Shown piece by piece: positions 1-64,000 of a stretch of 64,000 bases of DNA. The stretch lies in contig NZ_JARRAG010000002.1 of NCBI RefSeq assembly GCF_029589435.1, positions 2,046,001 to 2,110,000 on the forward strand, written 5' to 3'. The DNA comes from Paludisphaera mucosa (GTDB lineage: Bacteria > Planctomycetota > Planctomycetia > Isosphaerales > Isosphaeraceae). A model generated the notes under the pieces. That model made no database searches. It was not told where the DNA came from and was given only the letters and a program-made list of their open reading frames with translations. Position numbers and translations under genes: made by a program. Each line of letters starts with the position of its first letter. Positions within the stretch are counted from its first letter, which is position 1.

Positions 1-3
1 GGC

Positions 4-1011
4 ATGACCAGACCATCGGGGCTTCAGGCCGAAGAGAGCCGGCGGACGCTCGGGCGCCTCTTCGCGCCCATCCAGGCCGGGCTGGCGGACGCGGAGCGGA
101 TCTTCCAGGACGAGCTGCGGAGCCGGTTCGCGTTCGTGCAGGCGCTCGTCGACCACTGCGGCGACTACCAGGGCAAGCGGCTCCGCCCGGCGCTCGTGCT
201 GCTCTCGGGCGGCGCCTGCGGCCGCACGACCGCCGCGCACCCGGTGCTCGCCGCGGTCGTCGAGATGATCCATACCGCGACCCTGGTCCACGACGACGTC
301 CTGGACGAGTCGATGGTCCGCCGCTACGCCGCGACCGTCAACGCCGAGTGGGGAAACGAGCAGGCCGTCATGCTCGGCGACTACCTGTTTTCGCACGCCT
401 ACCACCTCGCGGCGTCGCTGGAATCGACCCTCGCCTGCCGCTGGATCGGCAAGGCCACCCACGAGGTCTGCGAGGGGGAGATGCAGCAGCTGCATCACCG
501 CGGCAATCTCGACCTGGACGAGGCGTCGTACAACCAGATCATCGCCGGCAAGACCGCCGCCCTCACCGCCGTCTCCTGCCGGCTGGGCGCGCACTACGCG
601 GGGGCCGAGCCCGCCGTCGTGGAGGCGCTCGAGGCCTACGGCTCGCACATCGGCATGGCCTTCCAGATCGCCGACGACGTCCTCGACATCTGGGGCGACG
701 AGCGCGCGACCGGAAAGAGCCTGGGGACCGACCTGGAGAAGCAGAAGCTCACCCTCCCCCTGATCCGCCTGCTCGAAGTCGGCGAGCCGGCCGCCGTCGA
801 GCTGGCGCGACGCCTGCTCAACGAGGCCCGCGCCGACGCCCGCCGCCGCCTCCGGCCGCTGCTCGAGGATTCCGGATCCCTCGACTACGCCTGGTCGAAG
901 GCCCGCTGGCACGTCGAGCGGGCCGTCGCGGTGCTCGAGGCCGTCGGCCCCTCCCCCTTCAAGGACGTCCTGTCCGAGATGGCCGAGTACGTCGTCCGCC
1001 GCTCGTCCTGA
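4..1011 (+). CDS. Long-chain polyprenyl diphosphate synthase
   Basis: Trans-prenyltransferase that condenses isopentenyl diphosphate onto an allylic diphosphate to build a quinone or lipid-carrier side chain. The 335-residue product shows the family landmarks in order: GKRLRP at about 57-62, the first aspartate-rich motif DDVLD at 97-101, GDYLFSHAY at about 125-133, and the second aspartate-rich motif in FQIADDVLDIWGD (224-228). The residues before the first motif (IHTATLVHDD) resemble IspB/heptaprenyl synthases rather than the short-chain IspA type, so a C35-C45 product for menaquinone is likely; this is inference. The ATG lies three bases from the window edge, so its ribosome binding site cannot be seen and a longer start is possible. 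A hairpin terminator follows closely, so it looks like the last gene of its transcript. Confidence 0.92.
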   Translation: MTRPSGLQAEESRRTLGRLFAPIQAGLADAERIFQDELRSRFAFVQALVDHCGDYQGKRLRPALVLLSGGACGRTTAAHPVLAAVVEMIHTATLVHDDVLDESMVRRYAATVNAEWGNEQAVMLGDYLFSHAYHLAASLESTLACRWIGKATHEVCEGEMQQLHHRGNLDLDEASYNQIIAGKTAALTAVSCRLGAHYAGAEPAVVEALEAYGSHIGMAFQIADDVLDIWGDERATGKSLGTDLEKQKLTLPLIRLLEVGEPAAVELARRLLNEARADARRRLRPLLEDSGSLDYAWSKARWHVERAVAVLEAVGPSPFKDVLSEMAEYVVRRSS

Positions 1012-1037
1012 TCGGCCCGTCCCCCGGAATCCGAGAG

Positions 1038-1063
1038 ACGCCGTCTCCGCGGGGCGGCGTTTT
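1038..1063 (+). terminator. Rho-independent terminator after the prenyl synthase
   Basis: ACGCCG (1038-1043) pairs with CGGCGT (1055-1060) around a GC-rich loop, and a run of T follows immediately. It begins 27 nt after the stop codon of the polyprenyl synthase. Confidence 0.7.
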
Positions 1064-1490
1064 CCCGTTTACGTGATCGACAGAGTTTAATATTTGTCGA
1101 TCATTGCGAGAGTGGAATCTTGCGTGAGTCCGCATCGCGTCGCTTCGAGCGTCGCCTCCCTTCGCGCCAAGCCCGCTCCGGGCCCGGCCGCCGCCGCGTG
1201 CCGAAGCCGCGAATTATTTGGGGCTTTTTTGATTGCACCGCGGTCGCCGAAAGCTATGATGTGGCTGGAGACCCGGCCGGGCCTGCCTTCGCGACCTTCG
1301 GAAAGATCGTCCCACCGGCCGCCGGGTCCGACGTCGAGGGGGGCGACCCCACCGATCCGGGGACGCTGATCCCCGCTCGCCCCACGAAATCCAGGACCTC
1401 TTTCCCGCTTGCGGGCTTGTGCGTTCGTCGGAATATTGCAAACACGAAGTCAAAGTCCCCCTTATCGGGGAGAATAACGGCCGGCGCGTC
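1064..1490. other. Intergenic region upstream of the XRE regulator
   Basis: No convincing gene. Open frames here have no recognisable domain and overlap each other. A weak promoter-like pair (TTGCAC at 1233-1238, TATGAT at 1255-1260, 16-bp spacer) lies just after an AT-rich patch and points toward the regulator, but the -35 match is poor. GGGGAGA at 1467-1473 may be a distant ribosome binding site for the gene at 1491. Confidence 0.4.
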
Positions 1491-1961
1491 ATGGAACTCA
1501 AACTAAAGCTCTTGATGTTGATGAAGAGCAAGAACCTCAACGGCCAGAAGCTGGCGAAGCTCTCCCTGGTCAGCGACTCGGAGATTTCGCGGATTCTCCA
1601 GGGCAAGTCCCGTCCCGGCCTGGACAACGCGCTGAGGCTCGCCCAGGCCGTCGGCGTCTCGCTCGATTACCTGGCCGACGACAGGATCGACGTCGAGCCC
1701 GCGCAGGCCGACGACGCCCTCACCTCCGAGGATCACAAACTCCTCGGCATCTGCCGCCGAGTCGGCGGCGACGAAGCCCAGCGCGTCCTGGAGATCGTCC
1801 GCATCCTGGGCTATGACGTCGCCATGGCCCGCCTGATCGGGGCCGCCTCCAAGCCCGTCATCGAGCGGCTCGACGACGAGATCGGCGAGCCCCGCACCTC
1901 CCTCTCGACCAACGGCCAGCACGTCCTCCGCGGCCCGGCCACAGCCACCGCCACCGCCTGA
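1491..1961 (+). CDS. XRE-family helix-turn-helix regulator
   Basis: A 156-residue DNA-binding protein. Residues about 5-60 form a Cro/C1-type helix-turn-helix: the recognition segment reads LVSDSEISRILQGKSRP, followed by the typical ALRLAQAVGVSLDYLADD end of the domain. The remaining hundred residues have no family I recognise and end in an Ala/Thr-rich tail. I chose the internal ATG at 1491 because the 24 residues upstream of it are not part of the fold and are rich in unusual codons. It stands alone between two intergenic gaps and runs toward rpoN, which is on the opposite strand. Targets cannot be read from the sequence. Confidence 0.8.
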   Translation: MELKLKLLMLMKSKNLNGQKLAKLSLVSDSEISRILQGKSRPGLDNALRLAQAVGVSLDYLADDRIDVEPAQADDALTSEDHKLLGICRRVGGDEAQRVLEIVRILGYDVAMARLIGAASKPVIERLDDEIGEPRTSLSTNGQHVLRGPATATATA

Positions 1962-2405
1962 CGTCATCACGACGTTTGTCCGAGAAACCGTTTTCCGCCG
2001 TCCCCGCCGGCGTGCCATGGTCGCTCTCGGCACAGGTCGTCGCCCATACGACTCGTGAGCGTCCGATCGGCTCCGCCAGTGTGGGCAAGACGAATGTGAC
2101 GCGAGCTGAGACGAGCATCGACGCAATCAGGCTATCGAGAATCCACCGGGAACGCCCTGGACGGCCTCGCGAACGCCCCGAGGAGTTGGGTTCATCGAGG
2201 CCGCTTGGGGCGAACGCCAGGCCTTGCTCGGCCAGTCATGCGAGGGGAGGCCGACGCCCCTGTACCTGCCGAGGACTTCCGATCGACCGACGTTCGAGCG
2301 AAAGGTGCGTGACCGGCCCGGCTTCAAGAGGGCTGACGGAACTCTCGACTCGGGCGCGGCACTCTAGAATATTCGACGGGTCGAGACGTTTGCACAGCCT
2401 GACGG
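1962..2405. other. Intergenic gap between two convergent genes
   Basis: This 444-bp stretch separates the 3' ends of the XRE regulator and rpoN. I see no gene, RNA or strong hairpin with a T-run in it; frames that cross it are antisense to rpoN or lack any domain. Confidence 0.4.
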
Positions 2406-3860
2406 TCAGAACTGTTTGCGCTGGCGGCTCGACGGGATCATCAGGGCCTGGCGATATTTCGTGACGGTGCGGCGGGCGACCTTGAGGCCGTGCCGACCCA
2501 TCTCGTCGACGATGTCCTCGTCCGAAAGCGGGTCGGACTTGTTCTCCTTGGCGACCACTTCGAGCAGCTTCTGCTTGATGGTGTCCCAGGCGATCTCCTC
2601 GCCGTCCGCCGTGACCGTGCCTCCGCCGAAGAAGCGTTTCAGCGGGAAGATGCCGCGCGGGGTCTGGACCCATTTGTCGTCGACGGCCCGGCTCACCGTG
2701 GTGACGTGGACGCCCACGCGGTCGGCGATCTGCTGCATCTTGAGGGGCTCGATGAACTCCGGCCCCTTGTCCAGGAAGGGCTTCTGGTGGTCGATGATCG
2801 CCCGCGCGACCTTGAGCAGCGTATTCCGCCGCTGCTCGATCGACTCGATCAGCCATCGGGCCGACTGAATCCGCTTCTGGATGAACTCGCGGGCCGCGGG
2901 GTCGGTCCCCTTGTTGCGGAGCTGCTTCTGGTAGTACCGCGAGATCGACAGGTTCGGCGTGTGCTCGTCGGCCAGGCGGACGTCATAGGCGCCCGTCTCG
3001 TTGGGCTCGACGATCAGGTCGGGGACGACGTACTGGGTGTTCTCGCTGAGGTTGAACGAAGACCCCGGCCGCGGGTTGAGCCGGCGAAGGTGCTCGATGG
3101 CGTCCTTGATCGCCTCGATCGAGAGGCCCGTCTTCTTCTCGATCGTGGGGAGCCGGTTGTGCTGGAGGTCGTCGAGGTGGTGGCCGATCAGCGTGCGGAG
3201 GATGTCGTGGCAGGGGGTGTCGGGGGTGAGCTGGAGCTGCAGGCACTCCTTGAGGTCGCGGGCCCCGACGCCGGGCGGGTCGAGCCGCTGGACCATCCGG
3301 AGGCAGTCCTCGGCCTGCTCGACCGTGACGTCCCGGCCGAAATCGCGGGCGATGTCGTGCAGGGTGACGTTCTTCGGCAGATAGCCGTTGTCGTCGAGGT
3401 TGTAGATGAGGTACTCGGCCAGCTCGCGGAGGATCGGCTCGCAATCGAAGAAGCCGAGCTGCTCGGTGAGGCTGTCGTGGAACGAGCGAGGCCGCGACGC
3501 CATGTTCTGCATCGCGTCGAGCTTGCGGTCGCCTTCCTCGCTGAGCGAGGCGCGGCTGCGACGGGGCCCTTCGTCGTACAGCTCGCTCCAATTCTCGTCC
3601 ATGTTCCCGAGGTTGTCGAACTCGCTCGGCTCGGCGTCGGCCGGCTCGGCGACCGCCGGGCCGTTCGTCTCCTCGCCGTCCTCGGCCGGGGAGGCCGATT
3701 CGCGAAGGTCGACCAGCACCGGGTTCTCGCTCAACTCCTGCTCGATACGCTCCTGCAGGGCCATGATCGGCAATTGCAGGATTTCCATCGACTGGATCAT
3801 CCGAGGTGCCATGCGGAGGCGCATCTCGGTTCGCATCTGCTGGGAGGTATCAAGCCGCAT
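2406..3860 (-). CDS. rpoN: RNA polymerase sigma-54 factor
   Basis: Sigma-54, the alternative sigma factor that needs an AAA+ activator and reads -24/-12 promoters. The 484-residue protein has the glutamine- and leucine-rich region I at its start (MRLDTSQQ through RMIQSMEILQLPIMALQERI), an acidic linker (about residues 50-110), the core-binding domain, the helix-turn-helix region and the diagnostic RpoN box ARRTVTKYR at about 462-470. I set the start at 3860 because sigma-54 proteins begin right at region I; an in-frame ATG at 3932 would add 24 unrelated residues. It is downstream of recR on the same strand with a 220-bp gap, so it probably has its own promoter. No sigma-54 activator gene is in the window. 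Confidence 0.97.
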   Translation of the reverse strand: MRLDTSQQMRTEMRLRMAPRMIQSMEILQLPIMALQERIEQELSENPVLVDLRESASPAEDGEETNGPAVAEPADAEPSEFDNLGNMDENWSELYDEGPRRSRASLSEEGDRKLDAMQNMASRPRSFHDSLTEQLGFFDCEPILRELAEYLIYNLDDNGYLPKNVTLHDIARDFGRDVTVEQAEDCLRMVQRLDPPGVGARDLKECLQLQLTPDTPCHDILRTLIGHHLDDLQHNRLPTIEKKTGLSIEAIKDAIEHLRRLNPRPGSSFNLSENTQYVVPDLIVEPNETGAYDVRLADEHTPNLSISRYYQKQLRNKGTDPAAREFIQKRIQSARWLIESIEQRRNTLLKVARAIIDHQKPFLDKGPEFIEPLKMQQIADRVGVHVTTVSRAVDDKWVQTPRGIFPLKRFFGGGTVTADGEEIAWDTIKQKLLEVVAKENKSDPLSDEDIVDEMGRHGLKVARRTVTKYRQALMIPSSRQRKQF

Positions 3861-4080
3861 GATCCGTAATTCCCCAGTACCGACGGGCCTCGACATCGTC
3901 GCGACGGTGGGCGGTCGGCCCACGATGGTCACGGCGACGTGTTCTCTAGCAAGTATTATGCCGCGCTTTTCCGGCGTTCAAGTGGCAACCCCGGGGAAGT
4001 TGTCGGAACACATCCCGAGGGGTGCCTGGCGACGCAACCGCGATCGGCGGAACCCTCGATGGAGATGTCTGTTGCGCGGC

Positions 4081-4686
4081 TCAGAAAGGCTGGCGTCCGG
4101 TGAGGGCGTCGGCCAGCATGTCGCGGCTGGCGAACTCCAGCGTGCTCCCGGACGCCAGGCCGCGAGCCAGGCGGGTGATCTGGACCGGCTCGCCCTGGAG
4201 ACGTTGCGCGATGTAGAGCGCGGTGCCGTCGCCTTCGAGATTGGGGTTCGTCGCCATGATCAGTTCGCGGACGCCCCCTTCGCGGACGCGGACCTCGAGC
4301 GCGGCGATGGTCAACTGGTCCGGGCCCATGCCCTGCAAGGGGGCGAGCCGGCCTAAAAGGACGTGGTAGACGCCGGGATACGAGCCCGATTTCTCGATCG
4401 CCAGGAGGTCACGCGACTGCTCGACCACGCAGACCAGCGCCGGGTCGCGGCGATCATCGCGGCAGATGCCGCAGAGGGGCTGCTCGACCTCGGTGAGGTG
4501 GAAGCAGCGCTCGCAGTGGCGGACCTGCTCCTTGGCCGCGCGGATCGCCTCGGCCAGGTCCAGGGCCTCGTCGACGGGGCATTTGAGCAGGTGGTGGGCC
4601 AGCCGCTCCGCCGACTTGGCACCGATGCCCGGCAGGCGTCCCAGCGTGGTGGTCAGGCGGTCGAGCGCCGCACCGTAGCCCGCCAT
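4081..4686 (-). CDS. recR: Recombination mediator RecR
   Basis: RecR acts with RecO (and RecF) to load RecA on gapped DNA. The 201-residue length is normal. Visible parts are the helix-hairpin-helix near the N-terminus (LPGIGAKSAERLA, 18-30), a four-cysteine zinc finger at C58, C61, C72 and C75, and a Toprim domain from about 83, including VVEQSRDLLAIEKSG and the LGRLAPLQGMGPDQL segment. Its start lies one base after the stop of ebfC, so the two are almost certainly co-translated. dnaX, ebfC and recR in this order is one of the best-conserved bacterial gene strings. Confidence 0.97.
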   Translation of the reverse strand: MAGYGAALDRLTTTLGRLPGIGAKSAERLAHHLLKCPVDEALDLAEAIRAAKEQVRHCERCFHLTEVEQPLCGICRDDRRDPALVCVVEQSRDLLAIEKSGSYPGVYHVLLGRLAPLQGMGPDQLTIAALEVRVREGGVRELIMATNPNLEGDGTALYIAQRLQGEPVQITRLARGLASGSTLEFASRDMLADALTGRQPF

Positions 4687-4687
4687 G

Positions 4688-5029
4688 TCAGGAGCCTCCG
4701 CCGACGCCCGGGAAGAGGTTGGCGGGGAAGCCGCCGGTCATGGAAGTCAGCGATTGGGCGGCGTTCTCGCGGATCTTCACCAGGGACGCGTTGACGGCCG
4801 CCGCCACCAGGTCTTCGAGAAGCTCGACGTCGCCGTCCGCGAGCAGCTTGGGATCGATGCGGATCGAGGTGATCTCCATCCGGCCGTTGACCTTGGCCAC
4901 GACGGCCCCGCCGCCGGAGTCGCCCTCGGCCTCGATCTTGCCGAGAGCCTCGGCGGCCTTCGCCATCGACTCTCGGATGTTGCCCGCGTTCTTCATGAGG
5001 TCCGCGATGTCGCCAAGTTTTCCGAACAC
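4688..5029 (-). CDS. ebfC: YbaB/EbfC nucleoid-associated protein
   Basis: A 113-residue protein of the YbaB/EbfC family, which forms a tweezer-shaped dimer that binds DNA. It begins MFGKLGDIADLMKNAGNIRE, has the long alanine/glutamate-rich helix, the central strand pair VVAKVNGRMEITSIRIDPKL, and the LEDLVAAAVNASLVKIRE helix typical of the family. The C-terminus ends in a glycine-rich tail. It sits between dnaX (101 bp upstream) and recR (1 bp downstream). Confidence 0.93.
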   Translation of the reverse strand: MFGKLGDIADLMKNAGNIRESMAKAAEALGKIEAEGDSGGGAVVAKVNGRMEITSIRIDPKLLADGDVELLEDLVAAAVNASLVKIRENAAQSLTSMTGGFPANLFPGVGGGS

Positions 5030-5130
5030 GTCAGGTCACCCCTTCTGGTCGGCGTCTTCGAGGGAGCGTCCACGATCGATCGACCGACCCCGAGGGGTCG
5101 TCGCCAAAGGGACTTCTCCATCATGACGAA

Positions 5131-7002
5131 TTAGTGGACGGACGTCGAGCCGTCTTCGCCGTCGCGCCGGGTTTCGGGCTCGAAATGGGAGACCCGGGCC
5201 TCGAAGAGTTCCACGACCTTCTGGATCAGCGGGTCGGCGCCGAGTTGGTCGAGGCGCCGGGACCCGGATTCGGGCGCTTCCGGCTGGGCGCCATCGGCTT
5301 GCGACGCCTCGTAGCGCACGCTCAAGGGCCTCTGGAGCAGCCATTGCAGGCACTCGCCGATCCGTTTGCGGGCCTCGTCGGCTCCGCACGGATCAGCCAC
5401 GGAATTGTATCCCGGCTTGGCCCCGATGACCAGGACGTCGGGCTCGTCGACGCCGATCGGTTGCGCCTGGCTGAGTCGCCAGGATAAGCTCGCCCCGACC
5501 TTCTTCAAAAGGTCGGGCCAGATCTTCTGGACGACCTCCAGGTCGAGCGGCGGCAAGGCCTCGACGCGACGTTCTTGCTCGATCGCAAGCCGATGCTCCA
5601 CAACGATTTCCGGCTCGGTGGCTCGTAGCACGGGCGGAAGGACCGAGGCTACCCGTACGGCTTCGACGGGGGCTGCGAAATGAGGAGGCTTGCCGATCCC
5701 CGATTGCTGGCTGGCGATGGAGTCGGATTGAGACAGCTTTTTCTTCGCGCTCGTTGCTGAAACTTTGGGCGGCGGGGTCGTGCCGGCTTCAAGGGCTTTG
5801 AGCCTCTGGACGACTTCACCGAGTTCATCGAGGTTTTCCAGGCGGGCGACGCGGACGAGAGCCAGTTCCGAGAGCAATCTGCCATGAGAAACGCCTCGCA
5901 TCCGCGCCCGGGCCTCGGCGAGAATCTGGAGCGACGCGAGGATCGCATCGGTCGACCAGCGATCGACGGCCGCTTGCAGCCTCGGCTTCTGACGCGGTGC
6001 GATGGTCAGCGTGAGCGACTCGGCCCCGATCGAGAGGACCAGGGCGTCGCGCAGGAAGTCGATGACCCCGGCGAGCAGCTCGGTCGGCTGGACTCCCTCC
6101 GAGGCGGCCTGGTCGAGCAACGTCAGGGCCGCGGCCGAGTCGTGGGTCGCCAGGGCTTCGACCATGCCGATGAGGCGGTCGTCGCTGGCCGTCCCGAGCA
6201 GGCCGTGGACCACGTCGGGCGTGAGCCTCGGGCTACCCGACGAGAGCATCCGCTCCAGCAGCGACTGGGCGTCACGCATCGAGCCCCCCGCGCGGCGGGC
6301 GACGATCTGGAGGGCGTCCAGGTCCGCTTCGACCCCCTCGCGGTCGCAGATCGACTTGAGGGTCTCGACGATCGCGTCGGGGGCGATCCCCGCGAAGTCG
6401 TAGCGCTGGCACCGCGAGAGGACGGTGATCGGGATCTTGTTCGCCTCGGTCGTGGCGAAGAAGAACTTCACGTGCGGCGGCGGCTCCTCCAGCGTCTTCA
6501 ACAGGGCGTTGAACGCGCCGGTGGAGAGCATATGCACTTCGTCGATGTAGTAGATTTTGAACCGCGATCGGCTGGGGCGGAGCGAGACGTTCTGGCGAAG
6601 CTCGCGGACCTGCTCGACGCCGTTGTTGCTGGCCCCGTCGATCTCGATGACGTCGACGTCCTGCCCGACCGAGATCGCCTGGCAGATGTCGCAGACCTGG
6701 CAGGGCTCCTCGGTCGGGCCCTTCACGCAGTTCAGGCATTTGGCGAAGATCCGGGCCATCGACGTCTTGCCGACGCCCCGCGTGCCGCAGAACAGGTACG
6801 CCTGGGCCAGCCGGTTCAGGCGGATGGCGTTGCGGAGGGCCTGGACGACGTGGTCCTGGCCGACGACGTCCTCGAAGCGCTGGGGACGATAGCGGCGGGC
6901 GACGACCGTGTAATTGTCGGACGCCGGCGGGGGGGCCCCGCCACCGGCTGGGACGGCGGCCGGCGAGTCGGCTCGCTTTTTCGAGGCGGGACCTTGCGAC
7001 AC
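5131..7002 (-). CDS. dnaX: DNA polymerase III subunit gamma/tau
   Basis: Clamp-loader ATPase of the replicative polymerase. The 623-residue protein has Walker A GTRGVGKT at 73-80, a zinc module with cysteines at 89, 92, 101, 104 and 107, the Walker B/DExx segment IDEVH (about 153-157) and the SRC arginine-finger motif in PITVLSRCQRY. About 30 residues of Pro/Ala-rich sequence precede the ATPase core. The start is GTG at 7002, with GAGGGAG upstream on the minus strand. The region after about residue 400 is variable and includes a KKK stretch; I do not find a strong frameshift signal there. SRP RNA lies upstream on the same strand, and ebfC-recR follow. Confidence 0.96.
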   Translation of the reverse strand: MSQGPASKKRADSPAAVPAGGGAPPPASDNYTVVARRYRPQRFEDVVGQDHVVQALRNAIRLNRLAQAYLFCGTRGVGKTSMARIFAKCLNCVKGPTEEPCQVCDICQAISVGQDVDVIEIDGASNNGVEQVRELRQNVSLRPSRSRFKIYYIDEVHMLSTGAFNALLKTLEEPPPHVKFFFATTEANKIPITVLSRCQRYDFAGIAPDAIVETLKSICDREGVEADLDALQIVARRAGGSMRDAQSLLERMLSSGSPRLTPDVVHGLLGTASDDRLIGMVEALATHDSAAALTLLDQAASEGVQPTELLAGVIDFLRDALVLSIGAESLTLTIAPRQKPRLQAAVDRWSTDAILASLQILAEARARMRGVSHGRLLSELALVRVARLENLDELGEVVQRLKALEAGTTPPPKVSATSAKKKLSQSDSIASQQSGIGKPPHFAAPVEAVRVASVLPPVLRATEPEIVVEHRLAIEQERRVEALPPLDLEVVQKIWPDLLKKVGASLSWRLSQAQPIGVDEPDVLVIGAKPGYNSVADPCGADEARKRIGECLQWLLQRPLSVRYEASQADGAQPEAPESGSRRLDQLGADPLIQKVVELFEARVSHFEPETRRDGEDGSTSVH

Positions 7003-7123
7003 GAGCCGGCGCTCCCTCGTTCCGGTTTCGCGGGTCGCCGAGATCCGGGCCGGGCGTCATGCCCGGGACGATGCGACCTCGATTCGGTTCCTTCCGATCG
7101 GCCCGCCCGACTTGCGGGGGCCT

Positions 7124-7236
7124 GGGTGAGCCGGGGAGGTTCTCCCGCGCACATGAGGGTGATGCTTATGGCTGCTGCGTTCCCGCCCTGACCAGGTTCA
7201 CAAACCCCCATTGCCCGGGTCCCCCCCGGCTCGCCC
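7124..7236 (-). ncRNA. ffs: Signal recognition particle RNA (small bacterial type)
   Basis: Read on the minus strand, 7195-7170 contains GGUCAGG, a GGAA tetraloop and AGCAGCC, the nearly invariant apical domain IV that binds Ffh. The two ends pair in a long helix: GGGCGAGCCGGGGGGG at the 5' end (from 7236) with CCUCCCCGGCUCACCC at the 3' end (to 7124), 15 of 16 positions by hand. The length of about 113 nt fits the Alu-less bacterial form. It sits about 120 bp upstream of dnaX on the same strand, a position seen in many bacteria. The exact ends are estimated from the helix. Confidence 0.9.
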
Positions 7237-7339
7237 GGACCCCCGCCGCGGACGGGTATCAGGCGAACACCCATTGTCCGAAACTCGCCCTCGCGATGCA
7301 AGGTCAACCGCCGCCGTCGGATCGACCGGGTTGGGACGC

Positions 7340-8362
7340 TCAGGAGCGATCGGCGACGTGTTCCATCAGGATGCGACGGACTTCCTCGGCCACCCGGGGG
7401 TGGTCCTGGCAGAGATGGCCGGCCTTGAGGACCGTCTCGGACTCGGCCTTCTCCAGGTGGGCGCTCTCGTAGGGGACGACCCCGTCGGTCTCATGAGGAC
7501 CCGCCTGGCCGGAAAGGGTGGGGATGATCGAGTGGATCCGCACGCCCGCGCGGGGCTTGAGCGAGGCGACGGCCGTGATCATCGGGTCGCGCCAGGCCAG
7601 CTCGTCCACGCTGGTCGGGACGTGGGTCGAGAAGCGGCCCTTGAAGAAGTCGGGCGGGTTGGCCGCGAGGAGCCGGCGATGGCACGACGTGAGCGGGTCG
7701 GGGAGGCGGACCAGGCGGCTGCCCAGCTGGCGGATCGAACCGTGGTCGATCCGACTCCCCAGGTGGGGCGTCGCGATGAGGACCGCCCGCGCGATCTCCG
7801 TGCGAGGCTCGAAGAAGAAGCACTGACGCGTCATCTCCACGTCGTCCTGGCGTCCGCGGAGTTCCTCGAAGCTTCGATCGGTGACGCCGCGCCACAGGGC
7901 CCGGTCGCTTGCGGTGATCTGCATCCAGGACATCAGCCCGCCCATGCTGTGGCCGACCAACACGAGCCGGGAGAAGGCCGGATCCGACCGGTCGGGGTCG
8001 AACTGGCCCCGGGCCTGGTCGAGCACGGCCCGGAGCTTCGAGGCCGAGTAAGGGAGCGGGTCCCCCGTCGAGTAGCCGTAGGTCCAGAACTGGAAGGCCC
8101 CGTCGATGGCGGGGTCGCTCTCCAGGGTCCGGATCATCCGGTCCCAGGACCAGGGCGAGGCCCAGAGCCCGTGGACCAGGACGACCGGGATCTTCCCCTT
8201 CTCGTAGGGCTTCAGGATGGACAGGCCCGTCGATTCGTACGCTCGCAGGCTCGCGGCCGCGTGATCCGGCGCCGGGGCTGACGGTCCCTGGGCTTGCGAC
8301 GAGGCGCCGGGGCACGCGACGAGCCCCGACGCCGCCAGCAGGACGATGAGGCTCGAACGCAT
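7340..8362 (-). CDS. Alpha/beta-hydrolase lipoprotein (lipase/esterase-like)
   Basis: A 340-residue exported hydrolase. The N-terminus is a lipoprotein signal with lipobox LVAC (lipidated Cys17). The alpha/beta-hydrolase core shows the oxyanion segment VLVHGLW at about 62-67 and the nucleophile elbow GHSMGG with Ser139. Candidate acid and histidine lie in TDGVVPYESAH and KAGHLCQDHP near the C-terminus. This arrangement resembles triacylglycerol lipases and PGAP1-like acyl hydrolases; the substrate cannot be told. GGAGG sits about nine bases before the ATG. It is 42 bp downstream of the squalene-cyclase-like gene on the same strand, so they may be co-transcribed. Confidence 0.82.
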   Translation of the reverse strand: MRSSLIVLLAASGLVACPGASSQAQGPSAPAPDHAAASLRAYESTGLSILKPYEKGKIPVVLVHGLWASPWSWDRMIRTLESDPAIDGAFQFWTYGYSTGDPLPYSASKLRAVLDQARGQFDPDRSDPAFSRLVLVGHSMGGLMSWMQITASDRALWRGVTDRSFEELRGRQDDVEMTRQCFFFEPRTEIARAVLIATPHLGSRIDHGSIRQLGSRLVRLPDPLTSCHRRLLAANPPDFFKGRFSTHVPTSVDELAWRDPMITAVASLKPRAGVRIHSIIPTLSGQAGPHETDGVVPYESAHLEKAESETVLKAGHLCQDHPRVAEEVRRILMEHVADRS

Positions 8363-8404
8363 GCCGGATTTCCCTCCGGGTCCTCGGGGCGTCTGTGGGC
8401 GGGT

Positions 8405-9541
8405 TCAGGACGCTTTCCTGCGGGTCGAGGCGAGCGCCAGCAGGCCGTAGGCGGTGACGAGGTTGGCGTCGCCTTCCATGAAGCCGTCGTTCGGGTTGAC
8501 CCACTCGCCGTTCGCGCCCTGTCGCTTGGCCAGGGCGGCGATCAGGTCGGCCCGCCAGTCGTGCTCGACGCCCGCGGCGTCCTGGAACTTGTCCGAGCCC
8601 AGCAGGGCCAGGGTCTTGCCGAAGACCTGGTAGTAGTAATACAGCCCGCGCTGGCCGAGGCCGGGGTTCTCGTCGACGGTGTAGTGCTTCTTGAGGTATT
8701 CGAGGGCCGCCTTGGCGCGAGGGTCGTCGAGCGTGAGGCCGGCGTAGATGAGGCTCTTGAGGCCGGCGTAGGTCATCGAGGCGTACGAGCGCAGGCCGCC
8801 GTTCTCCTCCGGGGGGGCCATGCTCGTGCCGCCGTTGGCCGGGGTGTAGATGAAGCCGCCGTCGTTGACCTTTTTCGCCCACGGCTGGTCGTTGAACTCG
8901 GAGTCGAGGTTCTGGCAGCGCGAGATGAAGACCACCGCGCGCTGGTAGGCCGGGTCGCTGGACGGGACGCCCGAGTCGCGCAGGGCTTCGAGCATGAACG
9001 TGGTATTCGAGAGGTCGGGCCGGTTGCTGCGGCCGCCGTAGCCGGAGCCGCCGTAGAACGGGTCGGACGGGGTCTTCCCCTCCTTCTCGTCCCACTGCTT
9101 GTCCTTGAGGAACGCCTGAGAGCCGCGGACGAGGGCGTCGTAGCGGCCGTCGGTGTTGGCGTGGTGGAAGGCCATCAGGGCCACGGCCGTCGCGTAGTTG
9201 GCGTGAGCGGCGTCGGGGAGCCCCCCTTCGGGCTTCACGAACGTCTCCAGGTAGGCCAGCGCCTTGACGACCGCCGGGTCGGAGGGCCCCGCAAGGCCTG
9301 ACCGCAGGAGGGCCGTCACCGCCAGCGCCGTGACCCCGGGCTCCTTGCGGTCGGCCGACCAGACGCCGTCCGCGTCCTGCCGCGAGCGGAGGAAGCGGAC
9401 CGCCTTCGCCGTTAGGGCGTCGGCCGTCGTGGGCGTCGCCTCTTGCGCGACGGACCGACCGGACAGCGGGCCGGAAACGGCCGCCATGGCCAACGCGCCG
9501 GCCGAATTCTCGAGGAACGAACGACGGGTGCTGACGCTCAT
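8405..9541 (-). CDS. Tat-exported prenyltransferase/squalene-oxidase repeat protein
   Basis: A 378-residue protein with a twin-arginine signal (MSVSTRRSFLENSAG, then a hydrophobic AMAAVSG stretch). The mature part is an alpha/alpha toroid of repeats: DADGVWSADR, PDAAHANYATAVALMAF, GGSGYGGRSNRPDLSNTTFMLEAL and GLRSYASMTYAGLKSLIY are typical QW-like/terpenoid-cyclase units. I see no DXDD or DCTAE cyclase motif, so a catalytic cyclase role is unlikely; in planctomycetes such proteins are secreted and of unknown function. I chose the ATG at 9541 because the 41 residues upstream are not a signal peptide. Likely co-transcribed with the downstream lipase-like gene. Confidence 0.78.
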   Translation of the reverse strand: MSVSTRRSFLENSAGALAMAAVSGPLSGRSVAQEATPTTADALTAKAVRFLRSRQDADGVWSADRKEPGVTALAVTALLRSGLAGPSDPAVVKALAYLETFVKPEGGLPDAAHANYATAVALMAFHHANTDGRYDALVRGSQAFLKDKQWDEKEGKTPSDPFYGGSGYGGRSNRPDLSNTTFMLEALRDSGVPSSDPAYQRAVVFISRCQNLDSEFNDQPWAKKVNDGGFIYTPANGGTSMAPPEENGGLRSYASMTYAGLKSLIYAGLTLDDPRAKAALEYLKKHYTVDENPGLGQRGLYYYYQVFGKTLALLGSDKFQDAAGVEHDWRADLIAALAKRQGANGEWVNPNDGFMEGDANLVTAYGLLALASTRRKAS

Positions 9542-9893
9542 GGGATGCTCTCGTTTCACCGTGGCTGGGGTCGATGCGTCGCGGACGGCTTCTTGATTCG
9601 ATCGCGCGAGGCGACGCCGCGCCAAGGGATCGGTCTGAAGGGTCGTCGAACGCGGTCCTGCCAAGCACGTGGGATGCCTGAAGACGTCGCTCGACCCAAC
9701 GCCTTGGTTTGCAAGTCTTTAATCCGATCGCGTGTTTTGCGGGGGAACGACGACGGGCGGTTCTTTCGCCGTCTCGCGGCCGATTTTCCGCCATTTGCGT
9801 CGCCCGCCGTCCCAGGACGACGAACTTGCAGTATGGAATGGCGGCGAACAAACAAGGCGACGCAGGGTCGCAGGAGAACGGCGGCTCGCCCGC
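9542..9893. other. Intergenic region upstream of the Tat-exported protein
   Basis: A 352-bp gap between two minus-strand genes. It should carry the promoter of the gene starting at 9541. There is an AT-richer patch near 9705-9740, but I cannot pick a reliable -35/-10 pair and see no gene. Confidence 0.35.
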
Positions 9894-11246
9894 TCAGGGA
9901 GCGATTCGCAGTCGCTCTCGGAGTCGGGCGAGCCGCATTTTTCGAGCGTCGTCCATGCCGGGCGTCGGGGTCAGGAGCTGGGCGTCGCCCGTCTTGCAGG
10001 CCTGGCACAAGACGGCGATCAGGTCGGGATCGTCGGCCAGGAGGTCGCGGACCGAGAGGGCCGACGCCGCGTCCGGAATCGCCACCCGTCCGAGGAGCCG
10101 GCGCTGGGCGTCGCGGTCGAGGTCCAGGCTCCTCGCGGTCATCGTAAATCCGCCCGGATAGAGACGCCCGGCGTCGAACCTCCAGGAGACGCGGCCGGTC
10201 GCGTCGACCTCGCCGTTGGTGTCCGCCCTCACGAACTCGCCGGGGAGCCGAACCCCGAACGCGAACCGGGGCGCGGGGGGCTGGAGCAACGGCGGATAGG
10301 CGTAGAAGCCGGTCATTTGCACCAGCAGCGGGGCGAGCCTCGACTCGTAATCCGCCTTGCGTTCGGCGGCGTACTTCGACCACGCCTCGGAGATCGCCGG
10401 ATCCGTCGTGCTGGAGAGGATCGTCTCGATCTCCTCAGCCCGGGGCGGCCTACCGTCTTTGCGGAAGGTGGCGGCGATGCGTCCGGCCAGGTGCTCACGA
10501 ATCCGGCGCGTCCCTTCCTCGACGGAGACGACGGCCCCGCCCGCGTCGTGGAGGCCGACCCCCGCCCGTTCGATAGCCGCGACGAAGCCTGCGTTGAAGA
10601 CCTGCGAAGATTTGGCCGCGTCGCCGACGGCCGCGGCGTCGTACCAGACGTCGAGGAGGTCGCGGAGTAAGGCCGGGCCGCGTCGGTTCAGCTCGTCGAC
10701 GGCGGCGTCGACGTCGAAATCCCGCCCGTAGATCCGGCTGAAGCCGTCGGCGAGGATCGGCAGGGCGGCCTCGGCGAACGCGTCGCGAGCCCGCACGAAG
10801 CCCTCGCGGGTCACGCCGTTCGTGAGCGACTCGCTCCACCGATGCTCGACGAACAGGCCGTAATCCGTGCGGTCGTATTTGTGAACCAATTCGCCGGCGC
10901 CGAATTCGGGATGCCCCTCGATCGACTTGCGGAGGTGGGAGGGGATCGCCGCCGGGGTGGCGAAGACGCCCTGGGCGTGGAAATACGCCCGGTCGCTTGA
11001 TGCCGAGGCCTGCTCGGCGAACGCCGGCGGGATCGGCACGTCGGCCACGACGGCCCAACGCGCGTCCCAGGCCGGGGTGAGGGCCTCGGCGGGGAGCAGC
11101 TGTTCCTTGGGCTGCCAGATCGACCGATCGCACGAGCCGTCGGGCCGGATCGTGGTCTCGACCTGGAGGAGCGCGGGCGAGCCGCAGCCGGCGACTCCGA
11201 GCGCGAAGATTGCGACGAGAGACCGTGAGATCGCCGAACGAGGCAT
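9894..11246 (-). CDS. Lipoprotein of unknown function
   Basis: A 450-residue predicted lipoprotein: the first 20 residues are a hydrophobic signal ending in the lipobox VAGC (Cys21). AAGGAG lies seven bases before the ATG. The mature protein begins VETTIRPDGSCDRSIWQPKEQLLP, a style seen in other planctomycete lipoproteins that describe a transposed matrix of conserved Trp/Tyr positions, but I recognise no domain. It ends in a basic leucine-rich segment (ARKMRLARLRERLRIAP). It is divergent from treZ, with 205 bp between the two starts. Confidence 0.7.
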   Translation of the reverse strand: MPRSAISRSLVAIFALGVAGCGSPALLQVETTIRPDGSCDRSIWQPKEQLLPAEALTPAWDARWAVVADVPIPPAFAEQASASSDRAYFHAQGVFATPAAIPSHLRKSIEGHPEFGAGELVHKYDRTDYGLFVEHRWSESLTNGVTREGFVRARDAFAEAALPILADGFSRIYGRDFDVDAAVDELNRRGPALLRDLLDVWYDAAAVGDAAKSSQVFNAGFVAAIERAGVGLHDAGGAVVSVEEGTRRIREHLAGRIAATFRKDGRPPRAEEIETILSSTTDPAISEAWSKYAAERKADYESRLAPLLVQMTGFYAYPPLLQPPAPRFAFGVRLPGEFVRADTNGEVDATGRVSWRFDAGRLYPGGFTMTARSLDLDRDAQRRLLGRVAIPDAASALSVRDLLADDPDLIAVLCQACKTGDAQLLTPTPGMDDARKMRLARLRERLRIAP

Positions 11247-11451
11247 CGTCGGCTCCTTTCACGAGACGTGTGAGTATGAGGCGATCGGACGACCCGATCG
11301 TCGTCTTCGGCCTCGCCGGGGTCAACGGAAATCGAGGAATGGGAGTTGCGAGTCAGATCGACGCGGTGGGCGAGTCGCCAAACTTTTCATGAGAGCCGGT
11401 CACGACCAAGGAGCCGAGGCGCGACGACGGCGCGGGCCTCGGGACGATGCC

Positions 11452-13428
11452 ATGAGCGAGATGAACGAGGCGAGCACCGAAGGGATTTCCGCGAGGCGTC
11501 GGCTGCCGGTCGGCGCCGAGGTCCACGACGGCGGGGTCCATTTCCGCGTCTGGGCGGCGAAGCGGGGGGCGGTCGAGGTGATCGTGGAAGGGCCCGACGC
11601 CCGGCGGATCGCCCTGGAGCCCGAGGCCGACGGCTACTTCTCCGGGTTCGCGACCGGGCTCGGCGCGGGGACGCGGTACCGCTACCGGCTCGACGGCGAG
11701 GGCCCCTTCCCCGATCCGGTCTCGCGGTCCCAGCCCGACGGGGTCCACGGACCCTCGGAGGTCGTCGATCCGTCGAGGTTCGCCTGGACAGACGCCCGCT
11801 GGATGGGCGTCGAGCTGCGCGGGCAGGTGCTCTACGAGTTGCACCTCGGCACCTTCACGGCCGAGGGGACCTGGGACGCGGCCGTCGAACGGCTCCCTCG
11901 GCTGGTCGAGCTGGGCGTGACGACCGTCGAGTTGATGCCGGTCGCCGAGTTCGCCGGCGAGTTCGGCTGGGGCTACGACGGCGTCGACCTGTTCGCGCCT
12001 CATCACCCCTACGGCACGCCCGACGCCATGCGACGATTCGTGGACCGCGCCCATGCGCTGGGGCTGGGCGTGATCCTGGACGTCGTCTACAACCACTTCG
12101 GCCCCGACGGCACGTATCACACGACCTTCTCGGAGGATTACCTGCACCACGAGCGGGCCAGCGGCTGGGGCGCCTCGATCAACTTCGACTCCGCGCCCAC
12201 GCGCGAGTTCTTCATCGCCAACGCCGGCTACTGGATCGACGAGTTCCACCTGGACGGCCTGCGGCTCGACGCCACGCAGGCGATCCACGACGACTCGAAA
12301 GACCACGTCATCGCCGCCATGACCCGACGCGCCCGCGAGGCGGCCGGCTCGCGCAGCATCCTGATCTACGCCGAGAACGAGGCGCAGGACGTCCGCATGA
12401 TCCGTCCCCAGGCCGACGGCGGCCACGGCCTCGACGGCCTCTGGAACGACGACTTCCACCACGCGGCGAAGGTCGCGGCGACCGGACGCGCCGAGGCCTA
12501 CTACGGCGACTACCAGGGGACGCCCCAGGAGCTGATCTCGGCGGTGAAGTGGAACTTCCTGTTCCAGGGACAGGTCGTCAAGTGGCAGCAGAAACGCCGG
12601 GGGACCTACGCCCTGGACGTTGAGGCCCCACGCTTCGTCACCTACCTGGAGAACCACGACCAGGTCGCCAACTCGGCGAAGGGGAGCCGCCTCAAGACGA
12701 TCACGAGCCCGGGACGCTACCGCGCGCTGACGGCCCTATGGTTGCTTTCGCCCCAGACCCCCATGCTCTTCCAGGGGCAGGAGCTTGGCAGCGAACGCCC
12801 CTTCCTCTACTTCAGCGACCACCACGACGAGCTGGCGGCCGCCGTCTGCAAGGGGCGCCTGGATGAGCTTTCCGGGTTCCGCAGCACGACCCTGCCCGAG
12901 CTTCGCGAGGCCCTGGCCGACCCCGGCGCCCGGTCCACGTTTTCGGCCTGCAAGCTGGAGGAGCCGGGCGATCATCGCGAGGTTTCGGAGTTCCGCCTGA
13001 TCCGGGACCTCCTGAAACTCCGTCGCGAGGATCCGATCTTCCGGGCCCAGGACGCGCTCAAGGTGCAGGGCGCGGTGATCGGTCCCGAGGCGTTCGTGCT
13101 TCGCTTCTTCGCAGAGGCGTACGACAGTCGGCTGATTCTGGTGAACCTCGGCCGCGACCTGTACCCGACGGCGAACACCGAGCCCTTGCTGGCGCCGCCG
13201 CCGGGCATGGACTGGTCGCTGCTCTGGTTCAGCGAGCATCCCCGATACGGCGGCTCGGGGATCCCCCCGATCGAGCCCGAGCAGCCGTGGCGCGCGTCCG
13301 GACATTCGGCCGTCGTGCTGACGCCGAGGCCGGCGGCCGACCGCCCCGAGATCGCCGAGATGGGGTCGACCCTGGTCGAGGATTACGACATCCACCCTGC
13401 GCTCCGCGAGCGGCGCAAGCCGTCTTGA
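11452..13428 (+). CDS. treZ: Malto-oligosyltrehalose trehalohydrolase
   Basis: TreZ cleaves trehalose from the end of maltooligosyl-trehalose made by TreY. The 658-residue protein starts with a carbohydrate-binding E-set domain (VHFRVWAAKRGAVEVIVEG, about 29-47), followed by the GH13 barrel: [10 protein letters not shown] (about 208-217), nucleophile D273 in GLRLDATQAI, acid E308 in IYAENEAQ and D403 in ENHDQVAN. WGYDGVDLFAPHHPYGTP is typical of TreZ and branching enzymes; the HLDGLRLDATQAIHDDS wording favours TreZ. The partners treY and glgX are 1.6 kb and 4.8 kb away on the other strand. The frame is open far upstream, but the E-set domain begins just after 11452. Its stop is six bases from the stop of the convergent sulfatase gene. 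Confidence 0.9.
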   Translation: MSEMNEASTEGISARRRLPVGAEVHDGGVHFRVWAAKRGAVEVIVEGPDARRIALEPEADGYFSGFATGLGAGTRYRYRLDGEGPFPDPVSRSQPDGVHGPSEVVDPSRFAWTDARWMGVELRGQVLYELHLGTFTAEGTWDAAVERLPRLVELGVTTVELMPVAEFAGEFGWGYDGVDLFAPHHPYGTPDAMRRFVDRAHALGLGVILDVVYNHFGPDGTYHTTFSEDYLHHERASGWGASINFDSAPTREFFIANAGYWIDEFHLDGLRLDATQAIHDDSKDHVIAAMTRRAREAAGSRSILIYAENEAQDVRMIRPQADGGHGLDGLWNDDFHHAAKVAATGRAEAYYGDYQGTPQELISAVKWNFLFQGQVVKWQQKRRGTYALDVEAPRFVTYLENHDQVANSAKGSRLKTITSPGRYRALTALWLLSPQTPMLFQGQELGSERPFLYFSDHHDELAAAVCKGRLDELSGFRSTTLPELREALADPGARSTFSACKLEEPGDHREVSEFRLIRDLLKLRREDPIFRAQDALKVQGAVIGPEAFVLRFFAEAYDSRLILVNLGRDLYPTANTEPLLAPPPGMDWSLLWFSEHPRYGGSGIPPIEPEQPWRASGHSAVVLTPRPAADRPEIAEMGSTLVEDYDIHPALRERRKPS

Positions 13429-13434
13429 TCACGT

Positions 13435-15006
13435 TCACGACCGCGGCGAGGGCTTCGAGAGGGGGGCGTCGCCGAAGGCCTCGCGAGGCGGCTTCGCGGG
13501 GACTTTCAGCTCCTTGCGAAGCCGCTCCAGCTCGCGCTTCAGCTCGGCGACGATCGGGGCGTTCGTCGGCTCGTCGTAGACGTTCTTCAGTTCGCGCGGG
13601 TCTTCGCGGAGGTCGAACAGCTCCCAGGCGTCGAGGTCCGGCCCGTCGAAACGGACGAGCTTGTAGCGATCGGTCACCACGCCGTGATGGGGGCGGACGT
13701 GGTGCGGAGCCGGGTACTCGAAGTACTCGTAGTAGAAGCTCCGGCGCCAATCCGCTGGGGCCGCGTCGCGGAGGATCGGGACGAGGCTCCGGCCCTGGAT
13801 CTCGGGCGGGATCGCGATCCCGGCGGCCTCCAGGAACGTGGGGGCGAAGTCGACGTTGGAGACGATCCGGCCCTCGACCCGCCCCGGTTTCGCGACGCCC
13901 GGCCAGCGGACGAGCAGCGGCGTCCTGAGCGACTCCTCGAAGATCCAGCGCTTGTCGAACCAGCCGTGCTCGCCGAGGTAGAACCCCTGGTCGGACGCAT
14001 AAACCACGATCGTATTCTCGGCCAGCCCTTCCTGGTCCAGGTGTTCGAGGATCCGCCCGACGTTCTCGTCGACCGCCTTGATGCACCCGAGATAGTCGTG
14101 CATGTAGCGGTTGTACTTCCAGCGGACCAGGTCGGCCCCCTGGAGGCCGGCCTTCAGGAGCGCGTCGTTGCGGGGTTTGTAATAGGCGTCCCACGCCTGC
14201 CGCTGCTCGGGAGAGAACCGCTCGTTGAAGCCGCCCATCTTGACGTCGTTCGGCGTCATCGTGCGGGCGATGGTCATGTCCTGGTCGCGCTCGGCGAGCG
14301 AGCGGTTCGCGTAGTCGTCGAAAAGGGTCGGCGGCTCGGGGTAGGCGCGGTCGCCGTCATGGCCCAGGTGGCGGATCGCCGGCGACCAGGGGCGGTGCGG
14401 GGCCTTGTGCTGGGACATGAGCAGGAAAGGCTTCGACCTGTCTCGCTTCTTGAGCCAGTCGAGCGAGAGGTCGGTGATGACGTCGGTGACGTATCCCGAA
14501 CGCCGGGAACGTACGCCCATCTCGATCATGTCCGGGTCGTAGTAGATCCCCTGCCCCGGCAGGATGCTCCAGTAGTCGAACCCGGTCGGGGCCGAGACCA
14601 AATGCCACTTGCCCACGACCGCCGTCTGGTAGCCGGCCTGCTGGAGGAGCTTGGGGAACGTCGCCTGGGCGCCGTCGAACCGGCTGTTCGTGTTGTTGTA
14701 GAAGCCGTTGAGGTGGCTGTACTTTCCGGTCAGAACGGTGGCCCGGCTGGGCCCGCAGATCGAGTTGGGGACGAGGCAGCGGTCGAAGCGGACGCCCTCG
14801 CGCGCGATCCGGTCGAGGTTGGGCGTCTCCAGCAGTTTCCGCGGATCCTGATAGGCCCCGACGGCCTGATAGGCGTGATCGTCGGAGAAGAGGAAGACGA
14901 TGTTGGGTCGCCGCGGAGCGTCCTGAGCGGCGGCGGTCGCCACGGACGCGGAGACGAACAACGCCGCTGCGGCGGCCCGAACCAGGAAGAAGGTTCGCTC
15001 AGTCAT
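13435..15006 (-). CDS. Secreted type I sulfatase
   Basis: A 523-residue formylglycine-dependent sulfatase. It has an N-terminal signal peptide (about residues 1-28, ending ATAAAQDA), the metal-binding NIVFLFSDDHAYQ start, and the CxPSR maturation motif CGPSRATVLTG with Cys84 as the residue to be converted to formylglycine. HLVSAPTGFDYW, SQHKAPHRPW and VVYASDQGFYLGEHGWFDKRW are further conserved sulfatase segments. Planctomycetes carry many of these to attack sulfated polysaccharides; the substrate is not predictable here. The ATG at 15006 is preferred because the signal peptide starts there. No formylglycine-generating enzyme gene is in the window. Confidence 0.93.
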   Translation of the reverse strand: MTERTFFLVRAAAAALFVSASVATAAAQDAPRRPNIVFLFSDDHAYQAVGAYQDPRKLLETPNLDRIAREGVRFDRCLVPNSICGPSRATVLTGKYSHLNGFYNNTNSRFDGAQATFPKLLQQAGYQTAVVGKWHLVSAPTGFDYWSILPGQGIYYDPDMIEMGVRSRRSGYVTDVITDLSLDWLKKRDRSKPFLLMSQHKAPHRPWSPAIRHLGHDGDRAYPEPPTLFDDYANRSLAERDQDMTIARTMTPNDVKMGGFNERFSPEQRQAWDAYYKPRNDALLKAGLQGADLVRWKYNRYMHDYLGCIKAVDENVGRILEHLDQEGLAENTIVVYASDQGFYLGEHGWFDKRWIFEESLRTPLLVRWPGVAKPGRVEGRIVSNVDFAPTFLEAAGIAIPPEIQGRSLVPILRDAAPADWRRSFYYEYFEYPAPHHVRPHHGVVTDRYKLVRFDGPDLDAWELFDLREDPRELKNVYDEPTNAPIVAELKRELERLRKELKVPAKPPREAFGDAPLSKPSPRS

Positions 15007-15074
15007 GTGCAGATTCTCGACGGACTTGGAGTCGGGGGCTGGGGCCAAGTCCGGCGATTATACGGGCGAGCGGG

Positions 15075-18000
15075 TCATTCCTCCATGAGGAGCGCGACGG
15101 GGAAGTCGGCGAAGAGGACGGCGGCCGGGATGGCGGTCGTCCCGTCGCGGTCGGAGGCGGTGACGATCGCGCCGGTGAAGACGTCGCGGTAGCGTACGCC
15201 CGGCTCGACGCCCGGCAGCCGGACGACGGTCTCGCCCCAGGCGGGCTCGCCGAGCGGCATCCGCCCTTCGAGCGGCAGGCGAGTCGTAAGTCGGGGGACC
15301 GCGACGATCGCGGACTCGCCGTCGAGGCGGCGATGGAAGGCGAAGATCGAGGTCTCGTACTTTCCGGCGGGCTGGAGCGGCGTGTATTCCCCCTCGGCGA
15401 ACAGGCGTGGCGAGCGTTTCCGCGCGTGCAGGGCCCGCCAGTGCAGGTAGAGCTTGGCCCGGCCGTCGAACGGCCCCTCGGCGAACTCGCGGGCGAGGGA
15501 CGACGCGTCTTCGCCGGCGGCCTCGGCCCGACGGATCAGGTCGTCGAGCATCGCCTCGCGGCGTTGGTAATCGACCGGCCTGCGATTGTCGGGGTCGACC
15601 AGGCTCAGGTCCCAGATCTCGGTCCCCTGGTAGGTGTCCGGAACTCCGGGGGCCGCGATCTTCAGGAGCGACTGCGACAGGCTGTTGATCCGCCCGTGGA
15701 AGGCGATACGCCTCTGAAAGGGGAGGAAATCCCTGAAGAACGCGGGGTTTTTGGAGCGGTCGAGGATGTCGACGAGGAACGCGTCGAGTGCCGCCTCGTA
15801 TTCCTCGTAGGGGTTTTGCCAGCTCGTGTGGACCTTCGCCTCGCGGGTCGCCTTGACCATGTAGGCGCGGATGCGGTCGCGGAAGGCGGCCAGGGCCTCG
15901 TCGTCCATCTCTTCGATCGGCCAGGCGCCGAGGAGGACCTGGTAGATGAGATACTCCTCATTGCGGCCGGGGGTCTCGGCGTCGTCGTGGAGCGCGCGGT
16001 GGTGGATCAGGTTAAGGTCGGTCCAGCTCACGAAGACGTCGAACCACTCATCGGGGATCTCCGAGAGGACGTCGATCCTAGCCCGGACGTCCTCGCTCCG
16101 CTTGGTGTCGTGGGTCGAGAGCGCCGAGAGGGCGTAGGGGTGCCGTTCGGCCCGGCGTGCGAACCACTTGTGGAGCGAGCCCGGCGGCGCGCCGAAGCGG
16201 TCGGGCTCGCCGCCGACCTCGTTGAGCGAGATCAGACGGTTGTAGATATAAAACGTCGTATCTTCGATGCCCTTTGCGGTGACCGGCGCGGTGACCTGCT
16301 GGAACTTGCCGGCGAAGTCGGCCTGCGACGGTTCGTCCGCGGGGAGGTCGACGGGCCGGGCGTTGCGGTCCAGGAGGGTGCGCGACAGGAAGTCGAAGAT
16401 CGCCGAGCTGAGCAGCGGATTGCGGCGCTTGGCCCGGCCCACGGCCCGGCCGACGAGCTGCCGATCCTCGGCCGAGACGTCTTCGGGCGTGATGTAGCTG
16501 CGGTAGACGGGGAAGGCCGCGATGACCTCGCGCAGCACCGTTCGCAGGGTGTTCCGGGTGAAGTCGCGCGCCCGGCGGTCGCGGTGGGCGATCCGTTCGA
16601 GCTGGTGCGACAGGACGTGCAGCTCGCTGGAGAGCGAGGCGTCCATGATGAGCTGCTTCTCCTCGATCACCCGGTCGCGATAGGGCGTCGGGTCGTCGAT
16701 CAGCTCCTCATACTGCCGCGCGAAGCTCGGCCCGCTCGAACCGTCGACGAACAGGCCGTTGATCCGGTTGAGGGCGTCGTAGCCCGAGGTGCCGTGCGTG
16801 GCCCACTCCTCGGGGAGCTTCTCGTCGAAGGCGAGGATCTTTTCGACCACGACGTAGAGCGAGGGTGGGCGGACGGCCCCCGGTGGCTCGGCGGCGAGGG
16901 TCCCGCAGATCCGGGGCTTGACCTCCGACCAGGGGATCGCCTCGGCCTGGGGGCCCTCGCGGTGCAGTCGGTGCGCGATCACGACGACGAGCGCCTCCTG
17001 CAGCCGCGCCAGGTAGGTCCGCGGGTCGAGGAGGCCGTCCGGGTGGTCGATCCGGAGCCCGGAGGCCGGCGTCCGCGCGAGGATGTCGAAGACCAGGCGG
17101 TGCGTCGCGCGGACGACCTCCTCGCGGTCGGCGCGGAGGGCGGCGAGGGCGTTGATGTCGAAGAATCGGCGGTAGTTGATCTCGTCGGCCGCGACCCGCC
17201 AGTAGGCCAGGCGGTAAGGCTGCGACTCCAGCAGGGCGTCGAGCGCGTCGAAGCTGCGAGGCTCGCCGGCCGTCCCTTGAAGGGCGGCCAGCGCGGCGTC
17301 GACGGCCTCGGCGATGGCGGCCTGCTCGGACAGGAGCGAGGCCAGACGCCGTTTGACGATCTCCTTCTCGCGGTTCCGCTCGGCGATCCGGGCCGGATCG
17401 GTCTCGGAATGGGGAGGGAGGTTGCGAGCGGCCGTCAGGATGCTCTGGAATTCCAGGACGCCGGGGTCGTCCGAGCCGAGCGTCGCGAGGATCGGCTCCA
17501 GGGCGGGCTCCAGGATCGCGGGGTAGCTCCGGGGGTCGAGCGGGAAGCGATGGTCGTGGTACTCGACCCGGAAGGCGCCGCCGTCGCGGCCGGGCTTCAG
17601 CTCGCCCCCCTCCAGGACGTCGCCGTAGAGTCCGCCCAGGAACGGCAGCAACACGCGGCCCCGATTCTCGGGCCTCGTCGGGGCCGACCAGTCGATGTCG
17701 AACGAGCCGGCGTAGACGGAGGCCTGGCCGTTCTCCAGCACGTCGTTCCACCAGGGGTTCTCGTTGCCGAGGATCCCCATGTGGTTGGGGACGACGTCGA
17801 GCAGGAGGCCCAGGTCGTGGTCGCGGAGGGCGGCGAGCATCGCCTCGTGGTCGGCCTCCTCGCCGATCTCGGGGTTGAGCTGGGAGTGGTCGGTGATGTC
17901 GTAGCCGTGGGTGCTGCCGGGAGCGGCCTTGAGGTAGGGCGACGTGTACAGGTCGGTGATCCCCAGCTTGGCGAGGTAGGGGACGATCGCGCGGGCGTCG

Positions 18001-18158
18001 TCGAACCGGAAGCCGGCGTGGAGCTGGACGCGGTAGGTGGCGGTCGGGACCACGCGGCGGCAGCCGATCTCCTCGAGCGTGGCGGCGAGCAGGGCCTCGG
18101 CGTGGGCGTCGAGCGCGGCCGGTTCGACCTCGGCCGGCTGGTGCGGCGTCGCTTCCAT
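15075..18158 (-). CDS. treY: Malto-oligosyltrehalose synthase
   Basis: TreY converts the reducing end of maltodextrins to an alpha,alpha-1,1 linkage, giving the TreZ substrate. At 1027 residues it is somewhat longer than the usual 700-950. The N-terminal TATYRVQLHAGFRFDDA segment, SPYLKAAPGSTHGYDITDH and LLLDVVPNHMGI are TreY signatures. Catalytic residues appear in GLRIDHPDGLLDP, VVEKILAFDEKLPEEW and STHDTKRSEDVRAR, and FRRELCQ-type insertions are absent. A 40-residue Ala/Glu-rich lead precedes the domain. It lies 99 bp downstream of glgX on the same strand, so the pair probably form an operon. Confidence 0.95.
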   Translation of the reverse strand: MEATPHQPAEVEPAALDAHAEALLAATLEEIGCRRVVPTATYRVQLHAGFRFDDARAIVPYLAKLGITDLYTSPYLKAAPGSTHGYDITDHSQLNPEIGEEADHEAMLAALRDHDLGLLLDVVPNHMGILGNENPWWNDVLENGQASVYAGSFDIDWSAPTRPENRGRVLLPFLGGLYGDVLEGGELKPGRDGGAFRVEYHDHRFPLDPRSYPAILEPALEPILATLGSDDPGVLEFQSILTAARNLPPHSETDPARIAERNREKEIVKRRLASLLSEQAAIAEAVDAALAALQGTAGEPRSFDALDALLESQPYRLAYWRVAADEINYRRFFDINALAALRADREEVVRATHRLVFDILARTPASGLRIDHPDGLLDPRTYLARLQEALVVVIAHRLHREGPQAEAIPWSEVKPRICGTLAAEPPGAVRPPSLYVVVEKILAFDEKLPEEWATHGTSGYDALNRINGLFVDGSSGPSFARQYEELIDDPTPYRDRVIEEKQLIMDASLSSELHVLSHQLERIAHRDRRARDFTRNTLRTVLREVIAAFPVYRSYITPEDVSAEDRQLVGRAVGRAKRRNPLLSSAIFDFLSRTLLDRNARPVDLPADEPSQADFAGKFQQVTAPVTAKGIEDTTFYIYNRLISLNEVGGEPDRFGAPPGSLHKWFARRAERHPYALSALSTHDTKRSEDVRARIDVLSEIPDEWFDVFVSWTDLNLIHHRALHDDAETPGRNEEYLIYQVLLGAWPIEEMDDEALAAFRDRIRAYMVKATREAKVHTSWQNPYEEYEAALDAFLVDILDRSKNPAFFRDFLPFQRRIAFHGRINSLSQSLLKIAAPGVPDTYQGTEIWDLSLVDPDNRRPVDYQRREAMLDDLIRRAEAAGEDASSLAREFAEGPFDGRAKLYLHWRALHARKRSPRLFAEGEYTPLQPAGKYETSIFAFHRRLDGESAIVAVPRLTTRLPLEGRMPLGEPAWGETVVRLPGVEPGVRYRDVFTGAIVTASDRDGTTAIPAAVLFADFPVALLMEE

Positions 18159-18257
18159 GGGAGGGTCTCCGTGTCTGGGGGCGGCCGGGAAAGCGGAAGG
18201 GCGGGCCCCGAGACCCGCCCCCCCATCCTCGTTCCTGTGCGAAGCGTACGGACGTCG

Positions 18258-20495
18258 TCAGATCTCGCGAGAGGCCGTGCGGTGCGGCGACGGCATCGCG
18301 GGCGTCGGCGTGTTCGCGTCGCGGCGGAGCACCTCCACCTGCTTCGCGGAGATGTCGGGCTGGGCCTCGCCCAGGTCGCGGGTGAAGAAGACGGCCATCG
18401 ATCGATCGCGGAGGTCGTAGATGTAGCCCCCCTCGGCGACGAGCGGCTCGGTGTCGTCGGCGAAGGTCTCCAGGACCCGCCGCCAGACCTGCCCCTCCTT
18501 GGTCTCGGGCAAGGTGAACGGGATCGCCTCGTGGTGGGCGTTGAGCAGGATGAGTGCCGTGTCGTCGACGATGGGCTCGCCGCGCTCGTCGACGTCGCCG
18601 ATCAGGTCGCCGGCCAGCCGCACGCCCAGGCACTTGACGAACCCGGCGTCCCAGTCCTCGTCGGTCATCTCGACGCCGGACGGCACCAGGAACGAGATGT
18701 CCTTGATCTCGGAACCGCGGAGCGCGCGGCCCTGGAAGAACTTCCGGCGCTGGAAGACCGGGTGCTCGCGGAAGATCAGCGCGACCCGGCGGGTGAAGTC
18801 GAGGAATCGCTTCTGGTCGTCGTCGAGCTGCCAGTTGAGCCAGGTCAGCTCGTTGTCCTGGCAGTAGGTGTTGTTGTTGCCCTTCTGGGTGTGGCCGATC
18901 TCGTCGCCGGCCAGGAGCATCGGGACGCCCTGCGAGAGCATCAGCGTCGTCATGAAGTTCCGCATCTGACGCTGGCGGAGGGCGTTGATCTCGGGATCGT
19001 CCGTCGGGCCCTCGGCCCCGCAGTTCCACGAATCGTTGTTGCCGGCCCCGTCGCGGTTCTCCTCGCCATTGTCCTCGTTGTGCTTCTCGTTGTACGAGAC
19101 GAGGTCTTTAAGCGTGAAGCCGTCGTGGCAGGTGATGAAGTTGATGCTGGCGTAGGGGGCGCGGCCGGTCTGCTGATAGAGGTCGCTCGAGCCGGTGAGC
19201 CGGGTGGCGAACTCCGACACGGTGCCGCCGTCGCCCTTCCAGAAGCGGCGGACGTTGTCGCGGTACTTGCCGTTCCACTCGGTCCAGAGGACGGGGAAGT
19301 AGCCGACCTGGTAGCCGCCGGGCCCGACGTCCCAGGGCTCGGCGATCAGCTTGACCTGCGAGAGGATCGGGTCCTGGTGGATGATGTCGAAGAAGGCGCC
19401 GAGGCGGTCGACCTCGTAAAGTTCGCGGGCGAGCGTGCTGGCCAGGTCGAACCGGAAGCCGTCGACGTGCATGTCGACGACCCAGTACCGCAAGCTGTCC
19501 ATGATGAGCTGAAGCACGTGGGGCTGGCTCATGTTGAACGTGTTGCCGCAGCCGGTGAAGTCCATGTAGTAGCGGGGATCTTCGGGGCTGAGGCGGTAGT
19601 AGCCGGCGTTGTCGATCCCCCGGAACGAGAGCGTCGGCCCCTGCTGCTGGCCCTCGGCCGTGTGGTTGTAGACGACGTCGAGGATGACCTCGATGCCCGC
19701 CGCGTGCAGGGCGCGGACCATCATCTTGAACTCGCGGACCGCCGCCAGGGGGTCGCCGGGCTGGGTCGAGTAACGCGGGTCGGGGGCGAAGAACCCCAGT
19801 GTGTTGTAGCCCCAGTAGTTGACGCGGCCCTTGTCGGTGAGGAAGCGGTCGTCGATGTGATAATGGATCGGCAGGACCTCGACGGCCGTCACGCCCAGCG
19901 ATTTGAGGTGCTGGATCGCCCCCTCGGAGGCGAGCCCGGCGTAGGTGCCGCGGACCTTCTCCGGGACCTCGTTCATCAATTTCGTGAAGCCCTTGACGTG
20001 GACCTCGTAGATGAACGTCTTGTGCCAGGGGACGAGGGGCGCGCGGTCGTCTCCCCAGGTGAACGAGGTGTCGGCCACGGCGGCGAGGGGCGCGAACGCG
20101 GCGCTGTCGCGTTCGTCGAAGGCCAGGTCCTGGTCGGCGGCGTCGAGCGGGTAGCCGAAGAGCGAGTCGTCCCACTTCAGGTCGCGGCCGATCGCCTTGG
20201 CGTAGGGGTCGAGCAGCAGCTTGTGGGGGTTGAACCGCTTGCCGGTCGCCGGGTCGTGATCGCCGTGGACGCGATAGCCGTAGAGCTGGCCGGGGACGAC
20301 GTCGGGCAGGTACTGGTGCCAGACGTTCGCCGTCTGCTCCCGCAGCGAGACCGTCCTCGATTCCCGAGTGGCGTCCGGACCGTCGAACAAGCAGAGCGAC
20401 ACGCGTGATGCGTTCTCCGCGAACAGGCTGAAGTTCACACCGGCTCCGTCCCAGGTGGCTCCGAGGGGGAATGGTCGGCCAGGCCAGACGCGCAT
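18258..20495 (-). CDS. glgX: Glycogen debranching enzyme GlgX
   Basis: Isoamylase-type GH13 enzyme that hydrolyses alpha-1,6 branches of glycogen. The 745-residue protein begins [25 protein letters not shown] with the E-set domain typical of GlgX; AAGGA lies a few bases before this ATG, which is why I prefer it to longer in-frame starts. Barrel motifs are [13 protein letters not shown], nucleophile in [10 protein letters not shown], acid in [16 protein letters not shown] and [22 protein letters not shown]; the last is a GlgX/TreX hallmark. With TreY just downstream and TreZ nearby, it likely supplies linear dextrins for trehalose production. Its start is divergent from the histidine kinase gene at 20734. 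Confidence 0.95.
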
Positions 20496-20669
20496 GAAAA
20501 GGATCCTTCGATTGGCGAGTGGGTGGGCGGGAGCGTCCGCGAGACGCGACGGACGTCGTCGTCGCCTCCTGTGAACGGGTTCGGCCAGCGTATAGGCAAA
20601 CCGCGCGCCATGGACGACGGTCGCTTCGCGTCGAAGCGATCGGTCGGACGCCTCCCGTACCGGATTTGC

Positions 20670-20675
20670 TACCAT
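20670..20675 (+). promoter_or_regulatory. Extended -10-like element before the histidine kinase
   Basis: TTTGC followed by TACCAT at 20670-20675, 64 bp before the kinase ATG. The same TGC-TAnnAT or GC-TAnnAT layout recurs before other genes here (25808, 38347, 62898). No -35 match is evident. Confidence 0.35.
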
Positions 20676-20733
20676 GGATCCCGCCCGACTCGCGGGTTGA
20701 TCCTTTCTCGGGACCTCGAACCCTGGTGGTCGG

Positions 20734-21843
20734 ATGGCGGATGCGGAACCGCGGGATCGATCTCCGGATCCGGCACGGGCCTTCCGGGAGCTGGCCGAGG
20801 CCGTCGACCTCCTGGTCGCCGTCGCACGGACGGGTTCCGGCGAGGTCGTGTATCTCAACCCGTTCGCGGAGCGGTCGACGGGCGTGGCGGCGGCCGAGGT
20901 CCTCGGCCGGGGCTTGGCCGAGACGCTGATCCCCCCGGAGGACCGGGCCGCCTTCCAGGATGCGTGCGATCGCGCGATCCGCGAAGCGTCGGCGACGGAA
21001 CGGGACGGGGTCGTCCGCCGCCGCGACGGCTCGCTGCGGATGATGCGCTGGGCGTTGCGGGCGATCGACGACGGCCTCGGCGGCGGGGCCCCGGCCCTGT
21101 TGATCGTGGGCCGCGACGTCACCGACCTGGGACGGGCCGAGGAGCGGCTGCTCCAGGCCGAGCGAATGGCGGCGATCGGACAGATGTGCGCGGGGCTCGC
21201 CCACGAGAGCCGCAACGCCCTCCAGCGCAGCCAGGCGTGCCTGGAGATGCTGGCTCTCCAGGTCGAGGATCGGCCCGCGGCCGTCGACCTGATCGGCCGC
21301 CTCCAGCAGGCGCAGGACGATCTGCACCGCCTCTACGAGGACGTCCGCGAATTCGCCGCGCCGATCCACCTGGACTTGCAGCCCTGTCGGCTCGACCAGG
21401 TCTGGCGTCGCGCCTGGACGAACCTCGGCCGGGCCCGCGCCGGCCGCGACGCCCTCCTCGTCGAGGCCGCCGAGGCCGAGGCGCTCGACTGCGCGGTCGA
21501 CGCCTTCCGGCTTGAGCAGGTGTTCGCCAACCTCTTCGACAACGCCCTGGCGGCCGCCCCCGGATCGGCGAGGGTGGAGGTGGCCGTCTCCGTCGTCGAG
21601 CCCGAGGGCCGGGGCGAGGTCCGGATCGTCGTGCGCGACGACGGGCCGGGCCTGACCCCCGAACAGCGCGCCCGGTTCTTCGACGCCTTCTTCACGACCA
21701 AGACGCGGGGGACCGGCCTGGGCACGGCCATCGTCAAGCGGATCGTCGAGGCCCACGGCGGCCGCGTGGAGGTCGGTGCGTCCGCTTCCGGCGGGGCCGA
21801 GGTAATTTTGACGATCCCCCGCGGCCCCGGGCCGGACGCCTGA
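20734..21843 (+). CDS. PAS-domain sensor histidine kinase
   Basis: A soluble 369-residue kinase with no membrane segment. Residues about 17-135 are a PAS domain ([30 protein letters not shown]). The dimerisation/phosphoacceptor helix contains [12 protein letters not shown] with His157. The ATPase domain has the N box ([10 protein letters not shown]), the G1 box ([24 protein letters not shown]) and the G2 box ([18 protein letters not shown]). No response regulator follows directly. The last 50 coding bases and the first 23 bases after its stop closely match the junction in front of the ANTAR regulator at 25929, which suggests the two genes were once adjacent. Confidence 0.93.
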
Positions 21844-21866
21844 ACCGATCGCACCGCGCCGCCGCG
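21793..21866 (+). repeat. Copy A of a kinase-regulator junction repeat
   Basis: Matches 25882-25955 without gaps at a constant offset of 4089 bp; my hand count is 55 of 74 identical. It covers the end of the kinase gene ([11 protein letters not shown] and the TGA) plus 23 bases beyond. Beyond the stop, the sequence would read LNRSHRAA where the regulator reads MIRSLRIA, so it looks like a decayed regulator start with ATG changed to CTG. Confidence 0.7.
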
Positions 21867-21879
21867 AGCATCGAGGTCG

Positions 21880-22545
21880 TTATGACCGGGCGGCCGCCGT
21901 CGGGGCCTTCCGCCGAGCCCAGCCGGCGGCGGCCAGCAGGCCGACGCCGCTGAGCGACAGCAGGACGCTCGACGGTTCGGGGACCGCCGTACCGGACCCC
22001 ACCACCTCGAAGGTCCCCGGCGCGAACGACAGGACGCTGCTCGGATAGCTGACGCCCGACCCCGACAGGAGCATGGTGCCGGGTCCCATCACGAAGGTGA
22101 TGGGGACCAGCCCGGGCGCCGCGTTGGACGCGACCGAGTAGCCGATTCGCCCCAGCGAGACGGTCTGGTTCGCCGCGACGGTCACGAATCCGTCCAGCGA
22201 CGTGCTGAGATCGGACACGTTCACGAAGTTCGCCGGGAGGGGGTCGAAGCTGAGAGTGCCCGTCCCCTCCGAACCGAAGACGAAAGCGGCGACGGACGTC
22301 GCGTCGTCCACGGACGTCATCCAGACGCCGGGCCCGACCTGGATGTCGATCGAATAGGCCGAGAGGGTGCGGTCGGGGGCCGAATCGTTGGTCAGCAGCA
22401 CCTCGAAATAGCCCGTCCCGCCCTGATTCGCCACGACGGCCGTAGTCGTCACCACGAATCCGGCGCGGCACGGCGCGTCGGCCAGGAACAGGGCCAACAC
22501 GGCGGGCGCGAGCGAGAACAGCGTACGTCGGAAGATCTTTAGCAT
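21880..22545 (-). CDS. PEP-CTERM surface protein
   Basis: A 221-residue exported protein. It has a signal peptide (MLKIFRRTLFSLAPAVLALFLADAP), a beta-rich body (VVTTTAVVANQGGTGYFEVLL, SLGRIGYSVASNAAPGLVPI) and a C-terminal sorting tail: VPEPSS, a hydrophobic stretch (VLLSLSGVGLLAAAGW) and a final ARRK cluster. Exosortase systems recognise this tail, cut near the PEP and transfer the protein to the envelope. AGGTG precedes the ATG at 22545, chosen over an upstream in-frame ATG. No exosortase gene is in this window. It is on the opposite strand from the kinase, 36 bp after its stop. Confidence 0.88.
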   Translation of the reverse strand: MLKIFRRTLFSLAPAVLALFLADAPCRAGFVVTTTAVVANQGGTGYFEVLLTNDSAPDRTLSAYSIDIQVGPGVWMTSVDDATSVAAFVFGSEGTGTLSFDPLPANFVNVSDLSTSLDGFVTVAANQTVSLGRIGYSVASNAAPGLVPITFVMGPGTMLLSGSGVSYPSSVLSFAPGTFEVVGSGTAVPEPSSVLLSLSGVGLLAAAGWARRKAPTAAARS

Positions 22546-22662
22546 GGAAGCACCTCGGTCGTCGAGTAGTCTATGGTTCATGTCGGGATGAATGGAAGTC
22601 GTGGTGAAATGGGGGCGGGCCGGCCGCCCCCACTCCCGGACGATGCGTCGGCCTGCGGGGCC

Positions 22663-25404
22663 TCAAACGATGGGCGGCAAGGTCGAACGGAACCGGCGAC
22701 GCGAGGCGTTGACGTCGTCGAGATCGACGTCGCCGTCGCCGTCGAGGTCGGCGAAGACGTTGCCCGCCGCGGCCAGGAGGATCGCCCGGCTGTCCATGAT
22801 CGTCACCACGCCGTCCTGGTCGAAGTCGCCCGGCAGCACGTTGAATCGCAGCACCTCGTCGCCGAGGATCGAGAGCACCAGGCGATCGGGACCGATCGTC
22901 CGGTCCAGGGTCCAGGTCGCGGTCATCGTCGACGGATCGTAAGCGAACGCCGCGATGGGGTAATTCGCGACGTTGATCCCGGTCAGCGACAACGAGCCGA
23001 TCGACAGGTTGGCCGGGCTGTTGAAGGAGAACGAGATGGCGTTGATCGTCGTCCAGGGCAGGACCTGCGTGTTGGTGAGCAGCGAGTAGGATCGGCCGCC
23101 GTACAGGACCTTCACGTCGGCGACCGACGGCAGGGGCAGGACGTTGACCGTCACGGTCGCCTCGTTGGAGATGGCCCCGTCGTCGTCGCGGACCGTATAC
23201 CGGAAGGTGTCCGACCCCGAGAAGTCGGCGTTGGGCGTGTACGTGACCGCACCGGTCGTCGGGTCGACGCTCGCCGTGCCGTGGGAAGGCGCCAGGGCGA
23301 TGACCACCGACGCGGCGATCACCGTGCCGTCGACGTCGATGTCGTTCGCCAGCGGGTTGATCACGATCGGCGTGTTGAGCGGGGTGGTCGCGGCGTCGTC
23401 CCGGGCGATCGGGCGGGAGTTGGGCAGGGTTCCGACGTCGATCAGGCCGCCGTCGACGCCCTGGGTGAAGTCGAAGAAATTGTCGTACGGGTCGACGTCC
23501 TGGACCTGATACGTGACCGAGCCCCCGCCGAGGGTGGCGTAGAGCTGCTCCAGCAAGGTCGGATCGTTCGTGTAGAAGAAGCCCGTGTCGACGGTGTTGT
23601 CCCGGAATCCCCCGCCCGGGTTGCGGGAGATCAGGATCTCGCCGTCGCCCGTGGTGCTGACCGTGGGGACGTCGCTGAAGTCGCCGATCTGGACGCCGTT
23701 GACGAGCAGGAAGTTCTGGCCCTGGTCGTCGAAGTCGCCCACGCCGGTGTCGCCGTCGTAGAGGGTCACGCGGAGCGCCGCCTCGGCCAGGCCGCCGCCG
23801 AGCGCGGCGAGCAGCTCGGCGCTGAAGTTCGTCTGGATCCCGATGGTCCCGGGGTTGCCCCGATACGCGACCGGGGTGCCGTCGTTGAAGAATCCGACGT
23901 AGAGGCTGCTGGCGGCGAGCTGGCTCACGACTCGGACGCCGTTGACGCCGATCAGGTCGAGGACCAGGCCTCCCACCGGGGTCACGCCCGAGGGGAGCGT
24001 GCCGCCGCTCGTGGGCGACGTCAGGGTCGACGAAGTCGGCTGCACGACGATCGCCACGCTCGCGACGTTCGACACCCCGCCGTATCCGTCGTCGATGGTG
24101 TACTGGAAGCCGTCCGTGCCCAGGTAGCCCGGATCGGGCGTGTAGACCAACGCGCCGACGAGGTTGTTGAAGGCGATCGTCCCGTGGCTCGGCGGCGTCA
24201 CGACCGAGATGCTGGACGGATTGAGGAAGTCGCCGTTGGGGTCGAAATCGTTGGCAAGGAGGCCGTTGACCGCGATCCCGAGCCCGGCGTCCGCCAGCAG
24301 GCTGTCGTCCGCGGCGACCGGCGCCTCGTTGAGCTGGACCTGCAGGCTCACCGTCGCCACGTTGGAGACGACCCCTTCGTTGTCGTTCACCGTGTAGGTG
24401 AAGCTGTCGGGGCCCGTATAGCCGGCGTCCGGAGCATAGTAGACCTCGCCGAAACTCCCGAGCGTCACCGTTCCATGCGTCGGCGGCGTCACCACGGCGT
24501 AGGAGGACGTGTCGATGAAACCGTCGGGGTCGTAGTCGTTGAAGTAGAGGTAGAGCGTATTCGGCCGGCCCTCGATCGCGGTGTATACGTCATCGTTCGC
24601 GACCGGCGCCTGGTTGGGGGCGACCGTCAGGTATGCCGTGGCGACGTTCGAGACCTCGCCGAGATCGTTCTGCACCGTGTACTGGAAGCTGTCCGATCCG
24701 ACGAAGCCCGGGTCCGGGGTGTAGAGCTGGTAGCTGTAGGAATCGAACGCGCCGAGGATCGTGTCCGGCGCGCCCGCTCCGACCGTATTGTCGATCCAGG
24801 CGATGTAGGGCGTGAACTGCGGGACGCTCGGGATCGGGTACGAATCGACGGCGCCGGGGTTGAGCGTCCCGCTGAAGCTGTAGTCGTAGATCGACGGATC
24901 GAAGTTCGAGAAGTCGCTCACGCCGAGGCGTACGTAGAGGGTGTAATCCCCGAACTCCGAATGGGAGCCTCCGAAGGACGTATCGAAGCCGCCGGACACC
25001 TTCAGCTCGATCCCCGCGTCGCCCTGGGAGAATGCGCCCAGCCCCGAGGCGGTCCCGCTGCCGACGGGGCTGCCGTCGAAATCGTACGTGTAGAGGAAGC
25101 TGGAACTCTGGGTCGACAGCGAGCCTTCGCTCGGCCCCGAGACGATCTGGATCGACGAGCGATCGATGGGCCTCGCGAAATCGTAATCGTTCGCCAGGAC
25201 GTCCACGACCTCGGGCTGATCCACGCGGATGTTGAAGAAGTCGTCGGAGGCGACCGGCGACAGGCAGATGCGTTCCTCCAGGAACTCGAGGCGGAACGCC
25301 CTGGCCCGGGAACGTCGTCCGGGGGCGGGTCGATCAAAGCCGGGCCGACCGGATGGACTTCCCCCGGTTCGGTGTCGGAGGCGACGGGGAGTGGATCCGA
25401 ACAT
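22663..25404 (-). CDS. Large Ig-like/cadherin-like surface protein with dockerin-type end
   Basis: A 913-residue surface protein. After an Arg-rich leader comes FRLEFLEERICLSP, which resembles the LEPR-XLL motif at the start of many planctomycete surface proteins. The body repeats a roughly 90-residue module marked by APVANDDVYTA or APVAADDSLLA, DYDPDGF or DFDPNGD, VVTPPTHGTV and FTYTVNDNEG: tandem Ig-like/cadherin-like (VCBS-type) domains, at least five by eye. The end has two calcium loops, DFDQDGVVTIMD and DLDGDGDVDLDD, as in type I dockerins. Start at 25404 is supported by AGGAG eight bases upstream. It probably acts in adhesion or surface-complex assembly. It lies 117 bp upstream of the PEP-CTERM gene on the same strand. 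Confidence 0.88.
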   Translation of the reverse strand: MFGSTPRRLRHRTGGSPSGRPGFDRPAPGRRSRARAFRLEFLEERICLSPVASDDFFNIRVDQPEVVDVLANDYDFARPIDRSSIQIVSGPSEGSLSTQSSSFLYTYDFDGSPVGSGTASGLGAFSQGDAGIELKVSGGFDTSFGGSHSEFGDYTLYVRLGVSDFSNFDPSIYDYSFSGTLNPGAVDSYPIPSVPQFTPYIAWIDNTVGAGAPDTILGAFDSYSYQLYTPDPGFVGSDSFQYTVQNDLGEVSNVATAYLTVAPNQAPVANDDVYTAIEGRPNTLYLYFNDYDPDGFIDTSSYAVVTPPTHGTVTLGSFGEVYYAPDAGYTGPDSFTYTVNDNEGVVSNVATVSLQVQLNEAPVAADDSLLADAGLGIAVNGLLANDFDPNGDFLNPSSISVVTPPSHGTIAFNNLVGALVYTPDPGYLGTDGFQYTIDDGYGGVSNVASVAIVVQPTSSTLTSPTSGGTLPSGVTPVGGLVLDLIGVNGVRVVSQLAASSLYVGFFNDGTPVAYRGNPGTIGIQTNFSAELLAALGGGLAEAALRVTLYDGDTGVGDFDDQGQNFLLVNGVQIGDFSDVPTVSTTGDGEILISRNPGGGFRDNTVDTGFFYTNDPTLLEQLYATLGGGSVTYQVQDVDPYDNFFDFTQGVDGGLIDVGTLPNSRPIARDDAATTPLNTPIVINPLANDIDVDGTVIAASVVIALAPSHGTASVDPTTGAVTYTPNADFSGSDTFRYTVRDDDGAISNEATVTVNVLPLPSVADVKVLYGGRSYSLLTNTQVLPWTTINAISFSFNSPANLSIGSLSLTGINVANYPIAAFAYDPSTMTATWTLDRTIGPDRLVLSILGDEVLRFNVLPGDFDQDGVVTIMDSRAILLAAAGNVFADLDGDGDVDLDDVNASRRRFRSTLPPIV

Positions 25405-25807
25405 GCTCAGACTCCTGGCTGGTGGATGCAGTGCGTCGGCGTCCCGAATGCAACGTAATACTAAGGAATGCATTCGGAAAACAGTTGTTTTGTTCTGCCA
25501 AGAGCAATACCATGGGAACATGATGAAAACAAGTCAAGGGTGCAGCTAATCTATTTAATTATTTTAATTCAAAGTCCGCAGATTGTTTGAATCATTTAAC
25601 CAGCATTGGGCGTTCGCAGCCCGATCGAACGGCCGTCGCGGAACCGGCTCGAGGTCCGCCGGCAAGGAAGTTCGCGACTCGCATCCTCGCGGGAAGGACG
25701 GGCCGCGGGAGAGGAGACGGAGCCAGTGCGGCTCGTGGGCCGAAATCGATCGCGACGTCCATCTTCGCGACGCGCGGGCGCCAGGATCTTCGCCTGCGCG
25801 GATCTGC

Positions 25808-25813
25808 TACAAT
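25808..25813 (+). promoter_or_regulatory. Extended -10-like element before the ANTAR regulator
   Basis: CTGC then TACAAT (five of six matches to TATAAT with the TGn extension), 121 bp before the preferred ATG. The -35 region has no clear match. Confidence 0.4.
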
Positions 25814-25818
25814 CGAGA

Positions 25819-25841
25819 CGGCCGGCGTCTTGAGCCGGCCG
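25819..25841 (+). promoter_or_regulatory. Leader hairpin of the ANTAR regulator gene
   Basis: CGGCCGGC (25819-25826) pairs perfectly with GCCGGCCG (25834-25841) around the 7-nt loop GTCTTGA. If transcription starts about 7-12 bases after the -10-like element at 25808, this hairpin is at or near the 5' end of the transcript. ANTAR proteins bind RNA hairpins, so autoregulation is possible, but the known ANTAR targets have six-nucleotide loops in pairs, and only one hairpin is visible here. Confidence 0.4.
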
Positions 25842-25875
25842 CTTCCACGCCTAGATCCTGATTCAATGCGAAAGG

Positions 25876-25932
25876 ATGGCGGGGGCCGTGTGGACCCTGA
25901 CGATCCCCCGAAGCTGGGGGCCGGACGCATGA
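25876..25932 (+). pseudogene. Relic of a histidine-kinase C-terminus (or 18-codon leader peptide)
   Basis: The frame ATG to TGA reads MAGAVWTLTIPRSWGPDA; its end matches the end of the kinase at 20734 ([11 protein letters not shown], then TGA). The TGA overlaps the regulator ATG as ATGA, the classic coupling of a kinase-regulator operon. Position 25882-25955 is the second copy of the junction repeat described at 21793. Upstream of 25882 the similarity stops. It may be a dead remnant; because AAAGG precedes the ATG and the stop overlaps the next start, it could also serve as a translated coupling leader. Confidence 0.55.
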
Positions 25933-26522
25933 TCCGATCGCTCCGCATCGCCGTCGCAGACGACGAGCGCGACATGCGCGACTACTTCCAGGCGATCCTG
26001 CCGCGCCTGGGCCACGTCGTCGTGGCCGCGGCGAGCGACGGCGCGGAGCTGATCGCGGCCTGCCGCGCCGCCACGCCCGACCTGATCATCACCGACGTCA
26101 AGATGCCCGTGATGGACGGGATCGAGGCGGCGCGGCGGATCTACGAGGCGACCCCGATCCCCGTCATCCTCGTCTCGGCGCACCACGACGCCGAGGTCCT
26201 GGAGCGGGCCGAGCAGGAGCACGTCCTCGCCTTCCTGGTCAAGCCGATCAAGCAGGCCGACCTCGAGCCGGCGATCACCGTCGCCATGAGCCGTTTCGAG
26301 CAGTTCCAGGCCCTGCACAAGGAGACCGCCGACCTCCGCCAGGCGCTGGAAGATCGAAAACTCATCGAGAGGGCCAAGGGCCTCCTCATGAAGCGCACGG
26401 GCCTCGGCGAGCACGACGCGTTCCGGAGGCTCCAGCGGCTGGCCAGCGACCACAATCGCAAGCTGGTCGAGGTCGCGCTGATGATCCTGACGGCCGACGA
26501 GGCCTTCCGCATCGACGCCTGA
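25929..26522 (+). CDS. ANTAR-domain response regulator
   Basis: A 197-residue receiver plus RNA-binding antiterminator (AmiR/NasT class). The receiver has the acidic pocket in RIAVADDERDMRDYF, the phosphoacceptor in DLIITDVKMPVMDGIEA, the Ser of VILVSAHHD and the conserved Lys in FLVKPIKQADL. A coiled segment (QFQALHKETADLRQALEDRK) leads into the ANTAR domain: LIERAKGLLMKRTGLGEHDAFRRLQRLASDHNRKLVEVALMIL. Such regulators let polymerase read through terminators by binding RNA hairpins. The ATG at 25929 starts right at the receiver; an in-frame ATG at 25866 would add 21 residues with no fold. No kinase gene is adjacent; the likely partner is at 20734. Confidence 0.93.
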   Translation: MIRSLRIAVADDERDMRDYFQAILPRLGHVVVAAASDGAELIAACRAATPDLIITDVKMPVMDGIEAARRIYEATPIPVILVSAHHDAEVLERAEQEHVLAFLVKPIKQADLEPAITVAMSRFEQFQALHKETADLRQALEDRKLIERAKGLLMKRTGLGEHDAFRRLQRLASDHNRKLVEVALMILTADEAFRIDA

Positions 26523-26537
26523 GACGGACGGATCGGC

Positions 26538-28949
26538 TCAGACGCGATCCGAGTCGCGTGCCCGCGATCGAAGGTCGAGCGGGGCCATGCGACGGGGACC
26601 GTGGTAGATCGACTTCGCGGGGGCCGAGGCCGGCGCGGCGACGGCCCGCCGCTTGCGCCACCATCGCGGCAGGGCCCGCCGGAGGTGGACGACCGAGGCC
26701 GTGACGAACAGGACGCCGATCGGGAGGTCGAACGCCGATTGTTCGACGACCCCCCTGGATGGGCCGTCGCCGTTCGGGTCGACGGCCTCGGCCAGGGCGA
26801 TCACCCGGCCGTCGAGCCGATCGCCGGCGGCGATCGCCGCGACCGGCCCGGCGAGGGGCTCGGGCCCGTCGACCAGCCATCGCAGCCCGCTCCTCACGGC
26901 CTCGACCACGCGGTCGGCGCGCCGGAGCGCCGCGTCGTCGGCGTCTCCCTCGGAGGCGGCGACCTTGACGGCGTCGTCGCGATTGCTCGGCTCGGCAGCG
27001 TCCTCGACGAACCCGGCGGGTCCTCTGGAAGCGCCGTCGTCGGCCTGCACGTTCGAACTCAGCACGAGACTCGACGCCAGCCCATTGAGGCCGACGCCAG
27101 GACCGCCCCAGGCGACGGCGTTGAGCCCGCCCGGCACCGTCGGTCCGACGGCCGCGACGCCGTCGCCGTTCGTCGAGGGTCGGCCGACCAGCCCGGAGCC
27201 GTTGTTCGCGACGTAGGCCCAGGGCGAAGGCCCCATGGGGAACCCGGCGGCCGAGGCACTCCCCGGAACTTCGACCGGAGGACGCGGAGGGCTCGGCGTG
27301 GGGGTGGTCGCGCCGGGATCCGCCCCCAGGCGGAGGCTGAGGGCGCCGTTCGAGCCGATGGCGTTCCCGATCAGCGAGTCGGAATGGCCTCTCGTCAGGA
27401 TCCAGGTGGCGACCAGCGGCGCGTCGCCGGCGGCCGTCAGGCGGAGGACGTACGAGCCGGGGCCGAGGACGAGGGGAATCGCACTGGTCAAGGATGCGGA
27501 TCCCGACTGCAGTACGCGAAGGCCGCCGTCGAACACCTCGAACCGGAGCGATCCGCCTGTGAGGTTCACCCCAAGCGATAGGAGGGCGTCGCCGTCCATC
27601 TGGACGAGGGGCGAATCGTCGGCGATCACGAACGGAAACTCGGTCGACTCTCCCGGCGCTAGCGTGATGACGCCGCCCCCGAGGCTGACGTGGCGGGCTA
27701 CCTTGAATTTCGAGCCCTCTTCCGGCGAGACGGTCCATCGGGCGAGAGTCCCGGCGGGCACACCGTCCGCAACCGGGATCCGACCGATCAGGTCCGCGAT
27801 CGGTGCGTCGCCCGAGGCGATGAGGCTGTAGCTTCCCGCCGCCAGCGACTGGATGAGTTCGTCCCCGTCCGGCAGCCGTTCGACGAACTGGAAGGCGACC
27901 CGCTGGAGGCCGGGGTCCACCTTCGTAAGCTCCACGAGATGCGCGCCTCCCCGGCCGTCGACGACCCGGATGGCGTCGGTCAGCAGTCGGGACGGATCGA
28001 CGGCCGACGAGAATGCGATGGTGAAACCGGTCACCGCCCCGTCGGTCCGGTCGAGCGTGAAGTCGGTCACGCGGGCCGGCGCGGTCACCGGGTCGGCGAC
28101 GAGATCGAGCTGGAACGCCCCGCCGGGCCGTCCTTCCGACCGGCTGACGACGACCACGTAATCGCCCGGGGCCAGCCCGACGAAAAGGTATGGGTCGTTG
28201 GGATAGGCGAGCGGGAGGTTGGCGCCGAAATGGGTGGCCGCGACGTCGTTGCCGGCTTCGTCATAGACCTTCAACTCGGCGTTCAGGGGGCTTCCGATCC
28301 GCTCTGCATCGAGCTGGAGCCCCAGTTGCCAGAGCTCCCGCCCCGCTCCCAGCCGGATCCGGTAGGCGGCGAAATCGGTCCCGGAGTTCGTCAGGTTTCC
28401 CTGCACCCTAAGGACGGCGGGGCCGAGAAGTCCCAGGTCCGCCGCGCCGGCGGAACGATCCGGCGCCTTCACCTCGAACTCGGCGACGACGTGGTCCTGG
28501 GTCGCGTCCCAGCCTTGTTGGGAGAGGGCGGCGGACCGGGAGAGGGCGGCGGACAGCGGGCCGCCGCCGATCAAGGCGAGGCGGTATCGTCCGGGTTCCA
28601 GGGGCCCCTTCAGGGGGAGCGACACGGTCCCGGCCGCATCGTCGATCACGCCGGCGACGGAGTTGTACCCGTCGAAGATCGGCGTCTCCGAGCCGTCGGC
28701 CTCGATGCGTGAGAATGCGACGTTGTAATCCGCCCAGATAGTGGAGGGATTTGCGTTGAACCTGAAGATCAGCGCGTCGGGCGCGTTCGCGGCATCGACG
28801 ACGTCGCCGTCGGCGGGCGTGGTCCGGAGGTCGCCCGACGACTGGGCCGCCGCGACGATCGCGACGCCCGCGGTCGTCGACGGCGTGCGACGACGTTCCA
28901 GACGCTCCATCCCGGCACCGTTCCAGCGAAAGCTCTGCTGCGTCTTCAT
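26538..28949 (-). CDS. Large exported protein with LEPR-XLL-like start and C-terminal membrane anchor
   Basis: An 803-residue protein of unknown function. The N-terminus (MKTQQSFRWNGAGMERLERR) resembles a degenerate LEPR-XLL motif. The body looks like several beta-sandwich domains of the pre-peptidase C-terminal (PPC) type: RLGAGRELWQLGLQLDAE, FVGLAPGDYVVVVSRSEGRPGGAFQLDLVAD, and LVLGPGSYVLRLTAAGDAPLVATW. A glycine/proline-rich linker follows, then one hydrophobic segment (FDLPIGVLFVTASVVHL) and a basic tail (RRALPRWWRKRR), the positive-inside end of a membrane anchor. It is 53 bp downstream of the matrixin gene on the same strand, so the two are likely co-transcribed. Its stop is 15 bp from that of the convergent ANTAR gene. 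Confidence 0.75.
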   Translation of the reverse strand: MKTQQSFRWNGAGMERLERRRTPSTTAGVAIVAAAQSSGDLRTTPADGDVVDAANAPDALIFRFNANPSTIWADYNVAFSRIEADGSETPIFDGYNSVAGVIDDAAGTVSLPLKGPLEPGRYRLALIGGGPLSAALSRSAALSQQGWDATQDHVVAEFEVKAPDRSAGAADLGLLGPAVLRVQGNLTNSGTDFAAYRIRLGAGRELWQLGLQLDAERIGSPLNAELKVYDEAGNDVAATHFGANLPLAYPNDPYLFVGLAPGDYVVVVSRSEGRPGGAFQLDLVADPVTAPARVTDFTLDRTDGAVTGFTIAFSSAVDPSRLLTDAIRVVDGRGGAHLVELTKVDPGLQRVAFQFVERLPDGDELIQSLAAGSYSLIASGDAPIADLIGRIPVADGVPAGTLARWTVSPEEGSKFKVARHVSLGGGVITLAPGESTEFPFVIADDSPLVQMDGDALLSLGVNLTGGSLRFEVFDGGLRVLQSGSASLTSAIPLVLGPGSYVLRLTAAGDAPLVATWILTRGHSDSLIGNAIGSNGALSLRLGADPGATTPTPSPPRPPVEVPGSASAAGFPMGPSPWAYVANNGSGLVGRPSTNGDGVAAVGPTVPGGLNAVAWGGPGVGLNGLASSLVLSSNVQADDGASRGPAGFVEDAAEPSNRDDAVKVAASEGDADDAALRRADRVVEAVRSGLRWLVDGPEPLAGPVAAIAAGDRLDGRVIALAEAVDPNGDGPSRGVVEQSAFDLPIGVLFVTASVVHLRRALPRWWRKRRAVAAPASAPAKSIYHGPRRMAPLDLRSRARDSDRV

Positions 28950-29002
28950 GGTTGCGCCACCAGTTGGAACGTCTCTCGCGCTTCACGACCCTTGCGAGGC
29001 CC

Positions 29003-30499
29003 TCACGACCGGTGGGGACGTCGCTTGCCCACCGATGACTTCTCGAATCCGCCCCACCCTGCGAGGACGTCGTCGATCGCGCCGGTCGTCGTTTGGAGGC
29101 CCCCGGTCCACGACGGCGAGACCTCGTGCCGGAAGCTCAAGGCGGCCCCGAAGGCGCTCGCCTCGGCCGTCGCGGCGATCGGGGCGGAGGCGGCCTGGGC
29201 CTTCGCCGCGGCGGCGGCGTAGAGCGACTCGAGCGCCGGCGAGGCCCGCGCGAAGCCCGGGGCGAGCAGGGCGTCGCCCCACGCCGAGAGGTTGCCGATC
29301 TTGAGCTGGACGTGATGGTCCTGGAGCGCACGCTCGGTCGCGCGGACGGTGTTGACCGTCCCCTGAACCAGGGTGTTCAGGCCGGCTCCCTGGCTGTTCT
29401 GGGTGGGGACCATCGTGAACGGCGGCGCGACGGGCGTCAGAGGGACCGTGCCGAAGTTGACCTGCAAGGCGTAGGCCCCCGTCGAGCCGCCTCCGGAAGC
29501 CGTGGCCCGGATGAAGAAGCCCTGGCCGGTCGAGACGCCGGGGATCGTGAGCGTGGCCGTGTCGCCGAACTGGGAGGAATACGCGTTCCCCTTCAGCCCG
29601 AGCGAGGCGTCGTAGACGGTGACCTGGGGCGTCAGCAGGCTGAGGTTGGTCGACTGCGCCGACACCGTGAAGCTGCCGATGTTCGACGACGGGATCGTCA
29701 CCCAGAACCACTCGGTCTGCCCCGGGTTCGTGATGTTGAGGTCGGCGACCGTGATCTGATTCGCCGACGTCCGCCAGCCGTCGAGGCTCTTGGCGTCCCA
29801 GTACGACAGGTTGCTCTGGCCGTTGCTGTTCCAGGCGTCGCCCTGCCGGCCGCCGTAGATGGAGCGAATCCCGCTGACGTCGTCGCTGTGCAACGCCTGC
29901 TTCATCGCCGTGTAATACGAGTACATGTCCGCCCTGCTGATTTCGGAGTGGCTCATCCCCAGGGCGTGGCCGATCTCGTGGATCGCGACCGTCTTCAGGT
30001 CGTAATTGGCGTCGATCTTCCAGCTCATGATGGAATTGAGGACGACGTCCCCCGCCAGGGGGCCGCCGTTGAGCTGGGGAGGCGAGTAGGCCGCCCCCAG
30101 GGTCCCGAACGCCAGGGGGATCGCGCTGAAGCGGATGTCGCCGAACCGGGGGTCTCCTTGCTGGTAGCCGGCGGCCCCGAGCGCCGAACCGTCGTCCGAG
30201 ACCTGGACCAGGTTGACGTTGGCGACCGCCTGCCAGACGGCCGCGGCCTCGTTGAACTCGCGTTGCCAGACGCTGGTCGGGTAGAGCGCGTTGAGGGTCT
30301 GGTACAACGTGCTGGGCGTCCCGCCGATCGACGTGCCGTCGGGGACGAAGCTGTATGTGATCCGGGAACCGTAAACCCAGTTCGCACCGAGGGTGGCGTA
30401 GAGCAGGAGGCGCTCCTCCAACCCTTCCATCTTCGGCCGAGAGCGGCGATCCGGGCCCGACGAATTCCCATCGCGCGAGACATTGGGCGACTGTGCCAT
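29003..30499 (-). CDS. Matrixin-like (M10) zinc metalloprotease with LEPR-XLL-type start
   Basis: A 498-residue protein. Residues about 23-33 (KMEGLEERLLLYA) form a clear LEPR-XLL-like motif instead of a plain signal peptide. The catalytic domain follows directly: RITYSFVPDG, AAAVWQAVANVNLVQVSDDG, then the zinc site HEIGHALGMSH (His174, Glu175, His178, His184) and the SDDVSGIRSIYGG end of M10A domains. A PPC-type beta domain comes next (about 230-370, QTEWFWVTIPSSNIGSFTVS), followed by an Ala-rich helical tail. It probably cleaves extracellular protein. No obvious cysteine-switch propeptide is visible, which is unusual for matrixins. The upstream gap is 515 bp; the 803-residue protein gene follows downstream. 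Confidence 0.87.
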   Translation of the reverse strand: MAQSPNVSRDGNSSGPDRRSRPKMEGLEERLLLYATLGANWVYGSRITYSFVPDGTSIGGTPSTLYQTLNALYPTSVWQREFNEAAAVWQAVANVNLVQVSDDGSALGAAGYQQGDPRFGDIRFSAIPLAFGTLGAAYSPPQLNGGPLAGDVVLNSIMSWKIDANYDLKTVAIHEIGHALGMSHSEISRADMYSYYTAMKQALHSDDVSGIRSIYGGRQGDAWNSNGQSNLSYWDAKSLDGWRTSANQITVADLNITNPGQTEWFWVTIPSSNIGSFTVSAQSTNLSLLTPQVTVYDASLGLKGNAYSSQFGDTATLTIPGVSTGQGFFIRATASGGGSTGAYALQVNFGTVPLTPVAPPFTMVPTQNSQGAGLNTLVQGTVNTVRATERALQDHHVQLKIGNLSAWGDALLAPGFARASPALESLYAAAAAKAQAASAPIAATAEASAFGAALSFRHEVSPSWTGGLQTTTGAIDDVLAGWGGFEKSSVGKRRPHRS

Positions 30500-31014
30500 G
30501 TTCGATGCACTCCCTTGGGATGCGGATCACAGGAGGCACGGGATCGCGTCGTTCCTTGGGCCGTCCCCGGCGAAGTTGGCGAGGGAGATCTCGCCGCCGA
30601 TGCGCGGGCTGCGGCTGGATTGTGCCTCTAAGAACACCCTAGGTCGCGTATTGCGAGCCGTGGCGAGATTCTTCCAAAAAAAGCGACCCGGCACCCGCCG
30701 GTCGCCGCCTGGATGGCGAAAGGTGGAATTTCCCAGAGGTTTGCATCGATCGCCGGGCGTCGAGATGGACGCCGACTATGGGGCGGGCCGTGTGCTGGAG
30801 ACGACGTGCGAGGAGGGGGAGACCGGTCGGAGGTGCGCTGGGAGAGATGCGGATTCGGCTCGGTCCGAAGATCGTGCGAAGAAGTCGAGGCGATAAAAGC
30901 GACGACGGCGCCGCGCTTCGGTTGAGGCGCGGCGCCGGCCGTTCTATGCTTGACGAGGAGATCCCAGCCACGCCGGCCGATCCCGGTCGGATCGGCGCGA
31001 AGTGGTCGTCGGGC
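30500..31014. other. Intergenic gap between two minus-strand genes
   Basis: This should hold the promoter of the matrixin gene and the 3' end of the decapeptide-repeat transcript. AAAAAAGCG near 30675 marks an AT-richer spot. Open frames in it have no recognisable domain, and I see no clear terminator or RNA. Confidence 0.35.
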
Positions 31015-31557
31015 TCAGCCCTGGGGGGCGGCCTTCACCGGGGCCAGAGGAGCCGGGGCGAACTGGGGGGCCGGGGCGACCTTCGCAGGGGCCTGGGGCG
31101 CGGGAGCGATCTTGGCCGGGGCCTGGGGCGCGGGAGCGACCTTGGCCGGGGCCTGGGGGGCCGGAGCGATCTTGGCCGGGGCCTGCGGGGCCGGAGCGAT
31201 CTTGGCCGGGGCCTGCGGGGCCGGGGCGATCTTGGCCGGAGCCTGGGGCGCCGGGGCGATCTTGGCCGGGGCCTGCGGGGCCGGGGCGATCACAGGGGCC
31301 GGGGCGACCTTCGAGGGCGCCTGGGGGGCCGGAGCGATCTTGGCGGGGGCCTGCGGGGCCGGGGCGATCTTGGCCGGAGCCTGGGGCGCCGGGGCGATCT
31401 TGGCCGGGGCCTGCGGGGCCGGGGCCACCGAGGCGGGCGTTAGCTTGGACGGCACCTGAGCGGTCGGCAGGATCTTGCTCGGAGCGGCCGGCGTCGCCTT
31501 GTGATGGAACAGTTGGCCCGAGACACTCAGGGCAACAACTAGAACCGCACTGGTCAT
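31015..31557 (-). CDS. Secreted proline/alanine decapeptide-repeat protein
   Basis: A 180-residue protein: a short hydrophobic N-terminus (MTSAVLVVALSVSGQLF) followed by almost pure Pro/Ala/Gln/Lys sequence. Residues 45-160 are eleven copies of APAPQAPAK(I/V), one of which has APSKV, interrupted once by APAPVI. Such extended, evenly charged Pro/Ala rods are typical of cell-wall-spanning linkers, but no attachment domain is visible and I assign no function. GAGGA lies eight bases before the ATG at 31557, which I prefer over longer in-frame starts. Cytosine-rich codon use simply reflects the repeat. Confidence 0.7.
   Translation of the reverse strand: MTSAVLVVALSVSGQLFHHKATPAAPSKILPTAQVPSKLTPASVAPAPQAPAKIAPAPQAPAKIAPAPQAPAKIAPAPQAPSKVAPAPVIAPAPQAPAKIAPAPQAPAKIAPAPQAPAKIAPAPQAPAKIAPAPQAPAKVAPAPQAPAKIAPAPQAPAKVAPAPQFAPAPLAPVKAAPQG
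31078..31425 (-). repeat. Tandem 30-bp coding repeat
   Basis: Eleven 30-bp units plus one 18-bp partial unit, in frame with the decapeptide APAPQAPAK(I/V). Neighbouring units are nearly identical, and blocks of two to three units recur (for example around 31220-31290 and 31355-31425), which points to recent duplication. Copy number is likely to vary between strains. Confidence 0.9.
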
Positions 31558-32139
31558 CGCGATGTCCTCTATGAGGAGTGAAGTTGTCGGTCGACGTCTC
31601 GATCGACGCGGTGAGCTGACAGTCCCCTGATGGTCTGGTCCCGGCCGATGATGGACAACGTCCGAACGCCAACACCACCGCCCTGTCGTACCCCACGTCC
31701 CGCGCCCGTTGGGCCGGCTCGTGGGGCCTGTCCCCTCTTCCGTTTTAGAGAGGACAACCTGGAAGGCCTCGGATGGTGGCGGAAGCCGCGGGGCCGACCG
31801 TCTTGGCCGACGTCCGCGCTCCACCCCAGGGGTGGCCACAGCAGGTTATCGGCAGACCCTCACGAGGCGTTCAGTGAACTTGGGAAAATCGAGAGCATGC
31901 CGGCTTGGGGGACTCTAGGGGCTTTGACGAGTTTCAAGAGGTTGGGTGTGTGGACTCGGGGAAATGGGATCGTCCCCCGCCTGTCTCGAAGCCGAACCAT
32001 GATGAGGTTTGGCAAGGAGCCGCTGTCTTGTTGGGGCGGTCGAGTTCGAGCCTCGGGCGGAGGACAGGGTGGTCCTCGCGGGGGCTCTGCACTATTAGGA
32101 TGCAGCGTCATCAACTCAACACCGGTATCGGGAGGCAGC
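31558..32139. other. Divergent intergenic region
   Basis: A 582-bp gap between the starts of the repeat protein and the exported transglutaminase-like protein. It should carry both promoters. I note a small hairpin (CCTCT / AGAGG, about 31733-31751), but no confident promoter and no gene. GGGAGG directly before 32140 serves the plus-strand gene. Confidence 0.35.
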
Positions 32140-33684
32140 ATGCGTATCGGCAACCGGCTCGGTGGTGCGATGTTCGGGCTGATCGTCGCCCTGTGCGGGA
32201 CGACGGCTCGGGCGGAGGCCGCCGAGCGAGTCGTGGCCGTCCCCCTGGGGGGCTCGCTCGAGGCCAGGGAAGGCGAGCATTATTACGGGGTCTACGTCCC
32301 GACGCGGTTCGGGGGCGATCTGACCATCAAGACGAGCGAGGGGACCGTCGAGGAGATCAAGGGGCCCAACGGCGCGACGCGGACCAACGGCCAGGACGTC
32401 GGCGTGGACCAGCAGGGTTGGTACACCTTCAAGGTGAAAGGGACGACGAAGCCCTACAAGGTGGAGACGAAGTTCGTCCAGACGGGGCAGGCCGCCAAGA
32501 AGCCCTGGAATTTCTACTACTGGCCGACGAAGGCCGACTCGCTCCACGAGCCCTGGGCCGGCGGCAACGCGCGGGTCGATACGTATGACCTGAAGGGCGA
32601 CGACGTCCGGATCATCTCCCCCGGCAGCTACATCGAGCCCGGCAAGGACATCGTCCTGGCCGGCCGGAACGGGCTGCTGGAGACGACGCCGGTCGCCGGC
32701 GACGACGCCACCTGGTTCCCCAACATGTACGACGACCTGTACTGGCTGGGGCCCAAGAACACGCTCTTCCAGACCCCCTCGCCGATGCTGAAGTACGACC
32801 AGCTCTTCGGCACCTCGGCGAGGATCTGGGAGGCGGTCAACAGCCAGAACAACGACATCACCCGCTGGCCCGGGCACTGCCTCGGCGGCGCCGTGGCCTC
32901 GATGTTCTTCAACGACCCGGTCCCGGCCCCGGGGAGCGGCATGACCAAGGACGAGCTGAAGGCGCTCTACGCCGAGCTGGGCGAGAACCATCTCAACCAC
33001 CGGATCGGCGACTACGCGACCGACATCCCGTTCGGCCCGCCCCGCCCCGGCCCGGATCCGACCGACTGGAAGGTCGCCCGGGTCCACGCCATGTACGAGA
33101 CCCACATCCGCGGCGAGCGCAAGCCCCTGCTCTCCAACATGCGGGCCTTCCCGCCCCGAGGCACGGAACTGGAGGTCTGGAACCAGGCGATCTACAAGTA
33201 CGTCGCCGAGTACAAGGCGATCCCCGGCCGCGGCCCCCGCGCCGTGGACATCAACATCGACGTCCACGCCAACTCGGGGTCCTCGCTCAACGGGCAGGAC
33301 GACAAGGACCGCGTGGTGCATTACGAGTACAGCCTGGTCTACGGCCTCGACGGACGGGTCGACGAGTCCAACCCGGCCGCGGCCGACTGGATCGCGGTCG
33401 GCGGCGAGGCGCTCTTCGCCCCGCTCAACGTCCTGCAGGTGCTCGATTCCCGATGGGCCGGCCACAACCCGTATATCACCATCGACAACGTCCGGTCGCT
33501 CGACCTGGCCAACGGCGGCACGGGCAACGCCCGGTTCGCCGGCAAGGCGCCCGAGTTCCTGCCGGTCGCCCAGTACGAGGCCGGCCGGACCCTCCCCGGC
33601 GTGAGCGGGCCCATGTTCGCCGGCGGCAACGAGGCCTCGGCGCCCCGTCGCGGCGGGTTCTTCGGCTTCTTCCGGGGGCGCTGA
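32140..33684 (+). CDS. Exported transglutaminase-elicitor-like protein
   Basis: A 514-residue secreted protein with a signal peptide (MRIGNRLGGAMFGLIVALCG, cut near ARAEA). Residues 30-115 look like a PPC-type beta domain (GEHYYGVYVPTRFGGDLTIKTSEG, GWYTFKVKGT). The remainder has TRWPGHCLGGAVAS with Cys247, a later DVHANSGSS (His376) and VVHYEYSLVYGLDGRVDESNP...DWI. The W-x-GHCxGxA pattern followed by a Y-x-L-x-Y strand and a final Trp is like the Phytophthora-type transglutaminase elicitor family, which has a Cys-His-Asp/Asn triad; that assignment is inference. It ends in GGFFGFFRGR. GGAGG sits just before the ATG at 32140. It is a single-gene unit. Confidence 0.7.
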   Translation: MRIGNRLGGAMFGLIVALCGTTARAEAAERVVAVPLGGSLEAREGEHYYGVYVPTRFGGDLTIKTSEGTVEEIKGPNGATRTNGQDVGVDQQGWYTFKVKGTTKPYKVETKFVQTGQAAKKPWNFYYWPTKADSLHEPWAGGNARVDTYDLKGDDVRIISPGSYIEPGKDIVLAGRNGLLETTPVAGDDATWFPNMYDDLYWLGPKNTLFQTPSPMLKYDQLFGTSARIWEAVNSQNNDITRWPGHCLGGAVASMFFNDPVPAPGSGMTKDELKALYAELGENHLNHRIGDYATDIPFGPPRPGPDPTDWKVARVHAMYETHIRGERKPLLSNMRAFPPRGTELEVWNQAIYKYVAEYKAIPGRGPRAVDINIDVHANSGSSLNGQDDKDRVVHYEYSLVYGLDGRVDESNPAAADWIAVGGEALFAPLNVLQVLDSRWAGHNPYITIDNVRSLDLANGGTGNARFAGKAPEFLPVAQYEAGRTLPGVSGPMFAGGNEASAPRRGGFFGFFRGR

Positions 33685-34058
33685 GGCCCCGATCGCAACG
33701 ACCCCGAACCGTCCGCGGACGGCCCGTATTTCGGACCGCTCCGGACGCCGCGACCGCCCGACCCGACGCCGGCCCAGGCCTCGTCCGGTCGGGCGGTCGC
33801 GTTTCCCGACCGTGGCCGCGCCGGCGCGACCGGCACGATCGGCGTCCTCGGCGCGACGGCAACGGCCCCGGAATCGGACGTCCTTTCCGCTTCGGTATTT
33901 TCGTCACGGCCGCTCAAGTTTCCCGGGCCGGTGGTCGATCCCATAACCATCGCGAGAGAACGCTCCGGGGCCTCATCCTCAGACGATCGACGGCGCCGCG
34001 AGACCTCTCGAAACCCCAACCCGCTGCACAAGGCCAGGTCGAACCGAGGACAACCGTC
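33685..34058. other. Intergenic gap before the three-gene ATPase set
   Basis: A perfect 14-bp palindrome CCGTCCGCGGACGG lies at 33709-33722, 25 bp after the previous stop; it could fold as a hairpin but lacks a T-run. The rest should hold the promoter of the gene at 34059, but I cannot choose one. Confidence 0.4.
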
Positions 34059-34532
34059 ATGACTCCTCTCCTCGCACCCTCGAACGACGCGACCGCCCGG
34101 TTCGACGACGACGGGTTCGAATGGGGCCTGACGCTGATCCAGGTCCCCGACGTCGGCCCGGCCTGTTCGCGGACGAGTCCCGTCGAGAGCTGGGAACGGA
34201 CGTGGGCCGAACGGCGCCGGTCGCACGGCCCGGCCTTGCGAACCCGCCCTCGCCGCCGGCTGCGTCGCGAGTTTCGCGTGGCCGCATGCGTCTGCCTGGC
34301 GTTCGCGCCGATCGTCACGGCGTTCGGGGCCTGGGGCTTCCCGCCCGTCCGCCGCGCCGCGGCCGCCGAGGTCGCCTCGGCGTCCCGGCCCGCCGACGAG
34401 GACGAGGCGAGCCCCTGGTCGATCCGGCTGTCGATCAAGCCGGCCGAGTCCGAGCCGGAGACCCCCGTGGTGTTCCCCGGCTACCTGCTGCCCGCCGAAC
34501 GCCGGGAGGAGCCGTCGCATGAGGGAAGTTGA
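34059..34532 (+). CDS. Single-pass membrane protein, first gene of the ATPase set
   Basis: A 157-residue protein with no family that I recognise. An acidic N-terminal region (ARFDDDGFEWGL) is followed by an Arg-rich stretch (about 48-72, ERRRSHGPALRTRPRRRLRREF), one membrane segment (about 73-92, VAACVCLAFAPIVTAFGAWG) and an outer tail with a possible FPGYLLPAE end. The topology suggests a cytoplasmic N-terminus. GAGGA lies before the ATG. Its last 14 bases overlap the start of the next gene, so translation is coupled. BY-kinases often need a small membrane activator, and this could be one; that is inference from context only. Confidence 0.65.
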   Translation: MTPLLAPSNDATARFDDDGFEWGLTLIQVPDVGPACSRTSPVESWERTWAERRRSHGPALRTRPRRRLRREFRVAACVCLAFAPIVTAFGAWGFPPVRRAAAAEVASASRPADEDEASPWSIRLSIKPAESEPETPVVFPGYLLPAERREEPSHEGS

Positions 34533-35331
34533 CGACGCGCTCAGCCACGCCTACGCCCGCCAGGGACGTGATGCCGAGCGGGCCGCCTCGGACGCCGGCT
34601 CGCCCCCGGCGCCTCACCTCCCGGCCCGTCGGACCTCGGCCGGCCGGCCCTCTCGCGTCTTCCTGCCCCCCGAAGCCGGGCCCACGCCCGCGACGGTCGG
34701 CGGGGTCGCGCTGGAGTGGCCCGAGGTGGTCTCGGTCCTGGAGAAATCCTGGGGAGATCGCTTCCGGCAGATGGCGGACCGCATCCTCGAAGCCCGCGAG
34801 CGGAAAGGCGTCCGCGTTCTGCTCTTCACGAGCTGCCACCGGGCCGAGGGCCGCACGACGCTCGTCCTGACGCTCGCCCGCACGCTCGCGCGGAGGCCCC
34901 TGAAGACGCTGGTCGTCGACGCCGACCTTTCCGGCCCGATGCTCGCGCGGTCGCTGGGGCTTCAGCCCGAGGTCGGCCTCGACGACGTCGTCGAGGACGG
35001 CAAGGCGATCGAGGACGCCCTGATCGAGGCCCCCGGCGACCATCTCTGGGTCCTGCCGATGCGGGCGGCGGTCGCGCGGCCCCGGGACTTCCTGGCGAGC
35101 GCCGCGTGGGCCTGCGCGATGGCGAAGCTGAGGCGCGACTTCGACCTCGTCCTGATCGACGGCAGCCCGCTCTTCACGGGGCTCTCCGCGGCCGTGATGC
35201 ATCGTTCGGTCGACGCGGCGGTGCTGGTGCACAACCGAGACGCGACGGGCCAGCGGTCGATCCTGCGGGCGCGCGAGGTCCTCGAAGCCGGCGGCGTCCC
35301 CCTGCTCGGGCTCGCCGAGACGTTCGCCTGA
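34519..35331 (+). CDS. BY-kinase-like ATPase (CpsD/Wzc type) with altered Walker A
   Basis: A 270-residue P-loop protein of the bacterial tyrosine kinase/CpsD family. After a Pro-rich lead (about 20-60) the core shows Walker A SCHRAEGRTT at 105-114, Walker A' LVVDADLSGP at 131-140 and Walker B DLVLIDGSP at about 209-217. The consensus Walker A lysine is arginine (Arg112), which would weaken or change nucleotide use. There is no C-terminal tyrosine cluster, so autophosphorylation of the usual kind is not expected. It overlaps the upstream membrane protein gene by 14 bp and is followed 17 bp later by an ExeA-like ATPase. Polysaccharide biosynthesis genes, the usual neighbours, are absent. Confidence 0.82.
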   Translation: MREVDDALSHAYARQGRDAERAASDAGSPPAPHLPARRTSAGRPSRVFLPPEAGPTPATVGGVALEWPEVVSVLEKSWGDRFRQMADRILEARERKGVRVLLFTSCHRAEGRTTLVLTLARTLARRPLKTLVVDADLSGPMLARSLGLQPEVGLDDVVEDGKAIEDALIEAPGDHLWVLPMRAAVARPRDFLASAAWACAMAKLRRDFDLVLIDGSPLFTGLSAAVMHRSVDAAVLVHNRDATGQRSILRAREVLEAGGVPLLGLAETFA

Positions 35332-35348
35332 GCGCATCGGGAGGCCCC

Positions 35349-36152
35349 GTGTACGAAGCGCATTTCGGCCTCGAACAGCGACCGTTCGGCGAGACCGCCC
35401 GCTCGTCGGCGTACGTCGCCCTCCCCAGCCGCGACGCGGCCCTCCGGCGCGTCCGTTACGGCCTGGAACACGGCCTGGGGCCCGCCCTGCTCTACGGCGG
35501 CTCGGGCTCGGGCAAGACGCTCGCGGCGAACCGCCTGGCGGCCGAGATTGCGGCCCCCACGGTCCACCTGACGTACCCGGCCATGCCGGCCGTCGACTTG
35601 GTCGTGCACCTCGCCGAGGAGTTCGGAGGCGCGCCCGTCGCCGCCCCCACGATGGCCTCCGCCCTGCGACGGCTCCGCGAGGCCCTCGGCGACCACGCCT
35701 CGCGTCGGGCTCGCCCCCTCTTGATCGTCGACGAAGCCCAGCTCATCCAGGACGCCTCGGTCTTCGAATCCCTCCGCCTCCTGCTCAACTTCCACACCGA
35801 CGGCGCCCCGGATCTCGCCCTCCTCCTGGTCGGGACGGCCGAGCTGGTCTTGCAACTCCCCGCGGCCTTCCAGGACCGCCTGGCCGCGCGCAGCCTCCTG
35901 CCACCGCTGACCGAAGCCGAATCCGCGACGTACGTGGTCGGCCGGCTGGCCGCGGCGGGGGCCCGCGATCGGCTGTTCGCCGCCGAGGCGCTCGTCGACC
36001 TCCACCGCGCCGCGCTGGGCGTCCCCCGGCGGCTGAACCACATCGCCGACCTCTGCCTGCTGGTCGCCTACGCCGAGAGCCGGCCGATCGTCGATTCCCG
36101 GATCGTGGGCGTCGCGGCGCGCGAGTTTCAGGTCGATCCCCTGGCGGCCTGA
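35349..36152 (+). CDS. ExeA/GspA-like AAA ATPase
   Basis: A 267-residue AAA ATPase of the ExeA/MshM type. It begins MYEAHFGLEQRPF, the family's usual opening, from a GTG at 35349 with GGGAGG four to five bases upstream. Walker A is GSGSGKT at 51-57, Walker B LLIVDEAQ at about 124-131, and LLLVGTAEL and FQDRLAARSLLPPLTEAE carry sensor 1 and the arginine finger. PRRLNHIADLCLLVA is the winged-helix lid. ExeA proteins power secretin or envelope assembly, and similar ones occur in exopolysaccharide operons. It closes the three-gene set. Confidence 0.88.
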   Translation: MYEAHFGLEQRPFGETARSSAYVALPSRDAALRRVRYGLEHGLGPALLYGGSGSGKTLAANRLAAEIAAPTVHLTYPAMPAVDLVVHLAEEFGGAPVAAPTMASALRRLREALGDHASRRARPLLIVDEAQLIQDASVFESLRLLLNFHTDGAPDLALLLVGTAELVLQLPAAFQDRLAARSLLPPLTEAESATYVVGRLAAAGARDRLFAAEALVDLHRAALGVPRRLNHIADLCLLVAYAESRPIVDSRIVGVAAREFQVDPLAA

Positions 36153-36319
36153 CCTCGCGGATCGCCCGGGACGGATTCTTGCGATTATGGTAGAACCGCC
36201 CCATGCGCGGCACGGCGGCCGCGTATTCCTTCATAGGAAGGCGTGCGATCGCGTCGGGCGAAGCGTCTCGCAGGCGTCCGAACGAAGGGTCGCCACGTTC
36301 CGACACCGGGAGCGCAAGG

Positions 36320-38296
36320 ATGGGTCGTTCACCGAAGTTAGGCAACGAAGAGCCGCGGGCTCGAGGACTTTGGCCCCTCGCCGCGATCTGGCTGGTCGGC
36401 TTGCCCACGCTTTACGCGACGGCCCGCGCCCAGGCCCCGGCCGACGGCTCCCAGGCCGGCGTGGAAGTGCTGACGCGCGGTCCGGTCCACGAGGCTTTCG
36501 CCGTCCCGGTCGTCAACGACCCCAGGCCGGGCCTGGTCGCCCCCAAGACCCCACCGCCGGCGGTCGAGGAGTTGCCGCCCGACGAGAAGCCCGCGGGCGA
36601 CGACGTCCAGTGGATGGCGGGCTACTGGAGCTGGGACCAGTCGCGCGCGGACTTCGTCTGGATCAGCGGCATCTGGCGCGAGCCCCCGCCGGGCCGGCAG
36701 TGGGTCCCCGGCTACTGGAACCCCGTGGCGAACGGCTGCCAGTGGGTCCCCGGGGCGTGGATCCCGGTCGCCCAGGCGGGCCCCGCGACCCTCGACGCCG
36801 ACGTCATGCCCGCGCAAGGCGAGGCCGTCTACCTCCCCGAGCCTCCCGCCAGCCTGGAAGTCGGCCCGAACATCCCCCAGCCCGCCGGCGAGGTCTTCTG
36901 GTCGCCCGGCTGCTGGTCGTGGCGCCAGTCCCGGTACGTCTGGCGGCCGGGCTTCTGGGCGGCCGTCCAGCCGACCTGGGTCTGGGTCCCCGCGCACTAC
37001 GTCTGGACGCCCGGCGGCTGCCTGTTCGTCGAGGGCTACTGGGACCTCCCCCTCGTCGAGCGCGGCATCCTCTTCGCGCCCGTCTATTACGCCCAACCGG
37101 TCTACCTGCAGCCGGCCTACGTCTACTCGCCGACGATCACCATCGCCGCGCCCGGACTGGTCGCCAACCTGTTCGTGCAGCCGAGCTACAACCACTATTG
37201 CTTCGGCGACTATTACGACCGGTCGTTCCTGTCCGTCGGCGTCTTCCCGTGGTTCTCGATGACCTACGTCTCCGGGCCCCGGCCGCCGGCGTACTACGAC
37301 CCGCTGTTCACCTTCTATGCGTCGGTGAACGTCAGGAGCAACCCGGGTTGGGCCGCGCGATGCCGCGAGGACTACGTCCTGCGCCGCGACAACATCGCGA
37401 TGCGGCCGCCGCGGACGTACATCGAGCAGACGCGGATCGTCCAGACGAACGTGAATATCACCAACAACATCACGATCAACCGCCAGGGCCCCGGCGGCCG
37501 ACCCGGCCACCGACCCGGCCCCGCCGCGATGATCGGTCGACCCATCGATCAGGTGGCCATGCGGCGCTCGGGGCCGGAACCGGGCGGGCCGCGGATGGAA
37601 CGGGTCGGCGTCGACGCCCGTCGGCAATGGCAGACGCGCTCTCGCGAGATGGCCGATTTTCGACTCCAGCGAGCCGGCCGCGAAGTCGAGGCCGCCCCGC
37701 GACCCGGGCCCGGCGGCCCTCGGCCCGGCCAGCCGCCGCAACTGGCCCAGGCCCGCCCACGGCCGTTCGCGATGGCGGCGTCGCCCGTCTCGGCCCCGAG
37801 GCTCGATCGCCCGCAGGTCGAGCGCCCCACCGGACCCATGCGCCGCCCGGAGCATCAGGCCTCACCCTCGGTCGGGACCGCCGCGCGACCGGCCGGGCCG
37901 CGGCATCTCGCCGCCAATGACGGGGTGCCGCCCGTCGCCGGATCGACGCGACCGCAAGTCCGCGAGCGGCCGCCGGGTCGGGTCGAAAGGCCCGTGGCGC
38001 GCGGCGCGGGGCCGGCCTTCCCGGGACATCAGCCCGATCCGGCCGCGAATCGGCCGGGTCTTTCTCACCTCGGGAAGGCGGAAGGAGCCCCTGCCCGACC
38101 GAATCCCGCCGGGCCGGCGGCGGGTCGACCGTTCGCGCCGCGACATCTCGGCGAGGGCCCCGCGACCGCCCAGCCGCCTCGGGCCGGCGCGCCCCGAGCC
38201 AACCCTCGGCGGCCTCCGCCGACGCCCCATCCCGCCGGACCGGTCCCCCGAGCCGGGCGGCGAAACCCCGAGGCGGACGGGCGTCCCAATCCCTGA
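36320..38296 (+). CDS. Exported WXXGXW-repeat protein with Pro/Arg-rich tail
   Basis: A 658-residue protein. A signal anchor (LWPLAAIWLVGLPTLYATARA) is followed by tryptophan-rich repeats at about 65-210: VQWMAGYWSWD, FVWISGIWREPPPGRQWVPGYW, CQWVPGAWIPV, VFWSPGCWSWRQSRYVWRPGFW and WVWVPAHYVWTPGG. This is the WXXGXW pattern of planctomycete and proteobacterial envelope proteins. A Tyr-rich middle follows (VYYAQPVYLQPAYVYSPTI), then about 250 residues rich in Pro, Arg, Gly and Ala without structure. The start at 36320 is chosen because the signal anchor begins soon after; an earlier ATG at 36203 is possible. Function is unknown; a wall-associated role is likely. Confidence 0.75.
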   Translation: MGRSPKLGNEEPRARGLWPLAAIWLVGLPTLYATARAQAPADGSQAGVEVLTRGPVHEAFAVPVVNDPRPGLVAPKTPPPAVEELPPDEKPAGDDVQWMAGYWSWDQSRADFVWISGIWREPPPGRQWVPGYWNPVANGCQWVPGAWIPVAQAGPATLDADVMPAQGEAVYLPEPPASLEVGPNIPQPAGEVFWSPGCWSWRQSRYVWRPGFWAAVQPTWVWVPAHYVWTPGGCLFVEGYWDLPLVERGILFAPVYYAQPVYLQPAYVYSPTITIAAPGLVANLFVQPSYNHYCFGDYYDRSFLSVGVFPWFSMTYVSGPRPPAYYDPLFTFYASVNVRSNPGWAARCREDYVLRRDNIAMRPPRTYIEQTRIVQTNVNITNNITINRQGPGGRPGHRPGPAAMIGRPIDQVAMRRSGPEPGGPRMERVGVDARRQWQTRSREMADFRLQRAGREVEAAPRPGPGGPRPGQPPQLAQARPRPFAMAASPVSAPRLDRPQVERPTGPMRRPEHQASPSVGTAARPAGPRHLAANDGVPPVAGSTRPQVRERPPGRVERPVARGAGPAFPGHQPDPAANRPGLSHLGKAEGAPARPNPAGPAAGRPFAPRHLGEGPATAQPPRAGAPRANPRRPPPTPHPAGPVPRAGRRNPEADGRPNP

Positions 38297-38311
38297 TTCG
38301 GGCTTTTCGCT

Positions 38312-38352
38312 CGGTCGCGCCGATTCCCTAAAACGGCGCGACCGGCTACCAT
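38312..38352 (+). promoter_or_regulatory. Dyad next to a -10-like element before the Lhr helicase
   Basis: CGGTCGCGCCG (38312-38322) pairs perfectly with CGGCGCGACCG (38334-38344). It is followed at once by GC-TACCAT (38347-38352), the recurring -10-like motif, 77 bp before the helicase ATG. The hairpin has no T-run after it, so it may be an operator or an RNA hairpin rather than a terminator for the previous gene. Confidence 0.4.
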
Positions 38353-38423
38353 CGAAGACCTGGACGTCAGTCGACGCATCCCTCCCTCCCCGGGGGGCGA
38401 AGGCGAGTCACCCAGGATTTTCC

Positions 38424-41051
38424 ATGATCGACGGCAAGGACGACGCCGAAAACGCGCTGGGGTTGCTCGGCGACCCCGTCCGGGAGTGGTTCACGGGTGC
38501 CTTTCCCGAAGGGCCGACGCCCGCCCAGCGGCTCGCCTGGCCGGCGATCGACTCGGGCGAGAACGTCCTCCTGATCTCGCCGACGGGGACCGGCAAGACG
38601 CTCGCGGGTTTCCTCGCGATCGTGGCCCGATTGCTGCGCGAGCATGCGGCGGACGGCCTCAAGCCCGGGCTGCGATGCGTCTACGTCTCGCCGCTGCGGA
38701 GCCTGGGATATGACGTCGAGAAGAACCTGTCGATCCCCCTGCGCGGGGTTCAGCGGCTGCTGGGGCTGGCGAAATGCCCCGTGCGCGTCGGCGTCCGGAC
38801 CGGCGACACGTCGGCGTACGAGCGTCGGAAGCTCCGCGAAGGTCCGCCGCACATCCTGATCACGACGCCCGAGAGCCTGTCCCTCCTGCTCAGCCAGTCG
38901 GGCTGGCGCGACCACTGGCGAGGCGTGTCTCATCTCGTCGTCGACGAGGTCCACGCGCTGGCGGCGACCAAGCGAGGGGCGGACCTGGCGATTTCGCTGG
39001 AGCGGCTGGCCGACGCCGCGGGCGACGACCCGGCGCGAGTGGGGCTCTCGGCCACCTGCCGCCCCCCCGACCCGGTCGCGCGGTTCCTCGTGGGCCCCTC
39101 GCGGACGTGCCGGATCGTCGAGGCCCCCCGCCCCGCCGGTTCGAAGGGTCTGGAGATCGCCGTCGAGTCGCTGCTCCGACCCGGCGAGGGCCCGCACCGG
39201 GGGCTGACCTACCGTCGCCTGCTGCGGCGCATCCGCAAGGCCGTCGCCGACAACCGGACGACGGTCGTCTTCGCCAACAGCCGGCCCATGACCGAGAAGG
39301 TCGCGCACGACTTGCGCAACGAGCCCTCGGGCCGCGGCGAGGCCCGCCACGCCTTCGACGGCGAGACCGAGGTCGCCGTCCACCACTCGGCGCTCGATGC
39401 GACACGGCGCCGCGACGTCGAAGAGCGTCTCAAGGCCGGCAAGCTCCGCGCCGTCGTGACGAGCACGAGCCTGGAGCTGGGCGTCGACGTCGGGACGGCC
39501 GATTTGACCGTGCAGATCGGCCTCCCCGGCGGCGTGGCGCGGTGCGTCCAGCGAATCGGCCGGTCGGGCCACCGCGTGGGCGGCCAGGCGCGGGGGCTGA
39601 TCCTGGCGGCGACGGCCGCCGAGGTCGCCGCCGGCGCCGTCACGGCCAGGGCCGCGCGGGCCGGGGCCATCGAGCCCCTGAAGCCGATCGCCTCGCCGCT
39701 CGACGTCGTCTGCCAGCAGCTCATCGGCATCGCCTGCGCGGGCGAGACCGAGATCGACGCGGCCTATGATCTTCTCCGCAAAGCCGGGCCGACGGCCGAC
39801 CTCGATCGCGACGACTTCCTCGCCTGCCTCGACTTCCTCGCCGGCGAGCTGTCCGGCCCCTCGGGCGCGTTCGAGCCCGAGCCGGGGGCGGCGCCTCGTT
39901 GGACGTCGCCGCGGATCTGGAAGCGCAACGGCTGGTTCGGCGTCCGTTCCCGACGCGTCCAGCGCTGGCTGTGGAGCAACGTCGGCACCATCAACGCCGA
40001 GGAGTCCGCGGCGGTCGTCGCCGACGGGACGTCGATCGGGACCGTGGAAGGGAGCTACGCCGAGCGGCTCTCGCCCGGCGACCGCTTCGTCCTCGACGGC
40101 CGCACCCTGGAGTTCCGCCGGCTCGACGGCCTCGTCCTCCAGGCGAAGCTCGTCGGCGGCGAGGCCGGCGCGCTGCCCGTCTGGCACAGCGACCGCCAGG
40201 CCCTGTCGACCGAGCTGGCCGCCGAACTGGCCGCGTTCCGCGCCGAGGCGTCGCGACGATCCGCCTGCGACGGCCCCGGCGCCGTCCGCGACTGGCTGGC
40301 CGAGACGCTCGAACTCGACTCGCGCGCCGCCGAGGTCGTCGCCGAGCTGATCGAGGCCCAGGACCGTTGGAGCGAGACCCCGACCGTCGACATGCTGCTG
40401 ATCGAGGAGTTCCCGACGCCGCTGGAACCGGGCTGGACCTACGCCTTTCACGCGCCCTTGAACCGCTCAGCGAGCGAGGCCCTGGGCCGGGCCGTCTCGG
40501 CGCGGCTGGGGCGGCGGTTCGGCCGCGACGCCACCTTCCAGCCCGCCGATCTGGGTTGGATCCTCAGGCTCCCCGACGACGTCCGCGTGGCCGAGGCCGA
40601 CCTGGCCGACATCGCGACGCTCGACCGCCTGGAGGAAGACGTCCTCGAAGGGGTCGACCGCGGCGAGCTGGCGGCGCGACGGTTTCGCCACGTCGCGTCG
40701 ACGGCCCTGATGGTCCTGCGCAATCCCGAGCCCGGTCGGCGGGTGCGGGTCGGCGGCATGAACTGGGTCTCCACGCGGCTGTACCCCCTGGTCAAGGCGG
40801 CCTGCCCCGACCACCCCCTGCTCCGCGAGACCCGCCGCGAGATCCTCTGCGACGTCCTCGACGTCCCCGCGGCGGCCCGCTGGCTGGAATCGGGGCCGAC
40901 CGTGCGGCTGCGACGGCTTGCGGCCCCCTCCCCGTTCGCCACCGCCTGGATCGCGCCCGGCGGCGACGAGCCCCTGCGCTACGACTCGCCCGACGACGCC
41001 CTGCGTCGGCTCCACGCCCGGATGACCGCCGCGGCCGGAGGGTCGTCGTGA
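38424..41051 (+). CDS. Lhr-type DEAD/DEAH helicase
   Basis: An 875-residue superfamily 2 helicase with the Lhr core: Walker A SPTGTGKT at 52-59, motif Ia YVSPLRSLGYDVEKNL, motif Ib TTPESLS, DEVH at 174-177, motif III GLSATC, motif IV VVFANSR, motif V TSTSLELGVDVGTADLTVQIG and motif VI QRIGRSGHRVG. The winged-helix and WH/beta-barrel half follows (about 350-850). Lhr enzymes move 3' to 5' on DNA and serve in repair. The downstream metallophosphoesterase gene overlaps it by four bases. In many bacteria this pair joins a DNA ligase and an exonuclease, but neither is here. AGGA sits seven bases before the ATG. Confidence 0.93.
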   Translation: MIDGKDDAENALGLLGDPVREWFTGAFPEGPTPAQRLAWPAIDSGENVLLISPTGTGKTLAGFLAIVARLLREHAADGLKPGLRCVYVSPLRSLGYDVEKNLSIPLRGVQRLLGLAKCPVRVGVRTGDTSAYERRKLREGPPHILITTPESLSLLLSQSGWRDHWRGVSHLVVDEVHALAATKRGADLAISLERLADAAGDDPARVGLSATCRPPDPVARFLVGPSRTCRIVEAPRPAGSKGLEIAVESLLRPGEGPHRGLTYRRLLRRIRKAVADNRTTVVFANSRPMTEKVAHDLRNEPSGRGEARHAFDGETEVAVHHSALDATRRRDVEERLKAGKLRAVVTSTSLELGVDVGTADLTVQIGLPGGVARCVQRIGRSGHRVGGQARGLILAATAAEVAAGAVTARAARAGAIEPLKPIASPLDVVCQQLIGIACAGETEIDAAYDLLRKAGPTADLDRDDFLACLDFLAGELSGPSGAFEPEPGAAPRWTSPRIWKRNGWFGVRSRRVQRWLWSNVGTINAEESAAVVADGTSIGTVEGSYAERLSPGDRFVLDGRTLEFRRLDGLVLQAKLVGGEAGALPVWHSDRQALSTELAAELAAFRAEASRRSACDGPGAVRDWLAETLELDSRAAEVVAELIEAQDRWSETPTVDMLLIEEFPTPLEPGWTYAFHAPLNRSASEALGRAVSARLGRRFGRDATFQPADLGWILRLPDDVRVAEADLADIATLDRLEEDVLEGVDRGELAARRFRHVASTALMVLRNPEPGRRVRVGGMNWVSTRLYPLVKAACPDHPLLRETRREILCDVLDVPAAARWLESGPTVRLRRLAAPSPFATAWIAPGGDEPLRYDSPDDALRRLHARMTAAAGGSS

Positions 41052-41755
41052 GCGTGACCGACCCGGAAAGCCTGCATCAGGGCTGGCTCCTGACCCCCGA
41101 GGGGGCCGCGGTCCGGCCCGAGGCGGCGACCGCGGTGATCGCCGACGTCCACCTGGGCTACGAATGGGCGCGAGGGGCGGCCGGCGATTGCGTGCCGGCC
41201 CACTCGCTCGCCGAGACCCGCGACCGCCTGGAGCGGGTCTTCGCGCGCTGCGAGGTGCGGTGCCTGATCGTCGCCGGCGACCTGGTCGAATCGCACCGTC
41301 CCTGCGCGCGGACCGCCGCCGACGTCGCCCGCCTCGACGTCTGGCTCGCCGGCCGCGGGGTCGAGCTGCTGCTCGTGCCCGGCAACCACGACCGCAGCCT
41401 CGCCGCGTCGCCCCGGCCGCCGGCGATCGCCGCGTCCGCCGCCGTCGCCGGCTGGACGATCCAGCATGGCGACCGTCCCGTCGTCGGCGATCGGGCCGTG
41501 ATCGGCCATCACCACCCCTCCCTGCGCGTGGCAGGCTCTGCGGCCCCGTGCTTCCTCGTCGGCCCGGCGCTCCTGGTGCTGCCGGCGTTCTCGGCGAACG
41601 CGGCGGGGCTCGACGTCGCGACCGCGGCGATCCCGGCGGCCTGGCGGTCGGCCGGCCTTCGATGCCTGGCGGCGGCCGGCGAGGGCCTGCTCGACTTCGG
41701 GCCGCTCGACTCGCTCGCGGCCCGCCTCCGCTCGGTCGCCGCTCAGGCGCATTGA
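41048..41755 (+). CDS. Ligase-associated-type metallophosphoesterase
   Basis: A 235-residue calcineurin-like phosphoesterase of the family linked to DNA-ligase/Lhr repair clusters. The GTG start at 41048 overlaps the helicase stop as GTGA, so translation is coupled. Metal-binding motifs are ADVHLGYEWARG (Asp33, His35), AGDLVES (Asp78), PGNHDRS (Asn113, His114) and GHHHP (about 161-165). The DVHLGYE form and the conserved IQHGDRPV segment are as in that family. It likely removes 2',3'-cyclic or 3' phosphate ends during repair, judged from homologues. Confidence 0.88.
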   Translation: MSVTDPESLHQGWLLTPEGAAVRPEAATAVIADVHLGYEWARGAAGDCVPAHSLAETRDRLERVFARCEVRCLIVAGDLVESHRPCARTAADVARLDVWLAGRGVELLLVPGNHDRSLAASPRPPAIAASAAVAGWTIQHGDRPVVGDRAVIGHHHPSLRVAGSAAPCFLVGPALLVLPAFSANAAGLDVATAAIPAAWRSAGLRCLAAAGEGLLDFGPLDSLAARLRSVAAQAH

Positions 41756-41827
41756 TCGCCCGAGCCCGGGGAATTAGGATGATGTTCGCCCCCATCCACG
41801 GCGATCGATGGCACAAGGTCTCTTTTC

Positions 41828-42277
41828 ATGACAATCCGTCTCCGTGAAATTCCGGGGCGCTCGCGGCGCGAAGTCCTCGCGGCGATCGCGCTGGGCCTGC
41901 TCGCGGCGGGCTGCGGCTCATCCGACGAAGACGCACCATCGCAGGTCTGGGGCCAGGTGGTGTGCCGCGGCAAGCCGCTCACCGAGGGGGCGGTCATCCT
42001 GATGCCCGTCTCCGACAAGGCCAACACCTGGGGCGCCGGCCATCTCGGCCGAGGAGGCCGCTTCAACATCGTGTCGTCCCGGTCCGACATCGCCTTGCAG
42101 CCCGGCCGCTACGCCGTCTATATCCGCCCGCCCCTCGTCACCGACCGAACCACCCTGAAAGTCGCGCCTCGGCCGGGCTACCCGGTCCCGGCGAAGTATC
42201 TCGACGCCGAGCACCCCGAGATCCACGTCCAGATCGGCACCGAGCCCACCAAGCTCGACCTCACGCTCGACGACTGA
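41828..42277 (+). CDS. Small lipoprotein with carboxypeptidase-regulatory-like fold
   Basis: A 149-residue predicted lipoprotein of a type widespread in planctomycetes. It has an Arg-rich lead (GRSRREVLAAI), a hydrophobic core and the lipobox LAAGC with Cys29. The mature part reads like a transthyretin/carboxypeptidase-regulatory domain: QVWGQVVCRGKPLTEGAVILMPV, GRGGRFNIVSS, LQPGRYAVYIRPP and a final LDLTLDD strand. Such lipoproteins are often associated with SusD-free surface assembly, but no function can be assigned. A strong bidirectional hairpin follows its stop. Confidence 0.75.
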   Translation: MTIRLREIPGRSRREVLAAIALGLLAAGCGSSDEDAPSQVWGQVVCRGKPLTEGAVILMPVSDKANTWGAGHLGRGGRFNIVSSRSDIALQPGRYAVYIRPPLVTDRTTLKVAPRPGYPVPAKYLDAEHPEIHVQIGTEPTKLDLTLDD

Positions 42278-42289
42278 TCGGTCGCCTGG

Positions 42290-42345
42290 AAAAATGGACG
42301 AGGGGCGGCGCCGTTCCCACGAATGGGAGGGCGTCGCCCCTCGTC
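42290..42345 (-). terminator. Long hairpin terminator between convergent genes
   Basis: GACGAGGGGCGGCGCC (42297-42312) pairs with GGCGTCGCCCCTCGTC (42330-42345), 15 of 16 Watson-Crick and one wobble on the plus strand. An inner CCCA/TGGG pair extends it. A run of five A at 42290-42294 becomes TTTTT after the stem on the minus strand, so it mainly ends the YTV-repeat transcript and may also end the plus-strand lipoprotein gene. Confidence 0.8.
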
Positions 42346-42409
42346 GCAGGCCGCCGGACGCGAACGGTTTCGGCGTCGCGGCCGGCGGCGGTTACGGTCG
42401 TGATCCAGA

Positions 42410-43984
42410 TCAGTTGCAGCTCAGGCAGCTCGGGACCATCACGGGGACCGACGTGGTCTGTTGCACCGCCACGGTCCGGGGGACGTAGCGGGCGACCACC
42501 CGGCTCGTCGTGACGGGAACCTGCTCCGCCACGCATACCGGGACCTGACGACTGGCCGTCTCGGCGACCATCCGCGTCTGGGTCACCGGGACTTCCTCGA
42601 CGCGTTCTTCATTCACGTAGCTGCACGTCGTCACCGGGGTCGTTTCGACGCGTTCCTCGGCGACGTAGCGGCAGGTCTGGACCTCGTAGGGCTCGACCCG
42701 CTCCTCGGCCACGTAGCTGCACGTAGTGACCGGGATGGTCTCGGAACGCTGCTCGGCGACCATCTCGCAGGTGCGGACCTCGTAGGGCTCGACCCGCTCC
42801 TCGTTCACGTAGCTGCACGTCTGGACCTCGTAAGGCTCGACGCGTTCCTCGGCGACGTAGCGGCAGGTCTGGACCTCGTAGGGCTCGACCCGCTCCTCGG
42901 CGACGTAGCGGCAGGTCGTGACGGGGTTCGACTCGACGCGTTCCTCGGCGACGTAGCGGCACTGGGTGACGGGCACCTGGCGGACCATCGACTCGCGGAC
43001 GTACCGGGTCTCGCTCACGTCCCGGATGACGGGCCGCGACACGAAGACCCGCTGGCTGACCGTGCGAGGCGGGCACTGGACGGCGACCGTCGCGGTGACC
43101 TTCTTCTTGTGCAGGCACCCCAGCAGGCCGCGAGGCTTCTCGTAGCCGCAGGCGTCGCATTCCGTGACGGGGACTCGCACCTGGCGTTCGACGACCGGGC
43201 CCGGAATGGTCGTATACTGCCGCTCGAAGTAGCCGGTCTCGACGACTTCCTGGCGGACGGTCGTCACCGGTCGGCAGACCGTGTAAGGCTGCTCGACCAT
43301 GACGGTCTCGGTCACCGGCCGCATCACCGTGTAGCGACGTTCCTGGTTGACGGTCTGATAGACGGGTTTGGTGACGGTGTACCGCCGCTCGCGACGCTCG
43401 GTCTGGTACACCGGCTTCATGACGGAATAGCGGCGTTCCATCTTCTGCGTCTGGTAGACGGGTTTGGCCACCGAGTAGCGCCGCTCCATCTGCTGGGTGC
43501 GGACGACCGGCTTCATGACCGTGTACTTGCGCTCCTGGTTGACGGTCTGATAGACGGGCTTGGTGACGGTGTAGCGCCGCTCGCGACGCTCGGTCTGGTA
43601 CACCGGCTTCATGACCGAGTAGCGACGTTCCTGGTTGACGGTCTGATAGACGGGCTTCGCCACCGTGTACTTGCGCTGGACGTAGGAGGTCTCGGTGACC
43701 GGCCTCATGACGGTGTAGTTCTCCGTCTGGAAGGCCGTGCGATACCGGGTCTCCATGACGGTGACGGGCTCGCTCTCGTACACGGTCTCGTAGACCGTCT
43801 GGTAGACGGTCTGCACCTGAGGGGCCAGTGCGACCACGCTCAGCTGCGTCGCGACGACCGGGGACGGGGCGCAAGAATGGCAGGCCCCGCCTCCGTAGGT
43901 GGCCCAGGCGGGCGAGGCGGACCCCGCCAGGATGGCGGCGGCCGCTCCGGCGGCCAGGCGCACGGCTCTCAAGGACTTGAACAT
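42410..43984 (-). CDS. YTV-repeat cell-wall protein
   Basis: A 524-residue secreted protein with a signal peptide (MFKSLRAVRLAAGAAAAILAG, cut near PAWATYGG). Residues about 70-260 repeat a unit of about 18-19 residues, such as YTVTKPVYQTVNQERR and YSVMKPVYQTERRERR, the YTV signature of planctomycete wall proteins. A Cys-rich hinge (CDACGYEKPRGLLGC) follows. The second half repeats an 18-residue unit with one Cys per turn: TCRYVAEERVEPYEVQ, seven to eight copies. Evenly spaced Cys suggests disulfide cross-links between or along solenoids. It ends VPSCLSCN. AGGAG lies seven bases before the ATG at 43984. Confidence 0.88.
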   Translation of the reverse strand: MFKSLRAVRLAAGAAAAILAGSASPAWATYGGGACHSCAPSPVVATQLSVVALAPQVQTVYQTVYETVYESEPVTVMETRYRTAFQTENYTVMRPVTETSYVQRKYTVAKPVYQTVNQERRYSVMKPVYQTERRERRYTVTKPVYQTVNQERKYTVMKPVVRTQQMERRYSVAKPVYQTQKMERRYSVMKPVYQTERRERRYTVTKPVYQTVNQERRYTVMRPVTETVMVEQPYTVCRPVTTVRQEVVETGYFERQYTTIPGPVVERQVRVPVTECDACGYEKPRGLLGCLHKKKVTATVAVQCPPRTVSQRVFVSRPVIRDVSETRYVRESMVRQVPVTQCRYVAEERVESNPVTTCRYVAEERVEPYEVQTCRYVAEERVEPYEVQTCSYVNEERVEPYEVRTCEMVAEQRSETIPVTTCSYVAEERVEPYEVQTCRYVAEERVETTPVTTCSYVNEERVEEVPVTQTRMVAETASRQVPVCVAEQVPVTTSRVVARYVPRTVAVQQTTSVPVMVPSCLSCN

Positions 43985-44445
43985 GCGGAACTCCTCGGCG
44001 GATCCTCGGGCTTCCACCTCGCCGCCCGGACCGATGCGGCCGGGCGGCCGGCCCCGAGGGAGTGCGCTGTCTCGTCCCTGAGAAAGCCCCCCCAAAACGA
44101 TGAAATTTCCCCGGCCCCTCGAAAAATCCCTCAAGGGGCCGCCGCTCTCATGCCGAAACCTATACGTTCGCGGCCCCTCTCAGGGCCCCACGAAATCGAG
44201 TATAACACCGGCCCATTTTGCGACTTTAGGATTTGGCGGGAATTCCCGGAGCCGTGGTTCTTCCTCTAGCGATTGCAACGAATGCATCGGGAGGAAGGGA
44301 TGTATTCATCAGGCGGAGTGGAGCAAGCGGCGCGCCGCGACCCGATCCCCGCGGACCTCCTCGCTATCGTAACTCTACGCAAAACCCACGCGCGGAGTAC
44401 GAAAGAAAGGGGGAAAAACTCAAGCGGGGAAGCGCATTGTAATTC
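43985..44445. other. Intergenic gap upstream of the YTV-repeat gene
   Basis: A 461-bp gap between two minus-strand genes, AT-richer than average from about 44210 onward. TATACT on the minus strand (44203-44198) is a weak -10 candidate for the YTV gene, without a matching -35. The paired dyads at 44436-44479 are at its upstream edge. I see no gene. Confidence 0.35.
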
Positions 44446-44479
44446 TTACAACGCGCGGCCGGATTGTAGGAATTGCAAT
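44436..44479. promoter_or_regulatory. Pair of AT-rich dyads across a stop codon
   Basis: ATTGTAATTCTTACAA (44436-44451) and TTGTAGGAATTGCAAT (44464-44479) are inverted copies of each other (14 of 16 matches; both differences would be G-U pairs in plus-strand RNA). The first copy is itself a dyad, TTGTAA-N3-TTACAA. The stop codon of the HEAT-repeat gene lies inside it. It may be a terminator-like hairpin or a double operator for a dimeric repressor; there is no T-run. Confidence 0.4.
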
Positions 44480-45447
44480 CCGCTTTCGGCGCGCGTCCGC
44501 ACGGCCGCCGAGCCCGTGCGGGCGAGGGCTTCGATCTCGGGCCGAAGCTGGCGCATCGCGTCGTTCGGCTTCGAGGCGGCGAGGGCTTCCAGCGCCTGGA
44601 GCTGGATCGTCTCGACGAGGTCCGGAGACTCGTCGTCGGGACGACTGGCGGCGGCCGCCCCGAGCATCTCGCGCAGGATCGCCAGGGCCGACGCGTCGCC
44701 GCGGCGGGTGAGTGCGATCGCGGCGTTGTAGCGGACGAACCGATCGTCGTCGGATCGGAGCCGGCCCCGGAGCGAGCCGGTCGCGGCCTCTCCGCCGCAG
44801 AAGCCGAGCGCGAAGACGGCGAGGCGCCGGAGTTCCGGCGAGTCGGCGGCGTTCGCGGCGTCGCCGAGCGCGACGATCACCCGTGGGTCGTCGAGACCGC
44901 CCTCCAGCCGCGCGCCCTGCCGGGCGAGGCTCGCCGCCGCCGCGAGGCGGATCGACGAGTCGAATCGGCCGTCGAGCGCCCGGGCGAGCATCGCGAGCGG
45001 GTCCGGGGTTCGACCGTCGGCGAGCCGCGCGTCGAGCGTGCGGAACGTCCCGATCGCCAGCGCGAGGTACTGGGCGAGCCGGGGATCGGCCGCGCGATCC
45101 AGCTCGACGCCGAGCATGTCAGTCAGCTCGCCGAGGATCCGGGGGTCGGTCGCCGTCTTCGGGTCGCCCTGGAGCAGATTCGCCAGCTCGAACGCCGACC
45201 GCCAGCTCCCCGTCCCCGAGCGGATCTCTCGCACGTATTGCAGGGCGTCGCCCCGGCCGCCGGCCAGCACGCCGAACAGGAGCCAGACCGCGACGACGGC
45301 CGCCACGACCAGCGCCGGGATCACGAACAAACGGAGGACGAACCCCGCCGAGGGCATTTCCACATCCGGCAGGTCGGCCGGATCGCCGGGCTCTTCGCTG
45401 CGAGGGGTGCGGAAATCGAGGTCGCCGGGGGCGTTCGGGGAGGGCAT
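44446..45447 (-). CDS. HEAT-repeat membrane protein
   Basis: A 333-residue protein with an acidic cytoplasmic lead (about 1-35), one membrane segment (VLRLFVIPALVVAAVVAVWLLF, roughly 38-59) and an alpha-helical domain with HEAT-like repeats: SSIRLAAAASLARQGARL, SPELRRLAVFALGFCGGEAATGSL and DRFVRYNAAIALTRRGDASAL. HEAT repeats bind partners rather than catalyse. I chose the ATG at 45447 because the first 88 codons of the longer frame look like shadow sequence. Its stop codon lies within the paired AT-rich dyads. Function unknown. Confidence 0.75.
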   Translation of the reverse strand: MPSPNAPGDLDFRTPRSEEPGDPADLPDVEMPSAGFVLRLFVIPALVVAAVVAVWLLFGVLAGGRGDALQYVREIRSGTGSWRSAFELANLLQGDPKTATDPRILGELTDMLGVELDRAADPRLAQYLALAIGTFRTLDARLADGRTPDPLAMLARALDGRFDSSIRLAAAASLARQGARLEGGLDDPRVIVALGDAANAADSPELRRLAVFALGFCGGEAATGSLRGRLRSDDDRFVRYNAAIALTRRGDASALAILREMLGAAAASRPDDESPDLVETIQLQALEALAASKPNDAMRQLRPEIEALARTGSAAVRTRAESGLQFLQSGRAL

Positions 45448-45875
45448 GCTGTTCGTCGCCGCGGGATCGTCCGGGACGTCGCCTCGTTGGGCTTGGCGTA
45501 AGGGGGCGATGTCGCTGGACGGCTTCGCGACGTTCGTCCCCGAGTCTAGGCCCCCGGCGCAAGCTCGGGCAAGGGGACGCCGGGCCTTTCGCCGGAATAC
45601 CGGGGTTGACAGGTTCGCCGGTCCTCGTTTTAATCCCGAACGTCGAGGACCGTCGGGACCCCTTCCGAGGTGTCGCGCCGAGATCCTCGATCGGCGACAG
45701 CCCAGGCCCACACCTTCGACCTGACACCATCGCTTGCGATTCGGGCTGCCGTCGTCGCTCTCCGGAACTCCTTCCGCGGCCTTCGCGGCGGGAAGTCCGC
45801 AGGGATCAGCATGATGCCGATCACCAGGAGGTCAGGTCGCGCTCGCGGGACGCGAGCGTACGAAGGAACGACGCC
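45448..45875. other. Divergent intergenic region
   Basis: A 428-bp gap between the starts of the HEAT-repeat gene (minus) and the PEP-CTERM gene (plus). AAGGA precedes the latter's ATG. I cannot pick a promoter reliably and see no gene. Confidence 0.35.
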
Positions 45876-46733
45876 ATGCACCGGATGCGATACGACATCA
45901 GACGATTGGTCTTACCCGCCTTCTTCATGACCCTGGGCGCCCTGGGCTCCCCGCTCCGGGCCGACCTGATCCGCCCGCACGGATTCCGGGCCTACCCGAA
46001 CATCGCCGGCGACATGGTCGGCGAACAGACTTATGAGTTCGACCGGACCCGGCAACTGGGCGTGTTCCGGGTCACGAACGCGCCCCACGTCATCACGCTC
46101 GGGCCGACCCGTCGCCACATGATCGACGTGATGCCCGACGTCGAGGGGACCCTCAACGAGACCCTGCAGCTCACGCTGGATCGCCAGGGCAAGCTCGTGG
46201 AGCAGCCCGACAACGGATTCGAGCTTCGCGGCTCGGTGACCATCGCCGGCAAGGTCTACGAGGGCCTGCTGCTCAAGGGGCGGCCGACCGCCTTCGGGGC
46301 GCAGGGCCTCGGCCAGGACGCCAAGGGGATCTCAGGCGTCTTCGACCTGAGCCTGAAGGTGACGGGGGGCAAGCTGGCGAGGGCGTTCGGCCCCGAGGCG
46401 TACTTCCGCATCACGCCGCAGGGCGGCAGCACGTTCCAGGGCGATTTCACCGCCGATTTCACGGGCGGACGGCCCCTGACCAGCCTGCGGGCGACCCGCG
46501 GCGAGTCGGCCCCGATCCCGGTCCCCGAGCCGACCCTCGTCCTCTTCCTCGCGACCTGCGGCGGCGGCTACGTCGCCACCCGCCTCCTGCGCCGACGGAA
46601 GGCCCGGCGGCGTCAGGCTTTCGCGACGTCGGTCAGTCGGCGTGGAGCGACGCCGACAACTTACCTAATGCCTCGTTCTCGATCTGTCGGACCCGCTCCC
46701 TCGTCAGCCCGAGGGATTCGCCGATCTCCTTGA
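45876..46733 (+). CDS. PEP-CTERM protein with an unusual C-terminal extension
   Basis: A 285-residue exported protein: signal peptide (LVLPAFFMTLGALGSPLRADL), a beta-rich body (YEFDRTRQLGVFRVTNAPHVITLG, GSVTIAGKVYEGLLLKG) and a PEP-CTERM tail (PVPEPTLVLFLATCGGGYVATRLLRRRK). The tail normally ends at the basic cluster, but here about 34 more residues follow, and these overlap the 3' end of the sigma-factor gene on the other strand by 101 bp. A lost stop codon is the simplest explanation. AAGGA lies just before the ATG. Confidence 0.8.
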   Translation: MHRMRYDIRRLVLPAFFMTLGALGSPLRADLIRPHGFRAYPNIAGDMVGEQTYEFDRTRQLGVFRVTNAPHVITLGPTRRHMIDVMPDVEGTLNETLQLTLDRQGKLVEQPDNGFELRGSVTIAGKVYEGLLLKGRPTAFGAQGLGQDAKGISGVFDLSLKVTGGKLARAFGPEAYFRITPQGGSTFQGDFTADFTGGRPLTSLRATRGESAPIPVPEPTLVLFLATCGGGYVATRLLRRRKARRRQAFATSVSRRGATPTTYLMPRSRSVGPAPSSARGIRRSP

Positions 46734-47469
46734 GCGTCTTCGGCGGGGCGTCGTTCAGGCCGAACCGCATGCGCAGGACCGTGGCCTCGCGCTTGTCCAT
46801 CTCCTCCAGGCGGTTCATCACCAGCCGGAGGTTGTCGGCCTCGACCATCTCGACGTCCGGGGCGCGGGTGCGCTCGTCCATCAACATCTCGCCCAGGCTC
46901 CAGCCGTTCTCGGGCTGGTCGGTCTGGGGCACGAGGTTGTAGACCTTGATGGCCTTCTTGACGATCGCCAGCTTCTTCTTCGGCAGGTTCAGGATCTTGG
47001 CGATCTCGTCGACGGTGGGGGCCCGGCCCAGGGTCTCCTGCATCTCGGCCGAGGTCCGCCGCCACTTGAAGAGCAGCTCGACCATGTAGGCCGGGATCCG
47101 GATCGGCTTGGCCGTGTTGACGAGGGCCCTCTTGATCGACTGCTTGATCCAGTAGCTGGCATAGGTGCTGAACCGCGTGCCGACGGCGGGGTCGAAGCCC
47201 TCGACCGCCCGCAGCAGGCCCAGGTTCCCCTCTTCGATCAAGTCCTGCAACGCCAGGCCCTTGCCCACGTAGCCGCGGGCGATATTGACGACGAGGCGCA
47301 GGTTCGCCCGAATCATCCGATCCCGCGCCATATCGTCGCCGACGGCGATCTTACGGGCGAGATCCTTCTCTTCGTCCGCGTTCAGCAGGGCCACTTCGTT
47401 GATCTCCCGGAGATAAGTCTCCAGGGGGCTCTGCACCGTATCACGGCGATGTCGTCGAATCCGGGCCAT
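46633..47469 (-). CDS. RpoD/SigA-like sigma-70 factor (group 2 type)
   Basis: A 278-residue sigma-70 family factor. Visible parts are region 1.2 (SPLETYLREINEVALLNADEEKDLARKI), region 2 (RMIRANLRLVVNIARGYVGKGLALQDLIEEGNLGLLRAVEGFDPAVGTRFSTYASYWIKQSIKRALVN), region 3 (WRRTSAEMQETLGRAPTVDEIAKIL) and region 4 (REATVLRMRFGLNDAPPKTLKEIGESLGLTRERVRQIENEALGKL). It lacks region 1.1 and the long spacer of the housekeeping RpoD, so it is a group 2 factor. Region 2.4 (STYASYWIKQSIKRA) matches -10 recognition of the TATAAT type. GAGG precedes the ATG. Its 3' end overlaps the PEP-CTERM gene. Confidence 0.92.
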   Translation of the reverse strand: MARIRRHRRDTVQSPLETYLREINEVALLNADEEKDLARKIAVGDDMARDRMIRANLRLVVNIARGYVGKGLALQDLIEEGNLGLLRAVEGFDPAVGTRFSTYASYWIKQSIKRALVNTAKPIRIPAYMVELLFKWRRTSAEMQETLGRAPTVDEIAKILNLPKKKLAIVKKAIKVYNLVPQTDQPENGWSLGEMLMDERTRAPDVEMVEADNLRLVMNRLEEMDKREATVLRMRFGLNDAPPKTLKEIGESLGLTRERVRQIENEALGKLSASLHAD

Positions 47470-48003
47470 GAAGATCCTCGTTGTGTCGGTCGTAACAAGG
47501 TCCGCTCACGTCCCCGAATCGGTAGACGAGAACCGAAACCGCGGCGTCGGACGCGTCCCGATTCGGGAGCCTTCCGATCCACCTCGGCGATGCGACGAAT
47601 CCCGGGCGGAGGCGCCGGCCCCCGCTCGTCCCTTCGCGGCGCAGGGGCGTTTGAAGCGTCGACGCGCCGGACTTCGGCCCGCCGCGCCCGCTGGTCTCGC
47701 GTCGTCTTGCAAGATCCGCCCGGACCGGCCTTCAGCCCGGCCCGAAACCCTCGCGCCTCGACCCAAACCCCTGTTCGCCCCCGCCGTCCCGCCGCCGCTT
47801 GACAAACGAAATATCGGACGGCCCCCTGCTGCGTGATAAGCTGAGAAGGAACCGGAAAACTAGGATATCCTGTGAATACATGGAACGTGGGGGTTTGAGG
47901 TAGTTTTCCGGTTGCCGAATTTGACGCGGACGGCCGCATTGCAGCGGTCGTGCGGGTCGCACCGGCGACAGGGCGAGGCCTCGCGTTCGAGCGGAGGGAT
48001 TTC
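47470..48003. other. Divergent region between the sigma factor and the methyltransferase
   Basis: A 534-bp gap. 47470-47790 is ordinary GC-rich sequence without a gene. 47799-47940 is AT-richer, starts with a perfect TTGACA (47799-47804, no matching -10 at 16-19 bp) and contains the inverted repeat at 47850-47913. GGAGGGAT at 47993-48000 is the ribosome binding site that sets the methyltransferase start. Confidence 0.5.
47850..47913. repeat. Perfect 13-bp inverted repeat before the methyltransferase
   Basis: AACCGGAAAACTA (47850-47862) and TAGTTTTCCGGTT (47901-47913) are exact inverted copies separated by 38 bp. The spacer begins with the palindrome AGGATATCCT (47862-47871). It ends about 90 bp before the methyltransferase GTG. 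It may be an operator or a long-stem leader hairpin. Confidence 0.65.
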
Positions 48004-49215
48004 GTGGCAGCCGTGACGACTGGCGAGCCCGGAGAGGCGTCGGGCTGCTCGGTCCATCGCGACGACTGCCTGTCGCACCTGAAGACGATGACGTCGGGGG
48101 TCGTCGACCTGGCGTACCTCGACCCGCCCTTCGCCACGGGCCGGACGCACCGCCTGCACACGCGGGATCGCACCACGGCCTACGAGTTCGAGGACGTCTG
48201 GGAGACGCCCGAGGCCTACGCCTCATTCCTGAGGGAAAGGCTGGTGGAAATCCGACGCGTGCTGGCCGACTCCGGCTGCGTCTTCTTCCATTGCGGGCGC
48301 GGGTCGGGCCACGTCGCCCGCTGCTTGCTGGACGAGGTCTTCGGCCCGGGGCGATTCCGGTCGGAGATCATCTGGCATTACCGGCGATGGTCGAGCGGAT
48401 CGTCGGGCCTTCTCCCCGCCCACCAGACGATCCACTACTACACGAAGACCGATTCTTACGTGTTCAACCCCATCTGGGACGCGTACTCGCCCGCGACGAA
48501 CGTCGACCAGCTCCTCCAGCGGCGTCGCCGCGACGCCTTCGACAAGTCGGTCTACGAGCGCGACGAACAGGGCCGCCCGGTGCCGGGCGGCGCCAAGCGC
48601 GGGGTCCCCATGAGCGACGTGTGGGACCTCCCCCACCTGAACCCCAAGGCCCGCGAGCGGACGGGCTATCCGACCCAGAAGCCGCTGGTCCTCCTCGAAC
48701 GGATCATCGCGCTGGCGAGCCGCCCGGGGGACCTGGTCCTCGACCCGTTCTGCGGCAGCGGCACGACGCTGATCGCCGCCGCCGCGCTGGGACGTCGGGC
48801 GATCGGCGTCGACGTCTCCGAGCAGGCGGTCGCACTGACGCGAAAGCGGCTGGAGAACCCGGTGCGGAGTCGATCGCGGTTGCTGGAGCGGGGCCGCGAG
48901 GCCTACCGGAAGGCCGACCCGGCGAGCCTGGCCCTGCTCGCCGGCCTGGACTGCGTCCCGGTCCAGCGCAACGCGGGCATCGACGCGATCCTCGAGGAGT
49001 CCCACGACGGACGTCCCGTCGTGGTGCGGGTCCAGCGCCCGGGCGAGCCCCTGGCCGAGGCCGCCGCGAAGCTCCGACGCGCGGGGGCGGCGCATCAGGC
49101 CTCGCGGCTCTTCCTGGTCGTCCGCGAGCCGGCCGAAGGGCCCGCTCCCGAAGGGGTCGAGTTGATCGAGTCCCCGGCCGTCGCGATCGCCCGCAGGATC
49201 AAGGCCGACTCCTGA
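48004..49215 (+). CDS. Orphan beta-class DNA methyltransferase with C-terminal nuclease-like domain
   Basis: A 403-residue DNA N4-cytosine or N6-adenine methyltransferase. The catalytic motif IV DPPF (40-43) precedes the AdoMet motif I DPFCGSGTT (247-255), the order of the beta class. GYPTQKPLVLLERII is the typical motif X region before motif I. After about residue 310 comes a second domain: CVPVQRNAGIDAILEESHDGRPVVVRVQ, in the pattern of PD-(D/E)xK (Mrr-like) nucleases, but the expected ExK reads RVQ, so it is probably inactive. The GTG at 48004 is chosen because GGAGGG sits five bases before it. No restriction gene is adjacent; it is convergent with rpsA. Confidence 0.85.
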   Translation: MAAVTTGEPGEASGCSVHRDDCLSHLKTMTSGVVDLAYLDPPFATGRTHRLHTRDRTTAYEFEDVWETPEAYASFLRERLVEIRRVLADSGCVFFHCGRGSGHVARCLLDEVFGPGRFRSEIIWHYRRWSSGSSGLLPAHQTIHYYTKTDSYVFNPIWDAYSPATNVDQLLQRRRRDAFDKSVYERDEQGRPVPGGAKRGVPMSDVWDLPHLNPKARERTGYPTQKPLVLLERIIALASRPGDLVLDPFCGSGTTLIAAAALGRRAIGVDVSEQAVALTRKRLENPVRSRSRLLERGREAYRKADPASLALLAGLDCVPVQRNAGIDAILEESHDGRPVVVRVQRPGEPLAEAAAKLRRAGAAHQASRLFLVVREPAEGPAPEGVELIESPAVAIARRIKADS

Positions 49216-49237
49216 GCCCGTCGCGTCGGCCGCGCGC

Positions 49238-49277
49238 AAAAAGCAACGCCGCCCCGGGACGAGCCCGGGGCGGCGTT
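49238..49277 (-). terminator. Strong terminator of rpsA, convergent with the methyltransferase
   Basis: AACGCCGCCCCGGG (49245-49258) and CCCGGGGCGGCGTT (49264-49277) form a perfect 14-bp stem. On the minus strand the stem is followed by GCTTTTTGC, a T-run, so it terminates rpsA. It may also serve the plus-strand methyltransferase. Confidence 0.88.
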
Positions 49278-49309
49278 CGATTCCACGTCGAGGCGATTCG
49301 CGGATCAGC

Positions 49310-51097
<1,788 letters not shown>

Positions 51098-51235
51098 GTG
51101 TTCGATTCGTAATGTCTTCCGCCCCGGGCCGGGCCGCGGCCGGGGAGGACTCGCCGCCTCCGGGGGCGCCGCCGCCGCGGCCTCCATGGCCGTTCGACGA
51201 CGCACTGCCGAGGACGAGCGAAAGCCGGAAAAACG

Positions 51236-51268
51236 AAAAAACCACCCCGGCACGCGCGGGATGGGTGG
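51236..51268 (-). terminator. Terminator-like hairpin in the rpsA leader
   Basis: On the minus strand CCACCC (51268-51263) pairs with GGGTGG (51247-51242), with a GC-rich loop, followed directly by TTTTTT (51241-51236) and another T-run after CG. No minus-strand gene lies between it and the divergent lipoprotein, so it does not end a known upstream gene. It may be an attenuator. Confidence 0.5.
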
Positions 51269-51278
51269 ACGTTGATGA

Positions 51279-51308
51279 ATTGTATCCGGGCAGGTGCATT
51301 CTTGACAA
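51279..51308 (-). promoter_or_regulatory. Predicted sigma-70 promoter of rpsA
   Basis: Minus-strand TTGTCA (51308-51303) and TACAAT (51284-51279), each five of six to consensus, with an 18-bp spacer. The predicted start near 51272 gives a leader of about 175 nt. The same place is the 5' side of a divergent gene pair. Confidence 0.55.
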
Positions 51309-51447
51309 CCCGCTCTTGGCCCGCGGCCCGCGGAGGACGGCCTTGACCGGGCTGGTCGGCCGCGATAGCGTGCCCGCGAACGGACGGCGCACGGGTCCGG
51401 CCCTCGCGAATCGCGGGGATGCGGGTCGCGCCCGGGGGATCTCAAGG

Positions 51448-51972
51448 ATGAGACGACGAGCGGCGAGACGGGCCTCCCTGGCGGGCCTCGTGCTGGTTTC
51501 CGCGGGGTGCGCCATCACGACCCCCCACGTCGCCGTGCCGGAGGTGGGCTTCGCCTATTCCGCCGGCCAGGGGTCGCAGACCTTCGCCGCCCCGCCCGGC
51601 GTCGTGGGGCCCGCGGTCGTCGAGTCGCTCGGGGACCTCGGGATGAAGGACGTCCGGCCCCTCCGCGACGGGACCGTCCTCCGCTACGAGGCCGTCACGA
51701 GCGACGACCGCTCGGCCTCGGTCACGATCCGGTCGCGCGGCGGGGCCGCCACGGCGGTCGCGCGGGTGGGTTGGTTCGGCGACGAGCCCCTTTCGCGCGC
51801 GATCCTCCAACGCGTCGCCGTCCGGCTGGGCGAGCGCGCGCCCGAGCCGATCCCGGAAGAGGCCCCCAGCAAGCCCTCGGCCAACCCCTTCTTCTCCCGG
51901 AGCGCGGTGCCCGACTCGGTCATGCTCCGCGACCAGGCCGACGCCGCGTACACCGACCGCGTCGTCCCCTGA
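51448..51972 (+). CDS. Small lipoprotein, DUF3568-like
   Basis: A 174-residue predicted lipoprotein with an Arg-rich start, hydrophobic core and lipobox SAGC (about Cys21). The mature part has two-layer features: QTFAAPPGVVGPAVVESLGDLGMKDVR, then DRSASVTIRSRGGAATAVARVGWFGD and an amphipathic LSRAILQRVAVRLGE helix, as in DUF3568-type proteins. A Pro-rich stretch and a final RSAVPDSVMLRDQADAAY segment follow. The family has no known function. AAGG precedes the ATG. A good terminator follows 50 bp after the stop. Confidence 0.7.
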   Translation: MRRRAARRASLAGLVLVSAGCAITTPHVAVPEVGFAYSAGQGSQTFAAPPGVVGPAVVESLGDLGMKDVRPLRDGTVLRYEAVTSDDRSASVTIRSRGGAATAVARVGWFGDEPLSRAILQRVAVRLGERAPEPIPEEAPSKPSANPFFSRSAVPDSVMLRDQADAAYTDRVVP

Positions 51973-52024
51973 GTCGCCCGGCCTGGCAGGGATGGGGACG
52001 GTTTGAGCCGCCGCCTTCCCAAAA

Positions 52025-52063
52025 ACGAAGACGGCCGCCTCGCGGCGGCGTCTCGCTCGTTTT
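52025..52063 (+). terminator. Terminator after the DUF3568-like gene
   Basis: ACGA plus AGAC and GCCGCC on the left pair with GGCGGC, GTCT and TCGT on the right (loop TCGC), followed by TTTT. It lies about 50 bp after the gene's stop. Confidence 0.7.
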
Positions 52064-52486
52064 CGGAACCGCCAAAGTAGGCGAATCGTTGGCCCACTGC
52101 GGCCCGGACCGATCATCGCATCCATGTGAGATCGGGGGCCGGGCCGTGTGGCCGAACGTGAGCGGACCCCCCCGGCGGGGCCGGCGGAATCCGCTCAGGA
52201 GTAAGGTCGAACTCGACGCGCGCTTCCTTGCCGCCGGGAATCGGACCTTGAACTTCGTTGTGACGACCGCCCCGCCTGGAGTCGGCGGGCGGTGGAACAG
52301 CATGAAGGGATAATATGAAAATCAACTCGCACAACGGCATGACGTTTCGTCGATGATTCTCGTCGTCATGTCGCGAACGAACGTCAAAATACGATCAATC
52401 CGCGTGCGAGTCAACCCACCCTACGATTTTTCTTGCGCCCCGTTTCGCGGGCGCCGGCAGCCTCGGCGGGGCTCCTTCAGCCTCCG

Positions 52487-52510
52487 GCGAGGCCCTCGCG
52501 AGGGCCTCGC
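52487..52510. repeat. Perfect 24-bp palindrome
   Basis: GCGAGGCCCTCG (52487-52498) is followed directly by its exact inverse, with no loop. It sits in the middle of the 895-bp intergenic region and is not near any start codon. Hairpin or recombination-site roles are both open. Confidence 0.5.
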
Positions 52511-52782
52511 GCCGCGACCTCGGGCGAGATCGGGAGGTCCGGAGTCCGCGGTCGGCGGCCGACGTCGCGGCCTGGTCCGGACCCTCGCGGGATTCGCGGC
52601 CGAGGGCCGTCGACCCTCGGCGACGACGCGTCGCGCCTGACAAGGTCGGCTGGCCAAAGTAGACGGCGATGCGCGTTCGGACCCGTTCGTTCGTAAAAAC
52701 TCTCTCATGAGTCGCCTGGGTCGGGGTTCGGGCCTCCCACCGGTCGCAACGGCCGGAACGGGCGAGGATTTCGGTGCCGTCC

Positions 52783-52788
52783 TATAAT
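52783..52788 (+). promoter_or_regulatory. Perfect -10 element upstream of copA
   Basis: TATAAT, rare in this GC-rich region, 85 bp before the copA ATG. The bases 16-19 bp upstream show no -35 match and no CueR-type inverted repeat. Confidence 0.4.
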
Positions 52789-52867
52789 GGGCGTGCGAGG
52801 GTCGAGGACGCCGCGGAGCCATGATCGCCGAGACCCGTGATCGAATTCAGCTATGCGAGAATGAGCC

Positions 52868-55414
52868 ATGCCCGTCGCGATGGAGGTGTGGGAGATTGCC
52901 GTGCGGGGGATGACCTGCGGCCACTGCGTCGGCTCGGTCACGAGGGCGATCGAGGCCGTGCCCGGCGTCGAGTCGGTCGTCGTCGACCTGGAAGCCGGCC
53001 GCGCCGAGGTCTCGGTCGACCCGGCCGTCGCCCGTCGCGAGGCCGTCGAACGGGCGATCCACGAGGCCGGCTACGCGACGGAGGACCTCGGACCGCCGAC
53101 GTCGCCGTCGCCGATCGTCGCGATCGTCGGCCGGACGCCCGAGCCTCCGACGCCGATCACCCCCCCCGCCCCCTCGCCGGCGGTCGAATCGTCCTCCCGC
53201 GAGGAGTGGGACCTGGCGATCGGCGGGATGCACTGCGCCAGCTGCGTCGTGAGGGTCGAGACGGCGTTGAAGGCGGTCCCCGGCGTCGAGGACGTCCGGG
53301 TCAACCTGGCGACGGAGCGCGCGGCGGTGGTCGTCGACCCCGATCGGGTCGACGTCGGCGACCTGGCCGGCGCGGCGGCCGGGGCCGGCTATTCGGCGCG
53401 TCGCGAGGAGTGGGCCTTCGGGGCCCAAGCCGCGGCGAGGCTCCGCGAGGAACGCGCCGCGAGCGTGGCCTATTGGCGCAACCGCCTGATCGTGGGGGTC
53501 GCCGCGACCATCCCCCTGGTCGCGCTGGGGATCGGCTCGATGCTCGTCCCGGCCTGGGGGCATGCGGCCTGGCTGGGCTGGTCGATGGCGGGGCTGGCGG
53601 CCTTCCTCCAGGCGGCCCTGGGGTGGCCGTACATCCGCGGGGCCTGGCAGCGGCTTCGCCAGGGCTCGGCCAACATGGACACCCTGATCGCGCTCGGGAC
53701 GTCCACGGCGTTCGCCTACAGCCTCGTCCACCTGCTGGCGGGCCGGCTGCATCAGGCACATTTCTTCATGGACGCGGGGATCATCCTGACGCTCATCACG
53801 CTGGGCAAGTTCCTGGAAGTCCGCGCCCGCGGGAACGCCGGCGCGGCCGTCGAGCGGCTGCTGGACCTGGCCCCGCGCACGGCCCGCAGGATCGTCGAGG
53901 GCGGGCGGGTCGTCGAGGCGCCGCTGTCGGACGTCCGTCGCGGCGACCGGCTCCGAGTCCTGCCGGGCGAGACGATCCCGGTCGACGGCGACGTCGTCGA
54001 GGGCGAGTCGGAGGTCGACGAGTCGATGCTGACCGGCGAGTCGACCCCGGCGCCGAAGCGTCCCGGCGATCGCGTCACCGGTGCGACGCTCAACGGCGAC
54101 GGCTCGCTCGTGATCGAGGCGAAGCGGCTCGGGAAAGAGAGCGCCCTGGAGCAGATCGTCCGGCTCGTGCTGGCGGCCCAGGGTTCCAAGGCGGGCGTGC
54201 AGCGGCTGGCGGACCGCGTGTCGTCGGTCTTCGTCCCGATCGTCCTGGCGATCGCGGGCGCCACGTTGCTGGGCTGGGGGTTGCTCGGCGGCGACTGGGG
54301 CCGGGCCGTGCTGAACGCGGCAGCCGTGCTGATCATCGCCTGCCCCTGCGCCCTGGGCCTGGCGACGCCCATGGCCGTCGCGGTGGCGACGGGCCGTGGC
54401 GCCCGCGCCGGGCTCTTCATCCGCGAGGCGTCGGCCCTGGAGAGGATGGACCGCCTGGGCACGATCGTGTTCGACAAGACGGGCACCCTGACCGAAGGCC
54501 GGCCGAGCCTGGTCGCGACGCATGCGTTGCCGGGTTGGGACGAGGCCGGACTGGTCGCGCTGATCGCCGCGGCCGAGGCGTCGAGCGAGCACCCCCTGGC
54601 GCGGGCCTTCGCCGGCAAGGCCAACGGCCGGCCCGTCGCCGACTTCCGGGCGATCCGAGGGCGGGGCGTCTCGGCGGCCGTCGACGGCCGCAAGGTCCTC
54701 GTCGGGTCGCGGGCGCTGTTGATGGAACAGGGCGTCGACGTCGCCGCGCTCGACCCGATCGCCGACGCCTGGGAGGCCGAGGCGAAGACCGTCCTCTGCG
54801 CGGCGGTCGATGGCCGCGCCGCCGGGGCCGCGGCGCTGGCGGACCGCCTCAAGCCCCACGCCCGGGAGGTCGTCGCGACGCTCCGGAGCCAGGGGGCCGA
54901 CGTCGTGCTGCTGACCGGCGACAACCCGGCGACCGCGCGCGCCGTCGCCTCCGAGCTGGGGCTGCCCGCCGACCGCGTGATCGCCGGCGTGCTGCCGGAC
55001 GCCAAGGCGGCGACGATCGAATCGATCCGGAACGATCCGAAGCAGAAGGGCGTGGCCATGGTCGGCGACGGCCTGAACGACGCCCCCGCCCTGGCGGCGG
55101 CGGACGTCGGGATCGCCCTGGGCACGGGCGCGGACCTGGCGAAGGCGGCGGCCGACGTGGTCGTGGCCTCGGGCGACCTCCGCGCGGTCCCCCAGGCGCT
55201 CAAGCTGGGCCGGGAAACGTTGAAGGCGATCCGTCAGAACTTGTTCTGGGCCTTCGCCTACAATACGCTGGGGATACCCGTGGCCGCCCTCGGACTCTTC
55301 GGACGCTACGGGCCGATGATCGCGGCGCTGGCGATGTCGCTCAGCTCCGTCACCGTCGTCGCCCGGTCGGGCTGGCTGGCCCGGCTCGACCTCGACGACC
55401 CGGCCCAGGATTGA
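52868..55414 (+). CDS. copA: Copper-transporting P-type ATPase
   Basis: A P1B-type ATPase that exports Cu(I). The 848-residue protein has two N-terminal heavy-metal domains (GMTCGHC, Cys17/20; GMHCASC, Cys123/126) joined by a Pro-rich linker. The transport site CPC is at 492-494 in [13 protein letters not shown], with the TGES actuator loop at 389-392, the phosphorylation site DKTGT at 536-540, the SEHPL motif and the hinge [11 protein letters not shown]. The N/YN and MSS end signatures ([27 protein letters not shown]) support Cu(I) specificity. The start could be M1 or M5 (MEVWE); a better SD is not evident. No cue-type regulator gene is next to it. Confidence 0.95.
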
Positions 55415-55458
55415 GGTCGGGCGGTTTCCCTTCTTCGGCGAAAGCGAACGGTACGCAA

Positions 55459-56559
55459 ATGGACGTCGAGCCGTCGACCTCGCCCGGGCGCATCGCGTCC
55501 CTCGACCAGTTCCGGGGCTATACGGTCGCGGCGATGATGTTCGTCAACTTCGCCGGCGGCCTGAACGCCTTCCACTCGACGTTCCGGCACCACAACACGT
55601 ATTGCAGCTACGCCGACACGATCATGCCGCAGTTCTTCTTCGCGGTGGGCTTCTCGTATCGGCTGACCTTCCTCCGACGGCTGGCGACGCTCGGCCGCCG
55701 CGCGGCGTCGCTGGCCGTCGTCCGCCGCGCCCTCGGTCTGATTTTGCTGGGATTCGTGCTTTACCACCTCGACGGCCGGGTCAAGACGTGGGCGGAGTTG
55801 AAGGACCTGGGACTCGGGGGATTCCTGACGACGGCCTTCCGCCGCGAGCTCTGCCAGACGCTCGTTCAGATCGCTTTGACCTCGGTTTGGATCCTGCCGG
55901 TCGTGGCGGCCTCGGCGCCGACCCGCGTCCTGTACCTTATCGGCGGCGCGATCCTGCACCTGACGCTGTCCTGGTGGTTCTACCTGGACTACGCGTGGAA
56001 GACGCCGGTGATCGACGGCGGCTGGCTGGGGATCCTGAGCTGGGCCATCCCGATGCTCGTCGGCACGCTCGCCTACGACGCGATCGCCGCGCGCGACCTC
56101 GCCGGCCGCGCTCGTGCGTCGGCGGTGCCGAGCCTCCTGGGCTGGGCCGCGATCCTGATGCTGGCCGGCTACGGGCTCGCCTCGATGCTCGTGCTCGCCC
56201 CGCCGCCGTTCACGCCCCCCGCGACTTCGATGGCCAAGGTCGTCGACCTCTGGACGATGAGCCAGCGGACCGGGAGCGTGTCGTACATGACCTTCGCCGC
56301 CGGGTTCTCGCTGGCCGTCTACGCCCTGTTCGTCGCGGCGTGCGACGCCTTCGGGGCGTCGCTGGGCGTCTTCCGGACGTTCGGGACGAACGCCCTGGCG
56401 GCCTACATCGCTCCCACGCTGGTCGAGGGGGCCGTCCGCGCCTATCTGCCCCGCGACGCGCCCCTCTGGTACGCCTCGGCCGGAACGCTTCTCCACCTGA
56501 CGATCTGCTGGGCGCTGATCCGATATCTGGAGAAGAACCGGATCTTCCTGAAGCTCTGA
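55459..56559 (+). CDS. Heparan-alpha-glucosaminide N-acetyltransferase-like membrane protein
   Basis: A 366-residue multipass protein of the DUF1624/DUF5009 group related to lysosomal N-acetyltransferases. The family opening SLDQFRGYTVAAMMFVN and the FFFAVGFSYRLTFLRR second helix are clear, and several further helices follow (LGLILLGFVLYHL, WILPVVAASAP, LLGWAAILMLAGYGLASMLVL). SYMTFAAGFSLAVYALF and TFGTNALAAYIAPTLV match the family's end. It may acetylate a sugar for the cell surface. It is 44 bp downstream of copA, but the link to copper is not clear. Convergent with the metalloprotease via the REP-like repeats. Confidence 0.8.
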   Translation: MDVEPSTSPGRIASLDQFRGYTVAAMMFVNFAGGLNAFHSTFRHHNTYCSYADTIMPQFFFAVGFSYRLTFLRRLATLGRRAASLAVVRRALGLILLGFVLYHLDGRVKTWAELKDLGLGGFLTTAFRRELCQTLVQIALTSVWILPVVAASAPTRVLYLIGGAILHLTLSWWFYLDYAWKTPVIDGGWLGILSWAIPMLVGTLAYDAIAARDLAGRARASAVPSLLGWAAILMLAGYGLASMLVLAPPPFTPPATSMAKVVDLWTMSQRTGSVSYMTFAAGFSLAVYALFVAACDAFGASLGVFRTFGTNALAAYIAPTLVEGAVRAYLPRDAPLWYASAGTLLHLTICWALIRYLEKNRIFLKL

Positions 56560-56575
56560 GCGGGTCGAGCCAAAT

Positions 56576-56812
56576 CCTTCTCCCGCCGGGAGAAAGTGGC
56601 CGGAACGGCCGGATGAGTGGTCGCGGCGCTTCGCGGACGCCTCCCTGTTCCGTCGCGCCTTCGGGATCCCGACGACCCTCATCCGCCGCTGCGCGGCACC
56701 TTCTCCCGGCGGGAGAAGGATCAAAGCACAAGGGCCGGAGGAGAGAGCGACGGCTCGTGGCCCGTCTCCCCCTCATCCGGCCCTTCGGGCCACCTTCCCC
56801 CGCCAGGGAAGG
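56576..56812. repeat. Cluster of three REP-like palindromic elements
   Basis: Three related units of about 44 bp: A at 56576-56620 (plus sense), B at 56676-56719 and C at 56769-56812 (both inverted relative to A). Each contains a hairpin of the CTTCTCCC-GCC-GGGAGAA type and a CCGGATGAG or CTCATCCG arm; B has the perfect pair CTTCTCCC/GGGAGAAG. Alignment of A to reversed B covers the whole unit. They lie between two convergent stops, as REP elements usually do. Confidence 0.8.
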
Positions 56813-56830
56813 CTCGCATGGACGCTTTGA

Positions 56831-59800
56831 TCAGAGGTCGCGGCTGTCGATGCGGGCCTCGAGGATCTTGGCGATCTTCTCCTTGGACTCTTCGAGGTGG
56901 GCGCGGGTGGTGTCGTCAAGCTGGGCGCCCTTGGCGTCGAGTTCCTTGGTGATGCGGGCGGCGACGTCCTTGAGGTGGAAGCGCGCCAGCGAGCGGGCGT
57001 CGGCGGGGACGGAAGTGACGCCGCGGCCGACGAAGACGACGAAGCCGCCGCCGTCGCCGAGCCCACCGCCGCCGGCCTGGCCGATGACGAGCGTGCCGAG
57101 GCGCCGCAGGTGCTCGCGCTGGAGGTTGCGGCGGATGGTCGAGAGGCCCGGCTTGGGATCCTTCTCGTCCTTCGTCGGCAGCTTGTCGAGGTCGGCCCAG
57201 ACGCCGTCGGTCAGGGCCCGGAAAACCTCGTCGATCCGGAGCGGGGACGAGCCCGGGTTGGCCTGCAGTTCCTGGTTCTGGAGCCGGGCGAGCGTGTCGC
57301 CGCTGAGGCAGTGCCCCAGCACGATCCGCTGGATGCCCAGGATCCGCTCATAGACCGAGATGTCGGCGTTGGGGCCGGAGAACAGGCCCTCGTTGCCCCA
57401 GTGCATCCAGCGCTCGTTGCCGAGGCGGCGCATCACGGTCGGCGAAAACGTGAAGTCCTTGTCGGTCAGCACGTGCTCGGTGATGAACTTCAGGCACTCG
57501 CGCTGCTTCTCGCCGGGGACCGGGTCGATGGGGTCGTGGGCGTCCTTGTCGGCCTTGTGGTCACGCGAGATGGACTGGCCGGCGACGTACTGCGAGGCCA
57601 GGGTCGCGGCGTTGCCCCACTGGTTGAGCAGGACGCTGAACGCCCGTCGCATCCGGGCCCAGGGCTCGCCGTCCTTGACGACGCGGGAGTCCAGGTCCTT
57701 GAGCAGCTCGCGGGCCAGCTCGATGCGATCCTTGGCGAACTGGCAGGGGTCGGAGCCCAGGTCCCAGCGGTTGACGTAGGGGTCGTCGTTGAGGACGACG
57801 TCCTCGTCGGTGGCGTAGGTCAGCTCCTTCTCGGCGGCCCGCGCGGCGACCTTCTTCAGCTCGCCCGCCTCGTCGCCGTCGGCCTGCTTGTAGCCGTACT
57901 CGATCGCCCAGTAGTCGTAGGGGCCGATGGTCGTCGAGTAGTAGTCGCCCTGCTTCTTGCCCCGGGGTGCGATGTTGACCGGGTTGTAGTCCATGACGCT
58001 GCCGCCCAGGCCCTTCTCGTGGGTGACCCCCGTGTCGTTGAGCTGGTCGGCGGTGAGCATCGTGCTCGACTTGAAGTTGTGGCGGAGGCCCAGCGAGTGG
58101 CCGACCTCGTGCATCACGACGTCCTTGATGGCCTGGCTGAGGAACTCCTCGGGCAGCTCGTCCTTGATCTCGGGCTTCTTCTTCTCTTCGGGCTTGGGGG
58201 CGTCCTTCTTCTCGCCGTCCTTCTTCTCGCCGTCCTTCTTCTCGTCGTCTTTCTTCGCGGCGTCGGCCGGCGGCGTGGGGGCCTGGGCGAGGCTGATCGC
58301 GGCCAGGCTGAGGTCCTGCGTGAACCCCTGGTGCCGCTGGCAGAAGCCCTGGGCGTTGCGCGCCAGGTTCTTGGCGAGCCGCCACTGCAGCAGGCTCTGG
58401 TCGGCGGGGATCAGCTCGGGGACCATCTGGCCGGGGAGCTTCTGGAGCAGGTCGAGGCCCGGCATCGTCGACGCCTGGGGCGTGCCGTAGCCCATCTTCG
58501 AGGCCAGGATCGGGCTGACGACCTCGCCGAGGGCCAGCGGGGTGTACTGGGGATCGCCGCCGGCGGCCGTGGTGCTGCCCAGCAGCAGGGCGTATTCCTG
58601 CTTCCAGTGGCGGATCCAGCTGGCGTCGAAGATGACGTCGCCGTCGATGATCTCGCCCGTCATGGGGTTGGCCCGGACGCACGACATGGCCGAGCCCGAC
58701 TCGCTGGCGACCCAGCGGAAGGTGCAGTAGTTCGTGTCCTCGGGGTCGAACTCGTCGCGGCCGGCCTCCTGCCAGCGGACGGCGATCGCGTTCTTGAAGC
58801 CGATCTTCTCGAATGCCTTGTTCCATTCGAGGATCCCCTCCTCGACGTAGGGCCGGTACTCCTGCGGGACGTTGTCCTCGACGTACCAGACGATCTGCTT
58901 CTTGGGCGGGGACAGTTTGGCGCGGGGGTCGGACTTCTCCAGCCGCCAGCGGTAGATGTAGCGGACGAAGTTGCCGTCCTGGCTGTTGACGCCGAAATCC
59001 TTGGCGGCGGCCAGGAAGTAGCCGACGCGGTCGTCGGCCGCGCGAGGGCGGTAGGAGGCGTCGGGGGTCTTCATGATGCTGTAGTGGACGACGATCGTCA
59101 GCCCGCGCGAGTCGGCCACGCCGCCGTCGCCCCGGCCCATGCCGCCCCGGCCGCCGGCGTAAGTCGTCTCGAGCTGGAGTTCCAGATTGTTGGGGAACCC
59201 CTTCACCTTCTGCCACGAGCTGCGCGAGCGGTCGATGGGGCCCAGGCCGAGCTGGGCGAAGTCGGTCATGAAGACGTCCGACAGGTCGATCAGCGGCGCG
59301 CCGCCGCGCATCATGTTGAGCGCGACGATCGGCAGGGCCATGATGACCGAGTCGGTGTAGTTCTGCTTGACGGCCTTGTCGATCGGCGTGCCCGCGGGGG
59401 CCTTGTAATGGATGTTGCGGCGGACCACCTGGATCCGGTCGCCCACCCGCTTGAAGATCAGGACGAGGTCGTCGTCGCCGGCCGGCATGCCGGCGTTGGC
59501 CATGCCCCGCGCGATGGTGACGGGCACGAGGAGGGTCTGGTTGAACTGGTCGGGGCGGATCTCGGCGTAGAGGTGATCGCCGGTCTTGTACAGGGTGAAC
59601 AGGCCGTCGATCTTCTCGGCGTCCTTCGTCACGTCGGCGAAGTCGCGGAAGTTCCCCGACCCGCCGGGCCGGGGGCCGCCGAACCCCTGCCCTCGCGCGG
59701 CGGCCATGGCCTCGCCGATGTCGATCTTGGCCCCGTCCTGCTGGGGCGGCGTCTGCGTCGGGGCGGGCGGCGGGGCCTGTTGCGCCCGAGCCTCCGCGGC

Positions 59801-59857
59801 GGGTAGGCCCGCCAACGTCAGCGACGCCAGGACCGCGAAACGACCGATGCGAGTCAT
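56831..59857 (-). CDS. Large zinc metalloprotease (DUF5117/DUF5118 type)
   Basis: A 1008-residue secreted metalloprotease with signal peptide (FAVLASLTLAGLPAAEARA) and a Pro/Gln-rich lead. The N-terminal DUF5118/5117 part includes LFTLYKTGDHLYAEIRPDQFNQTLLV and NIHYKAPAGTPIDKAV. The zinc site HEVGHSLGLRH has His583, Glu584, His587 and His593, followed by NFKSS. A 30-residue Lys/Asp/Glu-rich low-complexity insert (KKDDEKKDGEKKDG...) lies just before it. The last 300 residues are helical. GAGG precedes the ATG. Homologues act outside the cell; the substrate is unknown. Confidence 0.9.
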   Translation of the reverse strand: MTRIGRFAVLASLTLAGLPAAEARAQQAPPPAPTQTPPQQDGAKIDIGEAMAAARGQGFGGPRPGGSGNFRDFADVTKDAEKIDGLFTLYKTGDHLYAEIRPDQFNQTLLVPVTIARGMANAGMPAGDDDLVLIFKRVGDRIQVVRRNIHYKAPAGTPIDKAVKQNYTDSVIMALPIVALNMMRGGAPLIDLSDVFMTDFAQLGLGPIDRSRSSWQKVKGFPNNLELQLETTYAGGRGGMGRGDGGVADSRGLTIVVHYSIMKTPDASYRPRAADDRVGYFLAAAKDFGVNSQDGNFVRYIYRWRLEKSDPRAKLSPPKKQIVWYVEDNVPQEYRPYVEEGILEWNKAFEKIGFKNAIAVRWQEAGRDEFDPEDTNYCTFRWVASESGSAMSCVRANPMTGEIIDGDVIFDASWIRHWKQEYALLLGSTTAAGGDPQYTPLALGEVVSPILASKMGYGTPQASTMPGLDLLQKLPGQMVPELIPADQSLLQWRLAKNLARNAQGFCQRHQGFTQDLSLAAISLAQAPTPPADAAKKDDEKKDGEKKDGEKKDAPKPEEKKKPEIKDELPEEFLSQAIKDVVMHEVGHSLGLRHNFKSSTMLTADQLNDTGVTHEKGLGGSVMDYNPVNIAPRGKKQGDYYSTTIGPYDYWAIEYGYKQADGDEAGELKKVAARAAEKELTYATDEDVVLNDDPYVNRWDLGSDPCQFAKDRIELARELLKDLDSRVVKDGEPWARMRRAFSVLLNQWGNAATLASQYVAGQSISRDHKADKDAHDPIDPVPGEKQRECLKFITEHVLTDKDFTFSPTVMRRLGNERWMHWGNEGLFSGPNADISVYERILGIQRIVLGHCLSGDTLARLQNQELQANPGSSPLRIDEVFRALTDGVWADLDKLPTKDEKDPKPGLSTIRRNLQREHLRRLGTLVIGQAGGGGLGDGGGFVVFVGRGVTSVPADARSLARFHLKDVAARITKELDAKGAQLDDTTRAHLEESKEKIAKILEARIDSRDL

Positions 59858-60139
59858 GAAGCCCTCCTCGAACCGTTGATGAGGAATCCTGAGATGTCGT
59901 GCGATCGATGGGGGCTCGGCCGCGCAGCGACGACGGCGTGGGGATGCAAGGGGACCGCCGTCGGGAGGGGGCGTCGAGGCCGGAAAATCGCCCCGCCTTC
60001 CCCAGGACGTGCGACCCCTTCATCGTGCCGAACAGCTTCGGACTTTGCAAGGTCGGGAAACCGTGTTCAGGCGTGACGACGCGGTCTTCGAGGAGTTTTA
60101 CGGTCGGGAGCGAAAGGTGGTTCGCAGGGTTTTTGCCGA

Positions 60140-61351
60140 TCAGATCGGTTGGACCTCGGCGTCCAGCTCCAGCACGCCCTCATCGCGGATCTGCTCGGCC
60201 AGCGCCACGAGCTTGCGGCGGCCGTCGACGAGGTTCGACGGCAGGTCGGTCTCGCCGACGCGCTCGAGCGTCCGCAGGCCGGCGACCGGGCGGTCGAGGC
60301 GGCGGATCAGGACCTCGGCGAGCTTGAGGCGGATCTTGGGCGAGGGCAAATTCGACTCGTCGAGGTACGCCTGCATCACGCCGACGGCGTCGTCCCAGGC
60401 CTGGGCGGCGACGAGGGCCTTGATCAGGTCGACTCGCTCGGGGTCGGGGGGCCGCCAACCCTTGAGCCGTCGTCGCGTCGAGCGGTAGAACCCCATCGCG
60501 GCCTCGGTCTCGTCGGCGTCGAGGTGGCCGCGGAGCGTCCGCAGGGCGACGAGGTCCGGGGCCTCGCCGGCGGCCTTCGCCTTCTTGGCCTTGGCGACCT
60601 TCTTCTGGACCTTCTCGACCATCGACCGGTGCGGCGTGCGCTTCGACGTCTTGTTCATCGTCCCGGTCCGGCCGTGCTTCATCCGCGAGAGCAGGTCCCA
60701 GCCCTCGCAGTCGACGAGGTCGAATTTGAGCAGGACGAGCCCGACGATCACGCCCCCCAGCGCCCCCGAGGCGTGGGCCAGGGCCGACGACACCGCCAGC
60801 GCCTGGACGCTCGCCGACGTCAGGCTCGCCACCAGGACCTCCCAGGCGATGTAGAAGGCGGCGAACCAGAGGATCGGGATCTCGGGCTGGAAGATCAGGA
60901 GCCGCATGAAGCCCGAGAGGATCACCACGCAATATAGGTCGTTGCGCGGCGCCCAGATCATGCAGAGGGCCATCAGGCCGTAGATCGCGCCCGACGCGCC
61001 CAGCATGTGCTGGCTGCCCGCCGGGTCGGCCAGCAGCTGGATCGAGCCGCTCTGGAAGACGCCCATCGCCAGGTAGACCGCCAGGAAGCCGATCGCCCCC
61101 AGCTTCCCCTCGACGATGATCCCGAACGCCCAGAGGAAGAGCAGGTTGCCGAGCAGGTGCATGATGTCGGCGTGCATGAAGATGTTCGTCACCCACTGGA
61201 CCGGGTGGATCCCGTCGCCCAGGGCGAGCATCCATTCCGTGTGCCGGTGGTAGGGGTCCGCCGCGAACACCAGGACGCAGGCGATCATCACCGCGATCGT
61301 GGCGTACGGCCGGTGGTAGATCGGGGCGTCGGTCCCCCAGGGGATGATCAT
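60140..61351 (-). CDS. Rhomboid-family intramembrane protease with C-terminal helical extension
   Basis: A 403-residue rhomboid serine protease. The first 200 residues hold about six membrane helices with HLLGN (His65, Asn69), the nucleophile in GASGAIYG (Ser120) and the partner His193 in ALAHASGALGG. The NIFMHADIMHLLGNLLFLWAFG pattern fits the rhomboid fold. After a basic linker (MNKTSKRTPHRSMVEKVQKKVAKAKKAKAAG) comes a tetratricopeptide-like helical region to the end (about 255-400). GGAGGGG precedes the ATG. It is followed 27 bp later, in transcription order upstream, by the CPBP protease gene, so both may be one operon. Confidence 0.9.
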   Translation of the reverse strand: MIIPWGTDAPIYHRPYATIAVMIACVLVFAADPYHRHTEWMLALGDGIHPVQWVTNIFMHADIMHLLGNLLFLWAFGIIVEGKLGAIGFLAVYLAMGVFQSGSIQLLADPAGSQHMLGASGAIYGLMALCMIWAPRNDLYCVVILSGFMRLLIFQPEIPILWFAAFYIAWEVLVASLTSASVQALAVSSALAHASGALGGVIVGLVLLKFDLVDCEGWDLLSRMKHGRTGTMNKTSKRTPHRSMVEKVQKKVAKAKKAKAAGEAPDLVALRTLRGHLDADETEAAMGFYRSTRRRLKGWRPPDPERVDLIKALVAAQAWDDAVGVMQAYLDESNLPSPKIRLKLAEVLIRRLDRPVAGLRTLERVGETDLPSNLVDGRRKLVALAEQIRDEGVLELDAEVQPI

Positions 61352-61378
61352 GGAGCCCCTCCGCGGGCGATCCTCAAA

Positions 61379-62089
61379 TCACCAGAACTTCCACGCCTTC
61401 GTCGCGATCACGTAGATCCCCAGCGCCAGGTTGGCGACGACGTGGCTGATCACGCACGCCGAGACCGACTTCGTATAGGCGAGCAGCCCCGCCCACAACA
61501 GGCCGGTCAGCAGGGCCGGCAGCCACTCGGGATGCGCCAGGGCGAAGAAGGCCGAGCAGACCAGGGCCGAGATCCAGGTCACCCGGCCGATGGGGACCTT
61601 CCAGAAGTCCTGGTCGATCAGCCAGCGGATCAGGAAGGAACGCCAGAACAGCTCTTCGAACACCGGCACGAGCAGCACCAGTCCCAGCAGCCGCACCGCG
61701 ATGAACGCCGCCTTGCCGGCGGGGCCCAGGACGTCGGGATCGAAGGCCTTGCGCGCGCCTCCCATGAACGGCAGGTCGGGGTAGCGGCCGTCGAGACCGA
61801 TCCAGAGCGCGATGACCACGAGCCCCGTCGCGACCGCCAGGAGGACGTCGAGCACCCCGGGGGCGGGGCGGAGGTCGTTCCAGGTCGAGCGGTAGTACCA
61901 CATGATCGCCGCCACGATCGCCGCCTTCGCCGCGTAGGCCGCCGGGTACCAGCCGGGGCTCGGCAGGTAGCTTTCCAGGCTGCCGAGCGCCACGTAGGCG
62001 AACATCGGGGCGATGTAGGGCATGAAGCTCCGCGTGACGGTCGGCAGGGCGTCGAACGTCTGGGGGCGGGGCTCGGCGGACGTGGACAT
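61379..62089 (-). CDS. CPBP-family intramembrane protease (PEP-CTERM-associated CAAX-protease-like)
   Basis: A 236-residue membrane protease of the CPBP/Abi type. The catalytic motif EELFWR (Glu145, Glu146, Arg150) is complete, followed by ALAHPEW (His186) and ISHVVANLA (His216). About six to seven hydrophobic helices are visible. This layout and size match the CAAX-protease-related family found in exosortase/PEP-CTERM genomes; because PEP-CTERM proteins are in this window, that reading is attractive but inferred. AAGGAG lies before the ATG. It is transcribed toward the rhomboid gene. Confidence 0.85.
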   Translation of the reverse strand: MSTSAEPRPQTFDALPTVTRSFMPYIAPMFAYVALGSLESYLPSPGWYPAAYAAKAAIVAAIMWYYRSTWNDLRPAPGVLDVLLAVATGLVVIALWIGLDGRYPDLPFMGGARKAFDPDVLGPAGKAAFIAVRLLGLVLLVPVFEELFWRSFLIRWLIDQDFWKVPIGRVTWISALVCSAFFALAHPEWLPALLTGLLWAGLLAYTKSVSACVISHVVANLALGIYVIATKAWKFW

Positions 62090-62102
62090 CGGCTTGCTCC
62101 TT

Positions 62103-62759
62103 TCAGCCGCCCAGCCGCGCCAGCAGCGCGGGGGCGTCGAGCCGGGGGACGATCAGGTCGGCCAGGCCGAGGCCCTCGGCGACGCTGTGCTCGTGGGGGA
62201 CGGCCACCACGAACGCGCCGGCGGCGCGCGCCGCGGCGACGCCGGCCGGGCTGTCCTCCAGCACCATCAGGCATTCGGGGGCCACGCCCAGTCCTTCGGC
62301 CGCCTTGAGGTAGATTTCCGGCTCCGGCTTGCCCCGCTTGACGTCCTCCGACCCCAGCAGAAACGCGAACCGGTCGCGCAGCCCGTGCCCGTTCAGCAGC
62401 CGCTCGGCGTAAGCCCGCCGCGAGGACGTCGCGACCGCCGCCGGCACGCCGAGGTCCCGCAGGCGGTCCAGCAGCGTCAAGAGGCCCGCCGTGGGGGCGA
62501 CGTCGGTGTCGACGACGGCCAGGAACCGCTCGCGGACGTCGGCCAGCAGCTCCTCGGGTTTCGCGTCCACCCCGCTCATCGTCTGGAGCACGTGGCCGGC
62601 CTCGACCGACCGTCGGCCGATCATCGCCGCCATGATCTCGGCCGTGAACCGGCCGCCCCGGGCCTCCAGGGTCTCGCACGCGACCCGGAAGAACAGGGCC
62701 TCGGTGTCGAACATCAGGCCGTCCAGGTCGAAGGCGACGGCGTCGATCGTGGGTGGCAT
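62103..62759 (-). CDS. HAD-family phosphatase (beta-phosphoglucomutase-like)
   Basis: A 218-residue HAD hydrolase. The nucleophile motif FDLDGLMFDTE has Asp11 and Asp13, motif II is in AVATSS, the Lys motif in GKPEPEIYLKAAEGLG, and motif IV in VLEDSPAGVAAARAAG. A helical cap domain sits at about 18-85. The DGLMFDTE form is typical of the beta-phosphoglucomutase/GPH group, which acts on small phosphosugars. It is 13 bp upstream of the CPBP gene on the same strand, and the three genes (HAD, CPBP, rhomboid) probably share a transcript. Confidence 0.88.
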   Translation of the reverse strand: MPPTIDAVAFDLDGLMFDTEALFFRVACETLEARGGRFTAEIMAAMIGRRSVEAGHVLQTMSGVDAKPEELLADVRERFLAVVDTDVAPTAGLLTLLDRLRDLGVPAAVATSSRRAYAERLLNGHGLRDRFAFLLGSEDVKRGKPEPEIYLKAAEGLGVAPECLMVLEDSPAGVAAARAAGAFVVAVPHEHSVAEGLGLADLIVPRLDAPALLARLGG

Positions 62760-62897
62760 CGTCCTGCGCGTTCCTCGGCTCTCGGTTCCCGACCCATCCG
62801 TCCGGGCCCTTGGTTTTTGATTAGTTTAACGAGTCCCGGGTCGGTCCGCATCCACGACGTCGCACGGCCACGCCGTCGAACGGGTTTGCGGCCCTGC

Positions 62898-62903
62898 TAG
62901 AAT
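62898..62903 (+). promoter_or_regulatory. Extended -10-like element before the aldo/keto reductase
   Basis: CTGC then TAGAAT (five of six to TATAAT, with TGn), 71 bp before the ATG. The same form recurs at 20670, 25808 and 38347. Confidence 0.4.
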
Positions 62904-62968
62904 GACGCGAGGCCCGCCGACCCGGCTGGCGGCCCGAAGTCGCATCCCGGTTGATCGAGGAGTCGGCG

Positions 62969-63922
<954 letters not shown>

Positions 63923-63951
63923 AGCCGAGACCCAACGCTTCGAATCTTCCC

Positions 63952-63968
63952 GGTGGGCGATGCCCACC
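63952..63968. repeat. Short hairpin after the aldo/keto reductase
   Basis: GGTGGGC-GAT-GCCCACC is a perfect 7-bp stem with a three-base loop, 29 bp after the stop. There is no T-run; it may be a 3'-end structure or part of a dispersed repeat. Confidence 0.4.
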
Positions 63969-64000
63969 CCACGGGTCTTCGAGGAAGCCTTGCACCCTCA

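Follow-up and report, generated by a model that had tools for sequence, protein, structure and literature searches.

Signalling partners are commonly assigned by the adjacency of their genes, and the locus described here raises the question of how such a pair came apart and whether its members still work together. In a 64,000-nucleotide stretch of the Paludisphaera mucosa genome (hereafter the window), a histidine kinase gene and a receiver-ANTAR response regulator gene are separated by an insert of 4 kb; adjacency is lost, and it is the scars at both ends that identify the former partner. The locus is a well-preserved, unusual rearrangement of ordinary parts (Table 1). The kinase matches HATPase_c at E 9e-27 and HisKA at E 2e-4, the latter below the curated cut-off; we counted the dimerisation/phosphoacceptor domain and the ATPase domain as both present, and AHESRN, read from the sequence, is presumably the phosphoacceptor motif. 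The regulator carries a receiver and an ANTAR domain, with matches to Response_reg at E 3e-25 and to ANTAR at E 2.5e-21.

Table 1. Features of the separated kinase and regulator genes and of the DNA between them (positions in the window)
Feature	Position	Strand	Basis
Leader of the kinase; an extended -10-like element, TGCTACCAT (20667-20675), lies 58 bases ahead of the start codon	20662..20733	+	alignment to the G001 kinase leader
Histidine kinase, 369 aa; PAS and HATPase_c domains	20734..21843	+	Pfam
Kinase-side junction copy: true kinase end, then decayed regulator start (from 21840, ATG now CTG)	21793..21866	+	55/74 identical to 25882-25955
Insert gene 1: 233-aa protein with PEP-CTERM anchor motif	21880..22581	-	Pfam PF07589
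Insert gene 2: 952-aa adhesin-like protein with bacterial Ig/cadherin-like domains	22663..25521	-	Pfam Big_9, Cadherin_4, Cadherin_5
Probable second kinase-leader copy, with TGCTACAAT (25805-25813) and ATGGCGG	25799..25882	+	second-best match to the kinase leader of G001
18-codon remnant frame MAGAVWTLTIPRSWGPDA; own ATG at 25876, TGA (25930-25932) overlapping the regulator ATG	25876..25932	+	translation
Regulator-side junction copy: relic kinase end, then true regulator start	25882..25955	+	55/74 to kinase-side copy; 56/74 to G001
Receiver-ANTAR response regulator, 197 aa	25929..26522	+	Pfam Response_reg, ANTAR

An ancestrally coupled pair, an empty site and a duplicated junction

In a relative of the same genus (G001), the kinase and regulator orthologues overlap by ATGA with nothing between them, and the flanks match the window on both sides of the pair, which makes this an empty syntenic site. 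Among the listed matches of at least 150 bases between G001 and the window with its two 10-kb flanks, this locus is the only spot where consecutive G001 pieces overlap while the window has kilobases between them. A first-pass annotation of the window had predicted that relatives would hold an intact, ATGA-overlapping pair without the insert; G001 has it at the same place, and it is the usual state among 77 related regulator loci. Genes that had never been neighbours would have spoken against that annotation, and the two are adjacent in G001 and in most relatives examined. In a search for the regulator, 62 of 297 genomes of the class gave a match at E <= 1e-50. We counted a kinase of this type when a profile match had its stop at most 120 bases upstream or at most 40 downstream of the regulator start. 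Such a kinase stands directly upstream in 64 of the 77 loci and overlaps by exactly four bases in 52 of these 64; three others are cut off at a contig edge but still show a kinase tail, and ten have no kinase. Because of the empty site in G001, the 64 upstream kinases and the 52 exact overlaps, we conclude that kinase and regulator were coupled ancestrally and came apart later at this locus. Six genomes of the genus were compared: the kinase is found at E <= 1e-30 in three, and the split only in the genome of the window. A related-locus search listed 80 loci, none of them titled as a planctomycete.

The junction itself is present twice. The two copies align without gaps at an offset of 4089, and a recount gives the 55 of 74 identical bases reported before. 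A BLASTN comparison of 20501-22600 with 25401-26700 returned 82% identity over 56 bp at E = 1.6e-11, the next match being at E = 0.096. Ungapped 74-base segments of the plus strand share on average 21.6 bases with the regulator-side copy (sd 4.0), and the highest count elsewhere in the window is 38 for the plus strand and 41 for the minus, so that 55 is better than chance for GC-rich kinase ends. The corresponding junctions of 24 relatives (G026 is omitted, its contig being too short) share 56 bases with this copy in G001 and 18-40 in the other 23. Translation agrees with the relics first proposed: on the kinase side, the true kinase end and its stop are followed by LNRSHRAA with CTG as first codon, and on the regulator side LTIPRSWGPDA ends in a TGA within the ATGA that opens MIRSLRIA. 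Beyond the 74 bases, identity at the same offset drops to background, and the gap-free similarity is therefore short. The copies flank the insert as direct repeats and have a single counterpart in G001. When the two copies and G001 are compared over the 74 columns, 45 are alike in all three and 2 are common to none, while 10 are common to both copies against G001, 11 to the regulator-side copy and G001, and 6 to the kinase-side copy and G001. These counts and the single-copy state in G001 suggest a duplication on the window's own branch, after its split from G001.

The insert had been read as two minus-strand surface-protein genes, and Pfam places both proteins in surface-protein families; these were the only families among their matches, with no transposase or integrase. 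The two genes (21880-25521) are a recurrent two-gene module in the family. Among the matches listed for the five other genomes of the genus, no DNA match to the cassette exceeds 183 bases. Searches of solved structures gave weak matches only, with a best E of 2.1 for the 233-aa protein and 0.11 for the adhesin end. The adhesin end looks dockerin-like by eye, and Pfam gives no dockerin match there; because of this, a role of the PEP-CTERM protein and the adhesin as anchor and partner is only a guess. The recurrence of the pair is seen in all 13 loci of the small PEP-CTERM protein that were viewed (L075-L083 and L172-L175; L084 and L085 were left out), each with a stretch resembling the adhesin end close beside that protein.

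Origin of the split

We favour, with a probability of about 0.68, a tandem duplication of the whole promoter-kinase-regulator unit, followed by complementary losses and the arrival of the cassette between the copies, which would leave two transcription units. The ancestral unit would have consisted of a promoter followed by kinase and ANTAR regulator genes with an ATGA overlap, and a tandem duplication would have doubled it. Of the regulator in the first copy only the first codons would then have survived, and of the kinase in the second only the start codon and roughly the last 15 codons, and the two-gene surface-protein cassette would have come between the copies in opposite orientation. One operon would have become two transcription units, leader-kinase and leader-remnant frame-regulator, each presumably transcribed from its own leader; we infer this order of events and their timing after the split from G001. 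In duplication-degeneration-complementation, two copies keep complementary parts. The two copies here would do the same, but with a two-gene operon as the duplicated unit and with whole genes as the parts that complement each other. The literature listings searched show nothing on a split kinase-ANTAR arrangement, which is not to say that none has been described.

The case for a duplicated unit, rather than a duplicated junction, depends on the leader-like stretch that precedes the remnant frame. In the kinase leader of G001, TGATATAAT is followed by 58 bases and ATGGCGG, and the kinase of the window likewise starts with ATGGCGG 58 bases past its own element; before the regulator, TGCTACAAT and ATGGCGG are 62 bases apart. 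The TGNTANNAT pattern has only three occurrences in the window and, with both strands counted, 15 in 484 kb; it is commoner in the loci of relatives (27 in 327 kb). The similarity was first seen by eye and tested afterwards, and the absolute E-values are weak: when the G001 kinase leader was searched with nhmmer against 84 kb, the true leader came first (E 0.083) and 25801-25882 second and at full length (E 0.18), and against 484 kb the values were 0.48 and 1.0, with the next match at 18. When alignments were anchored at each of 24,418 start-like codons, the site ranked third, after the true leader and one unrelated site. With the start-codon bases removed, it ranked fourth in the anchored test and was no longer among the top eight nhmmer matches; even the true leader came only fourth in that list. 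The window's own kinase leader does not recover it: local alignment with the region before the regulator scores 21, a value that 168 of 500 shuffles reach, and in the anchored test in 484 kb the site is not among the best six. The leader of a second relative, G004, shows no resemblance to it, with 168 of 1356 controls as good. A consensus scan of 20400-26600 for promoters and terminators found none. A GC-rich hairpin follows the -10-like element in all four leaders compared, and we give it little weight because a hairpin with 5 or more pairs turns up in 24% of 40-base stretches taken at random. The similarity starts only near 25799; consequently, the DNA ahead of the -10-like element gives no support to a longer duplication. 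Taken together, it is likely, though not certain, that the regulator-side copy keeps the promoter-like leader of the kinase, and such a copy would favour duplication of the whole unit, complementary loss and a surface cassette between.

The leader also bears on the course first proposed, a tandem duplication that then lost its middle. In the main, that course is supported by the intact pair in G001 and among most of the 77 related loci, with one refinement. One continuous loss of the middle would be insufficient if the leader and start codon were copied: with a second leader and kinase start in the second copy, the regulator body of the first and the kinase body of the second would have to be lost separately. 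The two copies probably did lose their parts separately.

The main rival, to which we give clearly less credence, is a single insertion of the 4-kb cassette at the kinase/regulator overlap, in which some 75-90 target bases were duplicated through a staggered break with fill-in or through template switching and the promoter-like element arrived with the cassette. The restriction of the gap-free similarity to the junction is what this would produce, the stop codon of the PEP-CTERM gene (21880) lies no more than 15 bases from the end of the 74-base copy, and the cassette is a recurrent module. Against it, a second leader-like stretch with ATGGCGG at the same spacing would be a coincidence, and the insert proteins have no Pfam match to a transposase or integrase. 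A far less probable course is that the kinase was lost first, leaving leader, remnant and regulator, and was later regained alongside from a relative together with the cassette. G004 shows that a kinase can be lost at this locus while the -10-like element and the regulator are retained, but its leader is unlike the remnant leader and it has no recognisable kinase tail; moreover, the kinase and its upstream flank in the window form one continuous match to G001, and the divergences of kinase, regulator and flank are similar in size. Two further readings, a chance resemblance between GC-rich kinase ends and an error of assembly, can be dismissed, for although the sequence is GC-rich and weak matches are common, the junction identity far above background and the syntenic empty site exclude the former, and against the latter copies that differ by 26% are no misassembled repeat and the locus lies within a 5.27-Mb contig with surroundings that align with G001.

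The remnant frame before the regulator

Under whole-unit duplication with complementary loss, the regulator would have kept a short upstream reading frame from the lost kinase copy. A frame that starts with ATG within 120 bases and ends in ATGA is present here, as at 86 of 1400 comparable ATGA sites (6%). Among overlapping gene pairs studied elsewhere for termination-reinitiation, 13 of 14 tested cases were strictly coupled (PMC6728339). The present arrangement is like ATGA pairs of that kind in that an upstream stop overlaps the regulator start by four bases, and unlike them in that what lies upstream is no full gene but 18 codons left from a lost kinase copy. It is plausible from the sequence that the remnant frame helps to start translation of the regulator, by still feeding ribosomes to it through termination-reinitiation. 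The locus also lends itself to testing whether what is left of a lost upstream gene is retained for initiating downstream translation.

A stronger version would hold that the promoter, start and last codons of the kinase copy are maintained under selection as the 18-codon frame, the regulator being poorly translated unless a ribosome terminates in its ATGA; we regard this as doubtful. If true, gene loss inside coupled operons would leave translational platforms behind. Two cases look alike, yet most kinase-less relatives with ATGA lack an ATG-started frame. One is the G004 regulator, which is preceded by an ATG-started 14-codon frame ending in ATGA; the other is a second regulator copy (L207, G019:C609:400-5000), perhaps an independent kinase loss, where the kinase body is missing and the ATGA overlap is preceded by an open kinase end some 49 codons long. 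An ATG-started frame as a rule for kinase-less regulators was considered and rejected: five kinase-less loci have a regulator starting in ATGA and sequence ahead of it (L008, L206, L207, L220 and L239), and the frame is found only in G004 (L008).

Probable signalling between the separated partners

The first-pass annotation predicted that the kinase at 20734 still signals to the regulator at 25929. This appears likely, because the two are sole orthologues, the regulator is not accelerated and the contact regions are kept. Each gene is the only close orthologue in the P. mucosa genome, where the kinase is the sole match at E <= 1e-30 and the next best match to the regulator is only 39% identical. 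Against their G001 orthologues, the kinase is 72% and the regulator 85% identical; in the DHp region of the kinase 5 of 64 sites differ, compared with 99 of 303 in the rest. The regulator has 4 unique changes versus 7 in G001, and the branch lengths are 0.10 for the window, 0.12 for G001 and 0.44 for G004. In OmpR, receiver helix alpha1 and the beta5-alpha5 loop set kinase specificity (PMC2991266). At 18 contact sites in these regions (residues 13-25 and 106-110, picked after the changes in G004 had been seen), the regulator of the window departs from the consensus at 11%, the same as G001.

The relative that lost its kinase behaves differently. In G004 (L032, regulator at C33:5422-6012) the kinase is gone from the same locus, and the regulator, with 25 unique changes versus 4 in that of the window (chi2 15.2), has evolved about four times faster. 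Eight of the 25 changes fall in the 18 contact sites, which were chosen post hoc (hypergeometric p = 4e-4; 2e-3 when only the receiver is considered). As a general consequence of losing the kinase, drift of the contact region was considered and set aside: it is strong in G004, but a comparison of 10 kinase-less with 68 other regulators, in which the three contig-edge loci with a kinase tail and the regulator of the window were placed in the kinase-bearing group, gives only a trend (one-sided p = 0.056). In three kinase-less loci (L220, L248 and L249) the contact sites are no more changed than in the median kinase-bearing regulator. G001 with its pair intact, the window with its pair moved apart and G004 with its kinase lost form a natural series for the kinase-contact surface of the regulator.

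Pairs of the EutW/EutV type resemble this one in combining a PAS-sensor kinase with a receiver-ANTAR regulator (PMC3369931), and the genes are adjacent in most relatives examined here. In contrast to those pairs, the genes here lie 4 kb apart with duplicated junctions. If the kinase still phosphorylates the regulator, then by analogy with EutV the phosphorylated regulator would dimerise, bind paired RNA hairpins and prevent transcription termination.

Further observations concern places away from this locus. An array of 30-base repeats at 31063-31425 aligns in many registers with G001 and G004, and two arrays of 48/96-base repeats, at 42596-43763, flank a point near 43.1 kb. Starting at 63922 and reaching about 5.1 kb past the window end (L171), some 5.2 kb are present here versus about 0.2 kb in G001.
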